From Actinomycetota bacterium (GTDB lineage Bacteria; Actinomycetota; Actinomycetes; Streptosporangiales; Streptosporangiaceae): a DNA stretch of 64,000 nt. How positions within the stretch are numbered: position 1 is the first letter of the stretch; each line of letters starts with the position of its first letter. The notes under the pieces are model-generated. The model saw nothing but the letters and a program-made list of their open reading frames with translations. It was not told the origin of the DNA and did not search any database. The position numbers and the translations under genes were made by a program. The stretch is from positions 1-64,000 of the forward strand of contig DAHVAN010000356.1 of assembly GCA_027314595.1 (NCBI GenBank), in the 5' to 3' direction. Of the stretch, positions 1 through 64,000 are shown one piece after another.

Positions 1-7
1 AGGGGAC

Positions 8-337
8 ATGAGCGCGGAAGACCTGGAAAAGTACGAAGCGGAGATGGAGCTGCAGCTCTACCGCGAGTACCGCGACGTCGTCGGCCTGTTCACCCATGTC
101 GTGGAGACCGAGCGCCGGTTCTACCTCACCAACGACGTGGACCTGAGCGTGCGCTCCACCGACAACGGCGAGGTTTTCTTCGAGGTGACCATGCACGACG
201 CGTGGGTGTGGGACATGTACCGGCCTGCCCGGTTCGTGAAGAACGTGCGGGTCGTCACTTTCAAGGACGTCAACATCGAGGAGCTGGCCAAGAGTGACCT
301 CGAACTTCCGGAGGATAAGCCGGGCTTTTCCGGGTAG
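8..337 (+). CDS. DUF2469 family protein
   Basis: A 109-residue protein that begins with a Lys/Glu-rich helix (EDLEKYEAEMELQLYREYRD) and continues with a beta-rich body ending in an acidic tail. This matches DUF2469, a small actinobacterial family of unknown function usually encoded just after rnhB and before yraN. The ATG at base 8 follows a purine-rich AGGGGA, so the start is well supported; rnhB itself would lie left of the window. It has no signal peptide or membrane segment. Family assignment is from recognition of the sequence pattern, and no function can be stated. Confidence 0.85.
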   Translation: MSAEDLEKYEAEMELQLYREYRDVVGLFTHVVETERRFYLTNDVDLSVRSTDNGEVFFEVTMHDAWVWDMYRPARFVKNVRVVTFKDVNIEELAKSDLELPEDKPGFSG

Positions 338-355
338 CCGGACCCGCATGCGCTC

Positions 356-1102
356 ATGGATCGCCGCATGCTAGGGCTCCCCGACCAGGTGACCGCCTGC
401 CTGTTCGACATGGACGGGGTGGTCACCAAGACCGCGCTGGTGCACGACGCGGCGTGGAAGGAGATGTTCGACGACTTCCTGCGGCAGTGGTCGGACGGGC
501 ACGGGACCGGCTTCGTCCCCTTCGACCCGGCGCGCGACTACGACGAGTACGTCGACGGCAAGCCCAGGCTCGAAGGCACCAGGTCGTTCCTGGCATCCAG
601 GTCCATCGAACTGCCCGAGGGCTCGCCGTCAGACCCGCCGGGGACACCCACCGTGTACGGCCTGAGCAACAAGAAGAACCAGCTGGTGCTCGAGGTGCTG
701 AAGCGCGACGGAGTAGAGGTCTACGACGGCTCGCGCCGCTACATCACCGCGGTGCGGGCCGCCGGCCTGCGCACGGCGATCGTCTCCTCGAGCGCCAATA
801 CGGTCCAGGTGCTCCAGGCGGGCGGGATCGCCGGCCTGTTCGACGCGCGGGTGGACGCGCAGGTGGCCCGCGGACGCGGGCTGCGGGGCAAGCCCGCGCC
901 CGACACGTTCCTCGAGGCGGCGCGGATGATCGGCGTCGAGCCCGCCCACGGGGCGGTGTTCGAGGACGCGCTCGCGGGGGTCGCCGCGGGGCACGACGGC
1001 CGGTTCGGATGCGTGGTGGGGGTCGACCGGGCGGGCCAGGCCGAGGCGCTGCGGGCCCATGGCGCCGACATCGTGGTACAAGACCTGGCAGAGTTGCTAT
1101 GA
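356..1102 (+). CDS. HAD-superfamily beta-phosphoglucomutase-like hydrolase
   Basis: 248 residues. HAD motif I is LFDMDGVVT with D18 and D20, the nucleophile and acid/base pair of phosphomutases. Motif II is IVSSS, then GKPAPDTF carries the motif III lysine, and VFEDALAGVAAG carries motif IV. The helical cap lies between residues 25 and 120. The gene is followed 43 bases later by a GH65 phosphorylase. This pairing is typical of maltose, trehalose or kojibiose phosphorolysis, where the phosphorylase makes beta-glucose-1-phosphate and this enzyme isomerises it to glucose-6-phosphate. The substrate is inferred from context; the family is clear. Confidence 0.85.
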   Translation: MDRRMLGLPDQVTACLFDMDGVVTKTALVHDAAWKEMFDDFLRQWSDGHGTGFVPFDPARDYDEYVDGKPRLEGTRSFLASRSIELPEGSPSDPPGTPTVYGLSNKKNQLVLEVLKRDGVEVYDGSRRYITAVRAAGLRTAIVSSSANTVQVLQAGGIAGLFDARVDAQVARGRGLRGKPAPDTFLEAARMIGVEPAHGAVFEDALAGVAAGHDGRFGCVVGVDRAGQAEALRAHGADIVVQDLAELL

Positions 1103-1145
1103 GCGTCTTCCCCCTGTGAGCCGCCTGCCGTGAGGGAGCCTGGCC

Positions 1146-3506
1146 ATGATCGCTAACGCGCCGTACGGAGTGGAGCCGTGGTGCCTGACCGAATCCTCGC
1201 TTGACCTGGACCTGCTGGCGCAGAGCGAGTCGGTCTTCGCGCTGTCCAACGGGCACATCGGGCTGCGCGGCAACCTGGACGAGGGCGAGCCGTGCGGGCT
1301 GCCGGGTACCTACCTGAACTCGCTGTTCGAGAGCCATCCGCTGCCGTACGCCGAAGCCGGGTACGGGTTCCCGCAGACCGGCCAGACGATCATCAACGTC
1401 ACCAACGGCAAGGTGATCAGGCTGCTCGTCAACGACGAGCCGTTCGACATCCGCTACGGCACGCTGCACTCCCACACCAGGACCCTGGACCTGCGCGGTG
1501 GCACCCTGACCCGGAGCGTGCGCTGGACCTCGCCGGCCGGGAACACCGTGGAGATCAGGTCCGAGCGGCTGGTCTCGCTGACGCAGCGCGCCATCGCCGC
1601 GATCTGCTACACGGTCAGGCCCGTCGACGAGAAGCTGCGTCTTGTCCTCATGTCGGAGATCGTCGCCAACGAGGAGGTGCCGCGGGCCGCCGACGACCCG
1701 CGCGCCGCCTCCGTCCTCGCCTCGCCGCTGGTCAGCGAGGAGCACATGGCGGTCGACGGGAAGCACCCGCGCGCCGTTCTGGTGCACGGGACGCGCAACA
1801 GCAAGCTGCGGCTGGCGGCGGGGATGTTCCACGAGGTCTACGGGCCGGAGCGGATGACGACCGTGTCCGAGGCGTTCCCCGACCTGGGGCGGCTGATGGT
1901 CGCGGCCGAGGTCGCGGCCGGCCAGGAACTGCGCCTGGTGAAGTACCTGGGCTACGGATGGTCGCGGCTGAGGTCCCGCCCGGCCCTGGTCGACCAGGTG
2001 TCGGGCGCGCTCGCCGCGGCCGAGCTCACCGGCTGGGAGGGGCTGCTCGGCGAGCAGCGGGCGTACCTCGACGCGTTCTGGGAGGGGGCCGACGTCGAGG
2101 TCGACGGCGACCTGGAGATCCAGCAGGCCGTGCGGTTCGGGCTGTTCCACATCCTGCAGGCGGGGGCGCGCGCCGAGAACCGGATGATCGCCGCCAAGGG
2201 CCTGACCGGGACCGGGTACGACGGGCACACCTTCTGGGACACCGAGATGTTCGTGCTCCCGGTGCTCACCTACACCCAGCCTGACGCGGCCGCAAGCGCC
2301 CTGTGCTGGCGGCACAGGATCATGCCCGAGGCCAGCAGGCACGCGAGGGAACTGGGCCTTGAGGGCGCGGCGTTCCCGTGGCGGACCATACACGGCGAGG
2401 AGTGTTCGGGGTACTGGCCCGCCGGAACGGCCGCGTTCCACATCAACGCCGACATCGCGGCCGCCGTCATGAGGTACGTGGACGCCACCGGGGACACGGT
2501 CTTCGAAAAGGAGACCGGCCTGCCGCTGCTGGTCGAGACCGCCCGGCTGTGGCGCTCGCTCGGCCAGCACGACGCCGCGGGCAAGTTCCGCGTCGAGGGC
2601 GTGACAGGACCGGACGAGTACAGCGCGGTGAAGGACAACAACGTTTACACGAACCTGCTGGCGCAGCAGAACCTGTCCGGGGCCGCCGACCTCGCCGCGA
2701 AGCTGCCGGACGCCGCGCGCGAGCTGGGCGTGACGACGGAGGAGACCGCGTCGTGGCGGGACGCCGCCGCGAACATGTACATCCCCTACGACGAGCGCCT
2801 TGGCGTGCACCCGCAGCACGACGGGTTCACCGACTACGCGCGGTGGGACTTCGCCGCGACGCCGGAGGACCACTACCCGCTGCTGCTGCACTACCCGTAC
2901 TTCCAGCTCTACCGCAAGCAGGTCGTCAAGCAGGCCGACCTGGTGCTCGCCATGCAGCACCGCGGCGACGCCTTCACCGGCGAGCAGAAGGCCCGCAACT
3001 TCGCCTATTACGAGGGCCTGACCGTCCGGGACTCCTCGCTGTCGGCGTGCACGCAGGCGGTGCTCGCGGCCGAGGTCGGGCACCTGGATCTCGCCTACGA
3101 CTACCTCGCGGAAGCCGCCTTCATGGACCTGCAGGACCGCGAGCACAACACCAGGGACGGCCTGCACATCGCCTCGCTGGCCGGCGCCTGGACGGCGCTG
3201 GTCGGCGGGTTCGGCGGGATGCGCTGCGACGGCAGCGGACTGGCGTTCAGGCCGCGGCTGCCGTCCGGGATCGTCGGCCTGTCGTTCCGGCTGCGCTACC
3301 GGGGACGGGTGCTGCACGTGGAGGTGCGGTCGGGGAAGACGCGCTACTCGCTGATCTCGGGTGACCCGCTGCCGATCGCCCACCACGGCGCGCAGGTGAC
3401 CCTTGGCGAACAGACGGTGACCATGGACATTCCGCCGATGGAGCCGCTGGCCCGCCCGTCCCAGCCGGCTGGAAGGGTCCCCCAGTCCCGCCGCGCCCGC
3501 GAGTAG
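1146..3506 (+). CDS. Glycoside hydrolase family 65 disaccharide phosphorylase
   Basis: 786 residues, the usual length for GH65. The N-terminal beta-sandwich (about 1-260) opens with ESVFALSNGHIGLRG. The (alpha/alpha)6 catalytic barrel contains GYDGHTFWDTEMFVLP, HGEECSGYWPAGTAAFHIN and VTGPDEYS; the last carries the conserved general-acid Glu at about residue 491. KQADLVLAM and RDSSLSACTQAV are also family blocks. The enzyme phosphorolyses an alpha-glucoside such as trehalose, maltose or kojibiose to beta-glucose-1-phosphate and glucose. Which disaccharide cannot be told. The ATG follows GGGAG at a normal distance. It probably forms an operon with the upstream HAD phosphomutase and is cytoplasmic. 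Confidence 0.88.
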   Translation: MIANAPYGVEPWCLTESSLDLDLLAQSESVFALSNGHIGLRGNLDEGEPCGLPGTYLNSLFESHPLPYAEAGYGFPQTGQTIINVTNGKVIRLLVNDEPFDIRYGTLHSHTRTLDLRGGTLTRSVRWTSPAGNTVEIRSERLVSLTQRAIAAICYTVRPVDEKLRLVLMSEIVANEEVPRAADDPRAASVLASPLVSEEHMAVDGKHPRAVLVHGTRNSKLRLAAGMFHEVYGPERMTTVSEAFPDLGRLMVAAEVAAGQELRLVKYLGYGWSRLRSRPALVDQVSGALAAAELTGWEGLLGEQRAYLDAFWEGADVEVDGDLEIQQAVRFGLFHILQAGARAENRMIAAKGLTGTGYDGHTFWDTEMFVLPVLTYTQPDAAASALCWRHRIMPEASRHARELGLEGAAFPWRTIHGEECSGYWPAGTAAFHINADIAAAVMRYVDATGDTVFEKETGLPLLVETARLWRSLGQHDAAGKFRVEGVTGPDEYSAVKDNNVYTNLLAQQNLSGAADLAAKLPDAARELGVTTEETASWRDAAANMYIPYDERLGVHPQHDGFTDYARWDFAATPEDHYPLLLHYPYFQLYRKQVVKQADLVLAMQHRGDAFTGEQKARNFAYYEGLTVRDSSLSACTQAVLAAEVGHLDLAYDYLAEAAFMDLQDREHNTRDGLHIASLAGAWTALVGGFGGMRCDGSGLAFRPRLPSGIVGLSFRLRYRGRVLHVEVRSGKTRYSLISGDPLPIAHHGAQVTLGEQTVTMDIPPMEPLARPSQPAGRVPQSRRARE

Positions 3507-3524
3507 TCTCCCGAACGGGACCGT

Positions 3525-3553
3525 GGCGCCTGTCAGCCTCCCAGGCAGGCGCC
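3525..3553 (+). terminator. Hairpin after GH65 gene
   Basis: GGCGCCTG (3525-3532) pairs with CAGGCGCC (3546-3553) around a 13-base loop, 18 bases after the GH65 stop. There is no U-run, as is common in high-GC actinomycetes. It would separate the sugar-phosphorolysis pair from yraN-comM-dprA. Confidence 0.55.
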
Positions 3554-3712
3554 TGCCGTGAGATCGTCCCCTGGCATTAAAGCAGGCAGCGCTGACGTTT
3601 CGCTGACGTTATCCACATGCGCGGGCCTGCTTAAGCTTTCCTCCACTGCCCGGAACTGCCCGCTGCGCGCCGCCGGGCCGGCGGGCCATCGTCGTTGCCG
3701 GAGGTGATGACG

Positions 3713-4069
3713 ATGCAAGCCAAGGATGTGCTCGGCCGGGACGGCGAGCAGGCCGCGGCCGCCTACCTGGAGGGCCGCGGTTTCCGGATACTCGACCGCA
3801 ACTGGCGGTGCGCCGACGGGGAGATCGACATCGTCGCGGTGGAACGGCACACGTTCGTCGTCTGCGAGGTGAAGACCCGCTCGGGGACGCGGTTCGGGAC
3901 GCCGCTTGAGGCGGTCGGCAGGGCAAAGCGCGCCAGGCTGCGCAGGCTGGCGGTGCGCTGGCTGAACGCCCACGGCGTCCGGTTCGACCAGATACGGATC
4001 GACGTGGTCGGCCTGCTCTACGAGGGCACAGGCGGGGTCACGATCGAGCATGTCAGGGGGGTGGGCTGA
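3713..4069 (+). CDS. yraN: YraN/UPF0102 family endonuclease-like protein
   Basis: 118 residues from the chosen ATG, which lies eight bases after GGAGG; an ATG six bases upstream would sit too close to that site. GRDGEQAAAAYLEGRGFRIL, then ADGEIDIVAVE and VVCEVKTRSG form the Holliday-junction-resolvase-like nuclease fold of UPF0102. The metal-binding Glu, Asp and Glu-x-Lys residues are present. The biochemical role of the family is unresolved. Its stop is followed at once by the comM ATG, so the two are translated together, as in most actinomycetes. Confidence 0.9.
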   Translation: MQAKDVLGRDGEQAAAAYLEGRGFRILDRNWRCADGEIDIVAVERHTFVVCEVKTRSGTRFGTPLEAVGRAKRARLRRLAVRWLNAHGVRFDQIRIDVVGLLYEGTGGVTIEHVRGVG

Positions 4070-5614
4070 ATGGGCCTGGCCCGCACGCGCTCGGTCGCGC
4101 TCGTCGGTGTCACCGGCCACCTCATCGAGGTGGAGGCGGACATCGCCCAGGGCCTTCCGGTGACGATCCTGGTCGGCCTGCCTGATACGGCCCTTCGCGA
4201 GGCGCGGGACCGGATACGCGCCGCGATCGTCAACAGCGGGGAGAAGTGGCCGCAGTCGAAGATCACCGTCGGCTTGTCCCCCGCGAGCCTGCCCAAGCGG
4301 GGCAGCGGCTTCGACCTCGCGATCGCCGTCGCCATCCTCGCCGCCGGCGGCAGGCTGCCGTCGCCGTCGCCTGCCGGGGTCATGTTCCTCGCCGAGCTCG
4401 GCCTCGACGGCAGCCTGCGGCCGGTGCCCGGGGTGCTGCCCGCTGTCGTCGCCGCCGCGGCCGCGGGCGTGGGCACGGCGGTGGTGGCGACGAGAAACGC
4501 GGCGGAGGCAGGCCTGGTGCCAGGCATCCGCGTCGTCGCCGCGGGCTGGCTGGCGGAGCTGGCCATCTGGCTGCGCGGCGGCCCGGTTCCCACGCCCGCG
4601 CTCCCTGCCCCGGCGGCCGGCGATCGGGCCGCCCCGCCCGCCACGGCGGCGCGCCAGCGCGATCTCGCGGAGGTCCTCGGCCAGTCGGAGGCACGCAAGG
4701 CAGCGGAAATCTGCGCCGCCGGCGGGCACAACCTGTCCCTGCTCGGCCCGCCAGGGGCGGGCAAGACCATGCTGGCCGAACGGCTCCCCACGATCATGCC
4801 GAAGCTGGATCCGGCCGCCGCCCTCGAGGTCACCTCGATTCATTCGGTGGCCGGGACGCTGCCGGCCCATGGCGGGCTGGTCACCGAGCCGCCGTTTTGC
4901 GCGCCGCACCATACGGCGAGCAAGGCGGCCATCGTCGGCGGCGGCAGTGGCGTCATCCGGCCGGGCGCTGCCTCGCTGGCGCACCGCGGCGTGCTCTTCC
5001 TCGACGAGGCGCCCGAGTTCGACAGGGACGTGCTCGACGCGCTCAGGCAGCCGCTCGAAGCGGGCGAGGTGGTCATCGCGCGGTCCGCGATGTGCGCCAG
5101 GTTCCCGGCCAGGTTCACCCTGGTGCTCGCCGCCAATCCCTGTCCGTGCGCCAAGGCTGCTTCGGGGGGAGCCGGCTGCGGCTGCAGCCCGGCGGCCAGG
5201 CGCAGGTACCTCGGCCGCCTTTCCGGGCCGCTGCTTGACCGGGTGGACGTGAAGGTCCGGCTGCTTCCGGTGAACAGGCACGAGATGCTCTATGACCGCG
5301 CGCACGCGGAGACGAGCGCTGTCGTGGCGGAGCGGGTGGCCGCCGCGCGGGAGCGCATGGCCCGCCGGCTGAGCGGCACCGCGTGGCGGGTCAACGCCGA
5401 GGTTCCCGGCGCGGAGCTGCGCCGCTCGTACGCTCCCGAGCCCGGCGCGCTGCGGTCGCTCGACCGCGCGATGGAGCTCGGGCAGGTAAGCGCCCGCGGC
5501 GCCGACAAGATCGTCCGGGTGGCGTGGAGCCTTGCCGACCTGGCCGGAAGGCCGCGGCCCTGCGCCGGCGAGGTCGACTCCGCCATCACGTTGTGGCTGG
5601 GGGTGTCCCGGTGA
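4070..5614 (+). CDS. comM: ComM/YifB family magnesium-chelatase-like AAA ATPase
   Basis: 514 residues. The N-terminal Lon-protease-like substrate domain (about 20-165) contains the family block GFDLAIAVAILAA. The AAA+ domain has Walker A GPPGAGKT (226-233) and Walker B VLFLDE (308-313), then NPCPCAKA and a Cys-rich GAGCGC segment typical of the family. A C-terminal Mg-chelatase lid domain follows. In naturally competent bacteria ComM is a branch-migration helicase. Here it is locked to dprA by a GTGA start/stop overlap, which supports a shared role in processing incoming or recombining DNA. Confidence 0.92.
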   Translation: MGLARTRSVALVGVTGHLIEVEADIAQGLPVTILVGLPDTALREARDRIRAAIVNSGEKWPQSKITVGLSPASLPKRGSGFDLAIAVAILAAGGRLPSPSPAGVMFLAELGLDGSLRPVPGVLPAVVAAAAAGVGTAVVATRNAAEAGLVPGIRVVAAGWLAELAIWLRGGPVPTPALPAPAAGDRAAPPATAARQRDLAEVLGQSEARKAAEICAAGGHNLSLLGPPGAGKTMLAERLPTIMPKLDPAAALEVTSIHSVAGTLPAHGGLVTEPPFCAPHHTASKAAIVGGGSGVIRPGAASLAHRGVLFLDEAPEFDRDVLDALRQPLEAGEVVIARSAMCARFPARFTLVLAANPCPCAKAASGGAGCGCSPAARRRYLGRLSGPLLDRVDVKVRLLPVNRHEMLYDRAHAETSAVVAERVAAARERMARRLSGTAWRVNAEVPGAELRRSYAPEPGALRSLDRAMELGQVSARGADKIVRVAWSLADLAGRPRPCAGEVDSAITLWLGVSR

Positions 5615-6810
5615 CCGGCAGGCTCGATGAGGAAAGGTACGGGCGGGCGGCGCTGACCTACCTCGCCGAGCCCGGCGACCGGCGGCTCGGCGGGCTGGCG
5701 CGTTCGCACGGAGCGGCGCGGACCCTGGCGGCGATCAGGGCCGGCGTGCTTGCGGACGAGCCTGCCAGCGGCGACGTCCTGGCTGGCGCCGGCGCCCTGG
5801 GTGCGGCGCGTGCCACGGCGGCCAGGCGGGCCATGTCCCGATGGCAGGTGCGGCTGGGCGAATTGCCGTCGGCGGAGGAGATCGCCGGGTTCTGCCGGGC
5901 CGGGATCCGGCTGGCGTGCCCCGGCGATCCGGAGTGGCCGGCCCGCCTTGACGACCTGGGCGACGCCCGGCCCTACGCGCTGTGGCTGCGCGGCGCCGCG
6001 GACCTGCGGTTCAACTGCCTGCGCTCGGTGGCGATCGTCGGGTCGCGCGCGGCGACCGCCTACGGCTCCTATGTGGCGTCGGAGTTCGCGGCCTCGGTCG
6101 CCGCGCGCGGCTACGCGGTGATCTCCGGCGGGGCCTACGGCATCGACGCGGCCGCCCACACGGGCGCGCTGGCCGCCGGCGGCGTGACCGTCGCGGTGCT
6201 CGCGTGCGGCGTGGACGTGCCCTACCCGGCCGGCCACGCCGCCCTGCTCGACGCGATCGCGGCCCACGGGGTCATCGTCAGCGAATGGCCGCCCGGCCGG
6301 ACCGCCACCCGGCTGAGGTTCCTCGTCCGCAACAGGGTGATCGCCGCGCTGGCCCCGGGAACGCTCGTGGTGGAGGCCGGGCAGCGCAGCGGCGCGCTGA
6401 ACACCGCGCGGCACGCCCGCGACCTCGGCCGTCCGCTGATGGCGGTGCCGGGCCCGGTCACCTCCGAGATGTCCGCCGGGTGCCACACGATCATCAGGGA
6501 CTGGCAGGGGATGCTCGTCACCAGCGCGGCCGATGTCACCGAGTGCCTGTCCCCGATCGGCACGCCCGCGGACCAGCCGCCGGGCCCGCACGCGGGGGGC
6601 CGGGCCGCGGCCGTGATCGGGCGTGACGCGCTGGACCTCGAGACCGCCACCGTGCTCGACGCGCTGCCGCTGCGGGGCGGGATGGGCCCGGCCAGCATCG
6701 CCGTCAAGGCCGGCCTTGACCCGGACACCGTGATCCGCCGCCTCGGAGCGCTCGCCGCCGCCGGCCTCGCCGAACGCTGCGACAACGGCTGGCGCCTGCG
6801 CCGCGCCTGA
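5611..6810 (+). CDS. dprA: DNA-processing protein DprA
   Basis: 399 residues, starting at a GTG that overlaps the comM stop (GTGA). The Rossmann-like core carries [10 protein letters not shown] (about 140-149) and [13 protein letters not shown] (about 171-183), which form the DNA-binding pocket, then RNRVIAAL and [13 protein letters not shown]-terminal winged-helix-like domain (about 340-399) is present. DprA binds single-stranded DNA and loads RecA during transformation and recombination. Competence in this organism is not shown, but comM-dprA pairs are widely kept in actinomycetes. Confidence 0.93.
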
Positions 6811-6886
6811 GTCCGATTCGCTCCGGCCGGCTGAAACCTTCGCGAGATGGTTTCCCAACGGCCCCGGTCCGGTGCACACTGTGCCC

Positions 6887-7972
6887 ATGGCTACGCCACA
6901 GGCGCGGGCCGCCGGCGCGGACGGCCCGCGACAGACGCTGCCTACGGGGCTGAGCGTCGCGCTGGCCGAGTTCAGCGAGCATCTCGACGCCGAGCGTGCG
7001 TTGTCGCGTCATACGATTCGCGCCTATCACGGTGACATCGCCTCGCTTCTGCGGTACGCGTGGCGTTCCGGGGTCAGCGAACCAGGCTCGCTCGACGTCA
7101 CGATGCTGCGCGGCTGGCTGGCCTGCCAGCACCAGGCCGGGGCGGCACGGGCCACGCTGGCGCGCCGCGGCGCGGCGGCACGGGCGTTCACCTCGTTCGC
7201 GCACCGCCAGGGGTGGCTCGCCGCCGACCCCGGGCCGCAGCTCGGCACCCCGAAGGTGCGTCGCGTCCTGCCCCAGGTGCTGCGCAGGGATGAGATCAAC
7301 AGGGTCCTCGCGGACTGCGAGGACCGGGCGCTGCGGGACTTCGCCTCCGGTCAGCGGGCGACCGCGGCGCTGGCCATGCGCGACGCCGCCGTCCTCGAAC
7401 TGCTTTACGCGTCCGCGATCCGGGTGAGCGAGCTGTGCGAGCTTGACGTCGGCGGCCTGGACCAGGAGCGGCGCACGGTCCGCGTGCTTGGCAAGGGGCG
7501 GAAGGAACGGGTCGTCCCCGTCGGCGTGCCCGCGGCCCGGGCGGTGGCCAGGTGGCAGGAGCTCGGGCGTCCCGTGCTGGCCGGCCAGCGCAGTGGAACC
7601 GCCCTTTTCCTGGGCGCGCGCGGCGGGCGCCTCGATCCGCGCAGCGCGCGGCGCATCGTGCACGCGCGCCTGCGCGGTGCCGCCTTCCCCGCGGCCGCGG
7701 CCGCGGCTGCGGCCGCACGACCCGGGACCGCGCCAGCCGCGCTAGCCGCGGCTGCCCGGGAGGGCGGGCATGACGCCCCGCAGGCCGTGCGGGACGCGGG
7801 ACCGCACGCGATCCGGCACACCGCCGCCACCCACCTGCTCGAAGGCGGCGCGGACCTGCGCAGCGTCCAGGAGATCCTCGGCCACTCCTCGCCGGCCACG
7901 ACTCAGATCTACACGCACGTCTCGGCCGAGCGCCTGAAGGCGAGCTATCGCCAGGCGCACCCACGCGCGTAG
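6887..7972 (+). CDS. xerC: Tyrosine recombinase XerC with Ala-rich insertion
   Basis: 361 residues from the ATG at 6887; a GTG 15 bases upstream is possible. The N-terminal SAM-like DNA-binding domain contains [19 protein letters not shown]. The catalytic set is complete: R179 (SAIRVSE), K203 (LGKGRKER), H307 and R310 (HAIRHT), H333 (LGHSS) and the nucleophile Y342 (IYTHV). It resolves chromosome dimers at dif with a partner recombinase. Residues about 265-304 are an Ala-rich low-complexity insert just before the HAIRHT box, longer than usual for XerC. It precedes rpsB as in other actinomycetes. Confidence 0.92.
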
Positions 7973-7973
7973 T

Positions 7974-8000
7974 GCGTCCGACTTGAAGTAGTCTGGACGC
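7974..8000 (+). terminator. Weak hairpin after xerC
   Basis: GCGTCCGAC (7974-7982) and GTCTGGACGC (7991-8000) pair with one bulged base around an eight-base loop, directly after the xerC stop. A plausible but weak transcription stop. Confidence 0.4.
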
Positions 8001-8319
8001 GGTCGCTTCGTACGCGCCGTCAAGACGCACGCGGTGACCGTAATTCGCGTGCCCGTGTGCCGCACGAAACCAGCAACAGTCAGGACATCGCGAACGGTCG
8101 CCGCCAGGCGAGCCTCGCACCAAGGACGGACCTGACGGGGACCTGGGATCGCGCGGGACCGCACCACTCGGTCCGCCGGCCAAGGCGAACGGCGAAAGGG
8201 GCGAAAGCTCCCGCCCAAGGCCGGCCGCTCGGTGCGGGACAATCCCGGGCGCCAGGAGGTAAACCGAGCCGCGCGCGGCCGGGACAGACGCCGCGCGCAT
8301 GTAAGGAAGGACCGTAGCG
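8001..8319 (+). promoter_or_regulatory. rpsB leader and promoter region
   Basis: No coding sequence is supported in these 319 bases. The stretch must hold the rpsB-tsf promoter and a long 5' leader, because xerC appears to end in a hairpin. AAGGAAGGA about 10 bases before the rpsB ATG is a strong ribosome binding site. I could not identify a known ribosomal-protein leader motif with confidence. Confidence 0.4.
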
Positions 8320-9282
8320 ATGCCCCCGGTCGTCACCATGAAGCAGCTCCTGGAGAGCGGCGTCCACTTCGGCCATCAGACCAGGCGCTGGAACCCGAAG
8401 ATGAAGCGTTACATCTTCACCGAGCGCAACGGCATCTACATCATCGACCTGCAGCAGTCGCTGGACTACATCGACCGCGCGTATGAGTTCATCAGGGAGA
8501 CGGTCGCGCACGGCGGCACGATCCTGTACGTCGGAACCAAGAAGCAGGCGCAGGAGGCGATCGCCGAGCAGGCCCGCCGGGTCGGCATGCCCTTCGTCAA
8601 CCAGCGCTGGCTGGGCGGGATGCTGACGAACTTCTCCACCGTGTTCAAGCGGCTGCAGCGGCTGAAGGAGCTCGAGGAGATCGACTTCACCGACGTGGCA
8701 GGCTCCGGCATGACCAAGAAGGAGCTGCTGCAGCTCAAGCGCGAGCGCGACAAGCTGGACCGCACCCTCGGCGGTATCCGCGACATGAGCCGGGTGCCGA
8801 GCGCGGTCTGGGTCGTGGACACCAAGAAAGAGCACATCGCGGTCAGCGAGGCGCGCAAGCTGGGCATCCCGGTGGTCGCCATCCTGGACACGAACTGCGA
8901 CCCGGACGAGGTGACCTACCCGATCCCGGGCAACGACGACGCGATCCGCAGCGTGGCGCTGCTGACCCGGGTGGTCGCTGACGCGGTGGCGGACGGCCTG
9001 ATCGGGCGGGCTGGCGCGTCGGACGGCGACCAGAAGCCGTCCGACGACCAGTTCCTGAGCGAGGAGCCGCTGCCCGAGTGGGAGCGTGACCTGCTCGGGG
9101 GCAGCGCCGCCGCAGCGGCCGAAGCCGGGCCAGCGGCCGAAGCCGGGCCAGCGGCCGAGACGACCGAGCCGGCCGCCGCCGAGACCACCGAGCCGGCCGC
9201 CGCCGAGGAGGTCGTCAGCACCACCGCGGCGACCGCCGAGGTGGTGGCGCAGGCCGAAGCCGACGCCGCCGGCGACGAGTGA
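8320..9282 (+). CDS. rpsB: 30S ribosomal protein S2
   Basis: 320 residues. The start [20 protein letters not shown] (after a short lead) and [29 protein letters not shown] and [22 protein letters not shown] are canonical S2 blocks. Residues from about 250 form a long Ala/Glu tail built from short internal repeats: two copies of a block reading AEAGP and two of a block reading TTEPAAAE. This makes the protein longer than most S2 proteins, though such tails are frequent in actinobacteria. Followed 25 bases later by tsf. Confidence 0.97.
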
Positions 9283-9307
9283 CCAGACAGGAGCGAGGAA
9301 CCACGAC

Positions 9308-10144
9308 ATGGCGAATGTCTCCGCCGCTGATGTGAAGCGGCTGCGCGAACAGACCGGCGCGGGAATGATGGACTGCAAGAACGCCCTCGCGCAGGCCGAT
9401 GGCGACTTCGAGGCCGCGATCGAGTTCCTGCGGCTGAAGGGCCTTAAGGACCAGAGCAAGCGTGCGACCCGCACCGCGGGCAACGGGCTTGTGACGGCCG
9501 AACTCGACGGCAGCAGCGCCGGCGTGCTCGTCGAGCTGAACTGCGAGACCGACTTCGTGGCCAAGAACGAGCAGTTCCAGGAGGTGGCCGCCAAGATCGC
9601 GAAGGCGGCCCTGGGCAGCGGCGTGGCCGACCGGCTCGCCCTGCTGACCGTCGAGGTCGAGCCCGGCAAGACCGTCGAGCAGCTCATCGAGGACGCGAGC
9701 TCCTCGATCAAGGAGAAGCTGGAACTCGGCCGCTTCGCCCGCTTCGAGGGCGGTTACGTGACCAGCTACCTGCACCGCTCCGACCGCGACCTGCCGCCGA
9801 CCCTCGGCGTGCTCGTCCAGCTGGACAAGCCGAGCGAGGGGGTCGCCAGGGACCTGGCGCAGCAGGTCGCCGCCATGCGCCCGATGTGGACCACGCGCGA
9901 GGAGGTTCCCGAGGACGTGGTCCAGAAGGAGCGCAGGATCGCCGAGCAGATCACCCGCGACGAGGGCAAGCCCGAGCAGGCGATCCCGAAGATCGTCGAG
10001 GGCCGGCTCGGCGGCTTCTTCAAGGACGTCGTGCTCGTCGAGCAGGCGTTCGTCAAGGACAGCAAGCTGTCCGTGGCCAAGGTGCTCGAGGCCGACGGCG
10101 TGTCCGTGCGGGGATTCGCCCGGTTCCAGGTGGGCCAGGCCTGA
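9308..10144 (+). CDS. tsf: Elongation factor Ts
   Basis: 278 residues, starting MANVSAADVKRLREQTGAGM with the UBA-like N-terminal domain. The Asp-Phe core motif follows in the segment around FVAKNEQFQEVA. It is the guanine-nucleotide exchange factor for EF-Tu. The ATG is preceded by GGAGCGAGG. It lies 25 bases after rpsB and the two are surely cotranscribed. A strong hairpin follows its stop, where pyrH would be expected. Confidence 0.97.
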   Translation: MANVSAADVKRLREQTGAGMMDCKNALAQADGDFEAAIEFLRLKGLKDQSKRATRTAGNGLVTAELDGSSAGVLVELNCETDFVAKNEQFQEVAAKIAKAALGSGVADRLALLTVEVEPGKTVEQLIEDASSSIKEKLELGRFARFEGGYVTSYLHRSDRDLPPTLGVLVQLDKPSEGVARDLAQQVAAMRPMWTTREEVPEDVVQKERRIAEQITRDEGKPEQAIPKIVEGRLGGFFKDVVLVEQAFVKDSKLSVAKVLEADGVSVRGFARFQVGQA

Positions 10145-10149
10145 TCGGG

Positions 10150-10201
10150 GGGCGCCGGAAAGACGCCGATCCGCGGCAGCGGTCAGTGCTTTCCGGCGCC
10201 C
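10150..10201 (+). terminator. Strong hairpin ending the rpsB-tsf transcript
   Basis: GGGCGCCGGAAAG (10150-10162) is perfectly complementary to CTTTCCGGCGCCC (10189-10201), a 13-pair stem with a 26-base internal segment that can itself pair in part. It begins five bases after the tsf stop, so rpsB-tsf probably ends here and frr has its own promoter in 10202-10299. Confidence 0.75.
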
Positions 10202-10299
10202 TTCGTATGAGAATGGGTAGGGCCGGGTAGTGTGGTGACGACCGTACGGGGCCGAGGTCCGAGCCGACCGGCACGCAAGTGCGCACAGGAGCCGTAACG

Positions 10300-10857
10300 A
10301 TGATCGATGACACCCTCCTTGAGGCCGAAGAGAAGATGGACAAAGCCGTCGCGGTCGCCAAGGAAGATTTCGGCAACATCCGCACCGGCCGGGTCCACCC
10401 GGGCATCTTCACCAAGGTGACCGCCGCGTACTACGGCACCCAGACCCCGCTGGACCAGCTCGCCACCTTCCGCGTGCCCGAGCCGAGGATGGTCATCATC
10501 CAGCCGTTCGACAAAGCCTCGCTCGGCACGATCGAGAAGGCCATCAGGAACAGCGACCTCGGCGTGAACCCCTCCAACGACGGCGTGATCATCCGGGTGA
10601 TCTTCCCCGAGCTGACCGAGGAGCGCCGCCGCGAGTACATCAAGACCGCCCGGTCCAAGGCCGAAGACAGCCGCGTCTCCATCAGGAACATCCGGCGCCA
10701 CGCCAAGGACGCGCTGGACAAGATGGTGAAGAACGGCGAGGCGGGCGAGGACGAGGTACGCCGCGCGGAGCGTGACCTCCAGGAACTCACCGACACCTAC
10801 ATCGCGCAGGTCGACGAGCTGCTCAAGCACAAGGAAGCCGAGCTGCTCGAGGTGTGA
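10300..10857 (+). CDS. frr: Ribosome recycling factor
   Basis: 185 residues, the exact usual length. [15 protein letters not shown], the central [13 protein letters not shown] and the C-terminal long helix with [11 protein letters not shown] are canonical. It splits post-termination ribosomes together with EF-G. The ATG at 10300 is chosen over an in-frame GTG at 10279 because it gives the standard N-terminus. Its stop overlaps the GTG start of cdsA (GTGA). pyrH, normally just upstream, is missing. Confidence 0.97.
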
Positions 10858-11738
10858 GCGCCGCAGGCACACAGCCCCAAGACGATATGCCGGACGAGGG
10901 CCGGCAGGCGCCCGGCACGGGGATCAGGGCCGGCCGCAACCTGCCCGCCGCGATCGCCGTTGGCGCCGCGCTCGGCGGCATCGCGCTGCTCACGCTGCTG
11001 ACCGTGAAGGCGACGTTCCTGATCTACATGGGCGCCGCGCTCGCGGTCGCGCTGTATGAGCTCGCCGGCGCGCTGCGCACCCGCGAGATCGCGATCCCGG
11101 TGATCCCGGTCGCCCTCGGCGGCGCCGCGATGGTGACCAGCGCGTACTGGGCCGCGGGCGGCGCCGTCGCCGCCGCGTTCGCGCTGACGGTGCTCGCGAT
11201 CCTCGCCTGGCGCATGTCCGGCGGCACCGATGGCTACGTCAGGGACGTCACCGCGGGCGTGTTCGCGGTCGCCTACCTGGCGCTGCTCGGCTCGACCGTG
11301 TCCGCGATGCTGGCCGCCCACGACGGCGGCCGCCGGGTCCTGGTGTTCGTCATCCTGGCGATCTGCAGCGACATAGGCGGCTACTTCGCCGGAATCACGC
11401 TCGGGCGCTCCGGCGCCCACAAGCTAGCCCCCGTCATCAGCCCGAAGAAAACGTGGGAAGGCCTGGCCGGTTCCGCCGTCGCCACCATCGCGGCCGGCGC
11501 CATCTTGCTGCCCGCGCTGCTGCACGGGTACTGGTGGCAGGGTGTCGTGCTCGGCGCGGCGGCCGTCGTCGCCGCGGTGCTCGGCGATTTCGCCGAGTCG
11601 ATGATGAAGCGGGACCTGAACATCAAGGACATGGGGTCGCTGCTGCCGGGCCACGGCGGCATCCTGGACCGGATCGACTCGCTGCTTTTCTGCGCTCCGG
11701 CCGTCTGGCTGCTGCTGTCGGCCTTCCTGCGCACATAG
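10854..11738 (+). CDS. cdsA: Phosphatidate cytidylyltransferase
   Basis: 294 residues with about eight hydrophobic segments. The C-terminal CDP-alcohol signature reads SPKKTWEG (about residue 199), then [16 protein letters not shown] and [14 protein letters not shown], the full CdsA motif. It makes CDP-diacylglycerol from phosphatidate and CTP for phospholipid synthesis at the membrane. A hydrophilic N-terminal tail of about 30 residues is usual in actinomycetes. The GTG start overlaps the frr stop, so it is translationally coupled. Confidence 0.93.
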
Positions 11739-11875
11739 CTTTCCGTCCGTAACTGGAGTCTCTTTTCTGCTATCCAGAACGGGCCCTTGCCGACTGCCGC
11801 CGGAAATGTTTGAGCCCCCGATTTTATGGGACTTGAGTCGAAGGAATATCGGTTCGGCATTCCGGAACGGAGTCG

Positions 11876-12061
11876 ATGGACATGTCGGCTAGGTGGGTCA
11901 AGATCCTCATCCTGACGGTCTACCTGATCATCGGCGGCGTTATCGCCTGGGACCATGGGTACCTCGGCCTCACCTGGCTGAGGTCACTAGCCAGCGCGAT
12001 CCTGGCGATCTTGCTGTGGTGGCTCATCCCGCTGGGCGTGAACCTGCATATCCACGGATAG
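11876..12061 (+). CDS. Small two-helix membrane protein, unknown function
   Basis: 61 residues. Two hydrophobic stretches (about 8-24 and 33-51) joined by WDHGYLGLTWLRS. No known domain is recognised. The AT-richer bases 11740-11875 before it hold no other gene and may contain its promoter. It converges with the SUFU-domain gene, with six bases between the two stops. The composition looks protein-like and the start ATG has GGAACGGAG upstream; moderate confidence that it is real. Confidence 0.6.
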   Translation: MDMSARWVKILILTVYLIIGGVIAWDHGYLGLTWLRSLASAILAILLWWLIPLGVNLHIHG

Positions 12062-12067
12062 CGCGGC

Positions 12068-13192
12068 CTAGCGGAGCGCCGCCGCCGGAGGATTGACAAT
12101 CCAGCCGCGGCGTTCCGCGGCCAGCTGGCTGACAAGGCTGGCAGAGCCATGTTCCTTGGCAATCAGCCGGGACCGTTCGGAAATCGGAATTATCCAAAGC
12201 CACCTGACAGGGTCATCGTCCACCGAGAAACCCGACAGATCGGGCGCCGCGGGCCCGGGGAGCGCGGACGGGTCCTGCAGGAGCAGCACGCCCTCGTAGC
12301 CGCCGCCGAGCGGGAAGTTCGCCGCCCGGTCGTACCACCGGACGCTGTGGCCGGGGCCGAACCAGGTCACCGCGCGCCAGGGGTATCCGGCCAGCCACAA
12401 GAAGACCAGGGCCGCCACCCCGGACGGCAGCGTCGTCGCGACGGCGAGCTCGACCCTGGAGTACCCGGCGGGATCGTCGACGACCTGCTCGACCATGGGC
12501 ATCCGCTGCGCGCTCATGCCAACCGTGGACAGCACCGTGTACGGCCGGCCCGAGGACGGCGGGCGCTCGGAGATCCCGATCGCCGGGCGCCTGCCCTGCG
12601 CGCCGTCCCAGTAATGGGCGCCCGGGCCGAGCCGCGAGGTCAGGTGCGCGAGCGCCGCCTGCTGGAACTTGGCCCAGCCTGCGGTGGAGTTGCGCCACCG
12701 CCAGAACTGGCCCGCGCGCTCCACCCGGGGGCCGAGCCCCTCGATGGCGTCGTCGAGCGACCAGGCGAACGGCGTCTGGCCGATCACGTCGCGGCTGTAC
12801 CCGGGCATGCCGCGGCCGGAGTTGGCCCAGCCAGGGATGACGGCGAGCAGGGTGCCGCGCTCCAGCAGCGCCACGCCGTCGCCTTCCTCGAACCACAGCG
12901 CCTGCAGCGTGTCCGGGTCGAACGGCGGCCGGCCGCGCGGATGCCGGGTGCGGACGGCGGGCATAAGCGGCGCCTGGCCCGCGTTGATCCTGGCGGAATC
13001 GCTGGTGCGCGGGGCGCGAACGTGGTTGGCTATCCAGGTGGCGGCGATCGTCGTGGTCTCGTCGTACAGGTACGCAGCCGTGGTTGTGCCGTCGAACTCC
13101 ACCGTCAGCCGCCGGCTCCCGTAGGGGCTCACGCTGTCGAGCAGCGTGGCCGGCTGCGGGAACGGCTCGGGACCGGACCGCATTATTGCCAT
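12068..13192 (-). CDS. SUFU (suppressor of fused) domain protein
   Basis: 374 residues. The C-terminal half contains YTVLSTVGMSAQRMP, a central VELAVATTLP and the block around PLGGGYEGVLLL, matching the suppressor-of-fused domain seen in many bacterial proteins. The N-terminal half (1-190) is less clear, with an FDPDTLQALWFEEGDGVALLERG segment. Bacterial SUFU proteins are often linked to toxin immunity or polymorphic-toxin loci, but no toxin gene is visible here. Upstream (13193-13321) is a divergent promoter region shared with rlmN. Confidence 0.7.
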   Translation of the reverse strand: MAIMRSGPEPFPQPATLLDSVSPYGSRRLTVEFDGTTTAAYLYDETTTIAATWIANHVRAPRTSDSARINAGQAPLMPAVRTRHPRGRPPFDPDTLQALWFEEGDGVALLERGTLLAVIPGWANSGRGMPGYSRDVIGQTPFAWSLDDAIEGLGPRVERAGQFWRWRNSTAGWAKFQQAALAHLTSRLGPGAHYWDGAQGRRPAIGISERPPSSGRPYTVLSTVGMSAQRMPMVEQVVDDPAGYSRVELAVATTLPSGVAALVFLWLAGYPWRAVTWFGPGHSVRWYDRAANFPLGGGYEGVLLLQDPSALPGPAAPDLSGFSVDDDPVRWLWIIPISERSRLIAKEHGSASLVSQLAAERRGWIVNPPAAALR

Positions 13193-13321
13193 AATCCTTA
13201 ATATCGTCCTGTTTGCCCTCCGTGATCAAGTCCTTGCGCTTAGGTAATATCGGTGGGTCGATCCCCTTCGGGGGTCCGGGGGTCGCCCCCCGGGTGTGCG
13301 CAGTCCCCGAACGGAGCCGCC

Positions 13322-14440
13322 GTGTCTGGTCCACCTCGCCATCTCGCCGATCTCGGCCTGGCGGAGCGGCGGCAGGCAGTCGCCGACCTGGGAGAGCGCG
13401 AATTCCGCGCCGACCAGCTGTCACGGCACTACTTCGGCAGGCACACCGACTCGGCGCAGGACATGACCGACCTGCCCGCCGCGGTGCGTTCTGCGCTGGC
13501 CGCGGCGCTGCTGCCCCCCTTGCTCACGCAGCAGCGGTCGTTCGCCTGCGACAAGGGCGCGACGCGCAAGACGCTGTGGCGCCTGCACGACGGCGCGCTC
13601 GTCGAATCGGTGCTGATGAAGTACCCGGACCGGGTGACCATGTGCGTGTCGTCGCAGGCTGGCTGCGGGATGGGCTGCCCGTTCTGCGCGACGGGCCAGG
13701 CCGGCCTGACCCGCAACCTGTCCACCGCCGAGATCGTCGCCCAGGTGGTAGCGGGCGAACGCGCCCTGCCCGCCGCCGCCGCCCCGGGCCCCGCGCCCGG
13801 CCGCCTCTGCACCGGGAACCCCGCCCACGGCCGCGTCTCGAACGTCGTCTTCATGGGCATGGGGGAGCCGCTGGCGAACTACCGGAACGTGATCGGGGCG
13901 GTCCGCCGGCTGACCGACCCCGTGCCCGCCGGCCTGGGAATCTCACAGCGTTCGGTCACCGTGTCCACCGTCGGTCTCGTCCCGGCGATCAACCGCCTGG
14001 CCTCGGAAGGCCTGTCGGTCACGCTCGCGGTCTCTCTTCACGCGCCGGACGACGAGGCGCGTGACGGGCTCGTCCCGGTCAACCGCCGCTGGAAGGTCGC
14101 CGAGGTGCTGTCGGCCGCGTGGGACTACGCGGCCGCCACCGGGAGGCGGATCTCGATCGAATACGCGCTCATCAGGGACGTCAACGACCAGCCGTGGCGG
14201 GCCGACCTGCTCGGTTCGCTGCTCGCCGGGCACTTGGCGCACGTGAACCTCATCCCGCTCAACCCGACGCCAGGCTCGAAGTGGACCGCCTCGCTGCCGG
14301 GCGCGCAGGACGAGTTCGTCAGCCGCGTCGCCGCCCACGGCGTGGCCGTGACCGTGCGGGACACCCGGGGCCGTGAGATCGACGGCGCCTGCGGCCAGCT
14401 AGCCGCGTTGAACTCGCCGAACGCGCCGAAGGGCCGCTAA
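13322..14440 (+). CDS. rlmN: 23S rRNA/tRNA adenine C2-methyltransferase RlmN
   Basis: 372 residues from a GTG at 13322. The radical-SAM cluster motif is CGMGCPFC, preceded by [36 protein letters not shown] and [10 protein letters not shown] are RlmN blocks. The C-terminal Cys of the catalytic pair lies in GACGQL. It methylates A2503 of 23S rRNA and A37 of some tRNAs. A Pro/Ala insert (about 150-180) interrupts the barrel between the cluster and GMGEP. Following cdsA, this keeps the common actinomycete order. Confidence 0.95.
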
Positions 14441-14489
14441 GCCGGGGGAGGGCCACCGCCGTGCCGCGCGAACGCGGGACAATGCCCTG

Positions 14490-14900
14490 GTGAAGTGGTG
14501 GAAGCGGCTGAAGTTGCGGGCCGGGCGAGCACGGCGGGCGCTGCTATGGCGGGCCGTGCACTGGGGATGGCGGGAGTTCCAGCGGGCCGGCCTGATCACC
14601 GGGGACACGCCGGCGGGGCGGGCCTACCGGGAGTTCGGCCGGGGCTCGGTGATGGCGTTTCCGCCCGGGTCCGTGTTCGGCGAGGGCTGGATCGCGGTCG
14701 GCGAGGACACGCTGATCGCCGCGCAAGTGACCATGTCGGCCGGCATCATGCCCGGTCAGGATCTGGGTCCGGACCCGGTGCTGCGAATCGGCGACCGCTG
14801 CGTGATCGGGCGCGGCAGCCATATCGTCGCGCATGAAAGCGTCGAGATCGGCGATGACGTGTGGACCGGGCCGTACGTGTACATCCCTGAGCATTCGTAG
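14490..14900 (+). pseudogene. Hexapeptide-repeat acyltransferase, 5' part (split by the element)
   Basis: The first 132 codons (to base 14885) encode the N-terminal part of a left-handed-beta-helix acyltransferase, with VLRIGDRCVIGRGSHIVAHE and VEIGDDVWTGPYVYI. The frame then crosses into the inserted element, which adds Pro-Glu-His-Ser and a stop (TAG at 14898). The missing C-terminal part is found 11.6 kb away at 26500-26766. Joined, the two give a continuous 220-residue protein reading PYVYI-TDQNHGYTDP, the normal family sequence. The truncated form lacks the last helix coils and is unlikely to be active. Confidence 0.9.
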
Positions 14901-14912
14901 ACGTAGGCTACT
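14860..14912. other. attL attachment site
   Basis: The left chromosome-element junction. Bases up to 14883 are acyltransferase coding sequence (B half). The TC at 14884-14885 is the inferred crossover dinucleotide. Bases 14886-14912 are the P' arm: its outer 20 bases (14893-14912) are the reverse complement, at 19 of 20 positions, of 26471-26490 at the other end. The limits of the B half are approximate. Confidence 0.88.
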
Positions 14913-14915
14913 CCC

Positions 14916-16580
14916 ATGGGTACCGAGCGGCGCGGCAGCGCAGGGCAGACGGGTCTCCGTTGGGGCGGGGACGTGCGCATCTCTGAGGACGAGTGGGTCA
15001 AGGACCCGAAGACGGGCGAGATGCGCCTGTCCGAGAAGGGCATTACCCGGCAGGAAGAGGACATAACCGCACTGGTCGGCCGGCTTGGCGGGGAAGTCGC
15101 CAAGTGGTACCCGGAAAACGACACGTCGGCGTACAAGAAGCGGCGTATCCGGCTTCCGAACGGGCGTAGCGTGTGGCGGGTTTACCGCCCGGAATTCCGG
15201 CGCATGCTCGCCGATTACGAAGACGGGAAGATAGACGGGATCATCTTCTACGACATTGACCGTCTCGCCCGTCAGCCGCGCGACCTGGAAGACCTGATAG
15301 ACCTAGTCGAGTACTACAAGCGTCCCGTTGAAACGGTGACCGGAAATATCGACTTGCGCACATCCAATGGTCGCGCGATGGCGCGCGTGCTGGTGGCGAT
15401 GGCGAACAAGTCTAGCGAGGACACCGCGCGGCGCGTGGCACGCGCCAAGCTCCAAATTGCGCAGGAGGGAAACGGCAGCCGTTTCACGGGAAGCCGCCGG
15501 CGTTTCGGCTACCGGGAAGACGGAACCCTGAATGAGGCGGAAGCGGTGCTTATCCGTGACGCGGCACAAAGGTTCATGGCTGGCGAGTCGTGGAACGGTA
15601 TTGCCAAGCATTTCCGCGCTTCGGGAATCCGGCCGGTCTACGCGAATGTCTGGTCAATGACGTCTATACGTCAGGTTCTTCTGTCTCCCTCTACCGCAGG
15701 TATCGCGGTGTATAATGGTTCGCTGCGCGAGGAAAACAAGACGGGCCGTCCGAAAAACCTCTACTCCGACCCTGAAGCCGTCGCGCTGAAAGACGCGGCT
15801 GGCCGGTACCTGATGGGAAACTGGAAGCCGGTTCTGTCAGTTGACGAGTGGAAAGCACTCGTAGCGGAATCGGAGGCGAGGAGGAAAGGGCAGACATTCA
15901 GTGCCAGGGGAACGCGGAAATACCTATTGACCGGGCTCTTGCGGTGCGGGCGCGTACACGACAACGGCGTTGTATGCAACCGGTCTATGGCCGGCTTCAA
16001 ATACACCAATAAAGCCGGCACGGTTTGTTACGGTTACCGGTGCCCAGACAAGATAAAAGGCGGCTGCGGCGGTCTCCAGCGAAGCATGCCGAAACTCGAC
16101 AAACTCATAGAAGACCTGCTTTTCGCGCACCTCGCGGAAAACGCGCCGGACAGCATGCAGGAAAACGACGGGGCAGGCGAAACCGATGCTGACGCTATCC
16201 AGCTAGCCGAAACACAGGAAAGCATACGCAAGCTCCGGATGGGATATGCGGCGGTTCCCCGGACGGTCAGCGATGACACGATGTTCAGCGTGCTGCCGCA
16301 ACTGGAAGCCACCGAACGCGACCTGAAGGCAAAGCTGCGGAAAAAGGCCAAGGTACGTATGGGCCGGGTTTCCCTTGCAAAGAGGCCGGAAGAAGTACGC
16401 CGCGAATGGGACGAGGCCGATGATAACTTGGTGCGCCGCGCGATTCTTTCCCGCTACCTGAAAGCGGTTATTATCTGCAAGACAGATCGACGTGGTCCGG
16501 GAGCCCTGGATTATGCCGCGATCGAGCCGGTATGGCGCGAAGACGGGGAATACGCGCCACTTGATCACGTGATTTACTAG
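14916..16580 (+). CDS. int: Large serine recombinase (site-specific integrase)
   Basis: 554 residues. The N-terminal resolvase-type catalytic domain has R21 and the likely nucleophile S23 (VRISED), ITRQEED, the Arg-rich DRLARQPRDLEDL and the long E helix around RAMARVLVAMANKSSEDTARRV. The recombinase domain (about 190-300) has RFGYREDGTL and SWNGIAKHF. A zinc-ribbon with Cys at LLRCGR, GVVCN, YRC and GGCGG follows (about 345-385), then a coiled-coil region (about 420-520). The ATG lies only three bases inside the P' arm with no clear ribosome binding site, so expression probably depends on what the junction places upstream. Phage phiC31-type integrases use the same layout. Confidence 0.93.
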   Translation: MGTERRGSAGQTGLRWGGDVRISEDEWVKDPKTGEMRLSEKGITRQEEDITALVGRLGGEVAKWYPENDTSAYKKRRIRLPNGRSVWRVYRPEFRRMLADYEDGKIDGIIFYDIDRLARQPRDLEDLIDLVEYYKRPVETVTGNIDLRTSNGRAMARVLVAMANKSSEDTARRVARAKLQIAQEGNGSRFTGSRRRFGYREDGTLNEAEAVLIRDAAQRFMAGESWNGIAKHFRASGIRPVYANVWSMTSIRQVLLSPSTAGIAVYNGSLREENKTGRPKNLYSDPEAVALKDAAGRYLMGNWKPVLSVDEWKALVAESEARRKGQTFSARGTRKYLLTGLLRCGRVHDNGVVCNRSMAGFKYTNKAGTVCYGYRCPDKIKGGCGGLQRSMPKLDKLIEDLLFAHLAENAPDSMQENDGAGETDADAIQLAETQESIRKLRMGYAAVPRTVSDDTMFSVLPQLEATERDLKAKLRKKAKVRMGRVSLAKRPEEVRREWDEADDNLVRRAILSRYLKAVIICKTDRRGPGALDYAAIEPVWREDGEYAPLDHVIY

Positions 16581-16847
16581 CAGCGAAAGCGAAAGGGTGC
16601 GGCTCCGCCGCCAGATTTACGGCATTTCGCCCTGACCAGCCAACATCCGCAGAACTCAGCATCCTCCGACTGGCCTGGGAAGACGCAATGCCCGTCGCCG
16701 CCTAAACCCCGAAAGTCGCGTGAGATAACCAAGAACCTACGAGAAGGAGCCCTTCACGTGTTAACCCACAGCCGCGAACCGGACACACGGGCATCAAGGC
16801 ACCGAAAGGGCCTCGCGCTGCGTCACCCTGGAAGAGCCGCACCCAAA
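16581..16847. other. Non-coding stretch after integrase
   Basis: 267 bases with no convincing gene. A short GTG frame beginning at 16758 behind AAGGAG runs through the downstream hairpin and lacks any recognisable protein character, so I do not call it. The stretch separates the convergent integrase and transfer operon. Confidence 0.5.
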
Positions 16848-16887
16848 GCGAAAGACGCCGGCCGCGCATGCGGTCGGCGTCTTTCGC
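16848..16887. terminator. Bidirectional hairpin between integrase and transfer operon
   Basis: An 18-pair stem, 16848-16865 with 16870-16887, has a GCAT loop and a single G-T pair; the arm core reads GCGAAAGACGCCG. It starts five bases after the stop of the last minus-strand operon gene and can also end the plus-strand integrase transcript. Confidence 0.85.
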
Positions 16888-16891
16888 GTGT

Positions 16892-17164
16892 TCAGGATTC
16901 CTTTTCCTCGTCTTGGTCGTCATCACGGATTTCCTGGTTTCCGTAGTGCAGTAGCAAGAGCATGTCAGCCCATTGCCGTTGCGTGATTTTGGGTGCGCGT
17001 GCGACGTGATAAGCGATCCACTGTTCACGGGTCATCGGCTCTTCGGCCGCCGGCGTGCTGTCGTCGTCGTCGTGCGGGGGGTCGCGTCCCTTCGTCCCTT
17101 CGTCCCTGTCCCTCCCGTTACGTGCAGACGCGCGCGAGGGAGGGACGAAGGGACGATCACTCAT
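16892..17164 (-). CDS. Small acidic/basic protein of the transfer operon, unknown function
   Basis: 90 residues from an ATG that overlaps the traB stop (ATGA), which fixes the start. The N-terminal half is low complexity with a DDDDS run; the C-terminal half is MTREQWIAYHVARAPKITQ plus a leucine-rich helix, which could be a small helix-turn-helix. It is the last gene before the terminator hairpin. No function can be assigned; similar small genes follow traB in other actinomycete elements. Confidence 0.7.
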   Translation of the reverse strand: MSDRPFVPPSRASARNGRDRDEGTKGRDPPHDDDDSTPAAEEPMTREQWIAYHVARAPKITQRQWADMLLLLHYGNQEIRDDDQDEEKES

Positions 17165-18936
17165 GGTGACTCCCGGGCGCGCCACCGGCCACGGCTGACC
17201 TGGTAGGCGCGGCCCTCGCCGGCGAGGTTCTGAAGGTAGCGGTAAAGCGGAGACCGGCTCATTCCGGTAATCCTCATGAGGTCTCCGATTTCTAGCCCTT
17301 CTTCGGGTGCGCCGCGAAGTGCGGCCCATAGTGATTCCTCGGGTGACTGCTCCGACTTTCGGTCGTACGCCTGGGGCATCTCGGCAGCCGCGGCGATTAT
17401 CGCATTGCGGGATACCTGGTCAAGTCCGCGAGGTATTTGCGAGTGCAGTGCGGCCGTTCGGGCCACCATTTCATCCGTGACGAGGTAGGCGCGCGCCCGG
17501 CGGGGAATGTCGTGCTCGGGAGCGGAGACGAGGAACTTCCCGGGCGCGTTCAGCTTGTGCGCGTTCCATCCCGCGTTAAGCATGCCCTGACCGAGAACTA
17601 GATCCACGTCTCGCTGCTCCCGGACACGGAAGCATATTCGCAGGTCCATTTGCGACCGCACCGCGCCCTGTCCCATGACTTTCTGCGTCGGACGCTGTGT
17701 TGCCGCTATCAGGGTCACGGCAAGCGCACGACCGAGCCGCGCTATCTCGTCGGTGTAATGCATCGCTTCCGGCGCTTCCTCGGAGAGTTCCGCGTATTCG
17801 TCGATGATGATTATCAGCGCGGGCATTTCCGGGGTCGGTTCCCATGTTCGCCGGCCGATCGACGCCAGGTATTCCGCGCGTCCCTTAAGGATTGCCACCG
17901 CATCACGGAGCAATGCGGTTGCCTGGCCGGGAGTGGTGGCGAGCCGGTCTATGCATTCGGTCCACGGGCCGAGTTCCATTCCCCTTTTCAGGTCGATAGC
18001 CCAGATGATCACGTCCGGGCACGCGGTCAGGTTCCCCATGAGCACGTTTAGCCCGCCGCTCTTGCCGGAACCGGCGATGCCCCCTATCAGAGCGTGCCGG
18101 CGGAGGAATAGCAGTCGGCACGGCATCGCGTCCTCGAACGGGCCGAGTTCGGCCGGGTCGGTAATCGAGCCGATAGACGGCCCAGGCCACGGGATCGCAT
18201 CGGCGTGGGGGTCGGTGTCGAGTACCCGCAACTCGAACCTGTTCGCCCGGTCGTCGGGGGTCGGGTAGACCCGCACCGCGCCCCGGTACGTGCCAAGGCC
18301 TGACTCGATTGCCGGAATCCTGGCAATGACATCGGTGATGGTCTGCCCGCGTGCCAGGCGGAACCGTGCTCGCCATCCCCACACGTCCACGGTGGCGGAC
18401 ATGACCGCGCTGCCGGCCAGGCCGACCGCGCGGGCGATGTCCGGCCAGGCGGCCAGGGTCCGCTCAACGCGGACCCTGGCGCGCCGGCGACGGTGCGCCC
18501 ACCCCGGCACCGACAGGACCACCGCGCCAATGCCCAGGACGAGCGGCAGCGGCGGGGTGAGCGGGCCGAGCGCGGCGGCCAGGGCCAGCCACGCCCCGCC
18601 CGCGAGGATCACTGCGCCGGCATAAGCGCGCTCGGCAACCGGGCGCAGGCCGAACTTCGCGCCGAACGCCACTGCCGCCGCCGCGACGGCCAGCGCGGCG
18701 GCCAGGACCGGCACCGCCGCGGCGGGGAACGCGACGTGCGCCCACAGCCCGGCGCCGGCCAGCGCCGCCGCGACGTCGGCCGGGGCTAGCTCGGAGCGGT
18801 AACGCCACACCAGGCGGGCGAGAACCACGATGGCCAGTTCGGGCAGCGGGTCACCGGAGTTGACGACGATCAGGGGCTGCATGCCCGCGCGCCGCGCATG
18901 GCGGGCGTGACGGCGCATCTGCCGGTAGCCGCTCAC
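17161..18936 (-). CDS. traB: FtsK/SpoIIIE-type DNA translocase (TraB-like)
   Basis: 591 residues from a GTG that overlaps the previous stop (GTGA). The open frame extends much further upstream, but that part lies over other genes. The N-terminus has three to four hydrophobic segments between residues 35 and 145. The motor domain has Walker A IAGSGKS (287-293) and Walker B LIIIIDE (374-380), then AATQRPTQKVMG. The C-terminal 60 residues, ending around RITGMSRSPLYRYLQNL, form a winged helix-turn-helix, like the gamma domain that reads short repeats. TraB proteins pump double-stranded DNA between hyphae. This is the key transfer gene of the element. Confidence 0.88.
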   Translation of the reverse strand: MSGYRQMRRHARHARRAGMQPLIVVNSGDPLPELAIVVLARLVWRYRSELAPADVAAALAGAGLWAHVAFPAAAVPVLAAALAVAAAAVAFGAKFGLRPVAERAYAGAVILAGGAWLALAAALGPLTPPLPLVLGIGAVVLSVPGWAHRRRRARVRVERTLAAWPDIARAVGLAGSAVMSATVDVWGWRARFRLARGQTITDVIARIPAIESGLGTYRGAVRVYPTPDDRANRFELRVLDTDPHADAIPWPGPSIGSITDPAELGPFEDAMPCRLLFLRRHALIGGIAGSGKSGGLNVLMGNLTACPDVIIWAIDLKRGMELGPWTECIDRLATTPGQATALLRDAVAILKGRAEYLASIGRRTWEPTPEMPALIIIIDEYAELSEEAPEAMHYTDEIARLGRALAVTLIAATQRPTQKVMGQGAVRSQMDLRICFRVREQRDVDLVLGQGMLNAGWNAHKLNAPGKFLVSAPEHDIPRRARAYLVTDEMVARTAALHSQIPRGLDQVSRNAIIAAAAEMPQAYDRKSEQSPEESLWAALRGAPEEGLEIGDLMRITGMSRSPLYRYLQNLAGEGRAYQVSRGRWRARESP

Positions 18937-19262
18937 GATGCCCCCCGGTGGCCCTGGGAACGCTCCCGGCGGGCCTGCAACTCGTCGCGCAGGTAGTACA
19001 AGGAGTCCGGTTCCCCGTCCGCATGCGCGCCAATGGTGGCGCGCATGGCCGCGAGCAGGTTCGCCCGGTCCAGCCGCGCCGCCTCGAGTTCCGCGCGGGT
19101 CCGCTGTAGTTCCGCGAGCACGGCCGGCACGTCGGCTAGCGCCGAGTCCACGAACCCGAACACGCCCGCCAGCGTGGGCGCGGCGGAGGCGAACCCGGCG
19201 ATGATGTCGCGTGCGATGTCGTTGCGGGTGGTGATCTCGGCATAGCTGTTGCTGGTCATCAT
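18933..19262 (-). CDS. Element protein with coiled-coil, unknown function
   Basis: 109 residues. The start ATG overlaps the methyltransferase stop (ATGA) and the stop overlaps the traB GTG, so both ends are fixed by coupling. Residues about 45-80 (LAELQRTRAELEAARLDRAN) form a likely coiled-coil. No known domain is recognised. Its place just before traB suggests a partner in transfer or a regulator, but this is inference. Confidence 0.75.
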   Translation of the reverse strand: MMTSNSYAEITTRNDIARDIIAGFASAAPTLAGVFGFVDSALADVPAVLAELQRTRAELEAARLDRANLLAAMRATIGAHADGEPDSLYYLRDELQARRERSQGHRGAS

Positions 19263-20224
19263 CGTGCGCCCTCCTGCCTGCCGGCGACGGCCCGGGCGAG
19301 TCGGCCGGCGGCCAGCCGCGCGAAGTCCGGCGAGATGTCGATGCCGGTAAACCGTCGGCCCAGCTGGATCGCGGCCAGTCCTGTCGTGCCGCTGCCCGCG
19401 AACGGGTCAAGGACGGTCCCGCTGGGCTTGCACCCGGCGGCGATGCACCGAAGCGGCAGGTCGATCGGGTAGGCGGCGAAGTGCGGCCCGTTGTAGGGGC
19501 GGGTGGAGATAGACCACACGTCGCCGGGGTTGCGCCCGTTCGGGTGCCCGCGTCCGTCACGGCCTGTCCCGTAGCGGCGGGCCGTGACAACCTCGGGCGT
19601 GCCCGGCCCGTACTTCGGCGGTCGGACAGGTCCCTCAGCGTGCCCCGGCGGACGGGTCCGCCGGGCGCGCCCTGGGCTGTCCGCGTGGGGAACGCGGATG
19701 GGGTCTAGGTTGAACCAGTAGGCGGGCTGCTTGACGAGCAGAAACAGCAGCTCGTGCCGGCATGAAAGCCGGTCGCGCACCGATTCGGGCATCGCGTTGG
19801 GCTTGTGCCACACGATCGCGTTCCGCAGAATCCAGCCGTCCTCTTGCAGTGCGAACGCGACCCGCCACGGGAGGCCGAGCAGGTTCTTCGCGCTCAGCCC
19901 GGCCGCCCGGTGCGTGGTGATGTGCCGGCCCAGGTAGGCGTGCAGCCCGGTGGCCCCGCCGCCGCTGGCCGAGTAGGAGTCGCCGAGGTTGAGCCAGCAC
20001 GTCCCGTCACCGGCGAGCACGCGTCGCGCCTCGCTGAAAACGCCCCGCATCGTTTCCACGTACGCGGCGGGGGTTTCCTCGTGGCCGTACTGTGCGGGGA
20101 TGCCGTAGTCCCGCTTGCCCCAGTAGGGCGGGCTGGTCACGATGCAGTCGGCCGACTCGGCGGGCATCATCGCGAGCACCGCGCGGGCATCGCCAACATG
20201 CAGCGCGAACGGTGCGGCGCTCAC
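19259..20224 (-). CDS. DNA methyltransferase (TSPPYW type, m4C or m6A)
   Basis: 321 residues. Catalytic motif IV is TSPPYW (about residue 30), and the AdoMet-binding motif I DPFAGSGTTG lies near the C-terminus (about 272-281). This order, catalytic motif first, marks a beta-class amino-methyltransferase. TSPPY is most common in N4-cytosine enzymes. The target-recognition region lies between. The GTG start overlaps the previous stop (GTGA). No restriction enzyme gene is adjacent, so it is an orphan enzyme that may protect the element from host restriction after transfer. Confidence 0.9.
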   Translation of the reverse strand: MSAAPFALHVGDARAVLAMMPAESADCIVTSPPYWGKRDYGIPAQYGHEETPAAYVETMRGVFSEARRVLAGDGTCWLNLGDSYSASGGGATGLHAYLGRHITTHRAAGLSAKNLLGLPWRVAFALQEDGWILRNAIVWHKPNAMPESVRDRLSCRHELLFLLVKQPAYWFNLDPIRVPHADSPGRARRTRPPGHAEGPVRPPKYGPGTPEVVTARRYGTGRDGRGHPNGRNPGDVWSISTRPYNGPHFAAYPIDLPLRCIAAGCKPSGTVLDPFAGSGTTGLAAIQLGRRFTGIDISPDFARLAAGRLARAVAGRQEGAR

Positions 20225-20424
20225 CGGCCACCGCCGAACCAGTGACCGAACCAGTAGGTGATGGCGGCGATGACTTCGTTAATGTTTGGCGCTGCCCCGG
20301 TTGCGGCGAGCAGGAACCCGAGGATGATGCACACCACGGCGTGCCAGAGCCGTAGCCCCATATGCCGGTATGCGATCCAGGCGACGAGGGCGAGAATGGC
20401 GATGAGGGGAATCGAGATAATCAT
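20221..20424 (-). CDS. Small membrane protein (Spd-like candidate)
   Basis: 67 residues from the ATG at 20424, which overlaps the stop of no gene but follows the 51-residue gene by seven bases. Two hydrophobic segments (about 2-19 and 27-47) are followed by an aromatic tail YWFGHWFGGGR. Small membrane proteins of this kind are encoded next to traB in actinomycete elements and are thought to help plasmid spreading between mycelial compartments. The stop overlaps the methyltransferase GTG. Function is inferred from position only. Confidence 0.7.
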   Translation of the reverse strand: MIISIPLIAILALVAWIAYRHMGLRLWHAVVCIILGFLLAATGAAPNINEVIAAITYWFGHWFGGGR

Positions 20425-20431
20425 TAGCGCA

Positions 20432-20587
20432 TCACTTCCTTCCGGTAACGCGGCGGGTCTGGCTTTTCCGTGACTGCCACTTCCTGCGTCGGCTCCAGCG
20501 GGCACGGCCCGTGCATTTCTGGCACCCGTATTCGGTGCAGTGGCGGACGACATAGGCGACGGCGATGATCTCGCTGGCGCGGCTCAT
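20432..20587 (-). CDS. 51-residue basic CxxC protein
   Basis: A very short gene recognised because its ATG (20587) overlaps the upstream stop (ATGA). The protein is MSRASEIIAVAYVVRHC followed by TEYGCQKC and a highly basic tail rich in Arg and Lys. Three cysteines (CTEYGCQKC) could bind a metal. It may be a nucleic-acid-binding protein. No family is recognised. The exact coupling on its 5' side and the seven-base gap to the next gene argue that it is translated. Confidence 0.65.
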   Translation of the reverse strand: MSRASEIIAVAYVVRHCTEYGCQKCTGRARWSRRRKWQSRKSQTRRVTGRK

Positions 20588-20823
20588 ACGTTCGGCCGCC
20601 TCTTTTCGGGCGCGGATTCCTTTTCGGGCGCGGATTCTGCAGGCGGTGCGGGGTAGCGGACGCTGAGGAGAAGCCGGCGCGCGAATGCGTCTGAAGCCGA
20701 GCGGGGGCCACTTGCCAGGTGCCGGCGGTCGCCCCGCTGGATTCCGATGATCAGGACGGCGAGGGTCACGACCGCCGCAGCGGCTAGGACCCCCACGCCT
20801 GCAAGGACGAGGATCGGGGACAT
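20584..20823 (-). CDS. Single-span membrane protein of the transfer operon
   Basis: 79 residues. One strong N-terminal hydrophobic segment (about 4-27) is followed by a cytoplasmic tail with SASDAFARRLLLSVRYPAPP and a small Glu-Lys-Ser-Ala repeat (two SAPEK units). No domain is recognised. It starts four bases after the preceding gene and its stop overlaps the 51-residue gene. Similar one-span proteins are common in actinomycete integrative elements. Confidence 0.7.
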   Translation of the reverse strand: MSPILVLAGVGVLAAAAVVTLAVLIIGIQRGDRRHLASGPRSASDAFARRLLLSVRYPAPPAESAPEKESAPEKRRPNV

Positions 20824-20827
20824 GCGC

Positions 20828-21124
20828 TTACTCGCTTCGCTCGTTGTCGTTCTTGTGCGGGATGGCGACCGCTCGGTATTCCACCGGGCCGAAGAGACGG
20901 ACGGCGACGTAGTGGCCGCCTCCGGAAAAGTGGGCGTTCACGCCGAGCCGTGCGGCGGTAGCGTCGATTTCGGCGCGCATTTGCGCCCAGTCGTCGGCCG
21001 CCGGGAATGTGTGCACGGCCGGATAGGCGGGGGCCGGAACTTCCGGGTTGGATTCCAGGTAATCGGCCAGGGTGCGGAGTCCGCTGATAAGCGCGGCCCG
21101 TTCGGTGGAATCGGCATGGTTCAT
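20828..21124 (-). CDS. Conserved element hypothetical protein, first gene of transfer operon
   Basis: 98 residues. LISGLRTLADYLESNPEVPAP is followed by VHTFPAADDWAQMRAEIDAT and a beta-rich end. I recognise this as a recurrent small protein of actinomycete phages and integrative elements with no known function. It is the first gene of the minus-strand operon, so the operon promoter should lie in 21125-21413. Confidence 0.75.
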   Translation of the reverse strand: MNHADSTERAALISGLRTLADYLESNPEVPAPAYPAVHTFPAADDWAQMRAEIDATAARLGVNAHFSGGGHYVAVRLFGPVEYRAVAIPHKNDNERSE

Positions 21125-21413
21125 CGGGCATCACCTCTTCGCGTTGACGCCGGTGCAGCTCTTCCGGCGGCTGGTATTTCCATGCCTGAATTCCATCGAA
21201 AATGCCGCACGGCTCCGAGGCGGTAGCAGGGCGGTACCAGGCCGGTTGCAGGCCGGTTGCAGGCCGGTTGGCCATTCCGGCTCGCTGAAATAAGCGCTTC
21301 ACAACGATTCGCGGGCGCTTTCTTAGGGGAAGCGCGTTAGTGTGTTCCGGATAATTACCGGCTACGCTGGCGAGGACGGCCGGCGGCGGTAGCGACCATG
21401 GAGGCGGTAGCCA
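21125..21413. promoter_or_regulatory. Divergent control region of the element
   Basis: 289 bases between the transfer operon (minus) and the NB-ARC gene (plus). It contains three 11-bp direct repeats (21238-21270) and a near-palindrome CCGGATAATTACCGG (21347-21361), with scattered AAGCGC/GCGCTT words between them. The arrangement suggests operator sites for the element's repressor or a sequence read by TraB. No promoter hexamers could be fixed. Confidence 0.5.
21238..21270 (+). repeat. Three tandem 11-bp iterons
   Basis: CAGGCCGGTTG occurs three times without spacing or mismatch (21238-21248, 21249-21259, 21260-21270). Eleven base pairs is about one helical turn, so a protein could bind the same face three times. 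Candidate operator, transfer locus or origin iterons. Confidence 0.85.
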
Positions 21414-23744
21414 GTGGAGATGGTGACCGGCTGGACCGGGCGGGAAGCGTGCGCGCTGCAAGCAGCGCTGCGGATGAGCAACGTGGCGTTCGCCGGCCGA
21501 CTGGGAATCGGGCTGAGCACGGTCAAGGACTGGCACGACAGGCCCAGCCTGCGGCCACGGCCGGAGACGCAGCGGATTCTAGACACCACCTGGGCGCAAG
21601 CGTCGGCAGCAGAGCGGGAACGGTTCGCCGCCCTTCTCGACCAGTCCACGCAGACGGACAATGCCAGCACCGGCGAAGACGGAACGGAGACGGCCGACGC
21701 TGCGAACAGGCCCGATCCCCGCTCGGTCTCGATCGGCGTCAACGCCGGCGTGATCAGTACCGGCGACGGAGCCGTGATCGACGCCCGCACGATCCATCTG
21801 CCGGCCGAGGCTGTTCGAATGCCCGCCGGGGTCGCGGCGGCACGCGGCCTACATAACCTGCCCGCGCCGCACAGCGCGGTTTTCGTCGACCGGCAGGAAG
21901 ACCTAGCGCAGCTGGATGCGGTCATGGCCGACGAGGCGGCAGTGGTCCCGCCCGTCGTGCACGGCCTAGGTGGAACCGGCAAGAGCACGCTTGCACTGCA
22001 CTACGCGCACCGCAACCGCGACCGCTACAACCCGGTGTGGTGGATTCCCGCCGATTCCCCGGTCAGCATTACCAGCGGTCTTGCCGAACTGGCCGCCCGC
22101 CTCGACCCCGTCCAGAACCTCACGGCCAAGAACAACGCCGAGGCGGCCGCGTGGGCGGTCAGCTGGCTACAGACGCATACCGGCTGGCTACTCGTCTTCG
22201 ATGATGCCGCCTCGCCGCGTGGCATCGAATCCGTGCTCGGGACACTCGCCGGCGGTCGGCACCTGATCACCAGTCGGCGCGCAACGGGATGGCACCGCGT
22301 CGCCAGTCTCATGCCGCTAGCCCCGCTTCCGCCCGCAGCAGCACTGGAAATGCTCATGCGAATCATCAACCCGGACCCCGATGACCCCAACCGGGAACTT
22401 TTGGAGAGCATCGCCGCTGAACTGGGGTATCTCCCGCTGGCCTTGGAACAGGCCGCCGCGTACATCCAGTACACGGCGATCGAGCCCGCAGCCTACCTCG
22501 ACCGGCTACGCCGCTTCCCTGCCCGCATGTTCGCCGTGTCCGCACCCGCGCAGGAAGCCGATGAATCCGCCAACCAACGAACAGTTGCCCGAATCTGGCA
22601 ACTCACCATGCAGGCGATCGAAGACGAGGAACCGCTAGCCGGGGAAATCCTCCGGACTCTGGCATGGTGGAGCCCGGACCCTATTCCCCGTGACCTGGCC
22701 TACGCGCTGCACGATGACCCCATCACGGTTGACGACGCGCTAGCCCTGCTGAACACCTACAGCATGATCAGCCTGACCGCGCAGTCAGTGACCATCCACC
22801 GGCTAGTGCAGGCAGTAGCGCGCATCCCCGACCCTGCCGACCCGCACCGCACGCCCGAGGCAATCACCAGCGCCCGCGTACGCGCCGCTGAAATCCTGCG
22901 GGGCGCGCTGCCGGAAAACCCCCTGTTCAACGTGCCCGGGTGGCCACGCTGGCGCGAACTAATCCCGCATGTCCTTGCCCTAGCGGACCTCACGCCCCCG
23001 GACGAGGACACCCCGGATACCGCCGCGATCCTTCTGGCAGCGTCCGGCTACTTGCAGGGCGACGGACTTAATGACGAGGCCGTGACCCTCGCGCGCCGCG
23101 CGGTTGGCGCCTACCGTCGGCTGCAAGGCCCCGACGCGCTAGACACCCTGGCCGCGCGCAGCTTCCTGGCCAGCGCCTACCGCGCCGCCGGCGACCTGGC
23201 CACCGCCGCGCCCCTGCACCAGCTGAACCTGACCGACTCCGAACGCGTTCTCGGTGCGGACCACCCCGAAACCCTGGTCGCGCGGGCCAACCTGGCCTAC
23301 CTCTACGCGCTACAGCACCGGGAGAATGACGCGCTAGAACTGCACGAACGCAACCTGGCCGACTACGAACGGGTACAGGGACCGGACCATCCCCACACGC
23401 TGAACGCCCGCGCTAACCTAGCCAGCTCTCACCGGGCCGTGGGCCATCTTGACCGGGCGATTGAGTTGCACGAACGGTCGGCGGCCGACTACGCCCGCGT
23501 CTTCGGTCCCGACCATTCCGAAACCATCACCGCGCGCAGCAACCTGGCCTACGCCTACCAGCTGGCCGGCGACCTCGCGCGAGCCATCCCGCTGCACAGG
23601 GAAGTCCTAGCCGATCGGGAACGGCTGTATGGACCGGACCACGCCTACACCGCCATAGCCCGACAGCTACTCACCAACGCCGAGCACCAGGCATCCGCAC
23701 ATGAGCCAGCGAACGGCCCGGACAACCGGCAGGCCGACGAATAG
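21414..23744 (+). CDS. HTH, NB-ARC and TPR protein (STAND-type ATPase)
   Basis: 776 residues from a GTG after GGAGG. The N-terminal helix-turn-helix (about 10-60) contains MSNVAFAGRLGIGLSTVKDW. A linker follows with SIGVNAGVISTGDGAVI. The NB-ARC ATPase has Walker A GLGGTGKST (184-192) and Walker B LLVFDD (259-264), with LPLALEQAAAYIQYT as the GxP-like block. The C-terminus (about 540-760) has several TPR units, each with an AR.NLA-type repeat. STAND proteins sense a ligand through the repeats and signal through the N-terminal domain; the HTH suggests a transcription regulator. It is cargo on a mobile element, so a defence or host-interaction role is possible but unproved. Confidence 0.85.
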   Translation: MEMVTGWTGREACALQAALRMSNVAFAGRLGIGLSTVKDWHDRPSLRPRPETQRILDTTWAQASAAERERFAALLDQSTQTDNASTGEDGTETADAANRPDPRSVSIGVNAGVISTGDGAVIDARTIHLPAEAVRMPAGVAAARGLHNLPAPHSAVFVDRQEDLAQLDAVMADEAAVVPPVVHGLGGTGKSTLALHYAHRNRDRYNPVWWIPADSPVSITSGLAELAARLDPVQNLTAKNNAEAAAWAVSWLQTHTGWLLVFDDAASPRGIESVLGTLAGGRHLITSRRATGWHRVASLMPLAPLPPAAALEMLMRIINPDPDDPNRELLESIAAELGYLPLALEQAAAYIQYTAIEPAAYLDRLRRFPARMFAVSAPAQEADESANQRTVARIWQLTMQAIEDEEPLAGEILRTLAWWSPDPIPRDLAYALHDDPITVDDALALLNTYSMISLTAQSVTIHRLVQAVARIPDPADPHRTPEAITSARVRAAEILRGALPENPLFNVPGWPRWRELIPHVLALADLTPPDEDTPDTAAILLAASGYLQGDGLNDEAVTLARRAVGAYRRLQGPDALDTLAARSFLASAYRAAGDLATAAPLHQLNLTDSERVLGADHPETLVARANLAYLYALQHRENDALELHERNLADYERVQGPDHPHTLNARANLASSHRAVGHLDRAIELHERSAADYARVFGPDHSETITARSNLAYAYQLAGDLARAIPLHREVLADRERLYGPDHAYTAIARQLLTNAEHQASAHEPANGPDNRQADE

Positions 23745-23765
23745 GAGCCAGCACCGGCCCCTTCC

Positions 23766-24026
23766 CTACCAGCGCTTCTTGATGATGGCCAGCAGGACCG
23801 GTTCGCCGTGCACGGTAACGGTCGTGCTCCATCTGCCGTGAGCAGTAAGCGAATGCTCGGCAGCCCCCGATTCGAACGCAGCGTTGACCGTCATGGCACT
23901 CCGTGCCACCGCTTCCGGGTCGTGCGCCGTGAGGCCGGTTATAGCCTCAGCGACAACAGACCGGGCATCCCGGAAGTTCTTCACCCGCACGGTCCTGCTG
24001 CCCACGCTGACCCTGTAGCTGCTCAC
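23766..24026 (-). CDS. Hypothetical protein, 86 residues
   Basis: Begins MSSYRVSVGSRTVRVKNFRD and ends VHGEPVLLAIIKKRW, a mixed alpha-beta sequence with no known domain. It converges with the NB-ARC gene, whose stop is 21 bases away. A start ATG at 24026 has no obvious strong ribosome binding site. I regard it as probably real because its amino-acid composition is protein-like and no other frame is better. Confidence 0.5.
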   Translation of the reverse strand: MSSYRVSVGSRTVRVKNFRDARSVVAEAITGLTAHDPEAVARSAMTVNAAFESGAAEHSLTAHGRWSTTVTVHGEPVLLAIIKKRW

Positions 24027-24252
24027 CCGGCTAACGCTAACGAGGAAGCCCCCCTGACCGCGCCCCCGCAGTCCGGTTGATTGCTCGCCCGCAGCCGTCA
24101 GCAGGCCAACTCCCCGTTCGCAGAGACCTGTTTTACTTCTCGTGTTTGCGTGTTAGACGGCGATAGCGTCGCAGGTCGGGGCTCCTGAACTGTTTTGTAG
24201 TGGCTGGTTCTGACCGAGGGTGTCGCATAACTGCAGCGCGGGGATATCCGTC

Positions 24253-24484
24253 TTAAATCTGGATCCCACTTCGCGGACGCGAAGAACCAGCACGCCCGCC
24301 GCCACTCCCGGCCGATCCCGGCCGCCGCGGCCATCCCAGTCACCGTGCCCCGGTCCGCCAGGACCAGCCCGCACGCCAGCACCGTGAACAGCCGGAACGT
24401 CGAACGGCGCGCGAACACGGGGGCAAGCTCCTCCAGCAGCTCCCGCCACTCCCGCGGCATGGATAGGCTCTGGCCAGGCAGCAT
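24253..24484 (-). pseudogene. Truncated IS701-like transposase, N-terminal fragment
   Basis: About 75 residues resemble the start of actinomycete IS701-type DDE transposases: MPREWRELLEELAPVFARRS, then FRLFTVLACGLVLADRGTV. The homology breaks after FFASAKWDPD and the frame drifts into unrelated sequence, so the catalytic DDE part is missing. No terminal inverted repeats could be found on both sides. The 24098-24634 stretch otherwise holds nothing recognisable. It shows an old insertion and decay event inside the element. Confidence 0.65.
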
Positions 24485-24634
24485 CGGCGGACACCCCCCG
24501 GTTACCGGTGACGTGATAGACACCGCCGATGCTGCCGTATCACACGCGCACCGCCAAATCACGTACACCCGACTGCCGTCTCGGTCGCTCGGCAAGCCTG
24601 CGCCCCTTACTCACCGCGAACTCGGAAACACGAG

Positions 24635-24808
24635 TTACTTGAGTCCGCCCACAAAGGCCTGCCAGGCTTCGACGCTGAATGTGAGCGTCGGCCCTTGACG
24701 GTCGGTGGTGTCGCGAACGGCCACGCCATCGGCGTTCGCCACCTCTATGCAGTTCTCGCCGCCGTTACTGTAGCTGGCTTTACGCCAGTTCAAATCTGTG
24801 CCTTCCAT
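24635..24808 (-). CDS. DUF397 protein
   Basis: 57 residues, too short for many gene finders. MEGTDLNWRKASYSNGGENC, then IEVAN and VRDTTDRQGPTLTFS and a terminal WQAFVGGLK are the complete DUF397 pattern. Its ATG overlaps the end of the HTH-DUF5753 gene by 19 bases. In actinomycetes such pairs act together: the HTH partner represses and the small DUF397 protein modulates it, as in WhiJ-like systems; some are proposed toxin-antitoxin pairs. Cytoplasmic. Confidence 0.9.
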   Translation of the reverse strand: MEGTDLNWRKASYSNGGENCIEVANADGVAVRDTTDRQGPTLTFSVEAWQAFVGGLK

Positions 24809-25563
24809 GTCTCCTCCTGCGTACGGAGAAATTCTAGTGACGCTACAGCGGGGAGCGACGCGCCTAGGATCACATCGAACAGGTTGAGGGTGTCGTCTAC
24901 CACGTCCGCCGCTGTGCTCGTCACGTCACGTATGGCGGTGGTGAGGCTCACGGTTGAGATGCCGTCTCTAGTGGCGATGCCGAATGCGCCGGCAAGCCCA
25001 ACGCTCGCGCCTTCCGGGACTACATGCAACCTGATTACCTGCGACTCCGCCCGTGCGGCCAGGTGCGCGCACTGCTCCGCCATGACCTGAGACGAGCCGA
25101 CGCGCCGCTGCAGCACCGTGTGATCGATGACCGCCGTAACCCGTGCATGTCCTAGGACTCGCTGACGTTCGAGTCGGGCCGCGACAATGTCGGCAGACTG
25201 CTCGTGAGCACGGGCGTATCCCTCGGTCTGAAGCAGGCCGGGAACTACTAGCGGTCCCCAGAACCGGAGGGTAGTCGCCTGAGCTTCAGCGGTCAGGTAT
25301 GGCATGAACCACTCCGGGGTGCCCGACTTGGCGCGCTGTGCTAGGTCCGTGAGCGTGTCGAGGGGTGCGCCCGTAGCCCCGGCCCATGCTGCTAGCACAG
25401 CGTCGGACGGTACGGGATGGGCGGGGTTTTCCGCCTTGCTGACGACCGGGCGCGACACGTTGAGCTTTTTCGCCAGCGAACCGTGGGACTCGAATCCGGC
25501 ATCGAATCGCGATTGCTTCAGGATCGTAGCTAGCTGTTCTCGCGGCGTAGGCACGGTGCGCAC
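24790..25563 (-). CDS. XRE-family regulator with DUF5753
   Basis: 257 residues. The N-terminal HTH (about 8-60) contains ESHGSLAKKLNVSRPVVSKA. The DUF5753 sensor domain (about 80-255) contains the typical blocks GPLVVPGLLQTEGYARAH, RLERQRVL, IDHTVLQRRVG, AEQCAHLA and VVPEGASVGLAGAF. It overlaps the downstream DUF397 gene and would be cotranscribed. Such regulators control development or their own operon. The 175 bases between it and the plus-strand gene at 25739 form a divergent promoter region. Confidence 0.9.
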   Translation of the reverse strand: MRTVPTPREQLATILKQSRFDAGFESHGSLAKKLNVSRPVVSKAENPAHPVPSDAVLAAWAGATGAPLDTLTDLAQRAKSGTPEWFMPYLTAEAQATTLRFWGPLVVPGLLQTEGYARAHEQSADIVAARLERQRVLGHARVTAVIDHTVLQRRVGSSQVMAEQCAHLAARAESQVIRLHVVPEGASVGLAGAFGIATRDGISTVSLTTAIRDVTSTAADVVDDTLNLFDVILGASLPAVASLEFLRTQEETWKAQI

Positions 25564-25738
25564 CTTCCGTTACCGGCGTTCAAGAGTGGTCAGCATCGAG
25601 GAAACGTATATCCAATTCTAGCTCCGCATCGTGAGGATGGTCACACGCTCCGCCGTCGGCGGTTAACCGTCCGAATCAGTGCGGCGGCGGAGCGCGCCAG
25701 AGTGGCAAGGTCCGCCATCTTCAAACAAGGGAAAGGCA

Positions 25739-25909
25739 ATGAGCGATACGAAGACGCCAACCGAAGACTTCGCGGCGATGGATGATCCGACGTTCCTAGC
25801 CGAACGGAAGCGCGTACGGGAAGCTCTCGAAGAGCTTACAGAGCGCATGACCGAACTAGACAACGAGTTCATCAGGAGGGCGGGAATCGCGTGGACATCA
25901 GCCAGCTAG
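25739..25909 (+). CDS. Small helical element protein
   Basis: 56 residues from the ATG at 25739 behind AGGGAAAGG. The core is a single amphipathic, probably coiled-coil helix: LAERKRVREALEELTERMTE. It overlaps the next gene by 19 bases, and the pair leads into the GntR-type gene, so three small genes form an operon next to attR. No family is recognised. A recombination directionality factor for the serine integrase could be one of these small genes, which is speculation. Confidence 0.6.
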   Translation: MSDTKTPTEDFAAMDDPTFLAERKRVREALEELTERMTELDNEFIRRAGIAWTSAS

Positions 25910-26091
25910 GGATAGCGACACTGCCTTGCCTCCTGGCCGTCGAAGTGCTCTTGGCCGAACCTGAGGCGCTACAAGACGACGTCCTAGAAAGCTGCCTCTA
26001 CATCTTGCGTGACCGGCTGCGCGGGACGGAAGGCGAGGACGACGGCGGGGAAGACGTAGCAAGGTCTCATGACCCTTGCGAGGTCTCATGA
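25891..26091 (+). CDS. Small acidic element protein
   Basis: 66 residues from a GTG inside the end of the previous gene. MDISQLGIATLPCLLAVEVL is followed by an acidic region with GEDDGGED. Its last codons and stop lie in a 19-bp tandem duplication, and the stop overlaps the GntR-type ATG (ATGA). No domain is recognised. Translational coupling on both sides supports it as a real gene. Confidence 0.55.
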   Translation: MDISQLGIATLPCLLAVEVLLAEPEALQDDVLESCLYILRDRLRGTEGEDDGGEDVARSHDPCEVS

Positions 26092-26096
26092 CCCTT
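26059..26096 (+). repeat. 19-bp tandem duplication at a start/stop overlap
   Basis: Two adjoining 19-bp units (26059-26077 and 26078-26096) share AGGTCTCATGACCCTT and differ at one base. The unit includes the ATGA that ends the 66-residue gene and starts the GntR-type gene. A single unit would give a slightly different C-terminus to the upstream protein. Confidence 0.85.
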
Positions 26097-26444
26097 AAGC
26101 GTGAGCGCGTAGCCCGTGGCGTGCGGGCAGCGATCGAGCACGGCGAATACGCCGACGGGCAGCCCCTCATCCAGCAACGGCTGGCGTCCGAATACGGCGT
26201 GACCCGTGATGTGGTCTGGTGGGCGCTAGCTGACCTTGAGAAAGACGGATGGGTGTCGTTCACTAACAAGCGGTACCTGGTGAACGCCACCCATGTATCT
26301 CGCCAGTTGCAGCGGGTGCTGACCTTCGCTGAGCGCCTTGACCTCACGGAAAAGAAGCTTGACGCGCTGTGCCGGCACCTGCTGCCGGCATCAGGCAGGT
26401 ACGCACCCCCCGGTGTTCGCATGCATGCCGGTCCCGGGGCGTGA
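26088..26444 (+). CDS. GntR-family winged-helix regulator
   Basis: 118 residues from the ATG that overlaps the previous stop. A GntR-type winged helix occupies most of the N-terminus: GVRAAIEHGEYADGQPLIQQ, then RLASEYGVTRDVVWWALADL and a wing at GWVSFTNKRYLV. There is no large effector domain, so it is of the short type. In the pSAM2 family a GntR repressor (KorSA) holds transfer and excision functions off, and this gene sits in the comparable place, 26 bases from the P arm. That role is inferred. Confidence 0.8.
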   Translation: MTLKRERVARGVRAAIEHGEYADGQPLIQQRLASEYGVTRDVVWWALADLEKDGWVSFTNKRYLVNATHVSRQLQRVLTFAERLDLTEKKLDALCRHLLPASGRYAPPGVRMHAGPGA

Positions 26445-26470
26445 GGCAACCCGCAGGTCAGAGGACTGCT

Positions 26471-26525
26471 AGTAGCCTACTTCTACGAATAACTTGCTCA
26501 CCGACCAGAACCACGGGTACACCGA
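26471..26525. other. attR attachment site
   Basis: The right element-chromosome junction. The P arm is 26471-26497, with outer bases AGTAGCCTACTTCTACGAAT. The crossover dinucleotide TC is 26498-26499. The B' half begins at 26500 with acyltransferase codons for Thr-Asp-Gln-Asn-His. Joined with the P' arm at the left end, this gives a 56-bp attP whose halves are both 27 bases. Confidence 0.88.
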
Positions 26526-26766
26526 CCCCGACACGCCGATCGGCCGCCAGCTTCCGGTGAACCGCGCGGTCACGATCGGTGCGGGGTCGTGGCTGGGCGC
26601 CGGGGCGATCGTGCTGCCGGGTTCCCGGATCGGGCGCAACGTGGTGATCGCGGCCGGCTCGGTAGTACGCGGTGAGGTTCCCGACCGGTGCGTCGTCGCC
26701 GGCGTGCCGGCGAAGGTCGTCCGCGAGCACACCGAGGCTGGCTGGTCCCGCCCGGTGATCGTCTGA
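26500..26766 (+). pseudogene. Hexapeptide-repeat acyltransferase, 3' part (split by the element)
   Basis: 88 codons in frame with the 5' part at 14490-14885. TDQNHGYTDPDTPIGRQLP is the substrate-proximal loop of this family, where the His is catalytic. Then come hexapeptide coils IGAGSWLGAGAIVLPGSRIG and NVVIAAGSVVRGEVP and the ending VVAGVPAKVVREH. A TTG at 26494 could start a short product, but it would lack the N-terminal coils. The catalytic His is thus separated from most of the beta-helix. Confidence 0.9.
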
Positions 26767-26804
26767 CGTACCCGACCTGCCGCCTCGTGGCGTGCGCGGG
26801 CCGT

Positions 26805-28751
26805 CTAGATGACATACCTGGTGGGGTAGGTGGTGTGGGTACGCCCTGATGGGGTGTGCCAGACCATGATGCCTGGTGCGGGCTGTTCGAGCCGCCAGCC
26901 GGGGGCCTGCTTGTTCCTGTGGTGGTACCTGCACGGGGCCCCGATGTTGCATTCGCAGCTTGGCCCGGTCGGCCAGGGGATGGTGTGGTCGGCGTCGGCG
27001 GTGGCGGAGGGTCGGTTGCAGCCGGGCGCGACGCATTTGGTGGCTCGGGCTTTGATGAGGTCCTTGACCTTGCGGCTGATGACGTACCGGTCGGAATAGT
27101 GGCGGTGGTCGCAGTGCCCTTGGGCGATCGGGGCGAGCTGGACCCGCAGCCGGCGGAGCAGCCCGGCGACCTGAGCCGCTTGTTCGGCGGTGGCGGGTGT
27201 GCCGGGCTGGCCTAGTGGTGCGGGCGGTGGCTGCCCGCCGTGGGGCGCCGGCCCGGGGGGTGGCCCGGGGGCCGGGTGCAAGCTGGCGCTGGTGGCGTCC
27301 GGGCTGGCGCTGGTGGCGTGCGGGCCTGGGGTCCAGGGGTGGCGGCCGGGTGCGCAGCCGTGGGCGGCGGCGGTGCCGTCGGGGCCGACCACGGTGACAC
27401 ACCAGCGGGTTTCGGGGTGGGCGGCCGCTGCCTGGGTGAGGTCCCGGGTGGTCTGCGGGTCAAGCAGCCCGAACCCGGGGATCTCCCCTGGTGCCGATGA
27501 CCAGCCCAGCAGCGTCCCGGCCGGGACCAGGAGGGTGATGGCGGCCTTGACCGTCGCCGTATGCCCCGCGCTGTCCTGCCGCCCGCTGTCCTGGCGCCCG
27601 CTGTCCTGGCCCGCCCTGTCCTGCCCGGCGCTCTCCTGCTCGGCGCTGTCTGCGGTGGTGAGGCGGGCGAGGGGGTCGCGGCCTTTGGTGAGGTCGAGGA
27701 AGACCAGTGCGCGCAACTGGTCCAGGGTGCCGGGCAGGCCGCCGGCGCGCAGGGCGCGGGCGCAGTCGTCGATGTGCTGGGAGGAGGCGAGCACGTCGGC
27801 GGGGGGCAGGTCCCGGCCGCACAGGGCGGCGTTGCCGGACTGTTCCTGGAACCGGATGACGCGGGCATGCTTTGCGGCGCTGTCCTTGCGGCGCTGCGCG
27901 GCGGCCGGGTCGATCATCATGACCACCCGGGTGCACATGCCGCGCAGCAGGCTGGGCGTCAGCGCCGCCGCGGCCGCTGCCAGCAGCAGGTCGGCCTCGG
28001 CGGCGCCGTCATCGGTCAGGCAGGCCGTGGCGTCGGTGATGATCTGCAGCTGGAACGCGCTGATCAGCCCGTCGTGGAGCAGCCGGCAGCAGGCGGGCAG
28101 CCGCCGGGCCGCGTCCCGGGCCCGGGCCATCGCCTCCTCGGCGGCCGCGTTCTTGATGACCAGTTCCGGGGCCAGCTCATCGGGGGCGAACGGGGTGAAC
28201 CCGTACGGGGTGGCCTTCTTCGGGCTGGGCTCGGCGCGGCGGGCGGCGAACTCGGCGACCGCGGCATGCTGTACCCACGCGCCCCGGGCGGCCAGCCGCC
28301 GTCCCGCGGCGGCCAGGCCCAGGACCTGGTTGTCGGTCAGCGCCTTCAGCACCTGCGGGTCGGCGGCCATCTCGGCGACCGCGGCCAGCACCGCGTCCGG
28401 CTCGCGGGTGTTCAGGGCGCCGCCCTTGGCGAACCCGGTCACGTCCACCTCGGCGGGGTCGGAGGTGCCCGCCAGGCTGAACCAGGTCTGCGGCATCGCG
28501 TCCGCCTCGCCGGGTATCGCGACCAGCCCGGCGTCGATGTCGGCGACCAGTCGCGCCATCTTCGCCGCCCCGTCCCACCCCGCGTCCGCATGCGCCGCAT
28601 CGGGGTCCGGGCCGCCGCCGCCGCTCTTGCCCTGGCCTGCGTCCGCGCTCTTGCCCGGGCCGGAGTGCGGGGGCCGGCCGTTCCCGGGCACGGGCGGGCG
28701 GGACGGCTGCCCGCCGTCTGCTCCGCTGCCGGGAACGGCTCCTGGGGACAT
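26805..28751 (-). CDS. DUF222 and HNH endonuclease domain protein (13E12 type)
   Basis: 648 residues. The DUF222 region (about 60-330) contains LTDNQVLGLAAAGRRLAARG and VIKNAAAEEAMARARDAARR. The HNH motif near the C-terminus reads CVAPGCNRPSATADADHTIP and later CRYHHRNKQAPGW, with the paired Cys and His of an HNH nuclease. A Gln-Ser repeat region is encoded by five 15-bp units. These 13E12-type proteins occur in many copies in actinomycetes and behave like mobile genes, perhaps homing nucleases. ATG follows AAAGGATG; upstream DNA is unusually AT-rich. Confidence 0.88.
   Translation of the reverse strand: MSPGAVPGSGADGGQPSRPPVPGNGRPPHSGPGKSADAGQGKSGGGGPDPDAAHADAGWDGAAKMARLVADIDAGLVAIPGEADAMPQTWFSLAGTSDPAEVDVTGFAKGGALNTREPDAVLAAVAEMAADPQVLKALTDNQVLGLAAAGRRLAARGAWVQHAAVAEFAARRAEPSPKKATPYGFTPFAPDELAPELVIKNAAAEEAMARARDAARRLPACCRLLHDGLISAFQLQIITDATACLTDDGAAEADLLLAAAAAALTPSLLRGMCTRVVMMIDPAAAQRRKDSAAKHARVIRFQEQSGNAALCGRDLPPADVLASSQHIDDCARALRAGGLPGTLDQLRALVFLDLTKGRDPLARLTTADSAEQESAGQDRAGQDSGRQDSGRQDSAGHTATVKAAITLLVPAGTLLGWSSAPGEIPGFGLLDPQTTRDLTQAAAAHPETRWCVTVVGPDGTAAAHGCAPGRHPWTPGPHATSASPDATSASLHPAPGPPPGPAPHGGQPPPAPLGQPGTPATAEQAAQVAGLLRRLRVQLAPIAQGHCDHRHYSDRYVISRKVKDLIKARATKCVAPGCNRPSATADADHTIPWPTGPSCECNIGAPCRYHHRNKQAPGWRLEQPAPGIMVWHTPSGRTHTTYPTRYVI
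27570..27644. repeat. Five 15-bp tandem repeats inside DUF222 gene
   Basis: Units of 15 bp with the shared core CTGTCCTG begin at 27570, 27585, 27600, 27615 and 27630 and encode a Ser/Ala-Gly-Arg-Gln-Asp-type repeat in the protein. Copies three to five have diverged. In-frame expansion is likely variable between strains. Confidence 0.75.
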
Positions 28752-28784
28752 TGGGTAACATCCTTTCGTTCGGTGCTTAGTGCC

Positions 28785-28870
28785 GCATATTCTGCCTCTC
28801 CGAAAATAATATCAAACATCGATATTTAATGCAAGCATATAAATTCTTTTCAAGATCTTTTTCGAACACA
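28785..28870. promoter_or_regulatory. AT-rich island upstream of DUF222/HNH gene
   Basis: About 85 bases of strongly AT-rich DNA in an otherwise GC-rich region. It contains the inverted repeat AATATC (28808-28813) and GATATT (28821-28826). On the minus strand, TTGAAA (28853-28848) with TTAAAT about 18 bases downstream could be a promoter for the DUF222 gene. The composition suggests imported DNA. Confidence 0.5.
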
Positions 28871-28923
28871 TAGGGCTGGCCGTGAACTCGCCGCCGGCTG
28901 GCCATGAGGTCTCCAGAACGGGG

Positions 28924-28939
28924 CGCCGGGTCCCCGGCG
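28924..28939 (-). terminator. Short GC hairpin after response regulator
   Basis: CGCCGG (28924-28929) pairs with CCGGCG (28934-28939) around four bases, 17 bases beyond the response-regulator stop. A plausible but short stop signal on the minus strand. Confidence 0.4.
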
Positions 28940-28955
28940 ACCTGCGGGCGAATCG

Positions 28956-29630
<675 letters not shown>

Positions 29631-29753
29631 CGGTGCGGGTGGTGGTGAGGTCGCGGGATGGTATGGCCCTTCAAGTCTGTCATGACGGCCGTGAGGGGCG
29701 ATCACGATGGCGTTGTATCGATCGCCTCCCGCAAGTTGAGTGATGGTTGTGGT

Positions 29754-31202
29754 CTAGTTGGTGAAAGAGTCCTCGCAGTCACTCTGGTGTGGTCCCGGAG
29801 TGGCCAAGAGGCCACCCCGCCGGCCGCGCCGCGCCGTGAGCCGCGTCAGCCATCGGGCCGGGATGGTCGTCGCGGCCGCCACGCAGAACGACAGGATCGA
29901 AGCCGACATCCAGCTAGCCGGGGTGAAGCCGATGTCGTGCCCGAACGAGGTCCATGCCGCGGCCCACCAGGACACGTAGCCCGGGTTGACGAGCTGGTAG
30001 GTGACGAAGCCCGCGGCCCACGCAAGCAGCATCAGCCAGCGGGAGCGGGCCGCTGCCGACAGGTCCCAGCCCCGCCTGGGCGGAACGAAGTAGTCCGCGA
30101 TCATCACCGCCGACATGGGCACGAACACCGAGCCGATCAGGTACAGGAAGTTCTCGTAGTCGGCGATGTTGAGCCACAGCGCCCCCGCCGTGGTCAGCGC
30201 CGTGATCGTTCCCGCCAGGACTCGCCGGTCCCACAAGGGCCGCAGGTTCTGCGTCGAGACCGCGGTGGAGTAGACATCGGCGAAAGACTGGTCCAGTTCC
30301 CGCGCGGCCAGGATGGCGAACGCCAGGGAGCCGACCGGCAGCGCGATGAACGCCCCGTAGATGTCGTTCGGGTTGCCGCGTGCGACCGTGACCAGTGCGA
30401 GCAGCCCGATGACGTAGCAGAGAACCTGCGTCGTGCTGTAGCCGGCCAGCGCGCCCGCGAAGGCCGCGCGCGGGGTGCGGGAGTGCCGCGTGTAGTCGGC
30501 GGCCAGCGGCGCGAACGAGATGGCGACGGCGACCACCGTGTCGGTGGCAGCCCAGTAGCCGGACCAGGTGCCGTGCGCGGAGTTGGCGAGCGGGTGCCTG
30601 ATGAGCTGGATGAACAGGTAGCACATCACGATGAGCACGGCGCCGGTGGCGTACCGCCGGAGCACCCGGATGGCGCCGAGCGGCCGGACGGTCAGCAGGC
30701 CCGTTACCGCACCCGCGATCAGGACGTAGCCATACTTCGGCAGGGCTGGCGCGACCGTGTGCGCGGCCGTCGCGATCGTGACCAGTTCGAAGATTCCCCA
30801 CCCGATGCACTGCAGGATGTTGAGCACGGTGGGCAGGTAGGACAGCCTGGCCCCGAACAGCCCGCGGAGCAGCACCATGGCCGGCGCGCCGGTCTGCGCC
30901 CCGGCCAGTCCGGCCAGCGCAAGCGGCAGGGTGCCTAGCACGGTGCCGACGACGATCGCCGCCAGCGCGGCGGCCAGGGAAAGCTCAGGAGTGCCCGCCC
31001 CCGCGGGCTGCAGCACGAAGATCGCGGCGGTGAAGCCGAGAAGGCTCACACCGAGATTGCCCCACAGTCCGAATTGATCGAGCATGCTGAGCGCCTGCGG
31101 CACAGGCTCGGCGAGCGTTCTGGCGACTTCTGAGTGACGGTCTCCGGGGACGGTCACGAACGTGCCCTCGGTGTTACCGCTGGCACTGGTGGTCGATGCC
31201 AC
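29754..31202 (-). CDS. cytX: NCS1-family permease, probable thiamine-precursor transporter
   Basis: 482 residues with about twelve membrane segments and NCS1 blocks such as GFTAAIFVLQPAGAG, GAQTGAPAMVLLRGLFGARL, NIADYENFLYLIGSVFVPM and FVPPRRGWD. NCS1 proteins carry purines, pyrimidines, hydantoins or thiamine precursors. The gene has a TPP riboswitch directly upstream, whose 3' end includes the ribosome binding site. This points to a CytX-like uptake system for hydroxymethylpyrimidine or a related thiamine precursor. The GTG at 31202 follows GGGAGG at five bases. The substrate is inferred from the riboswitch. Confidence 0.82.
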   Translation of the reverse strand: MASTTSASGNTEGTFVTVPGDRHSEVARTLAEPVPQALSMLDQFGLWGNLGVSLLGFTAAIFVLQPAGAGTPELSLAAALAAIVVGTVLGTLPLALAGLAGAQTGAPAMVLLRGLFGARLSYLPTVLNILQCIGWGIFELVTIATAAHTVAPALPKYGYVLIAGAVTGLLTVRPLGAIRVLRRYATGAVLIVMCYLFIQLIRHPLANSAHGTWSGYWAATDTVVAVAISFAPLAADYTRHSRTPRAAFAGALAGYSTTQVLCYVIGLLALVTVARGNPNDIYGAFIALPVGSLAFAILAARELDQSFADVYSTAVSTQNLRPLWDRRVLAGTITALTTAGALWLNIADYENFLYLIGSVFVPMSAVMIADYFVPPRRGWDLSAAARSRWLMLLAWAAGFVTYQLVNPGYVSWWAAAWTSFGHDIGFTPASWMSASILSFCVAAATTIPARWLTRLTARRGRRGGLLATPGPHQSDCEDSFTN

Positions 31203-31207
31203 GGCAG

Positions 31208-31321
31208 CCTCCCTACGCCGGAATTACCCGGACAGGTTCAGACGGTCGGTGGCGCGTGGGCCGGTCCCCGCCAGGGAAGCGGCCAGCCACCCTCTCAGCC
31301 CGGTCAGCCCGAGCTCCCGTG
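31208..31321 (-). promoter_or_regulatory. TPP riboswitch (THI element)
   Basis: Read on the minus strand, the element begins at GGGAGCTCGGGCTGACC, continues with CTGAGAGGGTGGC, and after a variable stem has GACCGTCTGAACCTGT, then CCGGGTAATTCCGGCGTAG and GGAGG. CTGAGA and the CTGAACCTG...GTAATxCCGGCGTAGGGA parts are the highly conserved TPP-binding core. GGGAGG at 31208-31213 is the cytX ribosome binding site, so ligand binding most likely hides it and blocks translation when thiamine diphosphate is plentiful. Confidence 0.93.
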
Positions 31322-31357
31322 CGTGTTCAGTTGTGCGCAATCCTAACAGGCCAGCTT

Positions 31358-31561
31358 TCAGGGAGCCGGGCCGGCCGGAGGCCGGCCCGGCTTGCGCATC
31401 TGCCCGGCGTCGCGGGGCACCCGGCCGGCCTCGCCGAGAGCGCGACGGAGCAGGAACTCGATCTGAGCGTTGGTGCTTCGCATCTCGTCGGCCGCCCAGC
31501 TGGCCAGGGCGTCGTACACGGCCGGGTCGAGCCGCAGCAGCACGTTCTTGCGTTCGGCCAT
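31358..31561 (-). CDS. Ribbon-helix-helix (Arc-type) DNA-binding protein
   Basis: 67 residues. MAERKNVLLRLDPAVYDALA is the ribbon strand with the first helix, and MRSTNAQIEFLLRRALGEAG the second helix. The tail is basic and Pro-rich. In many actinomycetes a gene of this kind follows directly on an SPFH-domain protein gene. Here it lies 15 bases after the remains of such a gene. The intact frame suggests it is still under selection. It probably regulates its own promoter around 31790-31830. Confidence 0.82.
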   Translation of the reverse strand: MAERKNVLLRLDPAVYDALASWAADEMRSTNAQIEFLLRRALGEAGRVPRDAGQMRKPGRPPAGPAP

Positions 31562-31576
31562 TCGCCATGCCCGCCG

Positions 31577-31776
31577 TTACTGGTACAGCGATCCGGTGTT
31601 CACGACCTGCTGTGCCGCCTGTTCGCCGCAGAGCACCGCGAGCAGGCCGGAGACGATGGCCGCCTTCCGCTCCCCGTCGAGTCCGACGACGCCCTGAGGC
31701 GCGTCTCGACGACCTGCACGCCGGCGGGCCGGACCCGCTCGGTGAGCTTTTCGATGATCTGACCCTGGGCTGACAT
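31577..31776 (-). pseudogene. Decayed SPFH (band 7) protein gene
   Basis: Two pieces of an SPFH-domain C-terminal region in different frames. The first (31776 to about 31696) reads IIEKLTERVRPAGVQVVETRL; the second (about 31690-31577) reads GVVGLDGERKAAIVSGLLAV followed by LCGEQAAQQVVNTGSLYQ and a stop. In intact homologues about 50 residues separate these, including the ML-QRQQA helix, and about 160 precede them. So the gene has lost its N-terminus and an internal part and is frameshifted. A good ribosome binding site (GGAGGTG) and start remain. Confidence 0.75.
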
Positions 31777-31915
31777 CTGCCCACCTCCATCGGAACCTCT
31801 CTGATACCATGATTGTATCGTCGTGATATCAATTTCTGGCAAGCAGCGCCGCGCCGCCCGAAAGCGCTCGGCGCGCGCCGGCGCGCACCGGCGCGCTGCG
31901 CTCGGGATGCCGAGG

Positions 31916-32284
31916 TCAGAGCTTCGGCGTGAAGGCCTCGCCGCGCATGGCGCGCTCGACAAGGGCGACGGCCCGCGCGGTGGCGGCGAGCCTGCGGCCC
32001 TCGGTCCGGTAGGCGGCGAGAACCGCGTCGACGGCATGCGGCGGCAGTGCCACGGCGAGTTCGGTGCGCGCGGTGCGGTACCCCTGGCGGGCGCCCTCGA
32101 CGCAGGCCGCCGTGTGGTGACGGGCCATGGCGGCGAGCGCCACCGGATGCCGGCGCAGCACGCCGTGCAGCCGGTAGTCGGGCGGGACTACGTCAAGCAG
32201 CCACGCGACGGCGGTCGACTCGAAGTCGTCGCTGTCCGGCGGATGCACCCCGGTTGGCCATCCCGGCGGTATGTACGCGGCCAT
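31916..32284 (-). CDS. Conserved hypothetical protein, 122 residues
   Basis: Begins MAAYIPPGWPTGVHPPDSDD followed by FESTAVAWLLDVVPPDYRLH, then mostly alpha-helix to AMRGEAFTPKL. I recognise the pattern as a widespread actinomycete hypothetical protein. No catalytic motif or membrane segment is seen. The ATG at 32284 is preferred over one four codons upstream. Its promoter would lie in 32285-32382, next to the prcB end. Confidence 0.7.
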   Translation of the reverse strand: MAAYIPPGWPTGVHPPDSDDFESTAVAWLLDVVPPDYRLHGVLRRHPVALAAMARHHTAACVEGARQGYRTARTELAVALPPHAVDAVLAAYRTEGRRLAATARAVALVERAMRGEAFTPKL

Positions 32285-32382
32285 GGCTGAAAGCATAGCA
32301 AGAGGTCGAACGGCAATTCGAGTACCCCCGATGCCCAGGGGTAGTAGCCGCCTTCAGCCGACGATTGTGACTTTTCGCGTAG

Positions 32383-33255
32383 CTAGCTGACTGACCGCAG
32401 CCGGGCTGACGGCCCATCGGGCAAGGTCATCCGGCCGTCCACGACCTGCTGGGCGTACTGCGCGGACTCGCTCTCCGAGAGCGCGCTGAAGCCATGTTCG
32501 GTGACTGTCACGATCACCGGGAAGATCTGCCGGGTCAGGTCGGGGCCGCCGGTGGCAGAGTCATCGTCGGCCGCGTCATACAGCGCCTGCACGCAGGCGA
32601 GCGCTGCGTCGGCGACGGGCATGCCGTCGGAGTAGAACTTCTTGAGCGCGGACCTGGCGAAGACCGATCCCGAGCCGATCGAGTGGAAGCGGTGCTCCTC
32701 GTAAGGCCCGCCCGCCACGTCATAGCTGAAGATCCGGCCGGCCTGGGTCTGTTCGTCGTAGCCGACGAACAGCGGGATCACCGCCAGGCCCTGCATCGCT
32801 GCCATAAGGTTGTCGCGGATCATCTTGCTCAGCCGGTTGGCCTTGCCCTCAAGGGTGAGGGAACGGCCCTCCATCTTTTCGTAGTGCTCAAGCTCGACGC
32901 CGAACAAGCGGACGAGTTCAAGCGCTATTGCCAGGGTGCCGGATATCGCGATGGCCGAGTACTCGTCGGCGCGGAACACCTTCTCCACGTCCCGCTTGGA
33001 GATCATGGTGCCCGCGGTCGCGCGGCGATCGCCCGCCATCACCACGCCGCCTTCACAGGCGACCGCGACGATCGTCGTCGCGTGCGGCAGGTTCTTGATC
33101 ACGTCGGCGGCCGGGCCGGCCGCGCCCAGCGGGCCAAGGTTCGCCAGCGGGAGCATGCTGGGGTCGTAGGAGGAGAGGAATTGCGTGAAGGAGGGGATGC
33201 GCGCGGCCATGAATGCCGCCTGGTCCCGCCCGGTGCCGTTGAAAAAGCCTGCCAC
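32383..33255 (-). CDS. prcB: 20S proteasome beta subunit (orphan)
   Basis: About 290 residues if the GTG at 33255 (behind GGAAGG) is used; a GTG at 33297 and ATG at 33210 are alternatives. The propeptide includes IPSFTQFLSSYDPSMLP. The mature N-terminus is the Thr in HA-TTIVAVACEGGVVMAGDRR, with the active-site Asp and Lys (ISKRDVEKVF) also present, and YDAADDDSATGGPDL is the conserved end block. It is a full-length, probably active PrcB. The partner prcA, ubiquitin-like pup and ATPase genes are not nearby, which is unusual, so this may be a second copy. Confidence 0.9.
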   Translation of the reverse strand: MAGFFNGTGRDQAAFMAARIPSFTQFLSSYDPSMLPLANLGPLGAAGPAADVIKNLPHATTIVAVACEGGVVMAGDRRATAGTMISKRDVEKVFRADEYSAIAISGTLAIALELVRLFGVELEHYEKMEGRSLTLEGKANRLSKMIRDNLMAAMQGLAVIPLFVGYDEQTQAGRIFSYDVAGGPYEEHRFHSIGSGSVFARSALKKFYSDGMPVADAALACVQALYDAADDDSATGGPDLTRQIFPVIVTVTEHGFSALSESESAQYAQQVVDGRMTLPDGPSARLRSVS

Positions 33256-33335
33256 GCCGCCGCCTTCCTGCCGACTATGTTGCCTTTGGGCAGACACTAT
33301 CTTCTAGCGGGAAGATTTTCCCTGATGCTTAACCG

Positions 33336-36300
33336 TCACGCCCGCCGGGCGTCCCGCGGGTCCCTGGGCGACGCCGCCGGGGCGTCGAACAGGCGAAGCG
33401 CCAGCGCCTTGGCGGCCGCCTCCGTCCTCGAGGCGGCGCCCAGCTTGGCGAGAATGTTGGAGACGTGCACGCTGGCCGTCTTGGGCGAGATGAACAGGGC
33501 CGCCGCGACCTCCCTGTTGGACTGGCCGGCGGCGACCAGGCGGAGCACCTCGAACTCGCGCCCGGTAAGCCCGGCAGGCGCGTTCCCCGCGCCGGACCCG
33601 GCCAGCGAGACGTCGGCCCGCAGGGCCAGTGACGCGATCTCGCCGGCCAGCGGGCTGGTACCCAGGCTGGCGGCGAGTCCGGCCGCGCGCCGCAGCCGGA
33701 CCGCCGCGAGCCGGCGTCCGTCAGCGACGGCCAGCGCGGTGCGCGCCGCCGCGAACAAGGTGCGCGCCGCCTGGTAGGGCTGGCGCACCGCGTCCCAGGC
33801 CGCCGTGGCCGCGTCCCAGGCCGCCAGGCGCTCTGGCGGGCCGGTGCCGTCCGGCGGAACGAGCGCCGTGAACGTGAGCTGCCAGGCCTGCTGCACCGGA
33901 CCGAAGGCTGCCGTCTTCTCCGCCAGCGAGCCAAGCCGGTCTCGCAGCGCCGCAATGCCTTCGTCGTCCTCGCGAAAGCCCATCGGTCCGGCGCCCCCGG
34001 CGCCCCCGGGCGCCCCAGTCGCGTCGAGAGCCGCGACGGACGAAAGAGCCGCGACCGTGAGCAACGGCCAGACGTACCGCGGGCTGCTCGCCGTCAGGTC
34101 ATACCGGTTGAGCTCGGCAGCGGCGAGGGCGGCCGCGGCGGCCGGACCGTCCGTGGCCAGCTTCAGTTCGATGTCGAGCTGGGCCTGCGGGAGGTGGTAC
34201 TGGTCCTCGTACCCGACCCCCGACAGCACGGCCCGGCTCGATGCCGCCCGCCGGCTGGCGGTGCCTGTGTCGCCCCGGGCGAGAGCGGCGTACGCGCAGA
34301 TCATCCGCAGCCCCGCGCCGGTCAGGGGTGGCGGTGCCAGGTCCAGGGCCCGTTCGGCGATGTCCGCCGCCTCGTCCCAGCGGGCCAGGGACATCAGCGG
34401 TTCCGCCACGTTGATGGCCAGGAACGCCCCCGCGGTCCGGGCAAGCCCGTGCCGCTCGGCGTCGGCTATCCCCTGCCGGGCGACCATGGCGGCGCTCTCG
34501 TGCTCACCCGCCCCGCAAAGCAGGTGCGACTCGTAAATCACCAGCTTGGCGAGAGGGTGGTAGGCGCCGCCCCGCTGCGCGGCCGCCCGGGCCAGCGCCA
34601 GCAGGCGGAAAGGCTCGCTGCCCGGCGTCGCGAGCGAGCTGTGCCCGGCTTCGATCATCGCCAGCGTCGAGAGCGCCTGCGCCTCCGCGTCGAAGTCGCC
34701 TTCCTCGCGGGCCAGCCGCAGTGCCTCGTCCGCCAGGTGCCGCCAGTGCGGGCCCGCTGAGCCGCACCCGTCGTGCGCGGCGGTGAGCAGCAGCTGTGTC
34801 CGCGCCTGCGTGGAGGCCGACTCGGGCACCAGGCTCAGCGCCCGGTCCAGGTCCGCCGGATCCGCCGGCAGGCCGAGATCCTTACGGAACATGTGCCGCT
34901 GGCGGAGCAGCAGGGCGACACGGACCGGGGCGTCTGACTCGTCGAGTTCCGCCAGCGCCGACTCCGCGAACGCCATGCCGCGCTTGGCCTCGCCGACGTC
35001 GGACGCGGCGGTCGCGGCCTCCTCGAGCACCCGCACATGGTCGGCGCCGATGCGCTCGGCGGCATCAGGCACCTGATCCCACAGTTCCAGGACGCGGGCG
35101 AGCAGAACGAGCCGCTCCGCGTGCGCGACGGCCCGGGACGCCTGTGCCGACGCCTGCCACGCGCTGGCCAGCGCCTCGGGCGTGTTGTGCGCCGAGTACC
35201 AGTGGTGCGCCCTCTCGATGTCCGCCCGGCCGTCCGAGACCAGTGCCGGGTCGGCGCCGATCGCGAGCGCGTACCGGGTATGCACCCCGCTGTGCTCGCC
35301 GGGCAGCAGGTCCTCGTGCACGGCCTCGCGGATCAGCGCGTGCCGGAAGGCGTAGCCGTCGGCCGTGGTGACGAGCACGTTGCCGGTGACGGCGGGCCGG
35401 ATCACGGAAGTCAGCTCGTCCTCGGCGCGCCCGGTGACCCTGGCGAGCAGCGCGTGGCTGGTGCTGCCGCTCCCCGCGCTCGCCACGCGCAGCAGCTCCT
35501 GAGTGTCCTCCGGCAGCCGCCGCACGGCCTGGAGCAGCAGGTCCGCGAGCGAGCCCGGTATCTCCGCGCAGCCGTCGGCGCAGGCGATCAGCTCCTCGGT
35601 GAACAGCGGGTTGCCCTCGGCCCGCTCGTACAGCGCGTCTGTCTGCAAGCGGTCGGGCACCCGTCCGAGCACCGCCGCGGCGAGCTCCTCGGCCTGCCCG
35701 CGGCTGAGCCGGGGCAGTTCGGTCCGTTCCACCCAGTCGATCCTGGCCAGCTCGGCCAGCAGCGGCCGCAGCGGATGAGTGCGGTGCAGTTCGTCGGAGC
35801 GGAACGTCACGGCGATCAGCACGTTGCGCAGCGCGCGCTGATAGCCGATGAGGAAGGCGATCAGGTCACGGCTGGACCTGTCCGCCCAGTGCGCGTCCTC
35901 GATCACCAGAACCAGCGGGCACTGCCCGGCCAGCCGCTCGAGCAGTGTGAGGAACTCCTCGAAGAGCCGGGCGCGGGCCTCGCCGGCGGCAGGCGCGGCG
36001 GGGGCGGGCCCTCCGGCTTCCGCGCTGGCCGGAGCGCTGGCCAGCGCGGAAGCATTCGCCAGCTCGGGAAGCAGCCGAGCCAGCTCCCGTATGGCCCGGT
36101 TGCTGCCCGGCAGCATGCCGACGATCTCCCGCGCGCCGATCTCGCGTACCAGGTCGCGCAGCATCGCGGTGAACGGTCCGAACGGCAGCCCGTCGGCCCC
36201 GAGCTCCAGGCACCCGCCGGTGAGCACTCGCGCGCCGGCCGCCCCTGCCCGTGCCGCGAACTCGCTGATCAGCCGGGTCTTCCCGACCCCCGCCTCGCCG

Positions 36301-36488
36301 CCGATGAGCAGCGCGGCTGGACCGCCCTGGCGGACCGTCTCGAACGCGGCCTCCAGGGCGGCCATCTCCGCCGCCCGCCCAACGAGGACGGGGCTTGTCC
36401 CGCGCCTGCTCATCTCTCCCTGCAGCATGCCACGGGGGTCTGACATTCCAGCCGGCACGGACGCCCCCGCGCCGGTGTTCTCCGCCAT
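33336..36488 (-). CDS. LuxR-family ATPase regulator (LAL type)
   Basis: 1050 residues. The N-terminal AAA/AAA_16 domain has Walker [10 protein letters not shown] (about 62-71) and Walker [11 protein letters not shown] (about 195-204). The middle is a long helical repeat region. The C-terminus is a LuxR DNA-binding domain: [20 protein letters not shown] followed by [23 protein letters not shown] regulators switch on pathway genes, often for secondary metabolism or sugar use, in response to an unknown signal. It lies 38 bases beyond the prcB upstream end on the same strand. The target genes are not evident. Confidence 0.9.
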
Positions 36489-36506
36489 CGCCGCCGCCGG
36501 CCGCGG

Positions 36507-36737
36507 TCAGCGGCCAGCGCCCGCGCGCTGCACCGGCACCTGCTCCCCGGCGACGTGGAACGTGCTGTCCACGTAGTCGGGGATGGCCGGCGCGACGAAG
36601 TTGTCCGGAGCCTCGGCACGGGCGCGCTGGGCGCGTATCGCCTTGCGCGCTGCCCGCGCGATGCTCGCGTTCCTGGCTGCGTCGCGCCGCTCGGCGTCGC
36701 GCTGCCTGGCTACTTCGCGCATCATGTCGGGATGCAT
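36507..36737 (-). CDS. Small basic helical protein
   Basis: 76 residues from the ATG at 36737 behind GAGGAGG. MHPDMMREVARQRDAERRDA is an amphipathic basic helix that continues through RNASIARAARKAIRAQRARA, and the rest is a short VPAY-type tail. Similar small proteins occur next to regulators in actinomycetes. It ends 18 bases before the LuxR gene start and is probably cotranscribed with it. Function unknown. Confidence 0.7.
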   Translation of the reverse strand: MHPDMMREVARQRDAERRDAARNASIARAARKAIRAQRARAEAPDNFVAPAIPDYVDSTFHVAGEQVPVQRAGAGR

Positions 36738-37115
36738 CGTTCCTCCTCGGTCCCGGGGAACCGTTCCCCCGTACCTTGAGGTTCGCGCTAAGGCCCCCCT
36801 CGCCGCATCGGACGAACGCCTTATGTTTGCGCCGGCCGGCGCCTTAGATGCCCGCCGCCGATCGCACCCAGGCACAATTCAAAGGCTCTTATCCCGAACG
36901 GCCGCGTGTTTCACCCGGGCGGCACCGCATTCCCGGCCCCTGCCACGGCCCCTGCCGCGGCTTCTGCCGCGGCCCCTGGCGCGGCCCCCTGCCGCGGCGG
37001 CGGGCGCGGTCCTGCGCGGGCGGCGCCGGACATCCCCTGGCTGGCAATAAACTGGTGGCTGACGGCCGCCGATCCGAGTGGCCGCCGCTCCCCGAATCCG
37101 AATGAGACCTCACGC
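36738..37115. other. Divergent intergenic region with GC-rich repeats
   Basis: 378 bases without a gene between the small helical protein gene (minus) and typA (plus). About 36935-37015 consists of degenerate copies of a CCCCTGCCGCGG-like word. An open frame runs through it into typA, but its Ala/Pro/Arg-rich content is not TypA-like, so I treat it as untranslated. It should contain both divergent promoters. Confidence 0.5.
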
Positions 37116-39017
37116 ATGCCCGCACCGCAGACCACGACCATGAGCGCGAGCAGCGCAGGCGAGATCGCCACCCGCGACGACCTGCGGAACATCGCGATCG
37201 TCGCGCACGTGGACCACGGCAAGACCACGCTCGTAGACGCGATGCTGTGGCAGTCCGGCGCGTTTCGCGCGAACGCCCAGGTCAATGAGCGGGTCATGGA
37301 CACCGGCGACCTGGAGCGGGAAAAGGGCATCACGATCCTCGCCAAGAACACGGCCGTACGGCACGGCGGGCTGGTCGTCAACATCGTCGACACGCCGGGG
37401 CACGCGGACTTCGGCGGCGAGGTCGAGCGCGGCCTTTCCATGGTGGACGGCGTGCTGCTGCTCGTCGACGCCAGCGAGGGACCGCTGCCGCAGACCAGGT
37501 TCGTGCTGCGCAAGACCCTGGAGGCGAACCTCCCTGTCATCCTCGTGATCAACAAGGTGGACCGCCCGGACGCGCGGATCGCCGAGGTCGTCGACGCCTG
37601 CTACGAGCTGTTCATCGACCTGGACGCCAGCGAGCAGCAGATCGAGTTCCCGATCGTGTACGCCGCCGCCCGGGCGGGCCGCGCCTCAAGGAACCGCCCG
37701 GACGACGGCCAGATGCCCGACAGCGACAACCTCGAGCCGCTGTTCGACGTGATCCGCCAGACGGTCCCGCCGCCCGTCTACCAGCAGGGCGCCCCGCTGC
37801 AGGCGCACGTCACCAACCTGGACGCCTCCTCCTACCTGGGCCGGATCGCGCTGTGCCGGATCTACAACGGCTCGATCAGCCGCGGCCAGCAGGTCGCCTG
37901 GTGCCGCCACGACGGCTCGGTCGAGCGGGTGAAGGTCTCCGAACTGTTCCGCACCGAGGCGCTCGACCGCGTGCAGACCGACGTGGCGGGTCCCGGCGAC
38001 ATCGTCGCGATCGCCGGCATCCCGGAGATCATGATCGGCGACACCCTCGCCGACCCCAACGACCCCAGGCCGCTCCCGCTGATCACCGTCGACGAGCCGG
38101 CGATCTCGATGACGATCGGGGTGAGCACCTCCCCGCTGGCGGGCCAGGTCAAGGGCTCGAAGGTCACCGCGCGGCTGGTCAGGGACCGGCTCGACCGCGA
38201 GCTTGTCGGCAACGTGTCGCTGCAGGTGCTGCCCACCGAGCGCCCGGACACCTGGGAGGTCCGCGGCCGCGGCGAGCTCGCGCTCGCGGTGCTCGTGGAG
38301 ACGATGCGCCGGGAGGGCTACGAGCTGACCGTCGGCCGCCCGGCGGCCGTGACCAGGGAAATCGACGGCACGCTGCACGAGCCCGTCGAGCGCCTTTCCG
38401 TCGACGTGCCCGAGGAGTACCTCGGGGCGGTGACGCAGCTTGTCTCGGTGCGCCGGGGCCGGATGGAGTCGATGACCAACCACGGCACCGGCTGGGTCCG
38501 GCTGATCTTCCTCGTCCCGTCCCGCGGGCTGATCGGGTTCCGCACCCAGTTCCTCACCGAGACCCGGGGCACCGGCATCGCGCACCACGTCTTCGAGGGT
38601 TACGAGCCGTGGGCCGGCGCCATCCGCGGCCGCGCGACCGGCTCGCTTGTCGCCGACCGCAGCGGCGCCGCCAGCGCCTACGCGATGTTCAACCTCCAGG
38701 AGCGGGGGTCGCTGTTCGTCTGCCCGGGCACCGAGGTCTACGAGGGAATGATCGTGGGCGAGAACTCCCGGGCCGACGACATGGACGTGAACATCACCAA
38801 GGAGCGCAAGGTCACCAACGTGCGCCAGTCCGCCGGGGAGGAACTGGAGCGCCTCGTCCCGCCCAGGCTGCTCAGCCTGGAGCAGGCCCTGGAGTTCTGC
38901 AACGACGACGAGTGCGCCGAGGTCACCCCGGCGGCGGTCCGCCTGCGCAAGACCGTCCTCGACGCGAGGGAACGCGCCCGCGCCCGCGGCCGCGTCTCCC
39001 GGGGCGAGCAGGCCTGA
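37116..39017 (+). CDS. typA: Translational GTPase TypA/BipA
   Basis: 633 residues. The GTPase domain has G1 AHVDHGKT (near residue 30), G2 EREKGITI, G3 [14 protein letters not shown] and G4 NKVDRPDA. It continues with the EF-G-like domains ([20 protein letters not shown]) and the TypA-specific C-terminus ([20 protein letters not shown], then [16 protein letters not shown]). It acts on ribosome assembly and stress adaptation. The ATG at 37116 is chosen; one 24 bases downstream is also possible. Confidence 0.95.
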
Positions 39018-39113
39018 CTCCAGGCGGGGCTGGCCGGCGTCCATTCCGCCGGTATTTGCACCGGAATCACCGGTAAGCCCGCGTTCGCGCTCACGTCCCT
39101 GTAAGCTCCGTGC

Positions 39114-41138
39114 GTGACTGGGCTACGGGCACGCGCCAAAATCGCGGGCGCGGTGCTGATCGTCGCGGCAGGACTGGCCGCCGCGCCCGGGGCCGCCGCG
39201 CCCGGGGCCGCCGCTTCAGCGGCGACGTCGCCACCGGTAATGGGCACCGACGTCTCAGACCACACCGACGTCACGAGCTGGCCGGACGTGGCGGCCGCGG
39301 GCATGAGCTTCGCGGGCGTGGAAGCCATCCAGGGCGAGTCCATCGTCAACAAGCAATACGCCGCCCAGGTGACCGGGGCGACGTCGGCCGGGCTGTTCGT
39401 CATGCCGTACGTGTTCGCCGATCCCGGCAAGATCTCCGACGGCGCCACCCAGTTCGGCTATGCGTGGAACCTGATCGACTCGGTCCCCGGCATTCCCTAC
39501 GCGCGCGGCGGCCTGATGCTGCCGATCGTGCTGGACATGGAGAGCGACCCGTACAACTTTCCCACCGAGCCCTGCTACGGCCTGTCCAGGTCGGCGATGG
39601 TCACCTGGATCGGGCAGTTCGTCGTCGCCGCGGACAAGCAGACCGGCGCGATGCCGTTCATCTACGCCAACCCGGACTGGTGGGCCGCATGCACGGGCGA
39701 CAGCACCGCGTTCGGCGCCGACCCGCTGTGGATCGCCGACTACGGCGTCTCCAGCCCGGCGGTACCGCCCGGCTGGCCCGGCTACACGTTCTGGCAGAGT
39801 TCCGGCGCAGCCACGGTCAACGGAATCAAAGGCCCCGGCCAGGCCGACCTCGACCAGATGCAGGGCGCGCCTGGCATCGTGACCGGCAGCAACGCCGCCG
39901 CCGGCTCGTTCCAGGTCCAGACGCTGAACTCGCTCGCCGGCGCCGGAGTCGGCTACACCGCCTCCGGCCTGGCGCCCGGCCTGTCGCTGAGCCCCGGCGG
40001 ACTGCTCACCTGGGCGCCGGGCACCGCGGCCGGCGCCTACCCGGTCACGGCCACGCCCACGAGCCCGGCCGATCTGCCCGCCGCGGTGTCGTTCACCCTC
40101 CACGTCCACGGGACCGTCACGGTGGTCTCTCCCGGGGCCCGCAGGACCGTGGCCGGGGCCCCGGTCGTGTTCCGCGTCGCCACCGCGGGCCCGGACCAGA
40201 AGGCCGGCTTCTGGCCCTCGCTGCGGGCGACCGGACTGCCGGCCGGGGTCTCGATGAGCCCGGCCGGGCTGATCACCGGCTGGCCGTCGCGGCCGGGCAC
40301 GTTCAAGGTCACGGTGCACGCGTCCGACAGGCTCGGCGGCGCCGGGGCCGTCACGTTCACCTGGACGATCGCGGCGGCTGGCGACGCCGGGGTCACCGGG
40401 CAGGTCAGGCAGGCCGGCGGCACCGGCAAGTGCCTCAACGACCCGCGCGGCGCGACAGCCAACGGCACCGAGCCGAACATGTGGACGTGCGACGGCAAGT
40501 CCTTTCAGCGCTGGACGATCGTCCAGGATGACACGATCCGGGTGGCCGGCAAGTGCCTGGACATGGCCGGCGCCGGCTCGGCCGTCAATACCGCCGTGCG
40601 GTTGTGGACCTGCGACCCGGGCGATGGCGCGCAGCAATGGAGGGTGGGCAGCGACGGCGAACTGGTGAACCCGGCGTCGGCGAAGTGCCTGTATATTCCC
40701 GTGAACGGCGCGGCCAACGGCACCAGGCCTGTCGTCCACGCGTGCGCGAACGACGTCAGGCATCACTGGCTCGGTCCGGCGGCCCCGGTGGTGTCCGGCG
40801 AGCCCGGCAAGTGCCTCGGTGTCGCCGGATCCGCCGTCGAACTGCTCACCTGCGCGAACACCGCCGCTCAGCACTGGGTGACGCAGTCCGACGGCACTAT
40901 CCGGGTAGGCAGGAACTGCCTGACCGAGAGCGGCGCGACCGCCGGCGCCGGCCTGCACATCGGACCGTGCTCCGGCGCGGCGGCTACCTGGAACCTGGCC
41001 GCCGCCGGGCCGATCGCCACCGAACTGGTCAGCGCCGCCTCCGGCCTGTGCGTGACGGCGCCCTCGGCGGCCAGCGGCGCCAGGCTGGTAGTGGCAGCGT
41101 GCGCCGCCACCCCCGCGGCCACCTGGCACGTGGCGTAA
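39114..41138 (+). CDS. Secreted GH25 muramidase with Ig-like and ricin-type domains
   Basis: 674 residues. A signal peptide (about 1-38) with Ala repeats ends before SPPVMGTDVSDH. The GH25 barrel (about 42-250) keeps the catalytic pair in IVLDMESD and GTDVSDH at its start. Residues about 265-430 are two Ig/cadherin-like putative-Ig domains (SLSPGGLLTWAPGTAAGAYP). The C-terminus (about 435-674) carries two ricin-type beta-trefoil lectin units with repeated GKCL...W.C motifs and QQWRV/QHWVT. It should cut peptidoglycan outside the cell and bind sugar. A GTG starts it. Confidence 0.87.
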   Translation: MTGLRARAKIAGAVLIVAAGLAAAPGAAAPGAAASAATSPPVMGTDVSDHTDVTSWPDVAAAGMSFAGVEAIQGESIVNKQYAAQVTGATSAGLFVMPYVFADPGKISDGATQFGYAWNLIDSVPGIPYARGGLMLPIVLDMESDPYNFPTEPCYGLSRSAMVTWIGQFVVAADKQTGAMPFIYANPDWWAACTGDSTAFGADPLWIADYGVSSPAVPPGWPGYTFWQSSGAATVNGIKGPGQADLDQMQGAPGIVTGSNAAAGSFQVQTLNSLAGAGVGYTASGLAPGLSLSPGGLLTWAPGTAAGAYPVTATPTSPADLPAAVSFTLHVHGTVTVVSPGARRTVAGAPVVFRVATAGPDQKAGFWPSLRATGLPAGVSMSPAGLITGWPSRPGTFKVTVHASDRLGGAGAVTFTWTIAAAGDAGVTGQVRQAGGTGKCLNDPRGATANGTEPNMWTCDGKSFQRWTIVQDDTIRVAGKCLDMAGAGSAVNTAVRLWTCDPGDGAQQWRVGSDGELVNPASAKCLYIPVNGAANGTRPVVHACANDVRHHWLGPAAPVVSGEPGKCLGVAGSAVELLTCANTAAQHWVTQSDGTIRVGRNCLTESGATAGAGLHIGPCSGAAATWNLAAAGPIATELVSAASGLCVTAPSAASGARLVVAACAATPAATWHVA

Positions 41139-41229
41139 GCCGCAGCCTGCCTCACATTCCCCACCCTGGCACCAGCAGCCAGGCGGTGCCCCGCCCGCCG
41201 CCCCCTCTGACCACGCGCCCGCGCCCGCG

Positions 41230-41288
41230 TATTGGGCCAGATGCGCAGACACCCCAGCCCTATCGGGCCAGATGCGCGGATGCCCCAG
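41230..41288 (+). repeat. Intergenic 31-bp-period repeat, locus A
   Basis: Two 28-bp units, 41230-41257 and 41261-41288, agree at 24 of 28 positions around GGGCCAGATGCGC and end in CCCCAG. Their starts are 31 bp apart. The same element occurs in reverse orientation at 59912-59970. They lie in untranslated DNA after the muramidase gene. Confidence 0.8.
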
Positions 41289-41294
41289 TTAGCA

Positions 41295-41324
41295 GTCCCC
41301 GGCAGGCGCACGCCTGCCGGGGAC
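41295..41324. terminator. Bidirectional hairpin between muramidase and sdhB
   Basis: GTCCCCGGCAGGC (41295-41307) and GCCTGCCGGGGAC (41312-41324) form a perfect 13-pair stem with a GCAC loop, 15 bases beyond the sdhB stop. It can end transcripts of both convergent genes. Confidence 0.85.
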
Positions 41325-41339
41325 CACGCGGCGAAACCG

Positions 41340-42125
41340 TTACCGCTTGCCAGGGACGGCCGGGGTGCCCGCCTTCGACGGGCGGCGGGAGATCTTCGAG
41401 CCGAGCCAGACCAGCGGGTCGTACTTGCGGCCCGCGACGCGCTCCTTCATCGGGATCAGCGCGTTGTCGGTGATCTTGATGTGCTCGGGGCACACCTCGG
41501 TGCAGCACTTGGTGATGTTGCACAGGCCGAGGCCGAAGTCCTGCCGCGCGATGTCGCGCCGGTCCGCCTCGTCACACGGATGCATCTCGAGCTCCGCGAC
41601 CCGCATCAGGAACCGCGGGCCGGCGAACGCGCTCTCGTTCTCGGAGTGGTCGCGGATCACGTGGCAGACGTTCTGGCACAGGTAGCACTCGATGCACTTG
41701 CGGAACTCCTGCGACCGGTTCACGTCCTCCTGCCGCATCCGGAACTCGCCGGGCTTGATCGAAGCGTCCGGCGTGAAGGACGGGATCGCGCGCGCCTTCG
41801 CGTAGTTGAAGGACACGTCGGTGACCAGGTCCCTGATCACCGGGAACGTCCGCAGCGGCGTGATCGTCAGGACCTCATCCGGGGAGAACGTCGACATCCG
41901 GGTCATGCAGCCGAGCCGGGGCCGGCCGTTGATCTCCATCGAGCACGACCCGCACTTGCCCGCCTTGCAGTTCCACCGGATCGCCAGGTCGCTCGCCTGC
42001 GTGGCCTGCAGCCGGTGCAGCACGTCGAGGACGACCTCGCCCTCGTTGACCTCGACCGCATAGTCGGTCAGCGCGCCCGACCCGGCGTCGCCGCGCCAGA
42101 CCCGAAGCGAAGCCTTGTACCCCAT
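41340..42125 (-). CDS. sdhB: Succinate dehydrogenase iron-sulfur subunit
   Basis: 261 residues. The [2Fe-2S] ligands are in WNCKAGKCGSC and a later Cys in LGCMTR; the other clusters are bound by CIECYLCQNVCH and CNITKCCTEVCP. It passes electrons from FAD in SdhA to the membrane anchor. The start ATG overlaps the sdhA stop (TGATG). The three genes form an sdhC-sdhA-sdhB operon of the type called Sdh1 in mycobacteria. Confidence 0.95.
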   Translation of the reverse strand: MGYKASLRVWRGDAGSGALTDYAVEVNEGEVVLDVLHRLQATQASDLAIRWNCKAGKCGSCSMEINGRPRLGCMTRMSTFSPDEVLTITPLRTFPVIRDLVTDVSFNYAKARAIPSFTPDASIKPGEFRMRQEDVNRSQEFRKCIECYLCQNVCHVIRDHSENESAFAGPRFLMRVAELEMHPCDEADRRDIARQDFGLGLCNITKCCTEVCPEHIKITDNALIPMKERVAGRKYDPLVWLGSKISRRPSKAGTPAVPGKR

Positions 42126-44053
42126 CAGTGGCCCTTCCCTTCTGTCGGCGCCGGCGCAGCCGGAGGCACCGACGGCAGCCCGGCCAGTTCTTCCTCGGTC
42201 ATGTACTTCTTGAGCTCGGACTTGTCGAACAGCGCGAGCAGGTCCGTGCGCATGGCCGGCAGCGGCTTGTGGGCGAGTTCCACCTTGTCGCCGGTCAGTG
42301 TCAGGATCAGGTTGACCTTGCGCCATTCGGCGGACATCACGGGATAGTCATCGCGGGTGTGCCCGCCGCGGGACTCCTGCCGCTCCAGCGCCGCGAGCGC
42401 CACGCACTCGGCGACGAGCAGCATGTTCCGCAGGTCGAGCGCGTAGTGCCAGCCCGGGTTGTAGGCCCGCTCCCCGGGCACCGCCACCCGAGCGGCCCGT
42501 TCCCTGAACTTCTCGAGTTCGCCGAGCGCGGCCTTGACCTCGTGCTCGCGGCGGATGAGGCCGACCAGGTCCTGCATCGTCTGCTGCAGCTCGTGGTGCA
42601 CCGTGTACGGGTTCTCGCCCTCCGTCCGCCCCAGCGGCGCGAGCGCCTCCGCCACGGCCGCGTCAAGGTCGGCAGGGGACACGGCAGGCTGGGAAGGAAT
42701 CCCTTCCACATAGTCGGCCGCGCCGTCTCCGGCCCGCTTGCCGAACACCAGCAGGTCCGACAGCGAGTTCCCGCCAAGCCTGTTGGATCCGTGCATGCCG
42801 CCGGACACCTCGCCGGCCGCGAACAGGCCGGGCACCGAGGTCGCGGCGCTGTCCGGGTCGACCTCGACGCCGCCCATGACGTAGTGACAGGTCGGCCCGA
42901 TCTCCATCGGCTCCTTGGTGATATCGACGCCGGCCAGCTCCAGGAACTGGTGGTGCATGGACGGCAGTTTCCGCAAGATCTCCTCGGCCGGCAGCCGGGA
43001 GGCGACGTCGAGGAACACCCCGCCGTGCTCCGTCCCGCGCCCGGCCTTGATCTCAGAGTTGATCGACCGGGCGACCTCGTCCCGCGGCAGCAGTTCCGGC
43101 GGGCGCCGGTTGTTGGCCTGGTCGGCGTACCACCGGTCGGCCTCTTCCTCGGTCTCCGCGTACTGCGCGCGGAACACGTCGGGCACGTAGTCGAACATGA
43201 ACCGCTTGCCCTCGGTATTCCGCAGCACCCCGCCGTCGCCGCGCACCGACTCGGTGACGAGCAGGCCGGCCACCGATGGTGGCCAGACCATGCCCGTCGG
43301 GTGGAACTGCACGAACTCCATGTTCAGCAGCGAGGCGCCGGCCAGCAGCGCGAGCGCGTGCCCGTCGCCGCTGTACTCCCAGGAGTTCGAGGTGACCTTG
43401 AACGTCCGCCCGATGCCGCCGGTGGCCAGCACCACCGCGGGCGCCTCGAACAGCACGAACGTGCCCGTGTCCCTGACGTACCCGAAGGCGCCTGCGATCC
43501 GGTCCCCGTCCTTGACCAGCCGCGTGATCGTCGTCTCGGCGAACACCCGGATCATCGCCTCCGGGTCGCCGAGATCGTAAGAATCCCGCTGCTGCAGGGC
43601 CACCACGCGCTGCTGCAGCGTGCGGATCATCTCAAGGCCGGTCCGGTCGCCGACGTGCGCGAGCCGCGGGTACTCGTGACCCCCGAAGTTGCGCTGCGAG
43701 ATCTTGCCGTCCTTCGTCCGGTCGAACAGGGCGCCCCACGCCTCGAGTTCCCAGACCCGGTCCGGCGCCTCCTTGGCGTGCAGTTCGGCCATCCGCGGGT
43801 TGTTCAGGAACTTCCCGCCGCGCATGGTGTCGCGGAAGTGCACCTGCCAGTTGTCGTTGGGGTTCACGTTGCCCATGGCCGCGGCGGCGCCGCCTTCGGC
43901 CATCACCGTGTGGGCCTTGCCGAACAGCGACTTGGAGATGATCGCGGTCTTCTTGCCGCGCGCGCGGGCCTCGATCGCCGCGCGCAGCCCAGAGCCACCC
44001 GCGCCGATCACTACCACGTCATAGGAATGACGCTCGATTTCGCTGGAAGACAT
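42125..44053 (-). CDS. sdhA: Succinate dehydrogenase flavoprotein subunit
   Basis: 642 residues. The FAD-binding start VVVIGAGGSGLRAAIEAR is present, then the flavin-linking region containing SLFGKAHTVMAEGG, the substrate-binding FHPTG and the block SGGMHGSNRLGGNSLSDLLV. The C-terminal helical part has RAARVAVPGERAYNPGWHYA. It oxidises succinate to fumarate in the TCA cycle at the inner face of the membrane. It lies 19 bases after sdhC. Confidence 0.96.
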   Translation of the reverse strand: MSSSEIERHSYDVVVIGAGGSGLRAAIEARARGKKTAIISKSLFGKAHTVMAEGGAAAAMGNVNPNDNWQVHFRDTMRGGKFLNNPRMAELHAKEAPDRVWELEAWGALFDRTKDGKISQRNFGGHEYPRLAHVGDRTGLEMIRTLQQRVVALQQRDSYDLGDPEAMIRVFAETTITRLVKDGDRIAGAFGYVRDTGTFVLFEAPAVVLATGGIGRTFKVTSNSWEYSGDGHALALLAGASLLNMEFVQFHPTGMVWPPSVAGLLVTESVRGDGGVLRNTEGKRFMFDYVPDVFRAQYAETEEEADRWYADQANNRRPPELLPRDEVARSINSEIKAGRGTEHGGVFLDVASRLPAEEILRKLPSMHHQFLELAGVDITKEPMEIGPTCHYVMGGVEVDPDSAATSVPGLFAAGEVSGGMHGSNRLGGNSLSDLLVFGKRAGDGAADYVEGIPSQPAVSPADLDAAVAEALAPLGRTEGENPYTVHHELQQTMQDLVGLIRREHEVKAALGELEKFRERAARVAVPGERAYNPGWHYALDLRNMLLVAECVALAALERQESRGGHTRDDYPVMSAEWRKVNLILTLTGDKVELAHKPLPAMRTDLLALFDKSELKKYMTEEELAGLPSVPPAAPAPTEGKGH

Positions 44054-44072
44054 AACCGCATCCCTGTTCGGC

Positions 44073-44879
44073 CTAATTGAAGAATCGAAGGTCGGAGATC
44101 GCGCCGCTGGCGACCAGCATGACGTACAGGTCGGTCAGCATCAGCGTGCCCAGCGTGGTCCAGGCGAGCTGCATGTGCCGCGCGTTGAGCCAGGAGATCT
44201 TCGTCCAGGCCCAGTACCGCACCGGGTGCTTGGAGAAATGCTTGAGCCTGCCGCCGGTTATGTGCCGGCACGAGTGGCAGGACAGCGTGTACGCCCAGAG
44301 CAGCACCACGTTCGCCAGCATGATGAGCGAGCCGAGCCCGAACCCGAAGTTCCCGTCCTTGCCGCGGAACGCCTGCGTCACGTCCCAGGTGTTGAGCAGC
44401 GAGATCAAGATGACGACGTAGAAGAAGTACCGGTGCAGGTTCTGCATGATCAGCGGGAACCTGGTCTCACCGGTGTACGTCGCGTGCGGCTCCCGCACCG
44501 CGCACGACGGCGGGGACTGCCAGAACGACCGGTAGTAGGCGCGCCGGTAGTAATAACAGGTCAGCCGGAACCCGAGCACGAACACGAGCGAGACGAACGC
44601 GTACGGGATGATCGGCGGCACCGCGGGGATCCACGTGCCCAGCGACGACGCCCCGGGCACGCACTCGCCGCTGACGCAGGGCGAGTAGAACGGCGTCAGG
44701 TAGTGGTAATCCGGTACGTAGTACCAGTGCCCGGTGAACACGCGGACCGTCGCGTAGGCCAGCCATATGGTGAGCAGCGTCACGACGACGATGGGCGCCT
44801 GCCACCACCTGTCCTTGCGGAGCGTCCGCTCGGCGATCTGCGCCCGCGTTCTGGCTGGCGCATCCGATACTTGAGTCAT
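44073..44879 (-). CDS. sdhC: Succinate dehydrogenase membrane anchor subunit
   Basis: 268 residues with about five membrane helices (near 27-45, 85-110, 150-165, 185-200 and 240-255). Conserved His residues in PLIMQNLHRYFFY and CHSCRH are possible heme or quinone ligands. This is the long single anchor seen in actinomycete Sdh1-type complexes rather than the short sdhC/sdhD pair. First gene of the operon, with the promoter in 44880-45108. Confidence 0.85.
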   Translation of the reverse strand: MTQVSDAPARTRAQIAERTLRKDRWWQAPIVVVTLLTIWLAYATVRVFTGHWYYVPDYHYLTPFYSPCVSGECVPGASSLGTWIPAVPPIIPYAFVSLVFVLGFRLTCYYYRRAYYRSFWQSPPSCAVREPHATYTGETRFPLIMQNLHRYFFYVVILISLLNTWDVTQAFRGKDGNFGFGLGSLIMLANVVLLWAYTLSCHSCRHITGGRLKHFSKHPVRYWAWTKISWLNARHMQLAWTTLGTLMLTDLYVMLVASGAISDLRFFN

Positions 44880-45108
44880 ACTTCAGCGTCCTCGCTGCCT
44901 TGTGCGTGATCGTAACGCGACGCGCGTCGAGGCCAGCCCTTGCCCCCGGCGGAAGGGCCCGGGGCGCCCGCGCATGCGATGATGCCCTAGAACTTATTCC
45001 AGTAAGTCTCAGGATGCCGCATCAGGGCACCCATCCAGCATGTGAGACTGACTACACTTAGGGAGCCCGCGCGGCCAGCAGCCATTGCGCGCGGCCACGT
45101 GAGCAGGC
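44880..45108. promoter_or_regulatory. sdh promoter region
   Basis: 229 bases between the sdhC start and the peptidase stop, with no gene. GATGCCC and GGGCATC-like words recur around 44980-45030, and AT-rich patches lie near 44990 and 45050. The sdh promoter must be here; no regulator site could be named. Confidence 0.4.
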
Positions 45109-47268
45109 TCACATGCCGGTCGCGGCGGTCTCAGCCTCCTCGCCGGCCGCCGCGAGCGCCGAGCGCAGGAAAGCGACCTGCAGCAGCAGCAGGTTCTCCG
45201 CCACGACTTCCTGCGGCGTCATGTGGGTGACACCGGAAAGCGGCAGCACCGAATGCGGGTACCCGGCCGCGAGCAGCGCCGATGACAGGCGCAGCGAATG
45301 CGCGACGAACACGTTGTCGTCGGCGACCCCGTGAATGATGAGCAATGGGCGGATGACAGACGCCGCCGCTCGTTCCGGATCATTGATGAGCGAACTTGCC
45401 GCGTAAGCGGCCGGGTTTTCAGCCGGGTCGCCGAGGTACCGCTCGGTGTAGTGCGTGTCGTAGAGCCGCCAGTCGGTCACCGGCGCGCCCGCCACCCCCG
45501 CGTGGAAGACGTCGGGGCGGCGCAGCACCGCGAGCGCCGACAGGTAACCGCCGAACGACCAGCCGCGAATTCCGACCCTGCTCACGTCGAGGTCGGCGAA
45601 TTCCGCCGCCGCGGCGTGCAGCGCCGTGACCTGGTCCTCGAGCACGCCGGTCGCGAGGTCGCCGGCCACCGCCCGGTCCCACGCCGGGCCGCGGCCCGGC
45701 GTGCCGCGGCCGTCCGCGACGACGACCGCGAACCCCTGCTCGGCGAACCACTGCGGGCGGAGGAATATGCCGCAGGCCTGCAGAACCTGCTGTGCGTGCG
45801 GGCCGCCGTACGGTTCCATCAGGACCGGGAGCCTGCCGCCGGGCTCGTGCCAGGAGGGGAACAGAACGGCGGTGCGGATTCCGGTCGGCCCGGCGTTCAG
45901 GAACCGCGGCCGCGGATGCGGCAGGGCGGGCTCCTGCGCGAGGCAGGCGATCTCCCCGGTCGCCTTCCCGTGCCTGACGATCCGCACGGACAGCCGCTTC
46001 GCGGCGAGCGTCCGGCTGCTCACCACCGTTGTGCCGCCCCCCGGCCTGGCGGTGTGCACGCCGGGCCAGGTCGCGATCTCGGCCAGGCCGCCCGTGCCGC
46101 CGGCGCCGGCGTCGTAGCTCCACACGCCGATCTCGGTGGACTCGGTCGAGCCGCGCAGCAGCACGACGCCGCCGTCGGTGCCGAGGACCTCGCGGACCTG
46201 CAGGCCGGGCGGGGTGAGCGGCGCGGCGGCCGCCAGCCCGGAAGCGGGCGCGATGATCAGGCGCCTGGTGTCCTCGCTGATCTCGGTCCACACGATGCGC
46301 CCGTCGTCGAGCTGGGCTGGGACGCCGCCGACGATGTCGGTCCAGTGCTGGTCCTTGTCCTCGCGGATGAGCTCGCCGGTGGTCCCGTCGATGACCTGCA
46401 TGGTCTTCTGGTCGCGGGTCTGGGCGACGATGAGCAGGTCGTCATCCCAGCAGGCCGTGACCAGGTAGGGGAGCTCCTTCCGGTCCCACCCGGCCGGCTC
46501 CGTCGTCCCTGTTCCCCCGGCGGCGGCCGCCGCCGGGGCGATGACCAGCGACACCTCGGCGTTCGGCGTGCCCGCCGCGGGATACCTGACGGTGGCCGGC
46601 TCGCGCTCGGGGTGGGCCGGGTCGGCGATGTGCCAGCGCTTGACGGGCGACTCGTCCACCCGGGCGATGAGCAGCCGGGCGCCGTCGGGTGACCACCAGT
46701 AGCCACGGGACCGGCCCATCTCCTCGGCGGCGACGAACTCGGCGAGACCGAAGGTGACGCCCTCCTCGGCGGCGACCACGTGGTCGTCGCCGGTCTGCAG
46801 GTCGATGACGCGCAGCGCGCCCTGGTGCACGTAGGCGACCTTGCCGCCGCGGGGGTCGGGCCGCGGGTCAAGCGCCGGGGAGCGGGCGGGCACCTGCCGC
46901 GGCGCGGCCCGCGGGTCGCCCAGGGCCACCGCGTACACCTGACCGGACAGCGCGAACACCGCGAGGCTGTGCGCGGCGTCCGCCGCGTACGACACGATGC
47001 CCGCGGCGGTCTCCCGGACCCGTTCCCGGTGAGCGCGCTCCTGCGGCGACAGGCGCTCCTCGTCGGCGCTGATGCCGGCGGGGTCGGCGACCAGGCGTTC
47101 GGCGCCGGTGGCGGCGTCGGCTTCCCACAGGCATGTCACCGGGTCGTCGCCGCTCTTGGTCCGCAGGAACGTGATCCTCGAGCCGTCCGGTGATATCTGG
47201 AAGGCCCGCGGCGCGCCGAGCGTGAACCGCCGGGTCCGGGCCTGCTGCCTGGCGAAGCTGTCCGTCAT
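45109..47268 (-). CDS. S9 family prolyl oligopeptidase/DPP IV-type peptidase
   Basis: 719 residues. The N-terminal beta-propeller (about 15-450) contains [20 protein letters not shown] and [18 protein letters not shown]; the double Glu in [12 protein letters not shown] marks the DPP IV-type subgroup that recognises the free N-terminus. The alpha/beta-hydrolase domain has the nucleophile Ser in GWSFGGYLS, Asp in GVADDNVF and His in GVTHMT. No signal peptide, so cytoplasmic. It should release dipeptides from peptides with Pro or Ala as second residue. Confidence 0.9.
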
Positions 47269-47348
47269 ACCTGCATCCTGCCAGTCCCGCGAGCCGAAGG
47301 GCGCGACGGCGGCCTGCCGGGCGGCCGGGGAAAGCGGGACAATACAGC

Positions 47349-48251
47349 ATGGAACGCAGTCTGTTGTTCGTGCATGCGCACCCCGACGACGAGTCGATCG
47401 GCACCGGCGCGACGATGGCCAGGTACGCGGCCGAAGGCGCCAGGGTCACCCTCGTGACCTGCACGCTCGGCGAGCTCGGGGAGATCATTCCGCCGGCGCT
47501 GCGGCACCTGCTCCCCGACGAGCTCGGCGAGCACCGCACCGGCGAACTGGCGCGGGCGTGCCAGGCGCTCGGCGTGTCCGACCACCGGTTCCTCGGCGGC
47601 CCCGGGCGCTGGCGGGATTCGGGGATGATGGGCCTGCCCGACAACGACGACCCGCGCTGCTTCTGGCAGGCCGACGTGGACGAGGCCGCCTCGGCGCTCG
47701 CCGACGTCGTCAGGGAGGTCGCGGCGGACGTGATCGTGACCTACGACGCGAACGGCTTCTACGGGCATCCGGACCACATCCAGGCCCACCGGGTCGCCAG
47801 GCGGGCGCGTCAGATGACCGGCGGGACCGCGAAGTTCTACGCGACGGCGATGCCGCGCTCGGTGCTCGCCGAGGCCGTCAAGCTGCCCGCGGACTCCTGG
47901 TTCAAGCAGGTCACGGACCTGTCGGCGAGCGTTCCCGACGACGCGGTCACGACGCGGATCGACGCGACCGCCTACCTGGGCGCCAAGCTGGCCGCGATGC
48001 GGGCGCACCAGACCCAGATCACGGTGGACGGCGGGTTCTTCGCGCTGTCCAACGACCTGGGCATGCGCGTTCTCGGCACCGAGTACTACACGCTGCTCGA
48101 CGGCCCGCCCACCGCCCCCGGGCCCACCGCCCCCGGCGCGCGGTACGAGAGCGACCTCTTCGCGCGCTGGCCCGGCGCCCCAGCGCGCACCCGCGCCGGA
48201 CTCGGTAGCCTGCTGGTTCATGGGGACAACGCAGGGCCTGCCAGGACGTGA
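47349..48251 (+). CDS. mshB: N-acetylglucosaminyl-inositol deacetylase (mycothiol synthesis)
   Basis: 300 residues. The zinc site is HAHPDDE near the N-terminus and HPDHIQAH later; [13 protein letters not shown] and [12 protein letters not shown] are MshB signatures. It removes the acetyl group from GlcNAc-inositol in the second step of mycothiol biosynthesis, which marks an actinomycete. The C-terminal 40 residues are divergent. Its end overlaps the following small membrane gene by 32 bases. Confidence 0.93.
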
Positions 48252-48621
48252 GCAGCCGCGCGCTTTCACGGCGGTGACCTACCTGGTGCTGCTCCTGCTC
48301 GGCGTCATGGAGGGCCTGATCGGCAGCTTCCAGTACAGCCGCGGCCCCGCTCCGCTCATCGCGATCCTGCTCGCCGTGATGATCTTCGTCACGTGCCTGC
48401 TGTGCGGCTGGGGGATGGGTTCCTTCGCCGGCGGCCTGGTCCCCGCCATCGGCTGGATCGTCGCCTCGTTCGTGATGTCGATGCCAAGCTCGCACGGCAG
48501 CGTGATCATCACCGCCACCACCGCGGGCGAGTGGTACCTGTACGGCGGCGCGTTCGCCGCCACGGGCGGCGCCTCCGCCGCGTTCATTCTCTGGGCCCGC
48601 CGGCAGCCCCGCCGCCGCTGA
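48220..48621 (+). CDS. Small membrane protein after mshB (DUF6113-like)
   Basis: 133 residues with four hydrophobic segments, beginning [20 protein letters not shown] and ending [19 protein letters not shown] recognise this as a small membrane family that often follows mshB in actinomycetes. It overlaps the mshB end and is likely cotranscribed. Function unknown. Confidence 0.75.
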
Positions 48622-48641
48622 CAGCGGCTGCCTCGAATCAT

Positions 48642-48683
48642 TGTGTGTAGTTTGACCCCGGCCAGGGGGTCAAACTACACACA
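48642..48683. terminator. Perfect 18-bp inverted repeat between convergent genes
   Basis: TGTGTGTAGTTTGACCCC (48642-48659) is exactly complementary to 48666-48683, with a six-base loop. It lies 20 bases after the membrane gene and 145 bases from the rocD stop. It can act as a terminator in both directions. Unusual for this genome, both arms are AT-rich at their bases. No open frame in 48684-48828 is convincing. Confidence 0.85.
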
Positions 48684-48828
48684 TAAATCGGGGACCGTGG
48701 CCGGGACCGCCCGACCGCCGGCCCATCAGTCCCGCCAGCCGCAGCCGCCGCACAGGTGCCGGCCCCGCGCCGCCGCGCAGGCATCCGGCCCCGCGCCGCG
48801 CGCCCCGCGCCCCGCGCAGCGCCGCCGC

Positions 48829-50040
48829 TCAGCCGGTCAGCACCGCCTCGGTGAAGCGCTCGAGGGCCCAGTCGAGCTCGTCTTCGGTGATCACGAGCGG
48901 GGGCGCGAGCCTGATCGTGGTGCCGTGCGTCTCCTTGGCGAGGACGCCGAGCGACAGGAGCCGTTCGCACACCGCGCGGCCGTCCAGCGAGCGGAAGGAC
49001 ACGCCCGCCCACAGCCCCCGCCCGCGCACCGACGAGACCACCGACGACGGCAGGGCGCGCAGGCGAGCGTGGAACCTCGCGCCGAGCTCGGCCGAGCGCG
49101 CCTGGTACTCGCCGGTCCGCAGCATCGCGATGACCTCGCGTCCCACCGCGCACGCCAGCGGGTTGCCGCCGAACGTCGATCCGTGCTGTCCGGGCCGGAG
49201 CACCCCGAGCACCGGCCGCGTGGACACCATCGCAGAGACCGGCACGATGCCGCCGCCCAGCGCCTTGCCCAGCAGGTAGGCGTCGGGCTCGACGCCTTCC
49301 AGCGAGCACGCGAACGTCGCCCCCGCCCGCCCGAGCCCGGACTGGATCTCATCGGCGATCATCAGCGCGCCCGCCGACGTGCACAGCTCACGCACCCCGG
49401 CGAGGAAGCCAGGGGGCGGCACGATGACGCCGGCCTCGCCCTGGACCGGCTCGATCAGCACCGCGACGATCCGCGGCCCGTAGGCGGCGAAGACCGACTT
49501 CAGGGCCGGCATGTCCCCGTACCGGACAGAGACGAACCCGGGCGTGTACGGCCCGAAGCCGTTCTTCGCGTCCGGGTCGGAGGAGAACGACACGATCGTC
49601 GTGGTGCGCCCGTGGAAGTTCCCGTCGAACACCACGATCACCGCCTGGCCGTCGGGCACGCCACGGACCTCGTACCCCCACTTGCGCGCGACCTTGATCG
49701 CGGTCTCGACCGCCTCGGCGCCGGTGTTCATGGGCAGCACCATGTCCATGCCCGCCAGTTCGGCCAGCTCGGCGCAGAACGGCCCGAACTGGTCGTGGTC
49801 GAAGGCCCGGCTCATCAGCGTGACCCGGTCGAGCTGCCGCCTGGCGGCGGCGACCAGCCGCGGGTGCCTGTGCCCGAAGTTGAGCGCCGAGTACCCGGCG
49901 AGCATGTCCAGGTAGCGCCGGCCCGCCACGTCGGTCACCCAGACGCCGGACGCGGTCGCGGCGATGACGGGCAGCGGATGATAGTTGTGCGCGCTGAACT
50001 CGCGCGTCAGCCCGGCCAGGTCTGCCAGCGTTTCGGTCAT
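48829..50040 (-). CDS. rocD: Ornithine aminotransferase
   Basis: 403 residues. The class III aminotransferase layout is clear: SALNFGHRHPRLVAAARRQL, the cofactor region containing NTGAEAVETAIKVARKWGYE and FDGNFHGRTT, then IADEIQSGLGRAG with the Asp that holds the pyridine ring, the Schiff-base Lys in YLLGKALGGG, and GQHGSTFGGNPLACAV. It converts ornithine to glutamate semialdehyde. The gene next to it encodes an arginine-modifying enzyme, so both serve arginine breakdown. Confidence 0.93.
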   Translation of the reverse strand: MTETLADLAGLTREFSAHNYHPLPVIAATASGVWVTDVAGRRYLDMLAGYSALNFGHRHPRLVAAARRQLDRVTLMSRAFDHDQFGPFCAELAELAGMDMVLPMNTGAEAVETAIKVARKWGYEVRGVPDGQAVIVVFDGNFHGRTTTIVSFSSDPDAKNGFGPYTPGFVSVRYGDMPALKSVFAAYGPRIVAVLIEPVQGEAGVIVPPPGFLAGVRELCTSAGALMIADEIQSGLGRAGATFACSLEGVEPDAYLLGKALGGGIVPVSAMVSTRPVLGVLRPGQHGSTFGGNPLACAVGREVIAMLRTGEYQARSAELGARFHARLRALPSSVVSSVRGRGLWAGVSFRSLDGRAVCERLLSLGVLAKETHGTTIRLAPPLVITEDELDWALERFTEAVLTG

Positions 50041-50069
50041 CGCGGTCGCTCCCTTGGCTAGCGCGGACG

Positions 50070-50903
50070 TCAGGGTCTGGCCGGACGCAGCTCGAGCGTG
50101 CAGCACTTGGCGCCGCCGCCCGCCTTGAGCAGCTCCGACATATCGACGGGGACCGGCGCGAATCCGCGCGCGCACAGCTGCCTGGCGAGCCCGGCGGCCT
50201 GCGCGGCGAGCACCACGTGGTACCCGTCGCTGACCGCGTTCAGCCCGAGCACCTCCGCGTCCTCGTCCTTGGCCTCGATCAGTTCGGGGAACACCGAGCC
50301 GAGCGCCGCCCGCCCGGCGTCGTCGAACGCGGCGGGGTAGTACATCGCGGTGGCCGAGTCGAGCACGCACAGCGCGGTGTCCAGGTGGTAGAACCGCGGG
50401 TCCACGAGCCGCAGGCTCACCACCGGCATGCCGAACACGGCGGCGAGCTCGCTCGCGGCCCTCTGGTCGCTGCGGAACCCGTACCCGGCGAGCAGCGTCT
50501 GCCCGGCGACGAGGATGTCTCCCTCGCCTTCGTTGTAATACCCGGGCACGCGGACCTCAGGCCAGCCATTGGTCCTGAACCAGTCGAGGTAGGCCCAGGC
50601 TTCCGCGGACCGCTGCGGGTGCCGGAACCTGGCGCCGAGCACGGTCCCGCCGACGACCGTCGCCCCGTTGGCGGCGAAGACCATGTCGGGCAGCCCGGGC
50701 ACCGGGTCGATGACGCGCACCTCGTGCCCGAGGCCGAGATAGGCCGTCCTGAGCCGCTCCCACTGAAGCATCGCGAGCCCGGCGTCGGCGGGCTGGTCCG
50801 GCCGCATCCACGGGTTGATCGCGTAGGTCACGGCGAAGTGGGCCGGCGGGCACATCAGGTAGCTGCGGCCGGTGGCGGCCCGGCGCGGCCCGAGGTTCGT
50901 CAT
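50070..50903 (-). CDS. ddaH: Dimethylarginine dimethylaminohydrolase-like enzyme
   Basis: 277 residues. The arginine-deiminase-fold signatures are PDMVFAANGATVV, the catalytic Glu/His region YNEGEGDILVAG and DPRFYHLDTALCVL, and the nucleophile Cys in GGGAKCCTLEL. It should hydrolyse methylarginine to citrulline and an amine, or a related amidino substrate. It is located 29 bases before rocD on the same strand, a common arrangement in actinomycetes. The symbol follows that usage; the exact substrate is inferred. Confidence 0.85.
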   Translation of the reverse strand: MTNLGPRRAATGRSYLMCPPAHFAVTYAINPWMRPDQPADAGLAMLQWERLRTAYLGLGHEVRVIDPVPGLPDMVFAANGATVVGGTVLGARFRHPQRSAEAWAYLDWFRTNGWPEVRVPGYYNEGEGDILVAGQTLLAGYGFRSDQRAASELAAVFGMPVVSLRLVDPRFYHLDTALCVLDSATAMYYPAAFDDAGRAALGSVFPELIEAKDEDAEVLGLNAVSDGYHVVLAAQAAGLARQLCARGFAPVPVDMSELLKAGGGAKCCTLELRPARP

Positions 50904-51026
50904 GGCGTTAAGCGTAAGGAGCCGAGCTGCCGGTATGGCACCCGGTGATCATGCGTCCATGCGGCGTTTCGTTGCGTTTTCCGGCCAGTTCCCGGCCATT
51001 CGTTGTGTCGCCAGGCGAGCGGGGAG

Positions 51027-51797
51027 CTACCGCCCGACGTCGCGCGCCAGGTCCAGCCCGAACAGCATGTCCGCCGCCGCGAACGTCTCGAACTTCACCC
51101 CGTCGGGCTCGCCGGGGTCGTCGGCCAGCGCGGCCATCTCGCGCAGCGCCGCCGCGGTGTCCAGGCCGTCGGCGAACGCGGCGGTGATCGCGCCGGCGTA
51201 CCGCGGCGACATCGGCCCGCTCGGCGACCGCGCCCACCGCGCGACGAGCTCCCGCCACCGGGCCAGGGTCCTTGACGCGCCGTTATGGTCCCAGCCGTCC
51301 CCGAGAGCCTCGCCATACCCATGCCTCATCAGCATCATCCGAACGAGGAGTGGCTCCTCCCCGAGCCCGAGCCGCTCCGCCAGCGGGCGTGCCGTCTGCG
51401 CCGGCGCCGGGTCCGCCACCTCGATCCACTGCGCGGCCAGCCTCGCGACCCCGGCGCCGGCGTCCTCGCCGGCCACCCGGATGCCCACGTCGAACACCGG
51501 CGCGCGGACTGCGCCGGCGAACAGGTCGGCCAGCGCGTCCGCGCCGGCCGGCGGCGTCAGCGTCTGCCGCGGCGGGTGGATGTTGAGGGCCGCGCAGATC
51601 GCGCGCAGGCCGTCCTCCTGGTGCGGGAGGAGATCGACGACAGAGGGAACAAGCCGGCACCGTTCGGACAATCGCCTCAGGATGTCGGCGGCCAGGTAGC
51701 CGCGCACCTGCCCCAGCCCGGTGCGGCGGGCCGCGACCAGCACCCGGAACTCTCCCCGGTGCGCGGGCCGCACGTCGGCGTCGTTGAGCCTGACCAC
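51027..51797 (-). CDS. Conserved hypothetical protein with synthetase-like helical end
   Basis: 256 residues, starting MVRLNDADVRPAHRGEFRVL. Its C-terminal 60 residues, around ITAAFADGLDTAAALREMAA and FETFAAADMLFGLDLARDVG, resemble the helical bundle at the end of class I aminoacyl-tRNA synthetases and MshC. The rest is alpha-helical without catalytic motifs. It is probably an actinomycete-specific family. A short promoter region separates it from ddaH. The resemblance is by eye only and needs a structure comparison. Confidence 0.6.
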   Translation of the reverse strand: MVRLNDADVRPAHRGEFRVLVAARRTGLGQVRGYLAADILRRLSERCRLVPSVVDLLPHQEDGLRAICAALNIHPPRQTLTPPAGADALADLFAGAVRAPVFDVGIRVAGEDAGAGVARLAAQWIEVADPAPAQTARPLAERLGLGEEPLLVRMMLMRHGYGEALGDGWDHNGASRTLARWRELVARWARSPSGPMSPRYAGAITAAFADGLDTAAALREMAALADDPGEPDGVKFETFAAADMLFGLDLARDVGR

Positions 51798-51853
51798 CCT
51801 GCCACGTTAGCCGGTCGCCTCCGGCTAGGCCGGCCCGGCGTGCCCGATCCGTG

Positions 51854-52999
51854 TCACGCGAGGGCGCGCAGCCGCTCCCCGGCTGCGGCGACGCGCTCGT
51901 CGGTCGCGGTGAAGGCGACCCGGATGTGCCCGGCGCCGCCCGGACCGTACATCGAGCCGGGGGCGACCAGGATGCCGCACTCGGCGGCGAGCAGCTCGCA
52001 GGCCGCCCGGCAGTCCAGGCCGGGGCGGGCCGCCCACAGGTAGAGCCCGGCCTCGGAGTGGTCGACGCGGAACCCGGCGGCGGCCAGGCCGCCGGCGAGG
52101 ATCTCCCGCCGCGCCCCGTACCGCGCCCGCTGTGCCCGCGCGTGCTCGTCGTCGGACAGCGCCGCGGTCATCGCCGCCTGCACAGGGCCGGGCACCATCA
52201 TCCCCGCCTGCTTCCTGACCAGCAGCAACTGCGAGATCAGCGCCGGATCGCCGGTCACGAAGCCGGCCCGGTAGCCCGCCAGATTGGACCGTTTGGACAG
52301 CGAGAACACGGCGAGCACGCCCTCGTGGGCACCGTCGCACACCGACGGGTGCAGCGCCGACACCGGAGAGGCCGACCAGCCGAGGTCGATGTAGCACTCG
52401 TCGGAGGCGAGCACGCACCCGCGAGAGCGCGCCCAGGCCACCGCGTCACGCAGCCGGCCGGCCGAAAGCACCCGGCCGGTCGGGTTGGATGGCGAGTTGA
52501 TCCACAGCAGCCCGGGCGCCCCCGGCACGCCGGGCCCCCCGGGCGTTCCCGGCCGCCCGGCCGGCGCGTCCGGGTCGATCGGGACGTCGGCGGCCACCGG
52601 CGCCGCGCCCGCGAGCCGGGCGCCGATGTCGTAGGTCGGGTAGGCCAGCGACGGGTAGATCACCGTGTCGGCCGGGCCGAGCCCGAGCATGACGGGCAGC
52701 CAGGAGATGAACTCCTTGGTCCCGATCACCGGCAGCACCGAATCCGCGCTGACGTGCACGTCATGGCGGCGGGCCAGCCATCCCGCGGCGGCGGCGCGCA
52801 ACTGCGGCGTCCCCGCGGTGAGCGGATAGCCGGGCGCGCCGGCCGCCGCGGCCAGCGCATGGCGGATGACGGGCGGAACCGGGTCGACGGGCGTTCCTAT
52901 CGACAGGTCAACCGCGCCGCCAGGGAAGGCGCGAGCCTTCTCCCGGAGCGGCCCGAGTTCGTCCCAGGGGTAGCCGGGGAGTCGTGCGGCGAGTGTCAC
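51854..52999 (-). CDS. dapC: Succinyldiaminopimelate aminotransferase DapC
   Basis: 381 residues from a GTG that overlaps the ferredoxin stop (GTGA). Fold I aminotransferase blocks: DLSIGTPVDPVPPVIRHAL, VLPVIGTKEFI, WINSPSNPTGRVL, SDECYIDLGW and SLSKRSNLAGYRAGF with the Schiff-base Lys. The pairing with a 7Fe ferredoxin gene is typical for actinomycete dapC. It makes N-succinyl-LL-2,6-diaminopimelate for lysine and peptidoglycan. A Gly/Pro-rich insert (about 155-175) is present. Confidence 0.9.
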   Translation of the reverse strand: MTLAARLPGYPWDELGPLREKARAFPGGAVDLSIGTPVDPVPPVIRHALAAAAGAPGYPLTAGTPQLRAAAAGWLARRHDVHVSADSVLPVIGTKEFISWLPVMLGLGPADTVIYPSLAYPTYDIGARLAGAAPVAADVPIDPDAPAGRPGTPGGPGVPGAPGLLWINSPSNPTGRVLSAGRLRDAVAWARSRGCVLASDECYIDLGWSASPVSALHPSVCDGAHEGVLAVFSLSKRSNLAGYRAGFVTGDPALISQLLLVRKQAGMMVPGPVQAAMTAALSDDEHARAQRARYGARREILAGGLAAAGFRVDHSEAGLYLWAARPGLDCRAACELLAAECGILVAPGSMYGPGGAGHIRVAFTATDERVAAAGERLRALA

Positions 53000-53322
53000 T
53001 CTTCCCCGGCCTGCGGCGCGAGCGCCGCGACCAGCGGGTGGTCCTTGCCGGTCCTGCCGACCTTGGACGCGCCGCCCGGGGAGCCAAGTTCCTCGAAGAA
53101 ATCGACGTTGACCTTGTAGTAGTCCTTCCACTGCTCCGGCACGTCGTCCTCGTAGTAGATAGCCTCAACGGGGCAGACGGGCTCGCAGGCACCGCAGTCC
53201 ACGCACTCGTCCGGGTGGATGTAGAGCATGCGGTCACCCTCGTAGATGCAGTCCACCGGGCACTCTTCGATGCATGCCTTGTCAAGCACATCGACGCACG
53301 GCTGCGCGATGACGTAGGTCAC
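52996..53322 (-). CDS. fdxA: 7Fe ferredoxin
   Basis: 108 residues. CIEECPVDCIYEGDRMLYI supplies the [3Fe-4S]-type cluster ligands and CVDCGACEPVCPVEAIYYED the [4Fe-4S] ones. The length, the start MTYVIAQPCVDVLDKAC and the acidic end match actinomycete FdxA. It is a small cytoplasmic electron carrier. The stop overlaps dapC. Confidence 0.93.
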   Translation of the reverse strand: MTYVIAQPCVDVLDKACIEECPVDCIYEGDRMLYIHPDECVDCGACEPVCPVEAIYYEDDVPEQWKDYYKVNVDFFEELGSPGGASKVGRTGKDHPLVAALAPQAGEE

Positions 53323-53388
53323 GTGAGCTCCTCTTCAACTTCTTAACCCTGCTACCACACAGTATGGCCGGTTCCCCGGCATCGTGCG

Positions 53389-54282
53389 CTAGCTGGCGAC
53401 AATACTCCCGGCCGCCCCGCCGGGGCCGGTCTGCCAGCTTGTCTCTGCCAGTCCGGCCGTCCACTGGTACCCGCCGTAGCTCACCTGGGTAATCCCGTAG
53501 GAGCTGGCGTTGGTGAGCAGCCAGTTGGCCACCGCCCACCCGCTGCCCGCCGTCACCGCGACCGTCTCCGACCCTCCCGCGCGATCCCAGGTTGTCCTCA
53601 GCACCGGCCCTTTCCCCGGCCGGCCGAACGTCTGACCCAGGTCCCTGACGGCGGCGGGCAGGTCCAGCCGGGTGCTGACGCCGTTGTCCGCCGCCTGCGT
53701 CGCCGGGTCGTACCAGCAGGTGACCGCGTGCGGGGTGGCGGTGAACTCGGCGGCGAGCATCGCGCCGGTCTGGGCGTACTGCTGGTAGGCGTAGCCGTCG
53801 GCGCTGTGCTGGACGTCCTGCGCGGCCACGTACACCGGCAGCCGCGTGTAGCGGGGAACCTTGACGAGCGCGTCGAAGAACGCCGTCGCGGCGTACTCGG
53901 GGTCCTCAAGTTCGGCGACGGTGCCCCAGCCTTGCGAGGGGCGCTGCTGGAAGACGCCGACGGAGTCCAGGTCGCCGTAGCTGAGGTTCTCGAGCTTGGA
54001 CTCCTGCAGCGCCGTGGCGTACGCGATGACGAGCGCCTGGCGGGGCAGGTGATTGCGCTCGGCGACGCCCGCGATGATGGCCGCGTCCGAGGCCTGCGCG
54101 AAGTCGAGCGGCAGCGCGTTCGCCCCGAACCCCGCCTGGCAGCCGGGCACGGTGAGCAGCCGCTGGACGAAATGCTGGTAGGCCGTGAAAGCCGCGTAGC
54201 CGCCACCGCCAAGCAGCACCGCGATAACGGTCAGTATCGTGAGCGGGCGGCGCCACGAGGGGCGTTGGTAGTAGTTCTGCAC
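53389..54282 (-). CDS. Membrane-anchored lysozyme-like/transglycosylase-like protein
   Basis: 297 residues with one N-terminal membrane segment (about 14-32) and an extracellular part. The segment ATALQESKLENLSYGDLDSV with VFQQRPSQGWGT is the lysozyme-like block with a candidate catalytic Glu seen in a family often called heavy-metal transporter in databases, which is misleading. The C-terminal part contains DNGVSTRLDLPAAVRDL and a Trp-rich end. It may cleave peptidoglycan. Confidence 0.7.
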   Translation of the reverse strand: MQNYYQRPSWRRPLTILTVIAVLLGGGGYAAFTAYQHFVQRLLTVPGCQAGFGANALPLDFAQASDAAIIAGVAERNHLPRQALVIAYATALQESKLENLSYGDLDSVGVFQQRPSQGWGTVAELEDPEYAATAFFDALVKVPRYTRLPVYVAAQDVQHSADGYAYQQYAQTGAMLAAEFTATPHAVTCWYDPATQAADNGVSTRLDLPAAVRDLGQTFGRPGKGPVLRTTWDRAGGSETVAVTAGSGWAVANWLLTNASSYGITQVSYGGYQWTAGLAETSWQTGPGGAAGSIVAS

Positions 54283-54368
54283 AGCGCCTCAGGGTCGTCG
54301 TAGGTACACCACCTGAAGGTACCCGCAGTCGCGCTGCCGCCGCTTGCCGTTCGGTAGGCTGCGACGCC

Positions 54369-55205
54369 ATGAGCGAGTCGCTGAAGTCCCCGCTGTCACC
54401 GGTCATCGACGAACTGTGGGAGCAGCGGGCCGGGCTGAGCCCGGATGATTCCGCCGCGCGGGCCGAGGTCGTCGCGGCCGTGGACGAGATCGACGCGGGA
54501 AACGCCAGGGTGGCGTTCATCGGCAAGGAAAGCGGCGAGGTGGTCGTCGACCAGCGCGCCAAGCGCGCCATCCTGCTGGCGTTCCGGCTGCTGCCGATGG
54601 CCCAGTCGCAGGCCGGCGACTTCAGGTACCACGACCGGGTGCCGCTGAAGACGCGGTTGGACGGGGTGCGCGTGGTGCCCGGCGCGATCGTCCGCTGGGG
54701 CTCGTACATCGCTCCGGGGGCCGTGCTGATGCCCTCGTTCGTCAACATCGGCGGCTACGTGGACTCCGGGACGATGGTGGACACCTGGGCGACGGTCGGG
54801 TCGTGCGCCCAGATCGGGAAGAACGTCCACCTGTCGGGCGGTGTCGGGATCGGCGGCGTGCTCGAGCCGCCGAACGCGGTCCCCGTCGTGGTCGAGGACG
54901 AGTGCATGATCGGCTCGCGGTCGATGGTGGTCAACGGCGCGCGGGTGCGGACCGGCGCGGTGCTCGGCTCCGGCACGATACTTACCGACACCACGCACGT
55001 CATCGACGTGCAGACCGGGCAGGAACTGCCACGCGGCGAGGCGCCGCCCTGGTCGGTCTGCGTGGGCGGCACGCGGCCGCGTGCGTTCCCTGGCGGGGAG
55101 TTCGGCATGCCGTGCGTGCTCGTGCTGCGGCGCCTGCCCGAGGGCAGCAGGCACGACAAGGCCGAGCTCAACGCGATCCTGCGCGATCACGGCGCAGACG
55201 CCTGA
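54369..55205 (+). CDS. dapD: Tetrahydrodipicolinate N-succinyltransferase (E. coli type)
   Basis: 278 residues. RVVPGAIVRWGSYIAPGAVL, then VDTWATVGSCAQIGKNVHLS and GGVGIGGVLEP are nearly as in Escherichia coli DapD (274 residues), not the longer actinobacterial form of about 317 residues known from Mycobacterium. It makes N-succinyl-2-amino-6-oxopimelate, the substrate chain that leads to DapC. With dapC 1.4 kb away it marks a lysine/diaminopimelate locus. The start is the first ATG in frame. Confidence 0.92.
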   Translation: MSESLKSPLSPVIDELWEQRAGLSPDDSAARAEVVAAVDEIDAGNARVAFIGKESGEVVVDQRAKRAILLAFRLLPMAQSQAGDFRYHDRVPLKTRLDGVRVVPGAIVRWGSYIAPGAVLMPSFVNIGGYVDSGTMVDTWATVGSCAQIGKNVHLSGGVGIGGVLEPPNAVPVVVEDECMIGSRSMVVNGARVRTGAVLGSGTILTDTTHVIDVQTGQELPRGEAPPWSVCVGGTRPRAFPGGEFGMPCVLVLRRLPEGSRHDKAELNAILRDHGADA

Positions 55206-55227
55206 CCGCGCTACCGTGGACAGCGTC

Positions 55228-55983
55228 ATGAACGCGACCAACAACACGCGCAGGGTCCGCCGCCAGGGACCCGTTACGCTGCGCGGTAAGCAGATACCCG
55301 CGACGACGACCGACCAGCGGCTGCTGGACAGGCGCGGGCCTTCGGACTGGGTGCACACCGACCCCTGGCGGGTGATGCGCATCCAGGCGGAGTTCGTCGA
55401 GGGCTTCGGGCTGCTCGCCGAACTGGGGATGGCGGTCTCTGTGTTCGGCTCGGCGCGGACGCTGCCGGGCACGCCGGAGTACGAACTGGCCGAGGAGATA
55501 GCGGCGGCGCTGGTGCACGGGGGATACGCGGTGATCACCGGCGGCGGCCCCGGGATCATGGAGGCGGCGAACAAGGGCGCCGCCGTGGCGGGCGGCGTCT
55601 CTGTCGGCCTCGGCATCGAGCTCCCGATGGAGAGCGGGCTCAACGACCACGTGAACGTCGGCCTTGAGTTCCGCTACTTCTTCGTCAGGAAGACCGTCTT
55701 CATCAAGTACTCGCAGGCGTTCGTCGTGCTGCCCGGCGGCTTCGGCACGATGGACGAGCTCTTCGAGGCCGTGACGCTTGTCGCGACGGGGAAGATCACC
55801 AAGTTCCCGATCGTGCTTGTCGGCAGCCAGTACTGGTCAGGCCTGCTTGGCTGGCTGAAGGAGACGATGCTCGGCCAGGGGAACATCGGGGGCGACGAGC
55901 TTGACCTGATCAAGGTCGCCGACGACCCCGAAGAGGTCATCGAGATCATCAAGGAAGCTCACACCGACTTGTCCTTCCGCTGA
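55228..55983 (+). CDS. LOG-family Rossmann protein (TIGR00730)
   Basis: 251 residues. The nucleotide-binding signature GGGPGIMEAANKGA and PGGFGTMDELFE are the LOG (Lonely guy) family motifs, with Arg in FRYFFVRK. Family members release cytokinin-like nucleobases from their monophosphates, or are nucleotide hydrolases. The N-terminal 50 residues are an actinomycete-type extension rich in Arg. Overlaps at its 3' end by 25 bases with the convergent folP-like gene. Confidence 0.88.
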   Translation: MNATNNTRRVRRQGPVTLRGKQIPATTTDQRLLDRRGPSDWVHTDPWRVMRIQAEFVEGFGLLAELGMAVSVFGSARTLPGTPEYELAEEIAAALVHGGYAVITGGGPGIMEAANKGAAVAGGVSVGLGIELPMESGLNDHVNVGLEFRYFFVRKTVFIKYSQAFVVLPGGFGTMDELFEAVTLVATGKITKFPIVLVGSQYWSGLLGWLKETMLGQGNIGGDELDLIKVADDPEEVIEIIKEAHTDLSFR

Positions 55984-56573
55984 CCGCGGCCGCCGGCCGC
56001 CCTGCCGAAGGCCCTGCCGATGGCCCGGCGGACGGTCCAGGCGGGCCGCGGCCTGCCGAGGACGGCCTCGGCCGCGTCCAGGCTCTGGCGGACCTGCGCG
56101 ACATGGCGGGTCCTGACGGCTGTCACGCCGAGCCAGCAGCAGGCCGCCGCCAGCGCCTCCGCGCCGGCCACGCCGAGTCCGGCCGCGCCCGCGTCGACGT
56201 CGGTCAGGGTCGACCAGCCCGCTCGCAGCGTGCGGTCCAGGTGCACCATCGGCACCGTGACCAGGATGCGGTCCGGCGCGATCCCCTCATAGCGGGCCTT
56301 CTCGGCCGCCGTCACGCCTGAGCAGATCAGCCTGGCGCCGCTGCGCAGCGCCAGGCTCGGGTCGGGTACCAGGTCCGCGGACTCGTCCGCGCCGCTGATG
56401 ACCACGTCAGGGAGCAGTGACCTGATGGCCGCGATGAGCGCCGGACCGCCGGCACCGACCTCGATCATCGTTGCCCCGGCGAATCCCGCGGCGACGGCGT
56501 CGTCAAGGCTCCCGGCCTCGGTCAGCAGCGCCGTGCCCGGGTCGGGCAGGACGGTTCGGGAGTGCGACTTCAC
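55959..56573 (-). CDS. Dihydropteroate-synthase-like protein
   Basis: 204 residues. The TIM-barrel features are FAGATMIEVGAGG, then AAIRSLLPDVVISGADESAD and LVTVPMVHLDRTL, similar in layout to FolP, but it lacks most of the conserved pterin-binding sequence. It is shorter than a true DHPS (about 270-280). Such paralogues sit beside DivIVA and tag in actinomycetes. It probably has another function. It converges with the LOG gene and overlaps it. Confidence 0.7.
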   Translation of the reverse strand: MKSHSRTVLPDPGTALLTEAGSLDDAVAAGFAGATMIEVGAGGPALIAAIRSLLPDVVISGADESADLVPDPSLALRSGARLICSGVTAAEKARYEGIAPDRILVTVPMVHLDRTLRAGWSTLTDVDAGAAGLGVAGAEALAAACCWLGVTAVRTRHVAQVRQSLDAAEAVLGRPRPAWTVRRAIGRAFGRAAGGRGQRKDKSV

Positions 56574-56599
56574 TCTCAGAGCATGGCACGATTCTGTAT

Positions 56600-57118
56600 G
56601 TGCCTGTCGTATTGCTGATCACTATCGCGGTCATCTTGGTAGCCGCGGTGCTCGTCGCTCTCGGCCGGGGCGGGGAGATGCCCGCGGAGCGCACCGATTA
56701 CGCCCCGCTCGACCTCGGGCCCGTGACCGCCACGGACGTCGTGCTGCTCCGGCCGCCGACGGCGCTGTGGGGGTACCACATGCAGGCGACCGATGACGCG
56801 ATGGAGCGGATCGCCGAATCGATCAGGGATCGCGACGTGCGCATCGTGGCGCTCGAGCAACTCGTCACCGACCTGAGCAGGGAACACGCCCTGCCCCCGC
56901 CGCTCGACAGCCCTTACGTGGGCACCCGCCGCAGGCGGCTGCCGTCGGACGGCGCGGCGGACGGCGCGGCGGGCGGCCCGGCGGCGGGCGAGGGCTTCGG
57001 CGCCCCGGGCGCTCCCGGCGCTCCCGGTGCCCCCGGTGCCCCCGGTGCCCCTGGCGCTCCCGGCGCTCCCGGCGCCCCGGGCCCCGGGGCCGCGCCGCCG
57101 GAACAGTCGCATGACTGA
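56600..57118 (+). CDS. DivIVA-like membrane protein with collagen-like tail
   Basis: 172 residues from a GTG at 56600. An N-terminal membrane segment (about 2-22) is followed by a DivIVA-like motif, ALWGYHMQATDDAMERIAESIRD, with a short coiled coil. The C-terminus is about 25 residues of Gly-Ala-Pro triplets, coded by a 9-bp repeat, and is collagen-like. Homologous actinomycete proteins are smaller and lack the tail. Its stop overlaps the tag ATG, so the two are coupled. Confidence 0.75.
   Translation: MPVVLLITIAVILVAAVLVALGRGGEMPAERTDYAPLDLGPVTATDVVLLRPPTALWGYHMQATDDAMERIAESIRDRDVRIVALEQLVTDLSREHALPPPLDSPYVGTRRRRLPSDGAADGAAGGPAAGEGFGAPGAPGAPGAPGAPGAPGAPGAPGAPGPGAAPPEQSHD
57000..57085 (+). 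repeat. 9-bp repeats coding Gly-Ala-Pro triplets
   Basis: Eight or nine successive copies of a GGCGCTCCC-like unit with third-position variation. The array is in frame with the DivIVA-like gene and codes a collagen-like stretch. Length variation between strains is likely. Confidence 0.75.
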
Positions 57119-57737
57119 GCCCGCGGGCATGGCAGTGCCAGGCCCCGATGGCAGGCTGCGCTGCCCCTGGGGGCTGAGCGCCCCCGAGTACCTCGCCTAC
57201 CACGACGAGGAATGGGGCCGCCCGGTCCGCGGCGACCAGGCGATCTTCGAGCGGCTGAGCCTGGAAGCCTTCCAGTCGGGACTGTCCTGGCTCACGATCT
57301 TGCGCAAGCGGGAGAACTTCAGGAAGGCGTTCGCCGGGTTCGGCCTCGCCGCTGTCGCCGCTTTCGGGCCGGACGACGTGGCGCGCCTGCTGTCCGACGC
57401 CGGCATCGTGCGGAACCGGTCGAAGGTCAACGCCGTGATCACCAACGCCCGTGCCGCGCTGGCGCTGCCGTCCGGGCTGAGCGACCTGGTCTGGAGCTAC
57501 GCCGACGCCGACGCCGGCACGGCGCGTCCCGCGCCGCGCACCCTCGCCGACGTCCCGGCCCAGACCCCCGCCTCGGAACGGCTCTCCGCGCAACTGCGCA
57601 AGCACGGCTTCACCTTCACCGGCCCGGTCACCGCGTACGCCACGATGCAGGCCTGCGGCCTGGTCAACGATCACCTGGCCGGCTGCTTCGCCCGCACCCC
57701 GCCGGCCCCGGTCTGCCAGAACGCCCGGGGGCGGTGA
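57111..57737 (+). CDS. tag: DNA-3-methyladenine glycosylase I
   Basis: 208 residues. RCPWG near the N-terminus, YHDEEWGRP with the zinc-binding His, SLEAFQSGLSWLTIL with the catalytic Glu, and the zinc-snap His and Cys in VNDHLAGCF are all present. It removes 3-methyladenine from DNA in base-excision repair. The chosen ATG overlaps the previous stop by eight bases; an ATG at 57129 would also keep all motifs. Confidence 0.93.
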   Translation: MTEPAGMAVPGPDGRLRCPWGLSAPEYLAYHDEEWGRPVRGDQAIFERLSLEAFQSGLSWLTILRKRENFRKAFAGFGLAAVAAFGPDDVARLLSDAGIVRNRSKVNAVITNARAALALPSGLSDLVWSYADADAGTARPAPRTLADVPAQTPASERLSAQLRKHGFTFTGPVTAYATMQACGLVNDHLAGCFARTPPAPVCQNARGR

Positions 57738-57794
57738 GACCGCGAACCGCCGAGCGGCGCCCGGCGGGCGGCGCGGCGTGCGACAATACCCGGC

Positions 57795-58523
57795 ATGGAT
57801 GACGAGGATCCCGACATAGCCGAGCTTTTCGCCCCAATCGACCCGTCGAAGGCGCTTGGCGTCGTGCTCAGCGAAGCGCACGAGATACTCTCCCACGTCC
57901 GTGAGCCGGTCGATGCGGAGCTGTGGGGATCGGACATGATCGGCGCGCTGTCCGCCGCGGCTGACGAGTCGGACGTGATGGCGGAACTCGCCACCTCCAT
58001 GGTGCCGGCCGCGGAGGAGACCGCGACGCCAGAGGCGCTGGCGCTGCTGCGGATCTTCGGGGCGATCGGAACGGAGCAGTTGCGCTCCGCGGCCGCCGCG
58101 GCCGCCGAGCGCGTGGCCTCCCGTGGCGTGGCGGAGCCGGAGTGGGCGACCGCGATCGGCTCGCCCACGGTGGGGAAGTGCTGGCATTACAGCGACATCG
58201 GCGGCCGGCAGGAGTCGGTGACGGTGACATTCGGCTACGGCGAATCCGAGCACGCCTTGTCGGTGCTGATCGACCACGGCAAGGGCGGCCGGATCAAGGA
58301 CGCGTGGGTCGGCGACGCCACGGGCCTGCTCGACAAGACGTGGCTGGCCGCGGAAAACGACCCGCTCGTGGTGTTCGAGCCGATCGACGCCGCGGACGCG
58401 CGGGACCGGCTGGAGCGTGCCATCACCGCCGGCGAGTGTCCCGAGAAGCCCGACCAGGCGGACGACCTCACCGCGCACCGTGCCCTCATGCACGCCAGGA
58501 TGCGGTTGCTCGCGGTCGGCTAG
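57795..58523 (+). CDS. Conserved hypothetical protein, 242 residues
   Basis: Starts MDDEDPDIAELFAPIDPSKA. The first half is alpha-helical and the second has a beta-rich segment, QESVTVTFGYGESEHALSVL, then KDAWVGDAT. Similar acidic proteins are seen in actinomycetes, function unknown. No membrane segment or catalytic signature. It lies 57 bases after tag on the same strand. Confidence 0.7.
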   Translation: MDDEDPDIAELFAPIDPSKALGVVLSEAHEILSHVREPVDAELWGSDMIGALSAAADESDVMAELATSMVPAAEETATPEALALLRIFGAIGTEQLRSAAAAAAERVASRGVAEPEWATAIGSPTVGKCWHYSDIGGRQESVTVTFGYGESEHALSVLIDHGKGGRIKDAWVGDATGLLDKTWLAAENDPLVVFEPIDAADARDRLERAITAGECPEKPDQADDLTAHRALMHARMRLLAVG

Positions 58524-58594
58524 CCTGCCGGTCCCGCTCGCCGCCGCGCGCCGCCCTGTGGCCCACGGGGCGCGACACCGCGCGCCCGCTCCGG

Positions 58595-59809
58595 CTACGG
58601 CACCAGGGCGAGGGTCTTGCCCGCGGGGGTGAGCAGGCGGTGGTAGCCAGGCCGGCCCGGAAGCAGGGCGCGATCGCCGGACACGCGGCGGTAGGCGCCG
58701 TCCGGGCCGGCCAGCACCAGTCCGTCCGCCTCGATGGCCACGAGTTCCCCGTCCTGGCGCAGCAGGACGGGGCCGTCGCGCTCCGCGGTGATCGCGACCC
58801 GGCCGGACCGCAGGCCGTCGAAGATCGCGCCGGCGTCCTCGCCGGTGCTGTCAACCCAGGTGGTGGGCGTGCCGAGCGGCGCGTCCGAGCCGTCCCTGTG
58901 CCAGTCGCTGCCGCCGATGGGGATCGCCGCCGGGTCCCAGGCCTGCCACCAGGCCAGCGGCGTGGTCCAGGTGAGGTCGAGCCAGCTCCAGTGCCAGACC
59001 TCGACAAGCGGCGGACGGCGCCGCATCTGGTACAGCCAGCTCACCGGGCCCGCGATCGGGTGGTTCACCACCATCAGCCCCCCGCCGCGCTCGGCGGCGT
59101 CGAGCCAGTCGTCCGGGCCGTCGCGGAAGTCGACCCAGCCGGTGTCGCCAAGCACCCCGGCGTGACCGTGCGGCGTCGTGACCTCCTGCCCGGGGATCAG
59201 CGTGATCGCGTAGGCGCGTGCCGCGGCGGCAAGTTCGGCGTGATGGCTGACCGTGTTGTGGTCGGTGACCGCGACGAAGTCCAGGCCGCGGCCGATCGCG
59301 AGACACGCCAGTTCGGGCACTGTCAGCGCGCCGTCCGAATGCACGGTGTGCGAGTGCAGGTCACCGGCCAGCCAGCGGCGCCCGGCCATGGCGGGCAGTT
59401 CCCGCCTCGGCGGCCGGCTGGCCGGCGCCGGCGGTGCGGGCACCGCGGCGCGCCCGCTGGCCTGCCCGTTGGACGGCTCCGCGGTGACCCGGTACCTGAC
59501 CCCGCCGGCCGGCACCAGGTGCAGGCCGACGATCACCTGCCACAGGCCCGGCTGCACCGGCCCCGGCAGGTACCCGGGCGTGGCGCCGTCCTCGGCGATG
59601 ACGAAAGACCTCCGGGCGCCCCCCGACCAGCCGCGGAACCCTGACGGGCCCAGGCATCCGAGGTCGAGGATCGCGCCTGCCCGCTCGTACTGGAGCTCCA
59701 CGCGCAGCGCGGCCGTCCCTGGCGCCACCTCGACGGGCAGGTACTGCCATGGTGCGGCAAGCCGGTCATCGAGCGTCCAGACCCCCGAATGCACCGTCAC
59801 CCGACCCAT
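58595..59809 (-). CDS. PHP-domain phosphoesterase (CehA/McbA family)
   Basis: 404 residues from the ATG at 59809 behind GGGGAG. An N-terminal beta-sandwich (about 1-150) precedes the PHP domain, with GDLHSHTVHSDG as the metal site, FVAVTDHNTVSHH, PGQEVTT, VVNHPI and GGSDWHRDGSD, all metal-binding blocks. It is a metal-dependent hydrolase, probably of a phosphoester or carbamate. The substrate is unknown. The gene diverges from helD; the 284 bases between hold several repeats. Confidence 0.85.
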   Translation of the reverse strand: MGRVTVHSGVWTLDDRLAAPWQYLPVEVAPGTAALRVELQYERAGAILDLGCLGPSGFRGWSGGARRSFVIAEDGATPGYLPGPVQPGLWQVIVGLHLVPAGGVRYRVTAEPSNGQASGRAAVPAPPAPASRPPRRELPAMAGRRWLAGDLHSHTVHSDGALTVPELACLAIGRGLDFVAVTDHNTVSHHAELAAAARAYAITLIPGQEVTTPHGHAGVLGDTGWVDFRDGPDDWLDAAERGGGLMVVNHPIAGPVSWLYQMRRRPPLVEVWHWSWLDLTWTTPLAWWQAWDPAAIPIGGSDWHRDGSDAPLGTPTTWVDSTGEDAGAIFDGLRSGRVAITAERDGPVLLRQDGELVAIEADGLVLAGPDGAYRRVSGDRALLPGRPGYHRLLTPAGKTLALVP

Positions 59810-59862
59810 CTCCCCAGTCTGCCGGCCCACCATGCCTGCCGGCAAGAACGTGATGTATCGCC

Positions 59863-59912
59863 CTGCCCCGGCGCCCGCCCGTTCTCCCTGCCCCGGCGCC
59901 CGCCCGTTCTCC
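59863..59912. repeat. 25-bp perfect tandem duplication
   Basis: The 25-bp unit starting CTGCCCCGGCGCCCGCCCG (59863-59887) is repeated without change at 59888-59912. It adjoins the dispersed 31-bp-period repeat. Located upstream of the PHP gene. Confidence 0.85.
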
Positions 59913-59970
59913 TGGGGCACCTGCGCATCTGGCCCGATAGAACCGGGGTAGCCGCGCGTCTGGCCCAGAA
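59912..59970 (-). repeat. Intergenic 31-bp-period repeat, locus B
   Basis: Read on the minus strand, the unit 59912-59939 has TATCGGGCCAGATGCGC and ends in GTGCCCCAG, as at 41261-41288; the second unit 59943-59970 is more diverged. The spacing between unit starts is again 31 bp. The orientation is opposite to locus A. Confidence 0.8.
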
Positions 59971-60093
59971 CGCGGCACGAGCCAGTGGTTCGTGCGGGAT
60001 GCGCGGGACGCCGGCGAAAACCAGGTGACTTCGGCGGGGCCGCGGTGTTAAGGTTTCGGGCTTCGCGCCCACGACCGAACAAGGGAGTAAGCC

Positions 60094-62154
60094 ATGCCCG
60101 CCGACGCCGGGGAGGACGGCGAAGACAGCGTTATCCGCGCCGAGCGCGCGCATCTCACCCAGTCCCGCGAGTTCCTCCGCCTGATGCGGGAGAACGTGCT
60201 CGCGCTCAATCCCATGGCCGGGGACCCGGTGTCCCTTGAATTCCTCAAGGCGGACCTGCACCGTCGCGCCGAATCGCTGCGCGACCTGCCGGGCGCGCCG
60301 CTGTTCTTCGGCCGCCTCGACTACCGGTCGCCTGATGCCGGCTCGGTCCACATAGGGCGCAGGCACGTGCACGACCAGGACGGCACCCCGGTGGTGATCG
60401 ACTGGCGGGCGCCCGTCTCGCGGCCGTTCTACCGGGCGAGCCAGGCGGACCCGATGGATCTGGGGCTCCGGCGGCGGTTCGGGTTCTCCGGGGGAGATCT
60501 CACCGCCTACGAGGACGAGTGGTTCGGCGCACGGCGGGCGGGGACAGACGCCACGGGCCGTTCGGAAGAAAGACAAACGAGCAAGCTTCTGCTGGCGGAG
60601 ATCGAGCGCCCGCGCTCGGGCCCGATGCGCGACATCGTCGCCACGATCCAGCCCGACCAGGACGACATCGTGCGCGCGGACGTTGGCCGGACCGTGTGCG
60701 TGCAGGGTGCGCCTGGGACGGGGAAGACCGCGGTCGGGCTGCACCGGGTCGCGTACCTGCTGTACGCGCACAAGGAGCAGGTGATACGGCGCGGGGTGAT
60801 CGTGGTCGGGCCGAACAGCGCCTTCCTCTCCTACATCAGGAACGTGCTCCCGGCGCTAGGCGAGCTTGACGTCACCCAGACCACCGTCACCGACCTGGTG
60901 GCGTCGGTGCCGGTGCGCGGCGCTGACGGCGACCTCGCGGGCGTGATCAAGGGCGACGCCCGGATGGCGGAAGTGCTGCGGCGGGCGCTGTGGGCATCGG
61001 TCAGGGAGCCGGCCGAGGGGCTCATGGTGGCCCGCGGCGCACGGCGGTGGCGGGTTTCAGCGCGCGAGGTGGCCTCGCTGGCGGCCCAGCTGCGCGATCG
61101 CGGGGTCCGGTACGGGGCGGGGCGGGAACTGCTCGGGCACCGGATCGCCCATGTGATCCTGACCCAGATGGAGGCGGCCGGGGAGACCTGCGATGACCGG
61201 ACGCACGACGCGGTACGGCGGTCCGCGCCGGTGCGGGCGTACGTCGATCAGGTGTGGCCGAAGGTCGAGGCCAGACGGCTGGTGTTCGGGCTGCTGTCGT
61301 CGCCGGCGGAACTGGCGCGGCACGCCTGCGGGCTGCTGTCCGCGGCTGAGCAGCAGGCGATCGTGTGGTCGGCGGCGCCGCGCGGCCCGGGTTCGGCCCG
61401 CTGGAGCCGGGCCGACCAGGTGCTCATCGACGAGGCCGCCGACCTCATTGAGCGCACGCCGAGCATGGCGCACGTCGTGGTGGACGAGGCGCAGGACCTG
61501 TCGCCGATGGAGTGCAGGGCGATCGGCCGGCGGTGCTCGACTGGGTCGGCGACCGTGCTCGGCGACATCGCCCAGGGCACGACCCCGTGGGCGGCCACGT
61601 CGTGGCCGGTGATGCTCAGCCACCTGGGCAAGCCGGAGGCCGCGGTGCGTGAGCTCGACGTGGGCTACCGGGTGCCACGGCAGATTCTGGATTACGCCTC
61701 ACGCTTGCTGCCGTCGATCGCGCCCGGGCTGCGCCCGCCCGTGTCGCTGCGGCAGGACGCCGGGGCCCTCGCGGTCGAGCCGGTGGCCCCGGGCGGGCTC
61801 GGCGGGCGGGTCGCGGACGCCAGTTCCCGTGCCCTGAACCTGCCGGGCTCGGTCGCCGTCATCTGCGCCGACGCACAGGTGGCCGACGTCAGCGCGGCGC
61901 TGCTCGCGGCGGGGCTCGCGTTCGGCGTGCTGGGCTCAGGGCCAGCCGGACAGGAGTCCCGGCTCGCGGTCGTTCCCGTCACGCTGGCGAAGGGACTTGA
62001 GTTCGATCACGTCGTGCTCGCCGAGCCCAGCCGTATCGTCTCCGGCGAGGCGCACGGCATGCGCCGCCTCTATGTGGCGCTGACCCGCGCCGTATCCCGG
62101 CTCACCGTGCTGCATGCGGAGCCGCTTCCCGCTGAACTTTGTTACGTATCATAG
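60094..62154 (+). CDS. helD: HelD/UvrD-like superfamily 1 helicase
   Basis: 686 residues. An N-terminal coiled-coil arm (about 10-60) is followed by the 1A domain with Walker A QGAPGTGKTAVGLHRVAYLL (about 203-222). VVVDEAQDLSPMECRAIG is motif II, LGDIAQGTTPWA motif III, and VTLAKGLEFDHVV with YVALTRAVSRLTVL motifs V and VI. The arm and length fit HelD, which removes stalled RNA polymerase from DNA, rather than a repair helicase. A HelD form in actinomycetes can confer rifampicin tolerance; whether this one does cannot be told. Confidence 0.85.
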   Translation: MPADAGEDGEDSVIRAERAHLTQSREFLRLMRENVLALNPMAGDPVSLEFLKADLHRRAESLRDLPGAPLFFGRLDYRSPDAGSVHIGRRHVHDQDGTPVVIDWRAPVSRPFYRASQADPMDLGLRRRFGFSGGDLTAYEDEWFGARRAGTDATGRSEERQTSKLLLAEIERPRSGPMRDIVATIQPDQDDIVRADVGRTVCVQGAPGTGKTAVGLHRVAYLLYAHKEQVIRRGVIVVGPNSAFLSYIRNVLPALGELDVTQTTVTDLVASVPVRGADGDLAGVIKGDARMAEVLRRALWASVREPAEGLMVARGARRWRVSAREVASLAAQLRDRGVRYGAGRELLGHRIAHVILTQMEAAGETCDDRTHDAVRRSAPVRAYVDQVWPKVEARRLVFGLLSSPAELARHACGLLSAAEQQAIVWSAAPRGPGSARWSRADQVLIDEAADLIERTPSMAHVVVDEAQDLSPMECRAIGRRCSTGSATVLGDIAQGTTPWAATSWPVMLSHLGKPEAAVRELDVGYRVPRQILDYASRLLPSIAPGLRPPVSLRQDAGALAVEPVAPGGLGGRVADASSRALNLPGSVAVICADAQVADVSAALLAAGLAFGVLGSGPAGQESRLAVVPVTLAKGLEFDHVVLAEPSRIVSGEAHGMRRLYVALTRAVSRLTVLHAEPLPAELCYVS

Positions 62155-62279
62155 ATGTTGGCCACATTTATCTGGCGCTTGCGCGTAAATTCACAATGCG
62201 CGTTGCGTGACCGTGTCGGGGGCGGCATCCTCGGACGATCTAGCACGCTTGGGGTTCTGGGAAACTACCATAAGTAGCG

Positions 62280-62585
62280 ATGGTGATATCGGTGGAAGCC
62301 AAGGGGAACCACGCAGAGTCGGTATACCTTGACAAGCTGGCGGAGGAACTGACGCACCGGGGGCTTGAAGCCTGGCTCATGGCGCCGGCGGGCCGGGTAC
62401 CCAGCGTTTACGTGGTGAATCCGGCCGCGAGAGCCCTTGAGGATAACGTGTACGTGGGCTGCGGCAAGGATGGCCTGTGGTGGTTCTGGTGGTCCTGGGC
62501 GGAGCGGATCTCGATCGCCGACGACATCGACGCGGCCGCGACCGCCATCGCCCGCGTCCTCGCCCTGCCGCGCGGCGCCGGGTAA
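62280..62585 (+). CDS. Conserved hypothetical protein, 101 residues
   Basis: Starts MVISVEAKGNHAESVYLDKL, then PSVYVVNPAARALEDNVYVG and a Trp-rich block LWWFWWSWAERISIADDIDA. Similar small proteins are frequent in Streptosporangiales-type genomes. No catalytic motif is seen. The function is unknown. The AT-richer 62155-62279 region upstream should hold its promoter. Confidence 0.7.
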   Translation: MVISVEAKGNHAESVYLDKLAEELTHRGLEAWLMAPAGRVPSVYVVNPAARALEDNVYVGCGKDGLWWFWWSWAERISIADDIDAAATAIARVLALPRGAG

Positions 62586-62635
62586 GCCCGGACATCGGGC
62601 CCTCGTCTGCCCGTGCTGGGGCCCTCGGGCGAACG

Positions 62636-63085
62636 TCAGGCCGTGGGGGCGGAGCCCGACGGCATGCCGGGGAAGGCGACGGTTGAACCACGCCATGCCG
62701 CCGCCCGGCTCGCGGGGGGCTGCATGGCGAGTGCGCCGAAGGCGCGCAGCGCCGGATCCGTGACGGCGACCAGGCCGAGATAGGCCCGGGTCACGCCGTC
62801 CTCGAGCGTTGCCGCCAGCCGCCGCGCCGAGCGCGTGTCGTCCACGGCGAAGGGCAGCTCGTATGCCGCGCTCGCGGCTACGGGGGTGGCGCCCAGCCTG
62901 GTGATCATCGCCTGGAGGGTATCCCTGGCCTCCTGGTGAAGCCTCCAGTCGGTCAGCGCGGTGGCCTGTCCGGCGCCGCTGAGCATGGCCCCAAGCACGC
63001 CGTAGCCGTAGATGGCCGCGTGCTCGGCGGCGAGCGCGGCCTGCAGCGCCTGCAGCGCCTGCGGCGCGACGTTCGCCCGCGTCAT
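62636..63085 (-). CDS. Ferritin-like DUF4439 protein
   Basis: 149 residues. ALQALQAALAAEHAAIYGYG is the Glu-His ferritin-like helix, and DWRLHQEARDTLQAMITRLG the second. It matches DUF4439, a ferritin-like four-helix family common upstream of rimP in actinomycetes. The start ATG overlaps the lipoprotein stop (ATGA), so the two ferritin-like proteins are coupled and may act together. Function unknown. Confidence 0.82.
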   Translation of the reverse strand: MTRANVAPQALQALQAALAAEHAAIYGYGVLGAMLSGAGQATALTDWRLHQEARDTLQAMITRLGATPVAASAAYELPFAVDDTRSARRLAATLEDGVTRAYLGLVAVTDPALRAFGALAMQPPASRAAAWRGSTVAFPGMPSGSAPTA

Positions 63086-63573
63086 GCGTGGCCTGTTTCC
63101 AGCACGGTGATGTGGGTGGCCTCCGCGGCGGCGATGCTCGCGTACAGCTGCGCGAGCGACGGCGAAGCGCCGCTCAGGCGCCGCAGCTGTGCGGTGCTCG
63201 CGGCGTGCTCGGCGGTGCGCAGCTGGGCCAGGACGGCTGCCCGCGTGCCCGGAATCGGCGGCCTCGACGTGACCCGGTCCGGCACGGCCTTGCCCGGCGG
63301 CTCGATGATGCGGGCGCGCAGCCGCGCGAGGTGCGCCCAGTGCTCGGCCAGCAGCGGCTCGAGCTCAGCGGCCAGCGCGGGATAAGACGCTATGGTGCGC
63401 GTGTACAGGGAAACCAGGTTCTCTTCCGCGGTGACCGCGGTGAACAGGGTTCGCACGTCAGCCGCCAACGGCGGCGGCGACGCGAGCCCCTCCGGGCGCG
63501 TGCAGGCGCTCGCCGCGAGAAACAGTGGCAGCGTCGTCGCCGACGCGGCGAGCAACTGACGCCTTCGCAGCAT
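63082..63573 (-). CDS. Ferritin-like lipoprotein
   Basis: 163 residues from the ATG at 63573. The N-terminus MLRRRQLLAASATTLPLFLA has a signal segment with a lipobox ending ASAC, so it is probably a lipoprotein with the mature Cys at about 24. Two helices have ferritin-like Glu-x-x-x-His patterns (TAVTAEENLVSLY, IAAAEATHITVL). It is paired with the DUF4439 protein, one soluble and one membrane-attached. A role in iron or redox handling is inferred. Confidence 0.8.
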   Translation of the reverse strand: MLRRRQLLAASATTLPLFLAASACTRPEGLASPPPLAADVRTLFTAVTAEENLVSLYTRTIASYPALAAELEPLLAEHWAHLARLRARIIEPPGKAVPDRVTSRPPIPGTRAAVLAQLRTAEHAASTAQLRRLSGASPSLAQLYASIAAAEATHITVLETGHA

Positions 63574-63729
63574 AGGCTCTAAGCATGCCACGGAGCTGGG
63601 GCTGCCGCGGTTGCGGCCGGTTCGCGATCGCTTTGCCTCCAAAGACGCGTGCGGCTTCCGTGGCCTATAGGCTGGACCTGCGAAGATAAGAGGCTGCGTG
63701 GTAGACGGCTCGTAGACGAGGAGGTCGTG

Positions 63730-64000
63730 ATGCCCGGTGGCTCTCGCACCGCCGCCGGCCCGGTGGACGACAGGCGCCTGGCCGGCCTGATTCAGCCTGT
63801 GGTGGCTGCCGCCGGGATGGACCTGGAGTCGGTGCGGACGACCATGGCCGGACGGCGGCTGCTGCTGCGCATCGTGGTCGACAGCGACCATGGCGTCAGC
63901 CTCGACGACACGGCCCTTGTCAGCCGCGAGGTGTCTGCCACCCTCGATGCCACCGACGTCATGGGTGACGTGCCGTACACCCTGGAGGTTTCCTCACCTG
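63730..64000 (+). CDS. rimP: Ribosome maturation factor RimP (partial, cut by window end)
   Basis: The first 90 codons. ATG at 63730 follows GAGGAGG; a GTG three bases upstream is possible. LAGLIQPVVAAAGMDLESVR, RRLLLRIVVDSD, VSLDDTALVSREVSATLD and PYTLEVSSP are RimP blocks. It is needed for 30S subunit maturation. The gene continues beyond the window, normally into nusA and infB. Confidence 0.92.
   Translation, partial: MPGGSRTAAGPVDDRRLAGLIQPVVAAAGMDLESVRTTMAGRRLLLRIVVDSDHGVSLDDTALVSREVSATLDATDVMGDVPYTLEVSSP

Follow-up and report, generated by a model that had tools for sequence, protein, structure and literature searches.

Operons linked to translation, rpsB-tsf-pyrH-frr among them, are regarded as almost frozen, and pyrH itself is essential, is a common typing marker and has been studied as a drug target. 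In xenologous displacement, an essential function passes to a homologue of foreign origin, and the native gene disappears. The locus described here very probably records a completed displacement of this kind, in which the operon UMP kinase gene was replaced by a distant relative, PyrH2; it differs from displacement in situ in that the replacement lies at another locus, and two-copy species and a readable fossil of the old gene persist. Two described systems bear on it. One is the solved structure 2JJX, the Bacillus anthracis UMP kinase BA1797 (Meier et al., 2008, as cited in PMC12404492). The other is the frr gene of E. coli, which has its own promoter (Shimizu and Kaji, 1991, as cited in PMC6131387), a precedent for independent frr transcription; since frr can be transcribed alone, it can survive the loss of the gene upstream. 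A literature search, with most subscription journals outside its range, found no earlier report of a pyrH-less tsf-frr operon or of pyrH displacement.

The window, that is, the whole stretch of 64,000 nucleotides analysed (G000:C377:1-64000), comes from a 6.22-Mb MAG of 488 contigs that is 95.9% complete and 6.8% contaminated, and its congeners are catalogued as Trebonia or Streptosporangiaceae MAGs. All of the operon genes lie on the plus strand: an ORF at 8320–9282 that we take to be rpsB (ribosomal protein S2) from synteny with relatives and the established rpsB-tsf operon; tsf (elongation factor Ts; 9308–10144), with orthologues 65–84% identical in the related genomes compared; frr (ribosome recycling factor; 10300–10857), which matches TIGR00496 above the cut-off (212.5 bits) and starts at ATG 10300, with an in-frame GTG also present at 10279; and, 3' of frr, an ORF at 10887–11738 that is presumably cdsA (phosphatidate cytidylyltransferase), as named in the initial annotation and expected from synteny and the established gene order. 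The flanking genes and their order are thus those of the canonical actinomycete operon, but the body of pyrH is deleted and frr stands alone behind a fossil that is still in place. Among the ORFs of the window, none in the 155 bases that separate the end of tsf (10144) from frr (10300) is a pyrH, as the initial annotation had noted. That annotation also called the order very stable, which describes most relatives: 60 were searched, frr was detectable in 57, and pyrH lies immediately 5' of frr in 50 of these. The other seven depart from it (the window genome, G001, G002, G003, G005, G006 and G036). Within the genus, operon pyrH (pyrH1) is absent at this position from five further genomes and present in two, G004 and G007, which are the only exceptions among all same-genus genomes with a readable interval.

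The initial annotation was correct about the length of the interval and its 13-pair hairpin, and missed a remnant of the lost gene at 10220–10299 (plus strand). This fossil of the 3' end of pyrH1 was recognized by alignment to pyrH1 tails, and it matches the tail encoding GPGNVVRAVRGEPIGTLVCAQEP-stop and the spacer that follows up to frr, apart from an insertion of 8 nt and a deletion of 2 nt; the old stop codon, TAA, is at 10295–10297. Against the pyrH1 tail of G004 the window fossil scores 66, compared with 17.3 ± 2.6 for shuffled sequences, and the fossils of G001, G002 and G003 score 63–81; no shuffle (0/500) scored as high in any of these four genomes with either congeneric pyrH1 (G004 or G007) as the query. 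In G005 and G006, just the GGTAATGTGGT and GCACAGGAGC pieces are left (scores 20–26, equalled or exceeded by 1 to 31 of the 500 shuffles). Across an alignment of nine sequences (six from loss genomes, three from intact pyrH genes), GGTA, the TGG that follows it and GCACAGGAGC are invariant. Because a decayed tail aligns at the locus, the operon gene was deleted in place, and the interval is not an assembly gap. With so fragmented a MAG, one might suspect an assembly or binning artefact that removed pyrH from a tsf-frr interval where the organism itself still has it. This explanation has almost no chance of being right: the arrangement recurs in five more assemblies of the genus, each with its own sequence, in G006 it sits inside a 1.89-Mb contig, and an error of assembly would not produce a decayed, indel-bearing pyrH tail. 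The initial annotation had allowed that an independent assembly with an intact pyrH might reveal an assembly deletion; the separate congeneric assemblies lack the gene, and G004 and G007, which hold it, are different species.

It had also reasoned that pyrH must have moved or been replaced, and proposed a search of the whole genome. That search returned a single pyrH above the TIGR02075 cut-off (243.9 bits) in the 95.9%-complete, 488-contig MAG, at G000:C315:25803-26540 on the minus strand. This gene, PyrH2, scores 264.9 bits over positions 1–232 of the 233 in the profile (258.1 bits in another search), and the only other match in the genome (34 bits, partial profile) falls in the range of aspartate-kinase relatives. 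A further pyrH on a piece missing from the assembly is improbable, though the MAG is fragmented, as six genomes agree. The segments KLSGEAL, GGGN-FRG, ADN-G, TTD, VDGVY-DP and VMD, which we take to be the active-site segments of UMP kinases, are all present in PyrH2 (P0001), and in these six the protein aligns gap-free to solved UMP kinases. Judged by its sequence, PyrH2 would be the UMP kinase of the window organism, making UDP from UMP. It is 83–92% identical to the copies in G001, G002, G004, G005, G006 and G007, and its locus is shared genus-wide, with a polA-like PRK14975-type gene, a CBS protein, an inositol-phosphatase-family gene, a GTPase and an EPSP-synthase-like gene; PyrH2 has the polA-like exonuclease/polymerase gene on one side, and on the other several relatives have a MoxR/VWA pair. 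The neighbouring genes are 63–88% identical to those of congeners, which is normal for a species pair, and contig C315 therefore belongs to the organism and is not contamination. Replacement is thus what the search supports, by a homologue of the same family that shares about 45% identity with the operon PyrH of actinobacteria, and neither a non-homologous UMP kinase nor a moved pyrH, both of which had been entertained. If the gene on C315 were the former operon gene, relocated and then rapidly diverged, this would account for a single pyrH lying elsewhere in the genome; such a history is extremely improbable, given that G004 and G007 hold both genes, that PyrH2 is so well conserved within the genus and yet so distant from pyrH1, and that it clusters with accessory enzymes of Firmicutes.

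This clustering was seen in a PyrH tree of 61 sequences (FastTree, LG), in which the PyrH2 clade comprises the Trebonia group, Nonomuraea, Microlunatus, Brachybacterium and others, together with second copies from Paenibacillus and Fictibacillus, Bdellovibrionota sequences and 2JJX from B. anthracis. The clade is apart from all operon PyrH, including the operon PyrH of the same Firmicutes. BA1797, which is presumably the second pyrH copy of B. anthracis, shares the clade but belongs to a different phylum, and its structure (2JJX) is the best solved-structure match of PyrH2 (1.3e-87; 56% identical over 235 ungapped aligned residues). PyrH2 is the only PyrH of the window genome, whereas the Firmicutes checked (Paenibacillus and Fictibacillus) also keep operon pyrH. 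Its distribution is sporadic: PyrH2 was found in 38 of 299 family genomes, 31 of which have a further PyrH match, and in none of 396 other Actinomycetota; most of the 30 carriers reached through loci have two pyrH genes above the cut-off, Nonomuraea has both types, and the neighbours of PyrH2 vary between genera. Horizontal spread fits these observations of a sporadic distribution, differing neighbours and a divergent, foreign clade. The alternative that PyrH2 is an ancient actinobacterial paralogue, distributed by differential loss after duplication with no horizontal transfer, draws on its presence in several actinomycete families and on the fact that actinomycete PyrH2 sequences largely cluster together. 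We regard it as improbable in view of the very sporadic occurrence, the genus-specific neighbourhoods and the nearest non-actinobacterial relatives, which are Firmicutes second copies and Bdellovibrionota.

The two-copy species supply the overlap stage that a displacement by PyrH2 would pass through. G004 and G007, members of the same genus, have pyrH1 in its operon position, flanked by tsf and frr, as well as PyrH2 at its separate locus; they came to light in the comparison of the interval among sister species that the initial annotation had suggested, alongside the five genomes without pyrH. Between them, dN and dS are 0.093 and 0.433 for pyrH1 and 0.074 and 0.376 for PyrH2, close to the 0.090 and 0.426 of frr; both copies therefore look maintained, under purifying selection. 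A sister genus, represented by G009, has pyrH1 only, and PyrH2 was not found in the loss genomes G003 and G036, whose assemblies are 83–84% complete. Three stages are thus visible: pyrH1 only, both genes, and PyrH2 only with a fossil. The native copy is lost, its replacement is of a foreign type, and species with both copies persist.

A single loss of pyrH1 within the Trebonia-like genus is likely but unproven, since topology tests reject neither of two conflicting gene-set trees, one of which (opn) places the two-copy species outside all loss genomes and the other (sup) inside; G004 and G007 cluster together in gene trees. For a species tree, rpoB proved too patchy across the MAGs. In another genus of the family, G036 (contig C538, L079) also has no pyrH between tsf and frr and retains a weaker pyrH-tail fossil (score 30 with the G004 query, 1/500; no significance with either of the two remaining queries). 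Its loss was separate, since it groups with the pyrH1-bearing G024 (97% support); PyrH2 was not found in its 84%-complete assembly.

The hairpin directly 3' of tsf (10146–10205, plus strand) had been read in the initial annotation as a strong terminator that took the place of pyrH and uncoupled frr-cdsA from rpsB-tsf. Its core consists of 13 perfect pairs between GGGCGCCGGAAAG (10150–10162) and CTTTCCGGCGCCC (10189–10201) around a 26-nt loop, the stem can be extended to 17 pairs across 10146–10205, and the folding energy of the interval is −77.2 kcal/mol, compared with −66.0 ± 3.6 for shuffled sequences (z −3.1). The tail after the stem, TATGAGAATGG, contains no U-run (T-run in the DNA); an intrinsic terminator combines a GC-rich stem with a U-tract, and the hairpin is therefore not a canonical Rho-independent terminator. 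Strong hairpins of unrelated sequence occupy the same position after tsf in G001, G002, G003, G005 and G006, and others stand ahead of an intact pyrH in G007, G014, G030, G018 and G033. A new terminator that rewired the regulation of both gene pairs is hence very unlikely, strong as the hairpin is, considering the missing U-tract and the same-place hairpins before intact pyrH in G007 and in other genera. The hairpin probably marks the 3' end of the rpsB-tsf mRNA, a putative terminator role read from its position and fold. Since such hairpins precede intact pyrH, rpsB-tsf was probably separated from pyrH-frr before the loss; what has become uncoupled is frr-cdsA from pyrH. The hairpin is not part of the gene swap, because unrelated hairpins occur there with pyrH1 present.

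Under displacement by PyrH2, a course of events can be proposed whose order, like the horizontal origin of the gene, we infer. The ancestor would have had the order rpsB-tsf-(hairpin)-pyrH1-frr-cdsA and would have gained PyrH2, a further UMP kinase gene, only distantly related to the first and belonging to the BA1797 clade, at another locus. Both enzymes would have been retained for a time, as in present G004 and G007, until the activity supplied by PyrH2 made pyrH1 dispensable. In the lineage of the window genome and its relatives, the operon copy would then have been deleted from just past the tsf hairpin to about the last 25 codons of pyrH1, the deletion stopping where the ribosome-binding site of frr, and perhaps a promoter, begins, and PyrH2 would now make UDP from UMP. 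What remains would be the piece that frr needs: a Shine-Dalgarno sequence in the last pyrH1 codons, and possibly a promoter. The frr Shine-Dalgarno sequence, AGGAG (10287–10291, plus strand), falls in former pyrH1 codons (CAQEP-stop), as follows from the homology of the fossil and from GCACAGGAGC, which is invariant in 9/9 sequences. A candidate −10 element, TAGTGT (TANNNT; 10228–10233, plus strand), also lies inside the fossil; it was chosen for its conservation, which weighs little at a dS of about 0.4–0.7 for most pairs, and a sigma-70 scan found no promoter-like site. A frr promoter at this position is thus speculative and no more than a guess, unlike the internal frr promoter of E. coli.

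The same end state was found in another phylum. In the Bdellovibrionales MAG G344, frr directly follows tsf without pyrH (L218), and another contig (L210) holds its sole UMP kinase gene, which is of the PyrH2 type and 60% identical; this one draft genome would represent a second displacement, reached independently. A bolder reading makes PyrH2 a mobile UMP kinase under different regulation, one that displaces the operon enzyme repeatedly in unrelated lineages (Trebonia-like actinomycetes, the Bdellovibrionales G344 and perhaps G036), and holds that the signals of frr determine what is left of pyrH, whose tail cannot be lost because it contains the Shine-Dalgarno sequence and promoter of frr; we offer this combination tentatively and consider it rather doubtful. 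The displacement itself adds a clear-cut new example to a recognized evolutionary process, and is moderately surprising given which gene and operon it affects: the species of one genus show successive stages in the replacement of pyrH by a distant relative, and the fossil is still where the gene was. The natural series of pyrH1 only, both, and PyrH2 only offers a test of the cost of breaking the operon and of the regulatory difference between the PyrH1 and PyrH2 enzyme types.

Several other genomes appeared to be in the PyrH2-only state and were set aside: G020, G026, G334 (Microlunatus kandeliicorticis) and G348, in which frr is also missing from the assemblies, and G347, in which frr is at a contig edge. 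The PyrH2 proteins of G020 and G026 are 85–86% identical to that of the window genome. In G334 only a PyrH2-type pyrH was found and, with frr missing too, the operon may simply be outside the assembly. An apparent absence in G287 was rejected, as its operon pyrH is present (G287:C1:3670857-3671553) and split in two frames, probably by a sequencing frameshift in this 99%-complete genome. Elsewhere in the window, an acyltransferase gene appears to be split into a 5' part (14490–14900), homologues of which occur in sister genomes, and a 3' part (about 26494–26766); the element between them, of about 11.6 kb, begins with a large serine recombinase (14916–16580) and includes a DNA-methyltransferase-like ORF (19259–20179, minus strand).
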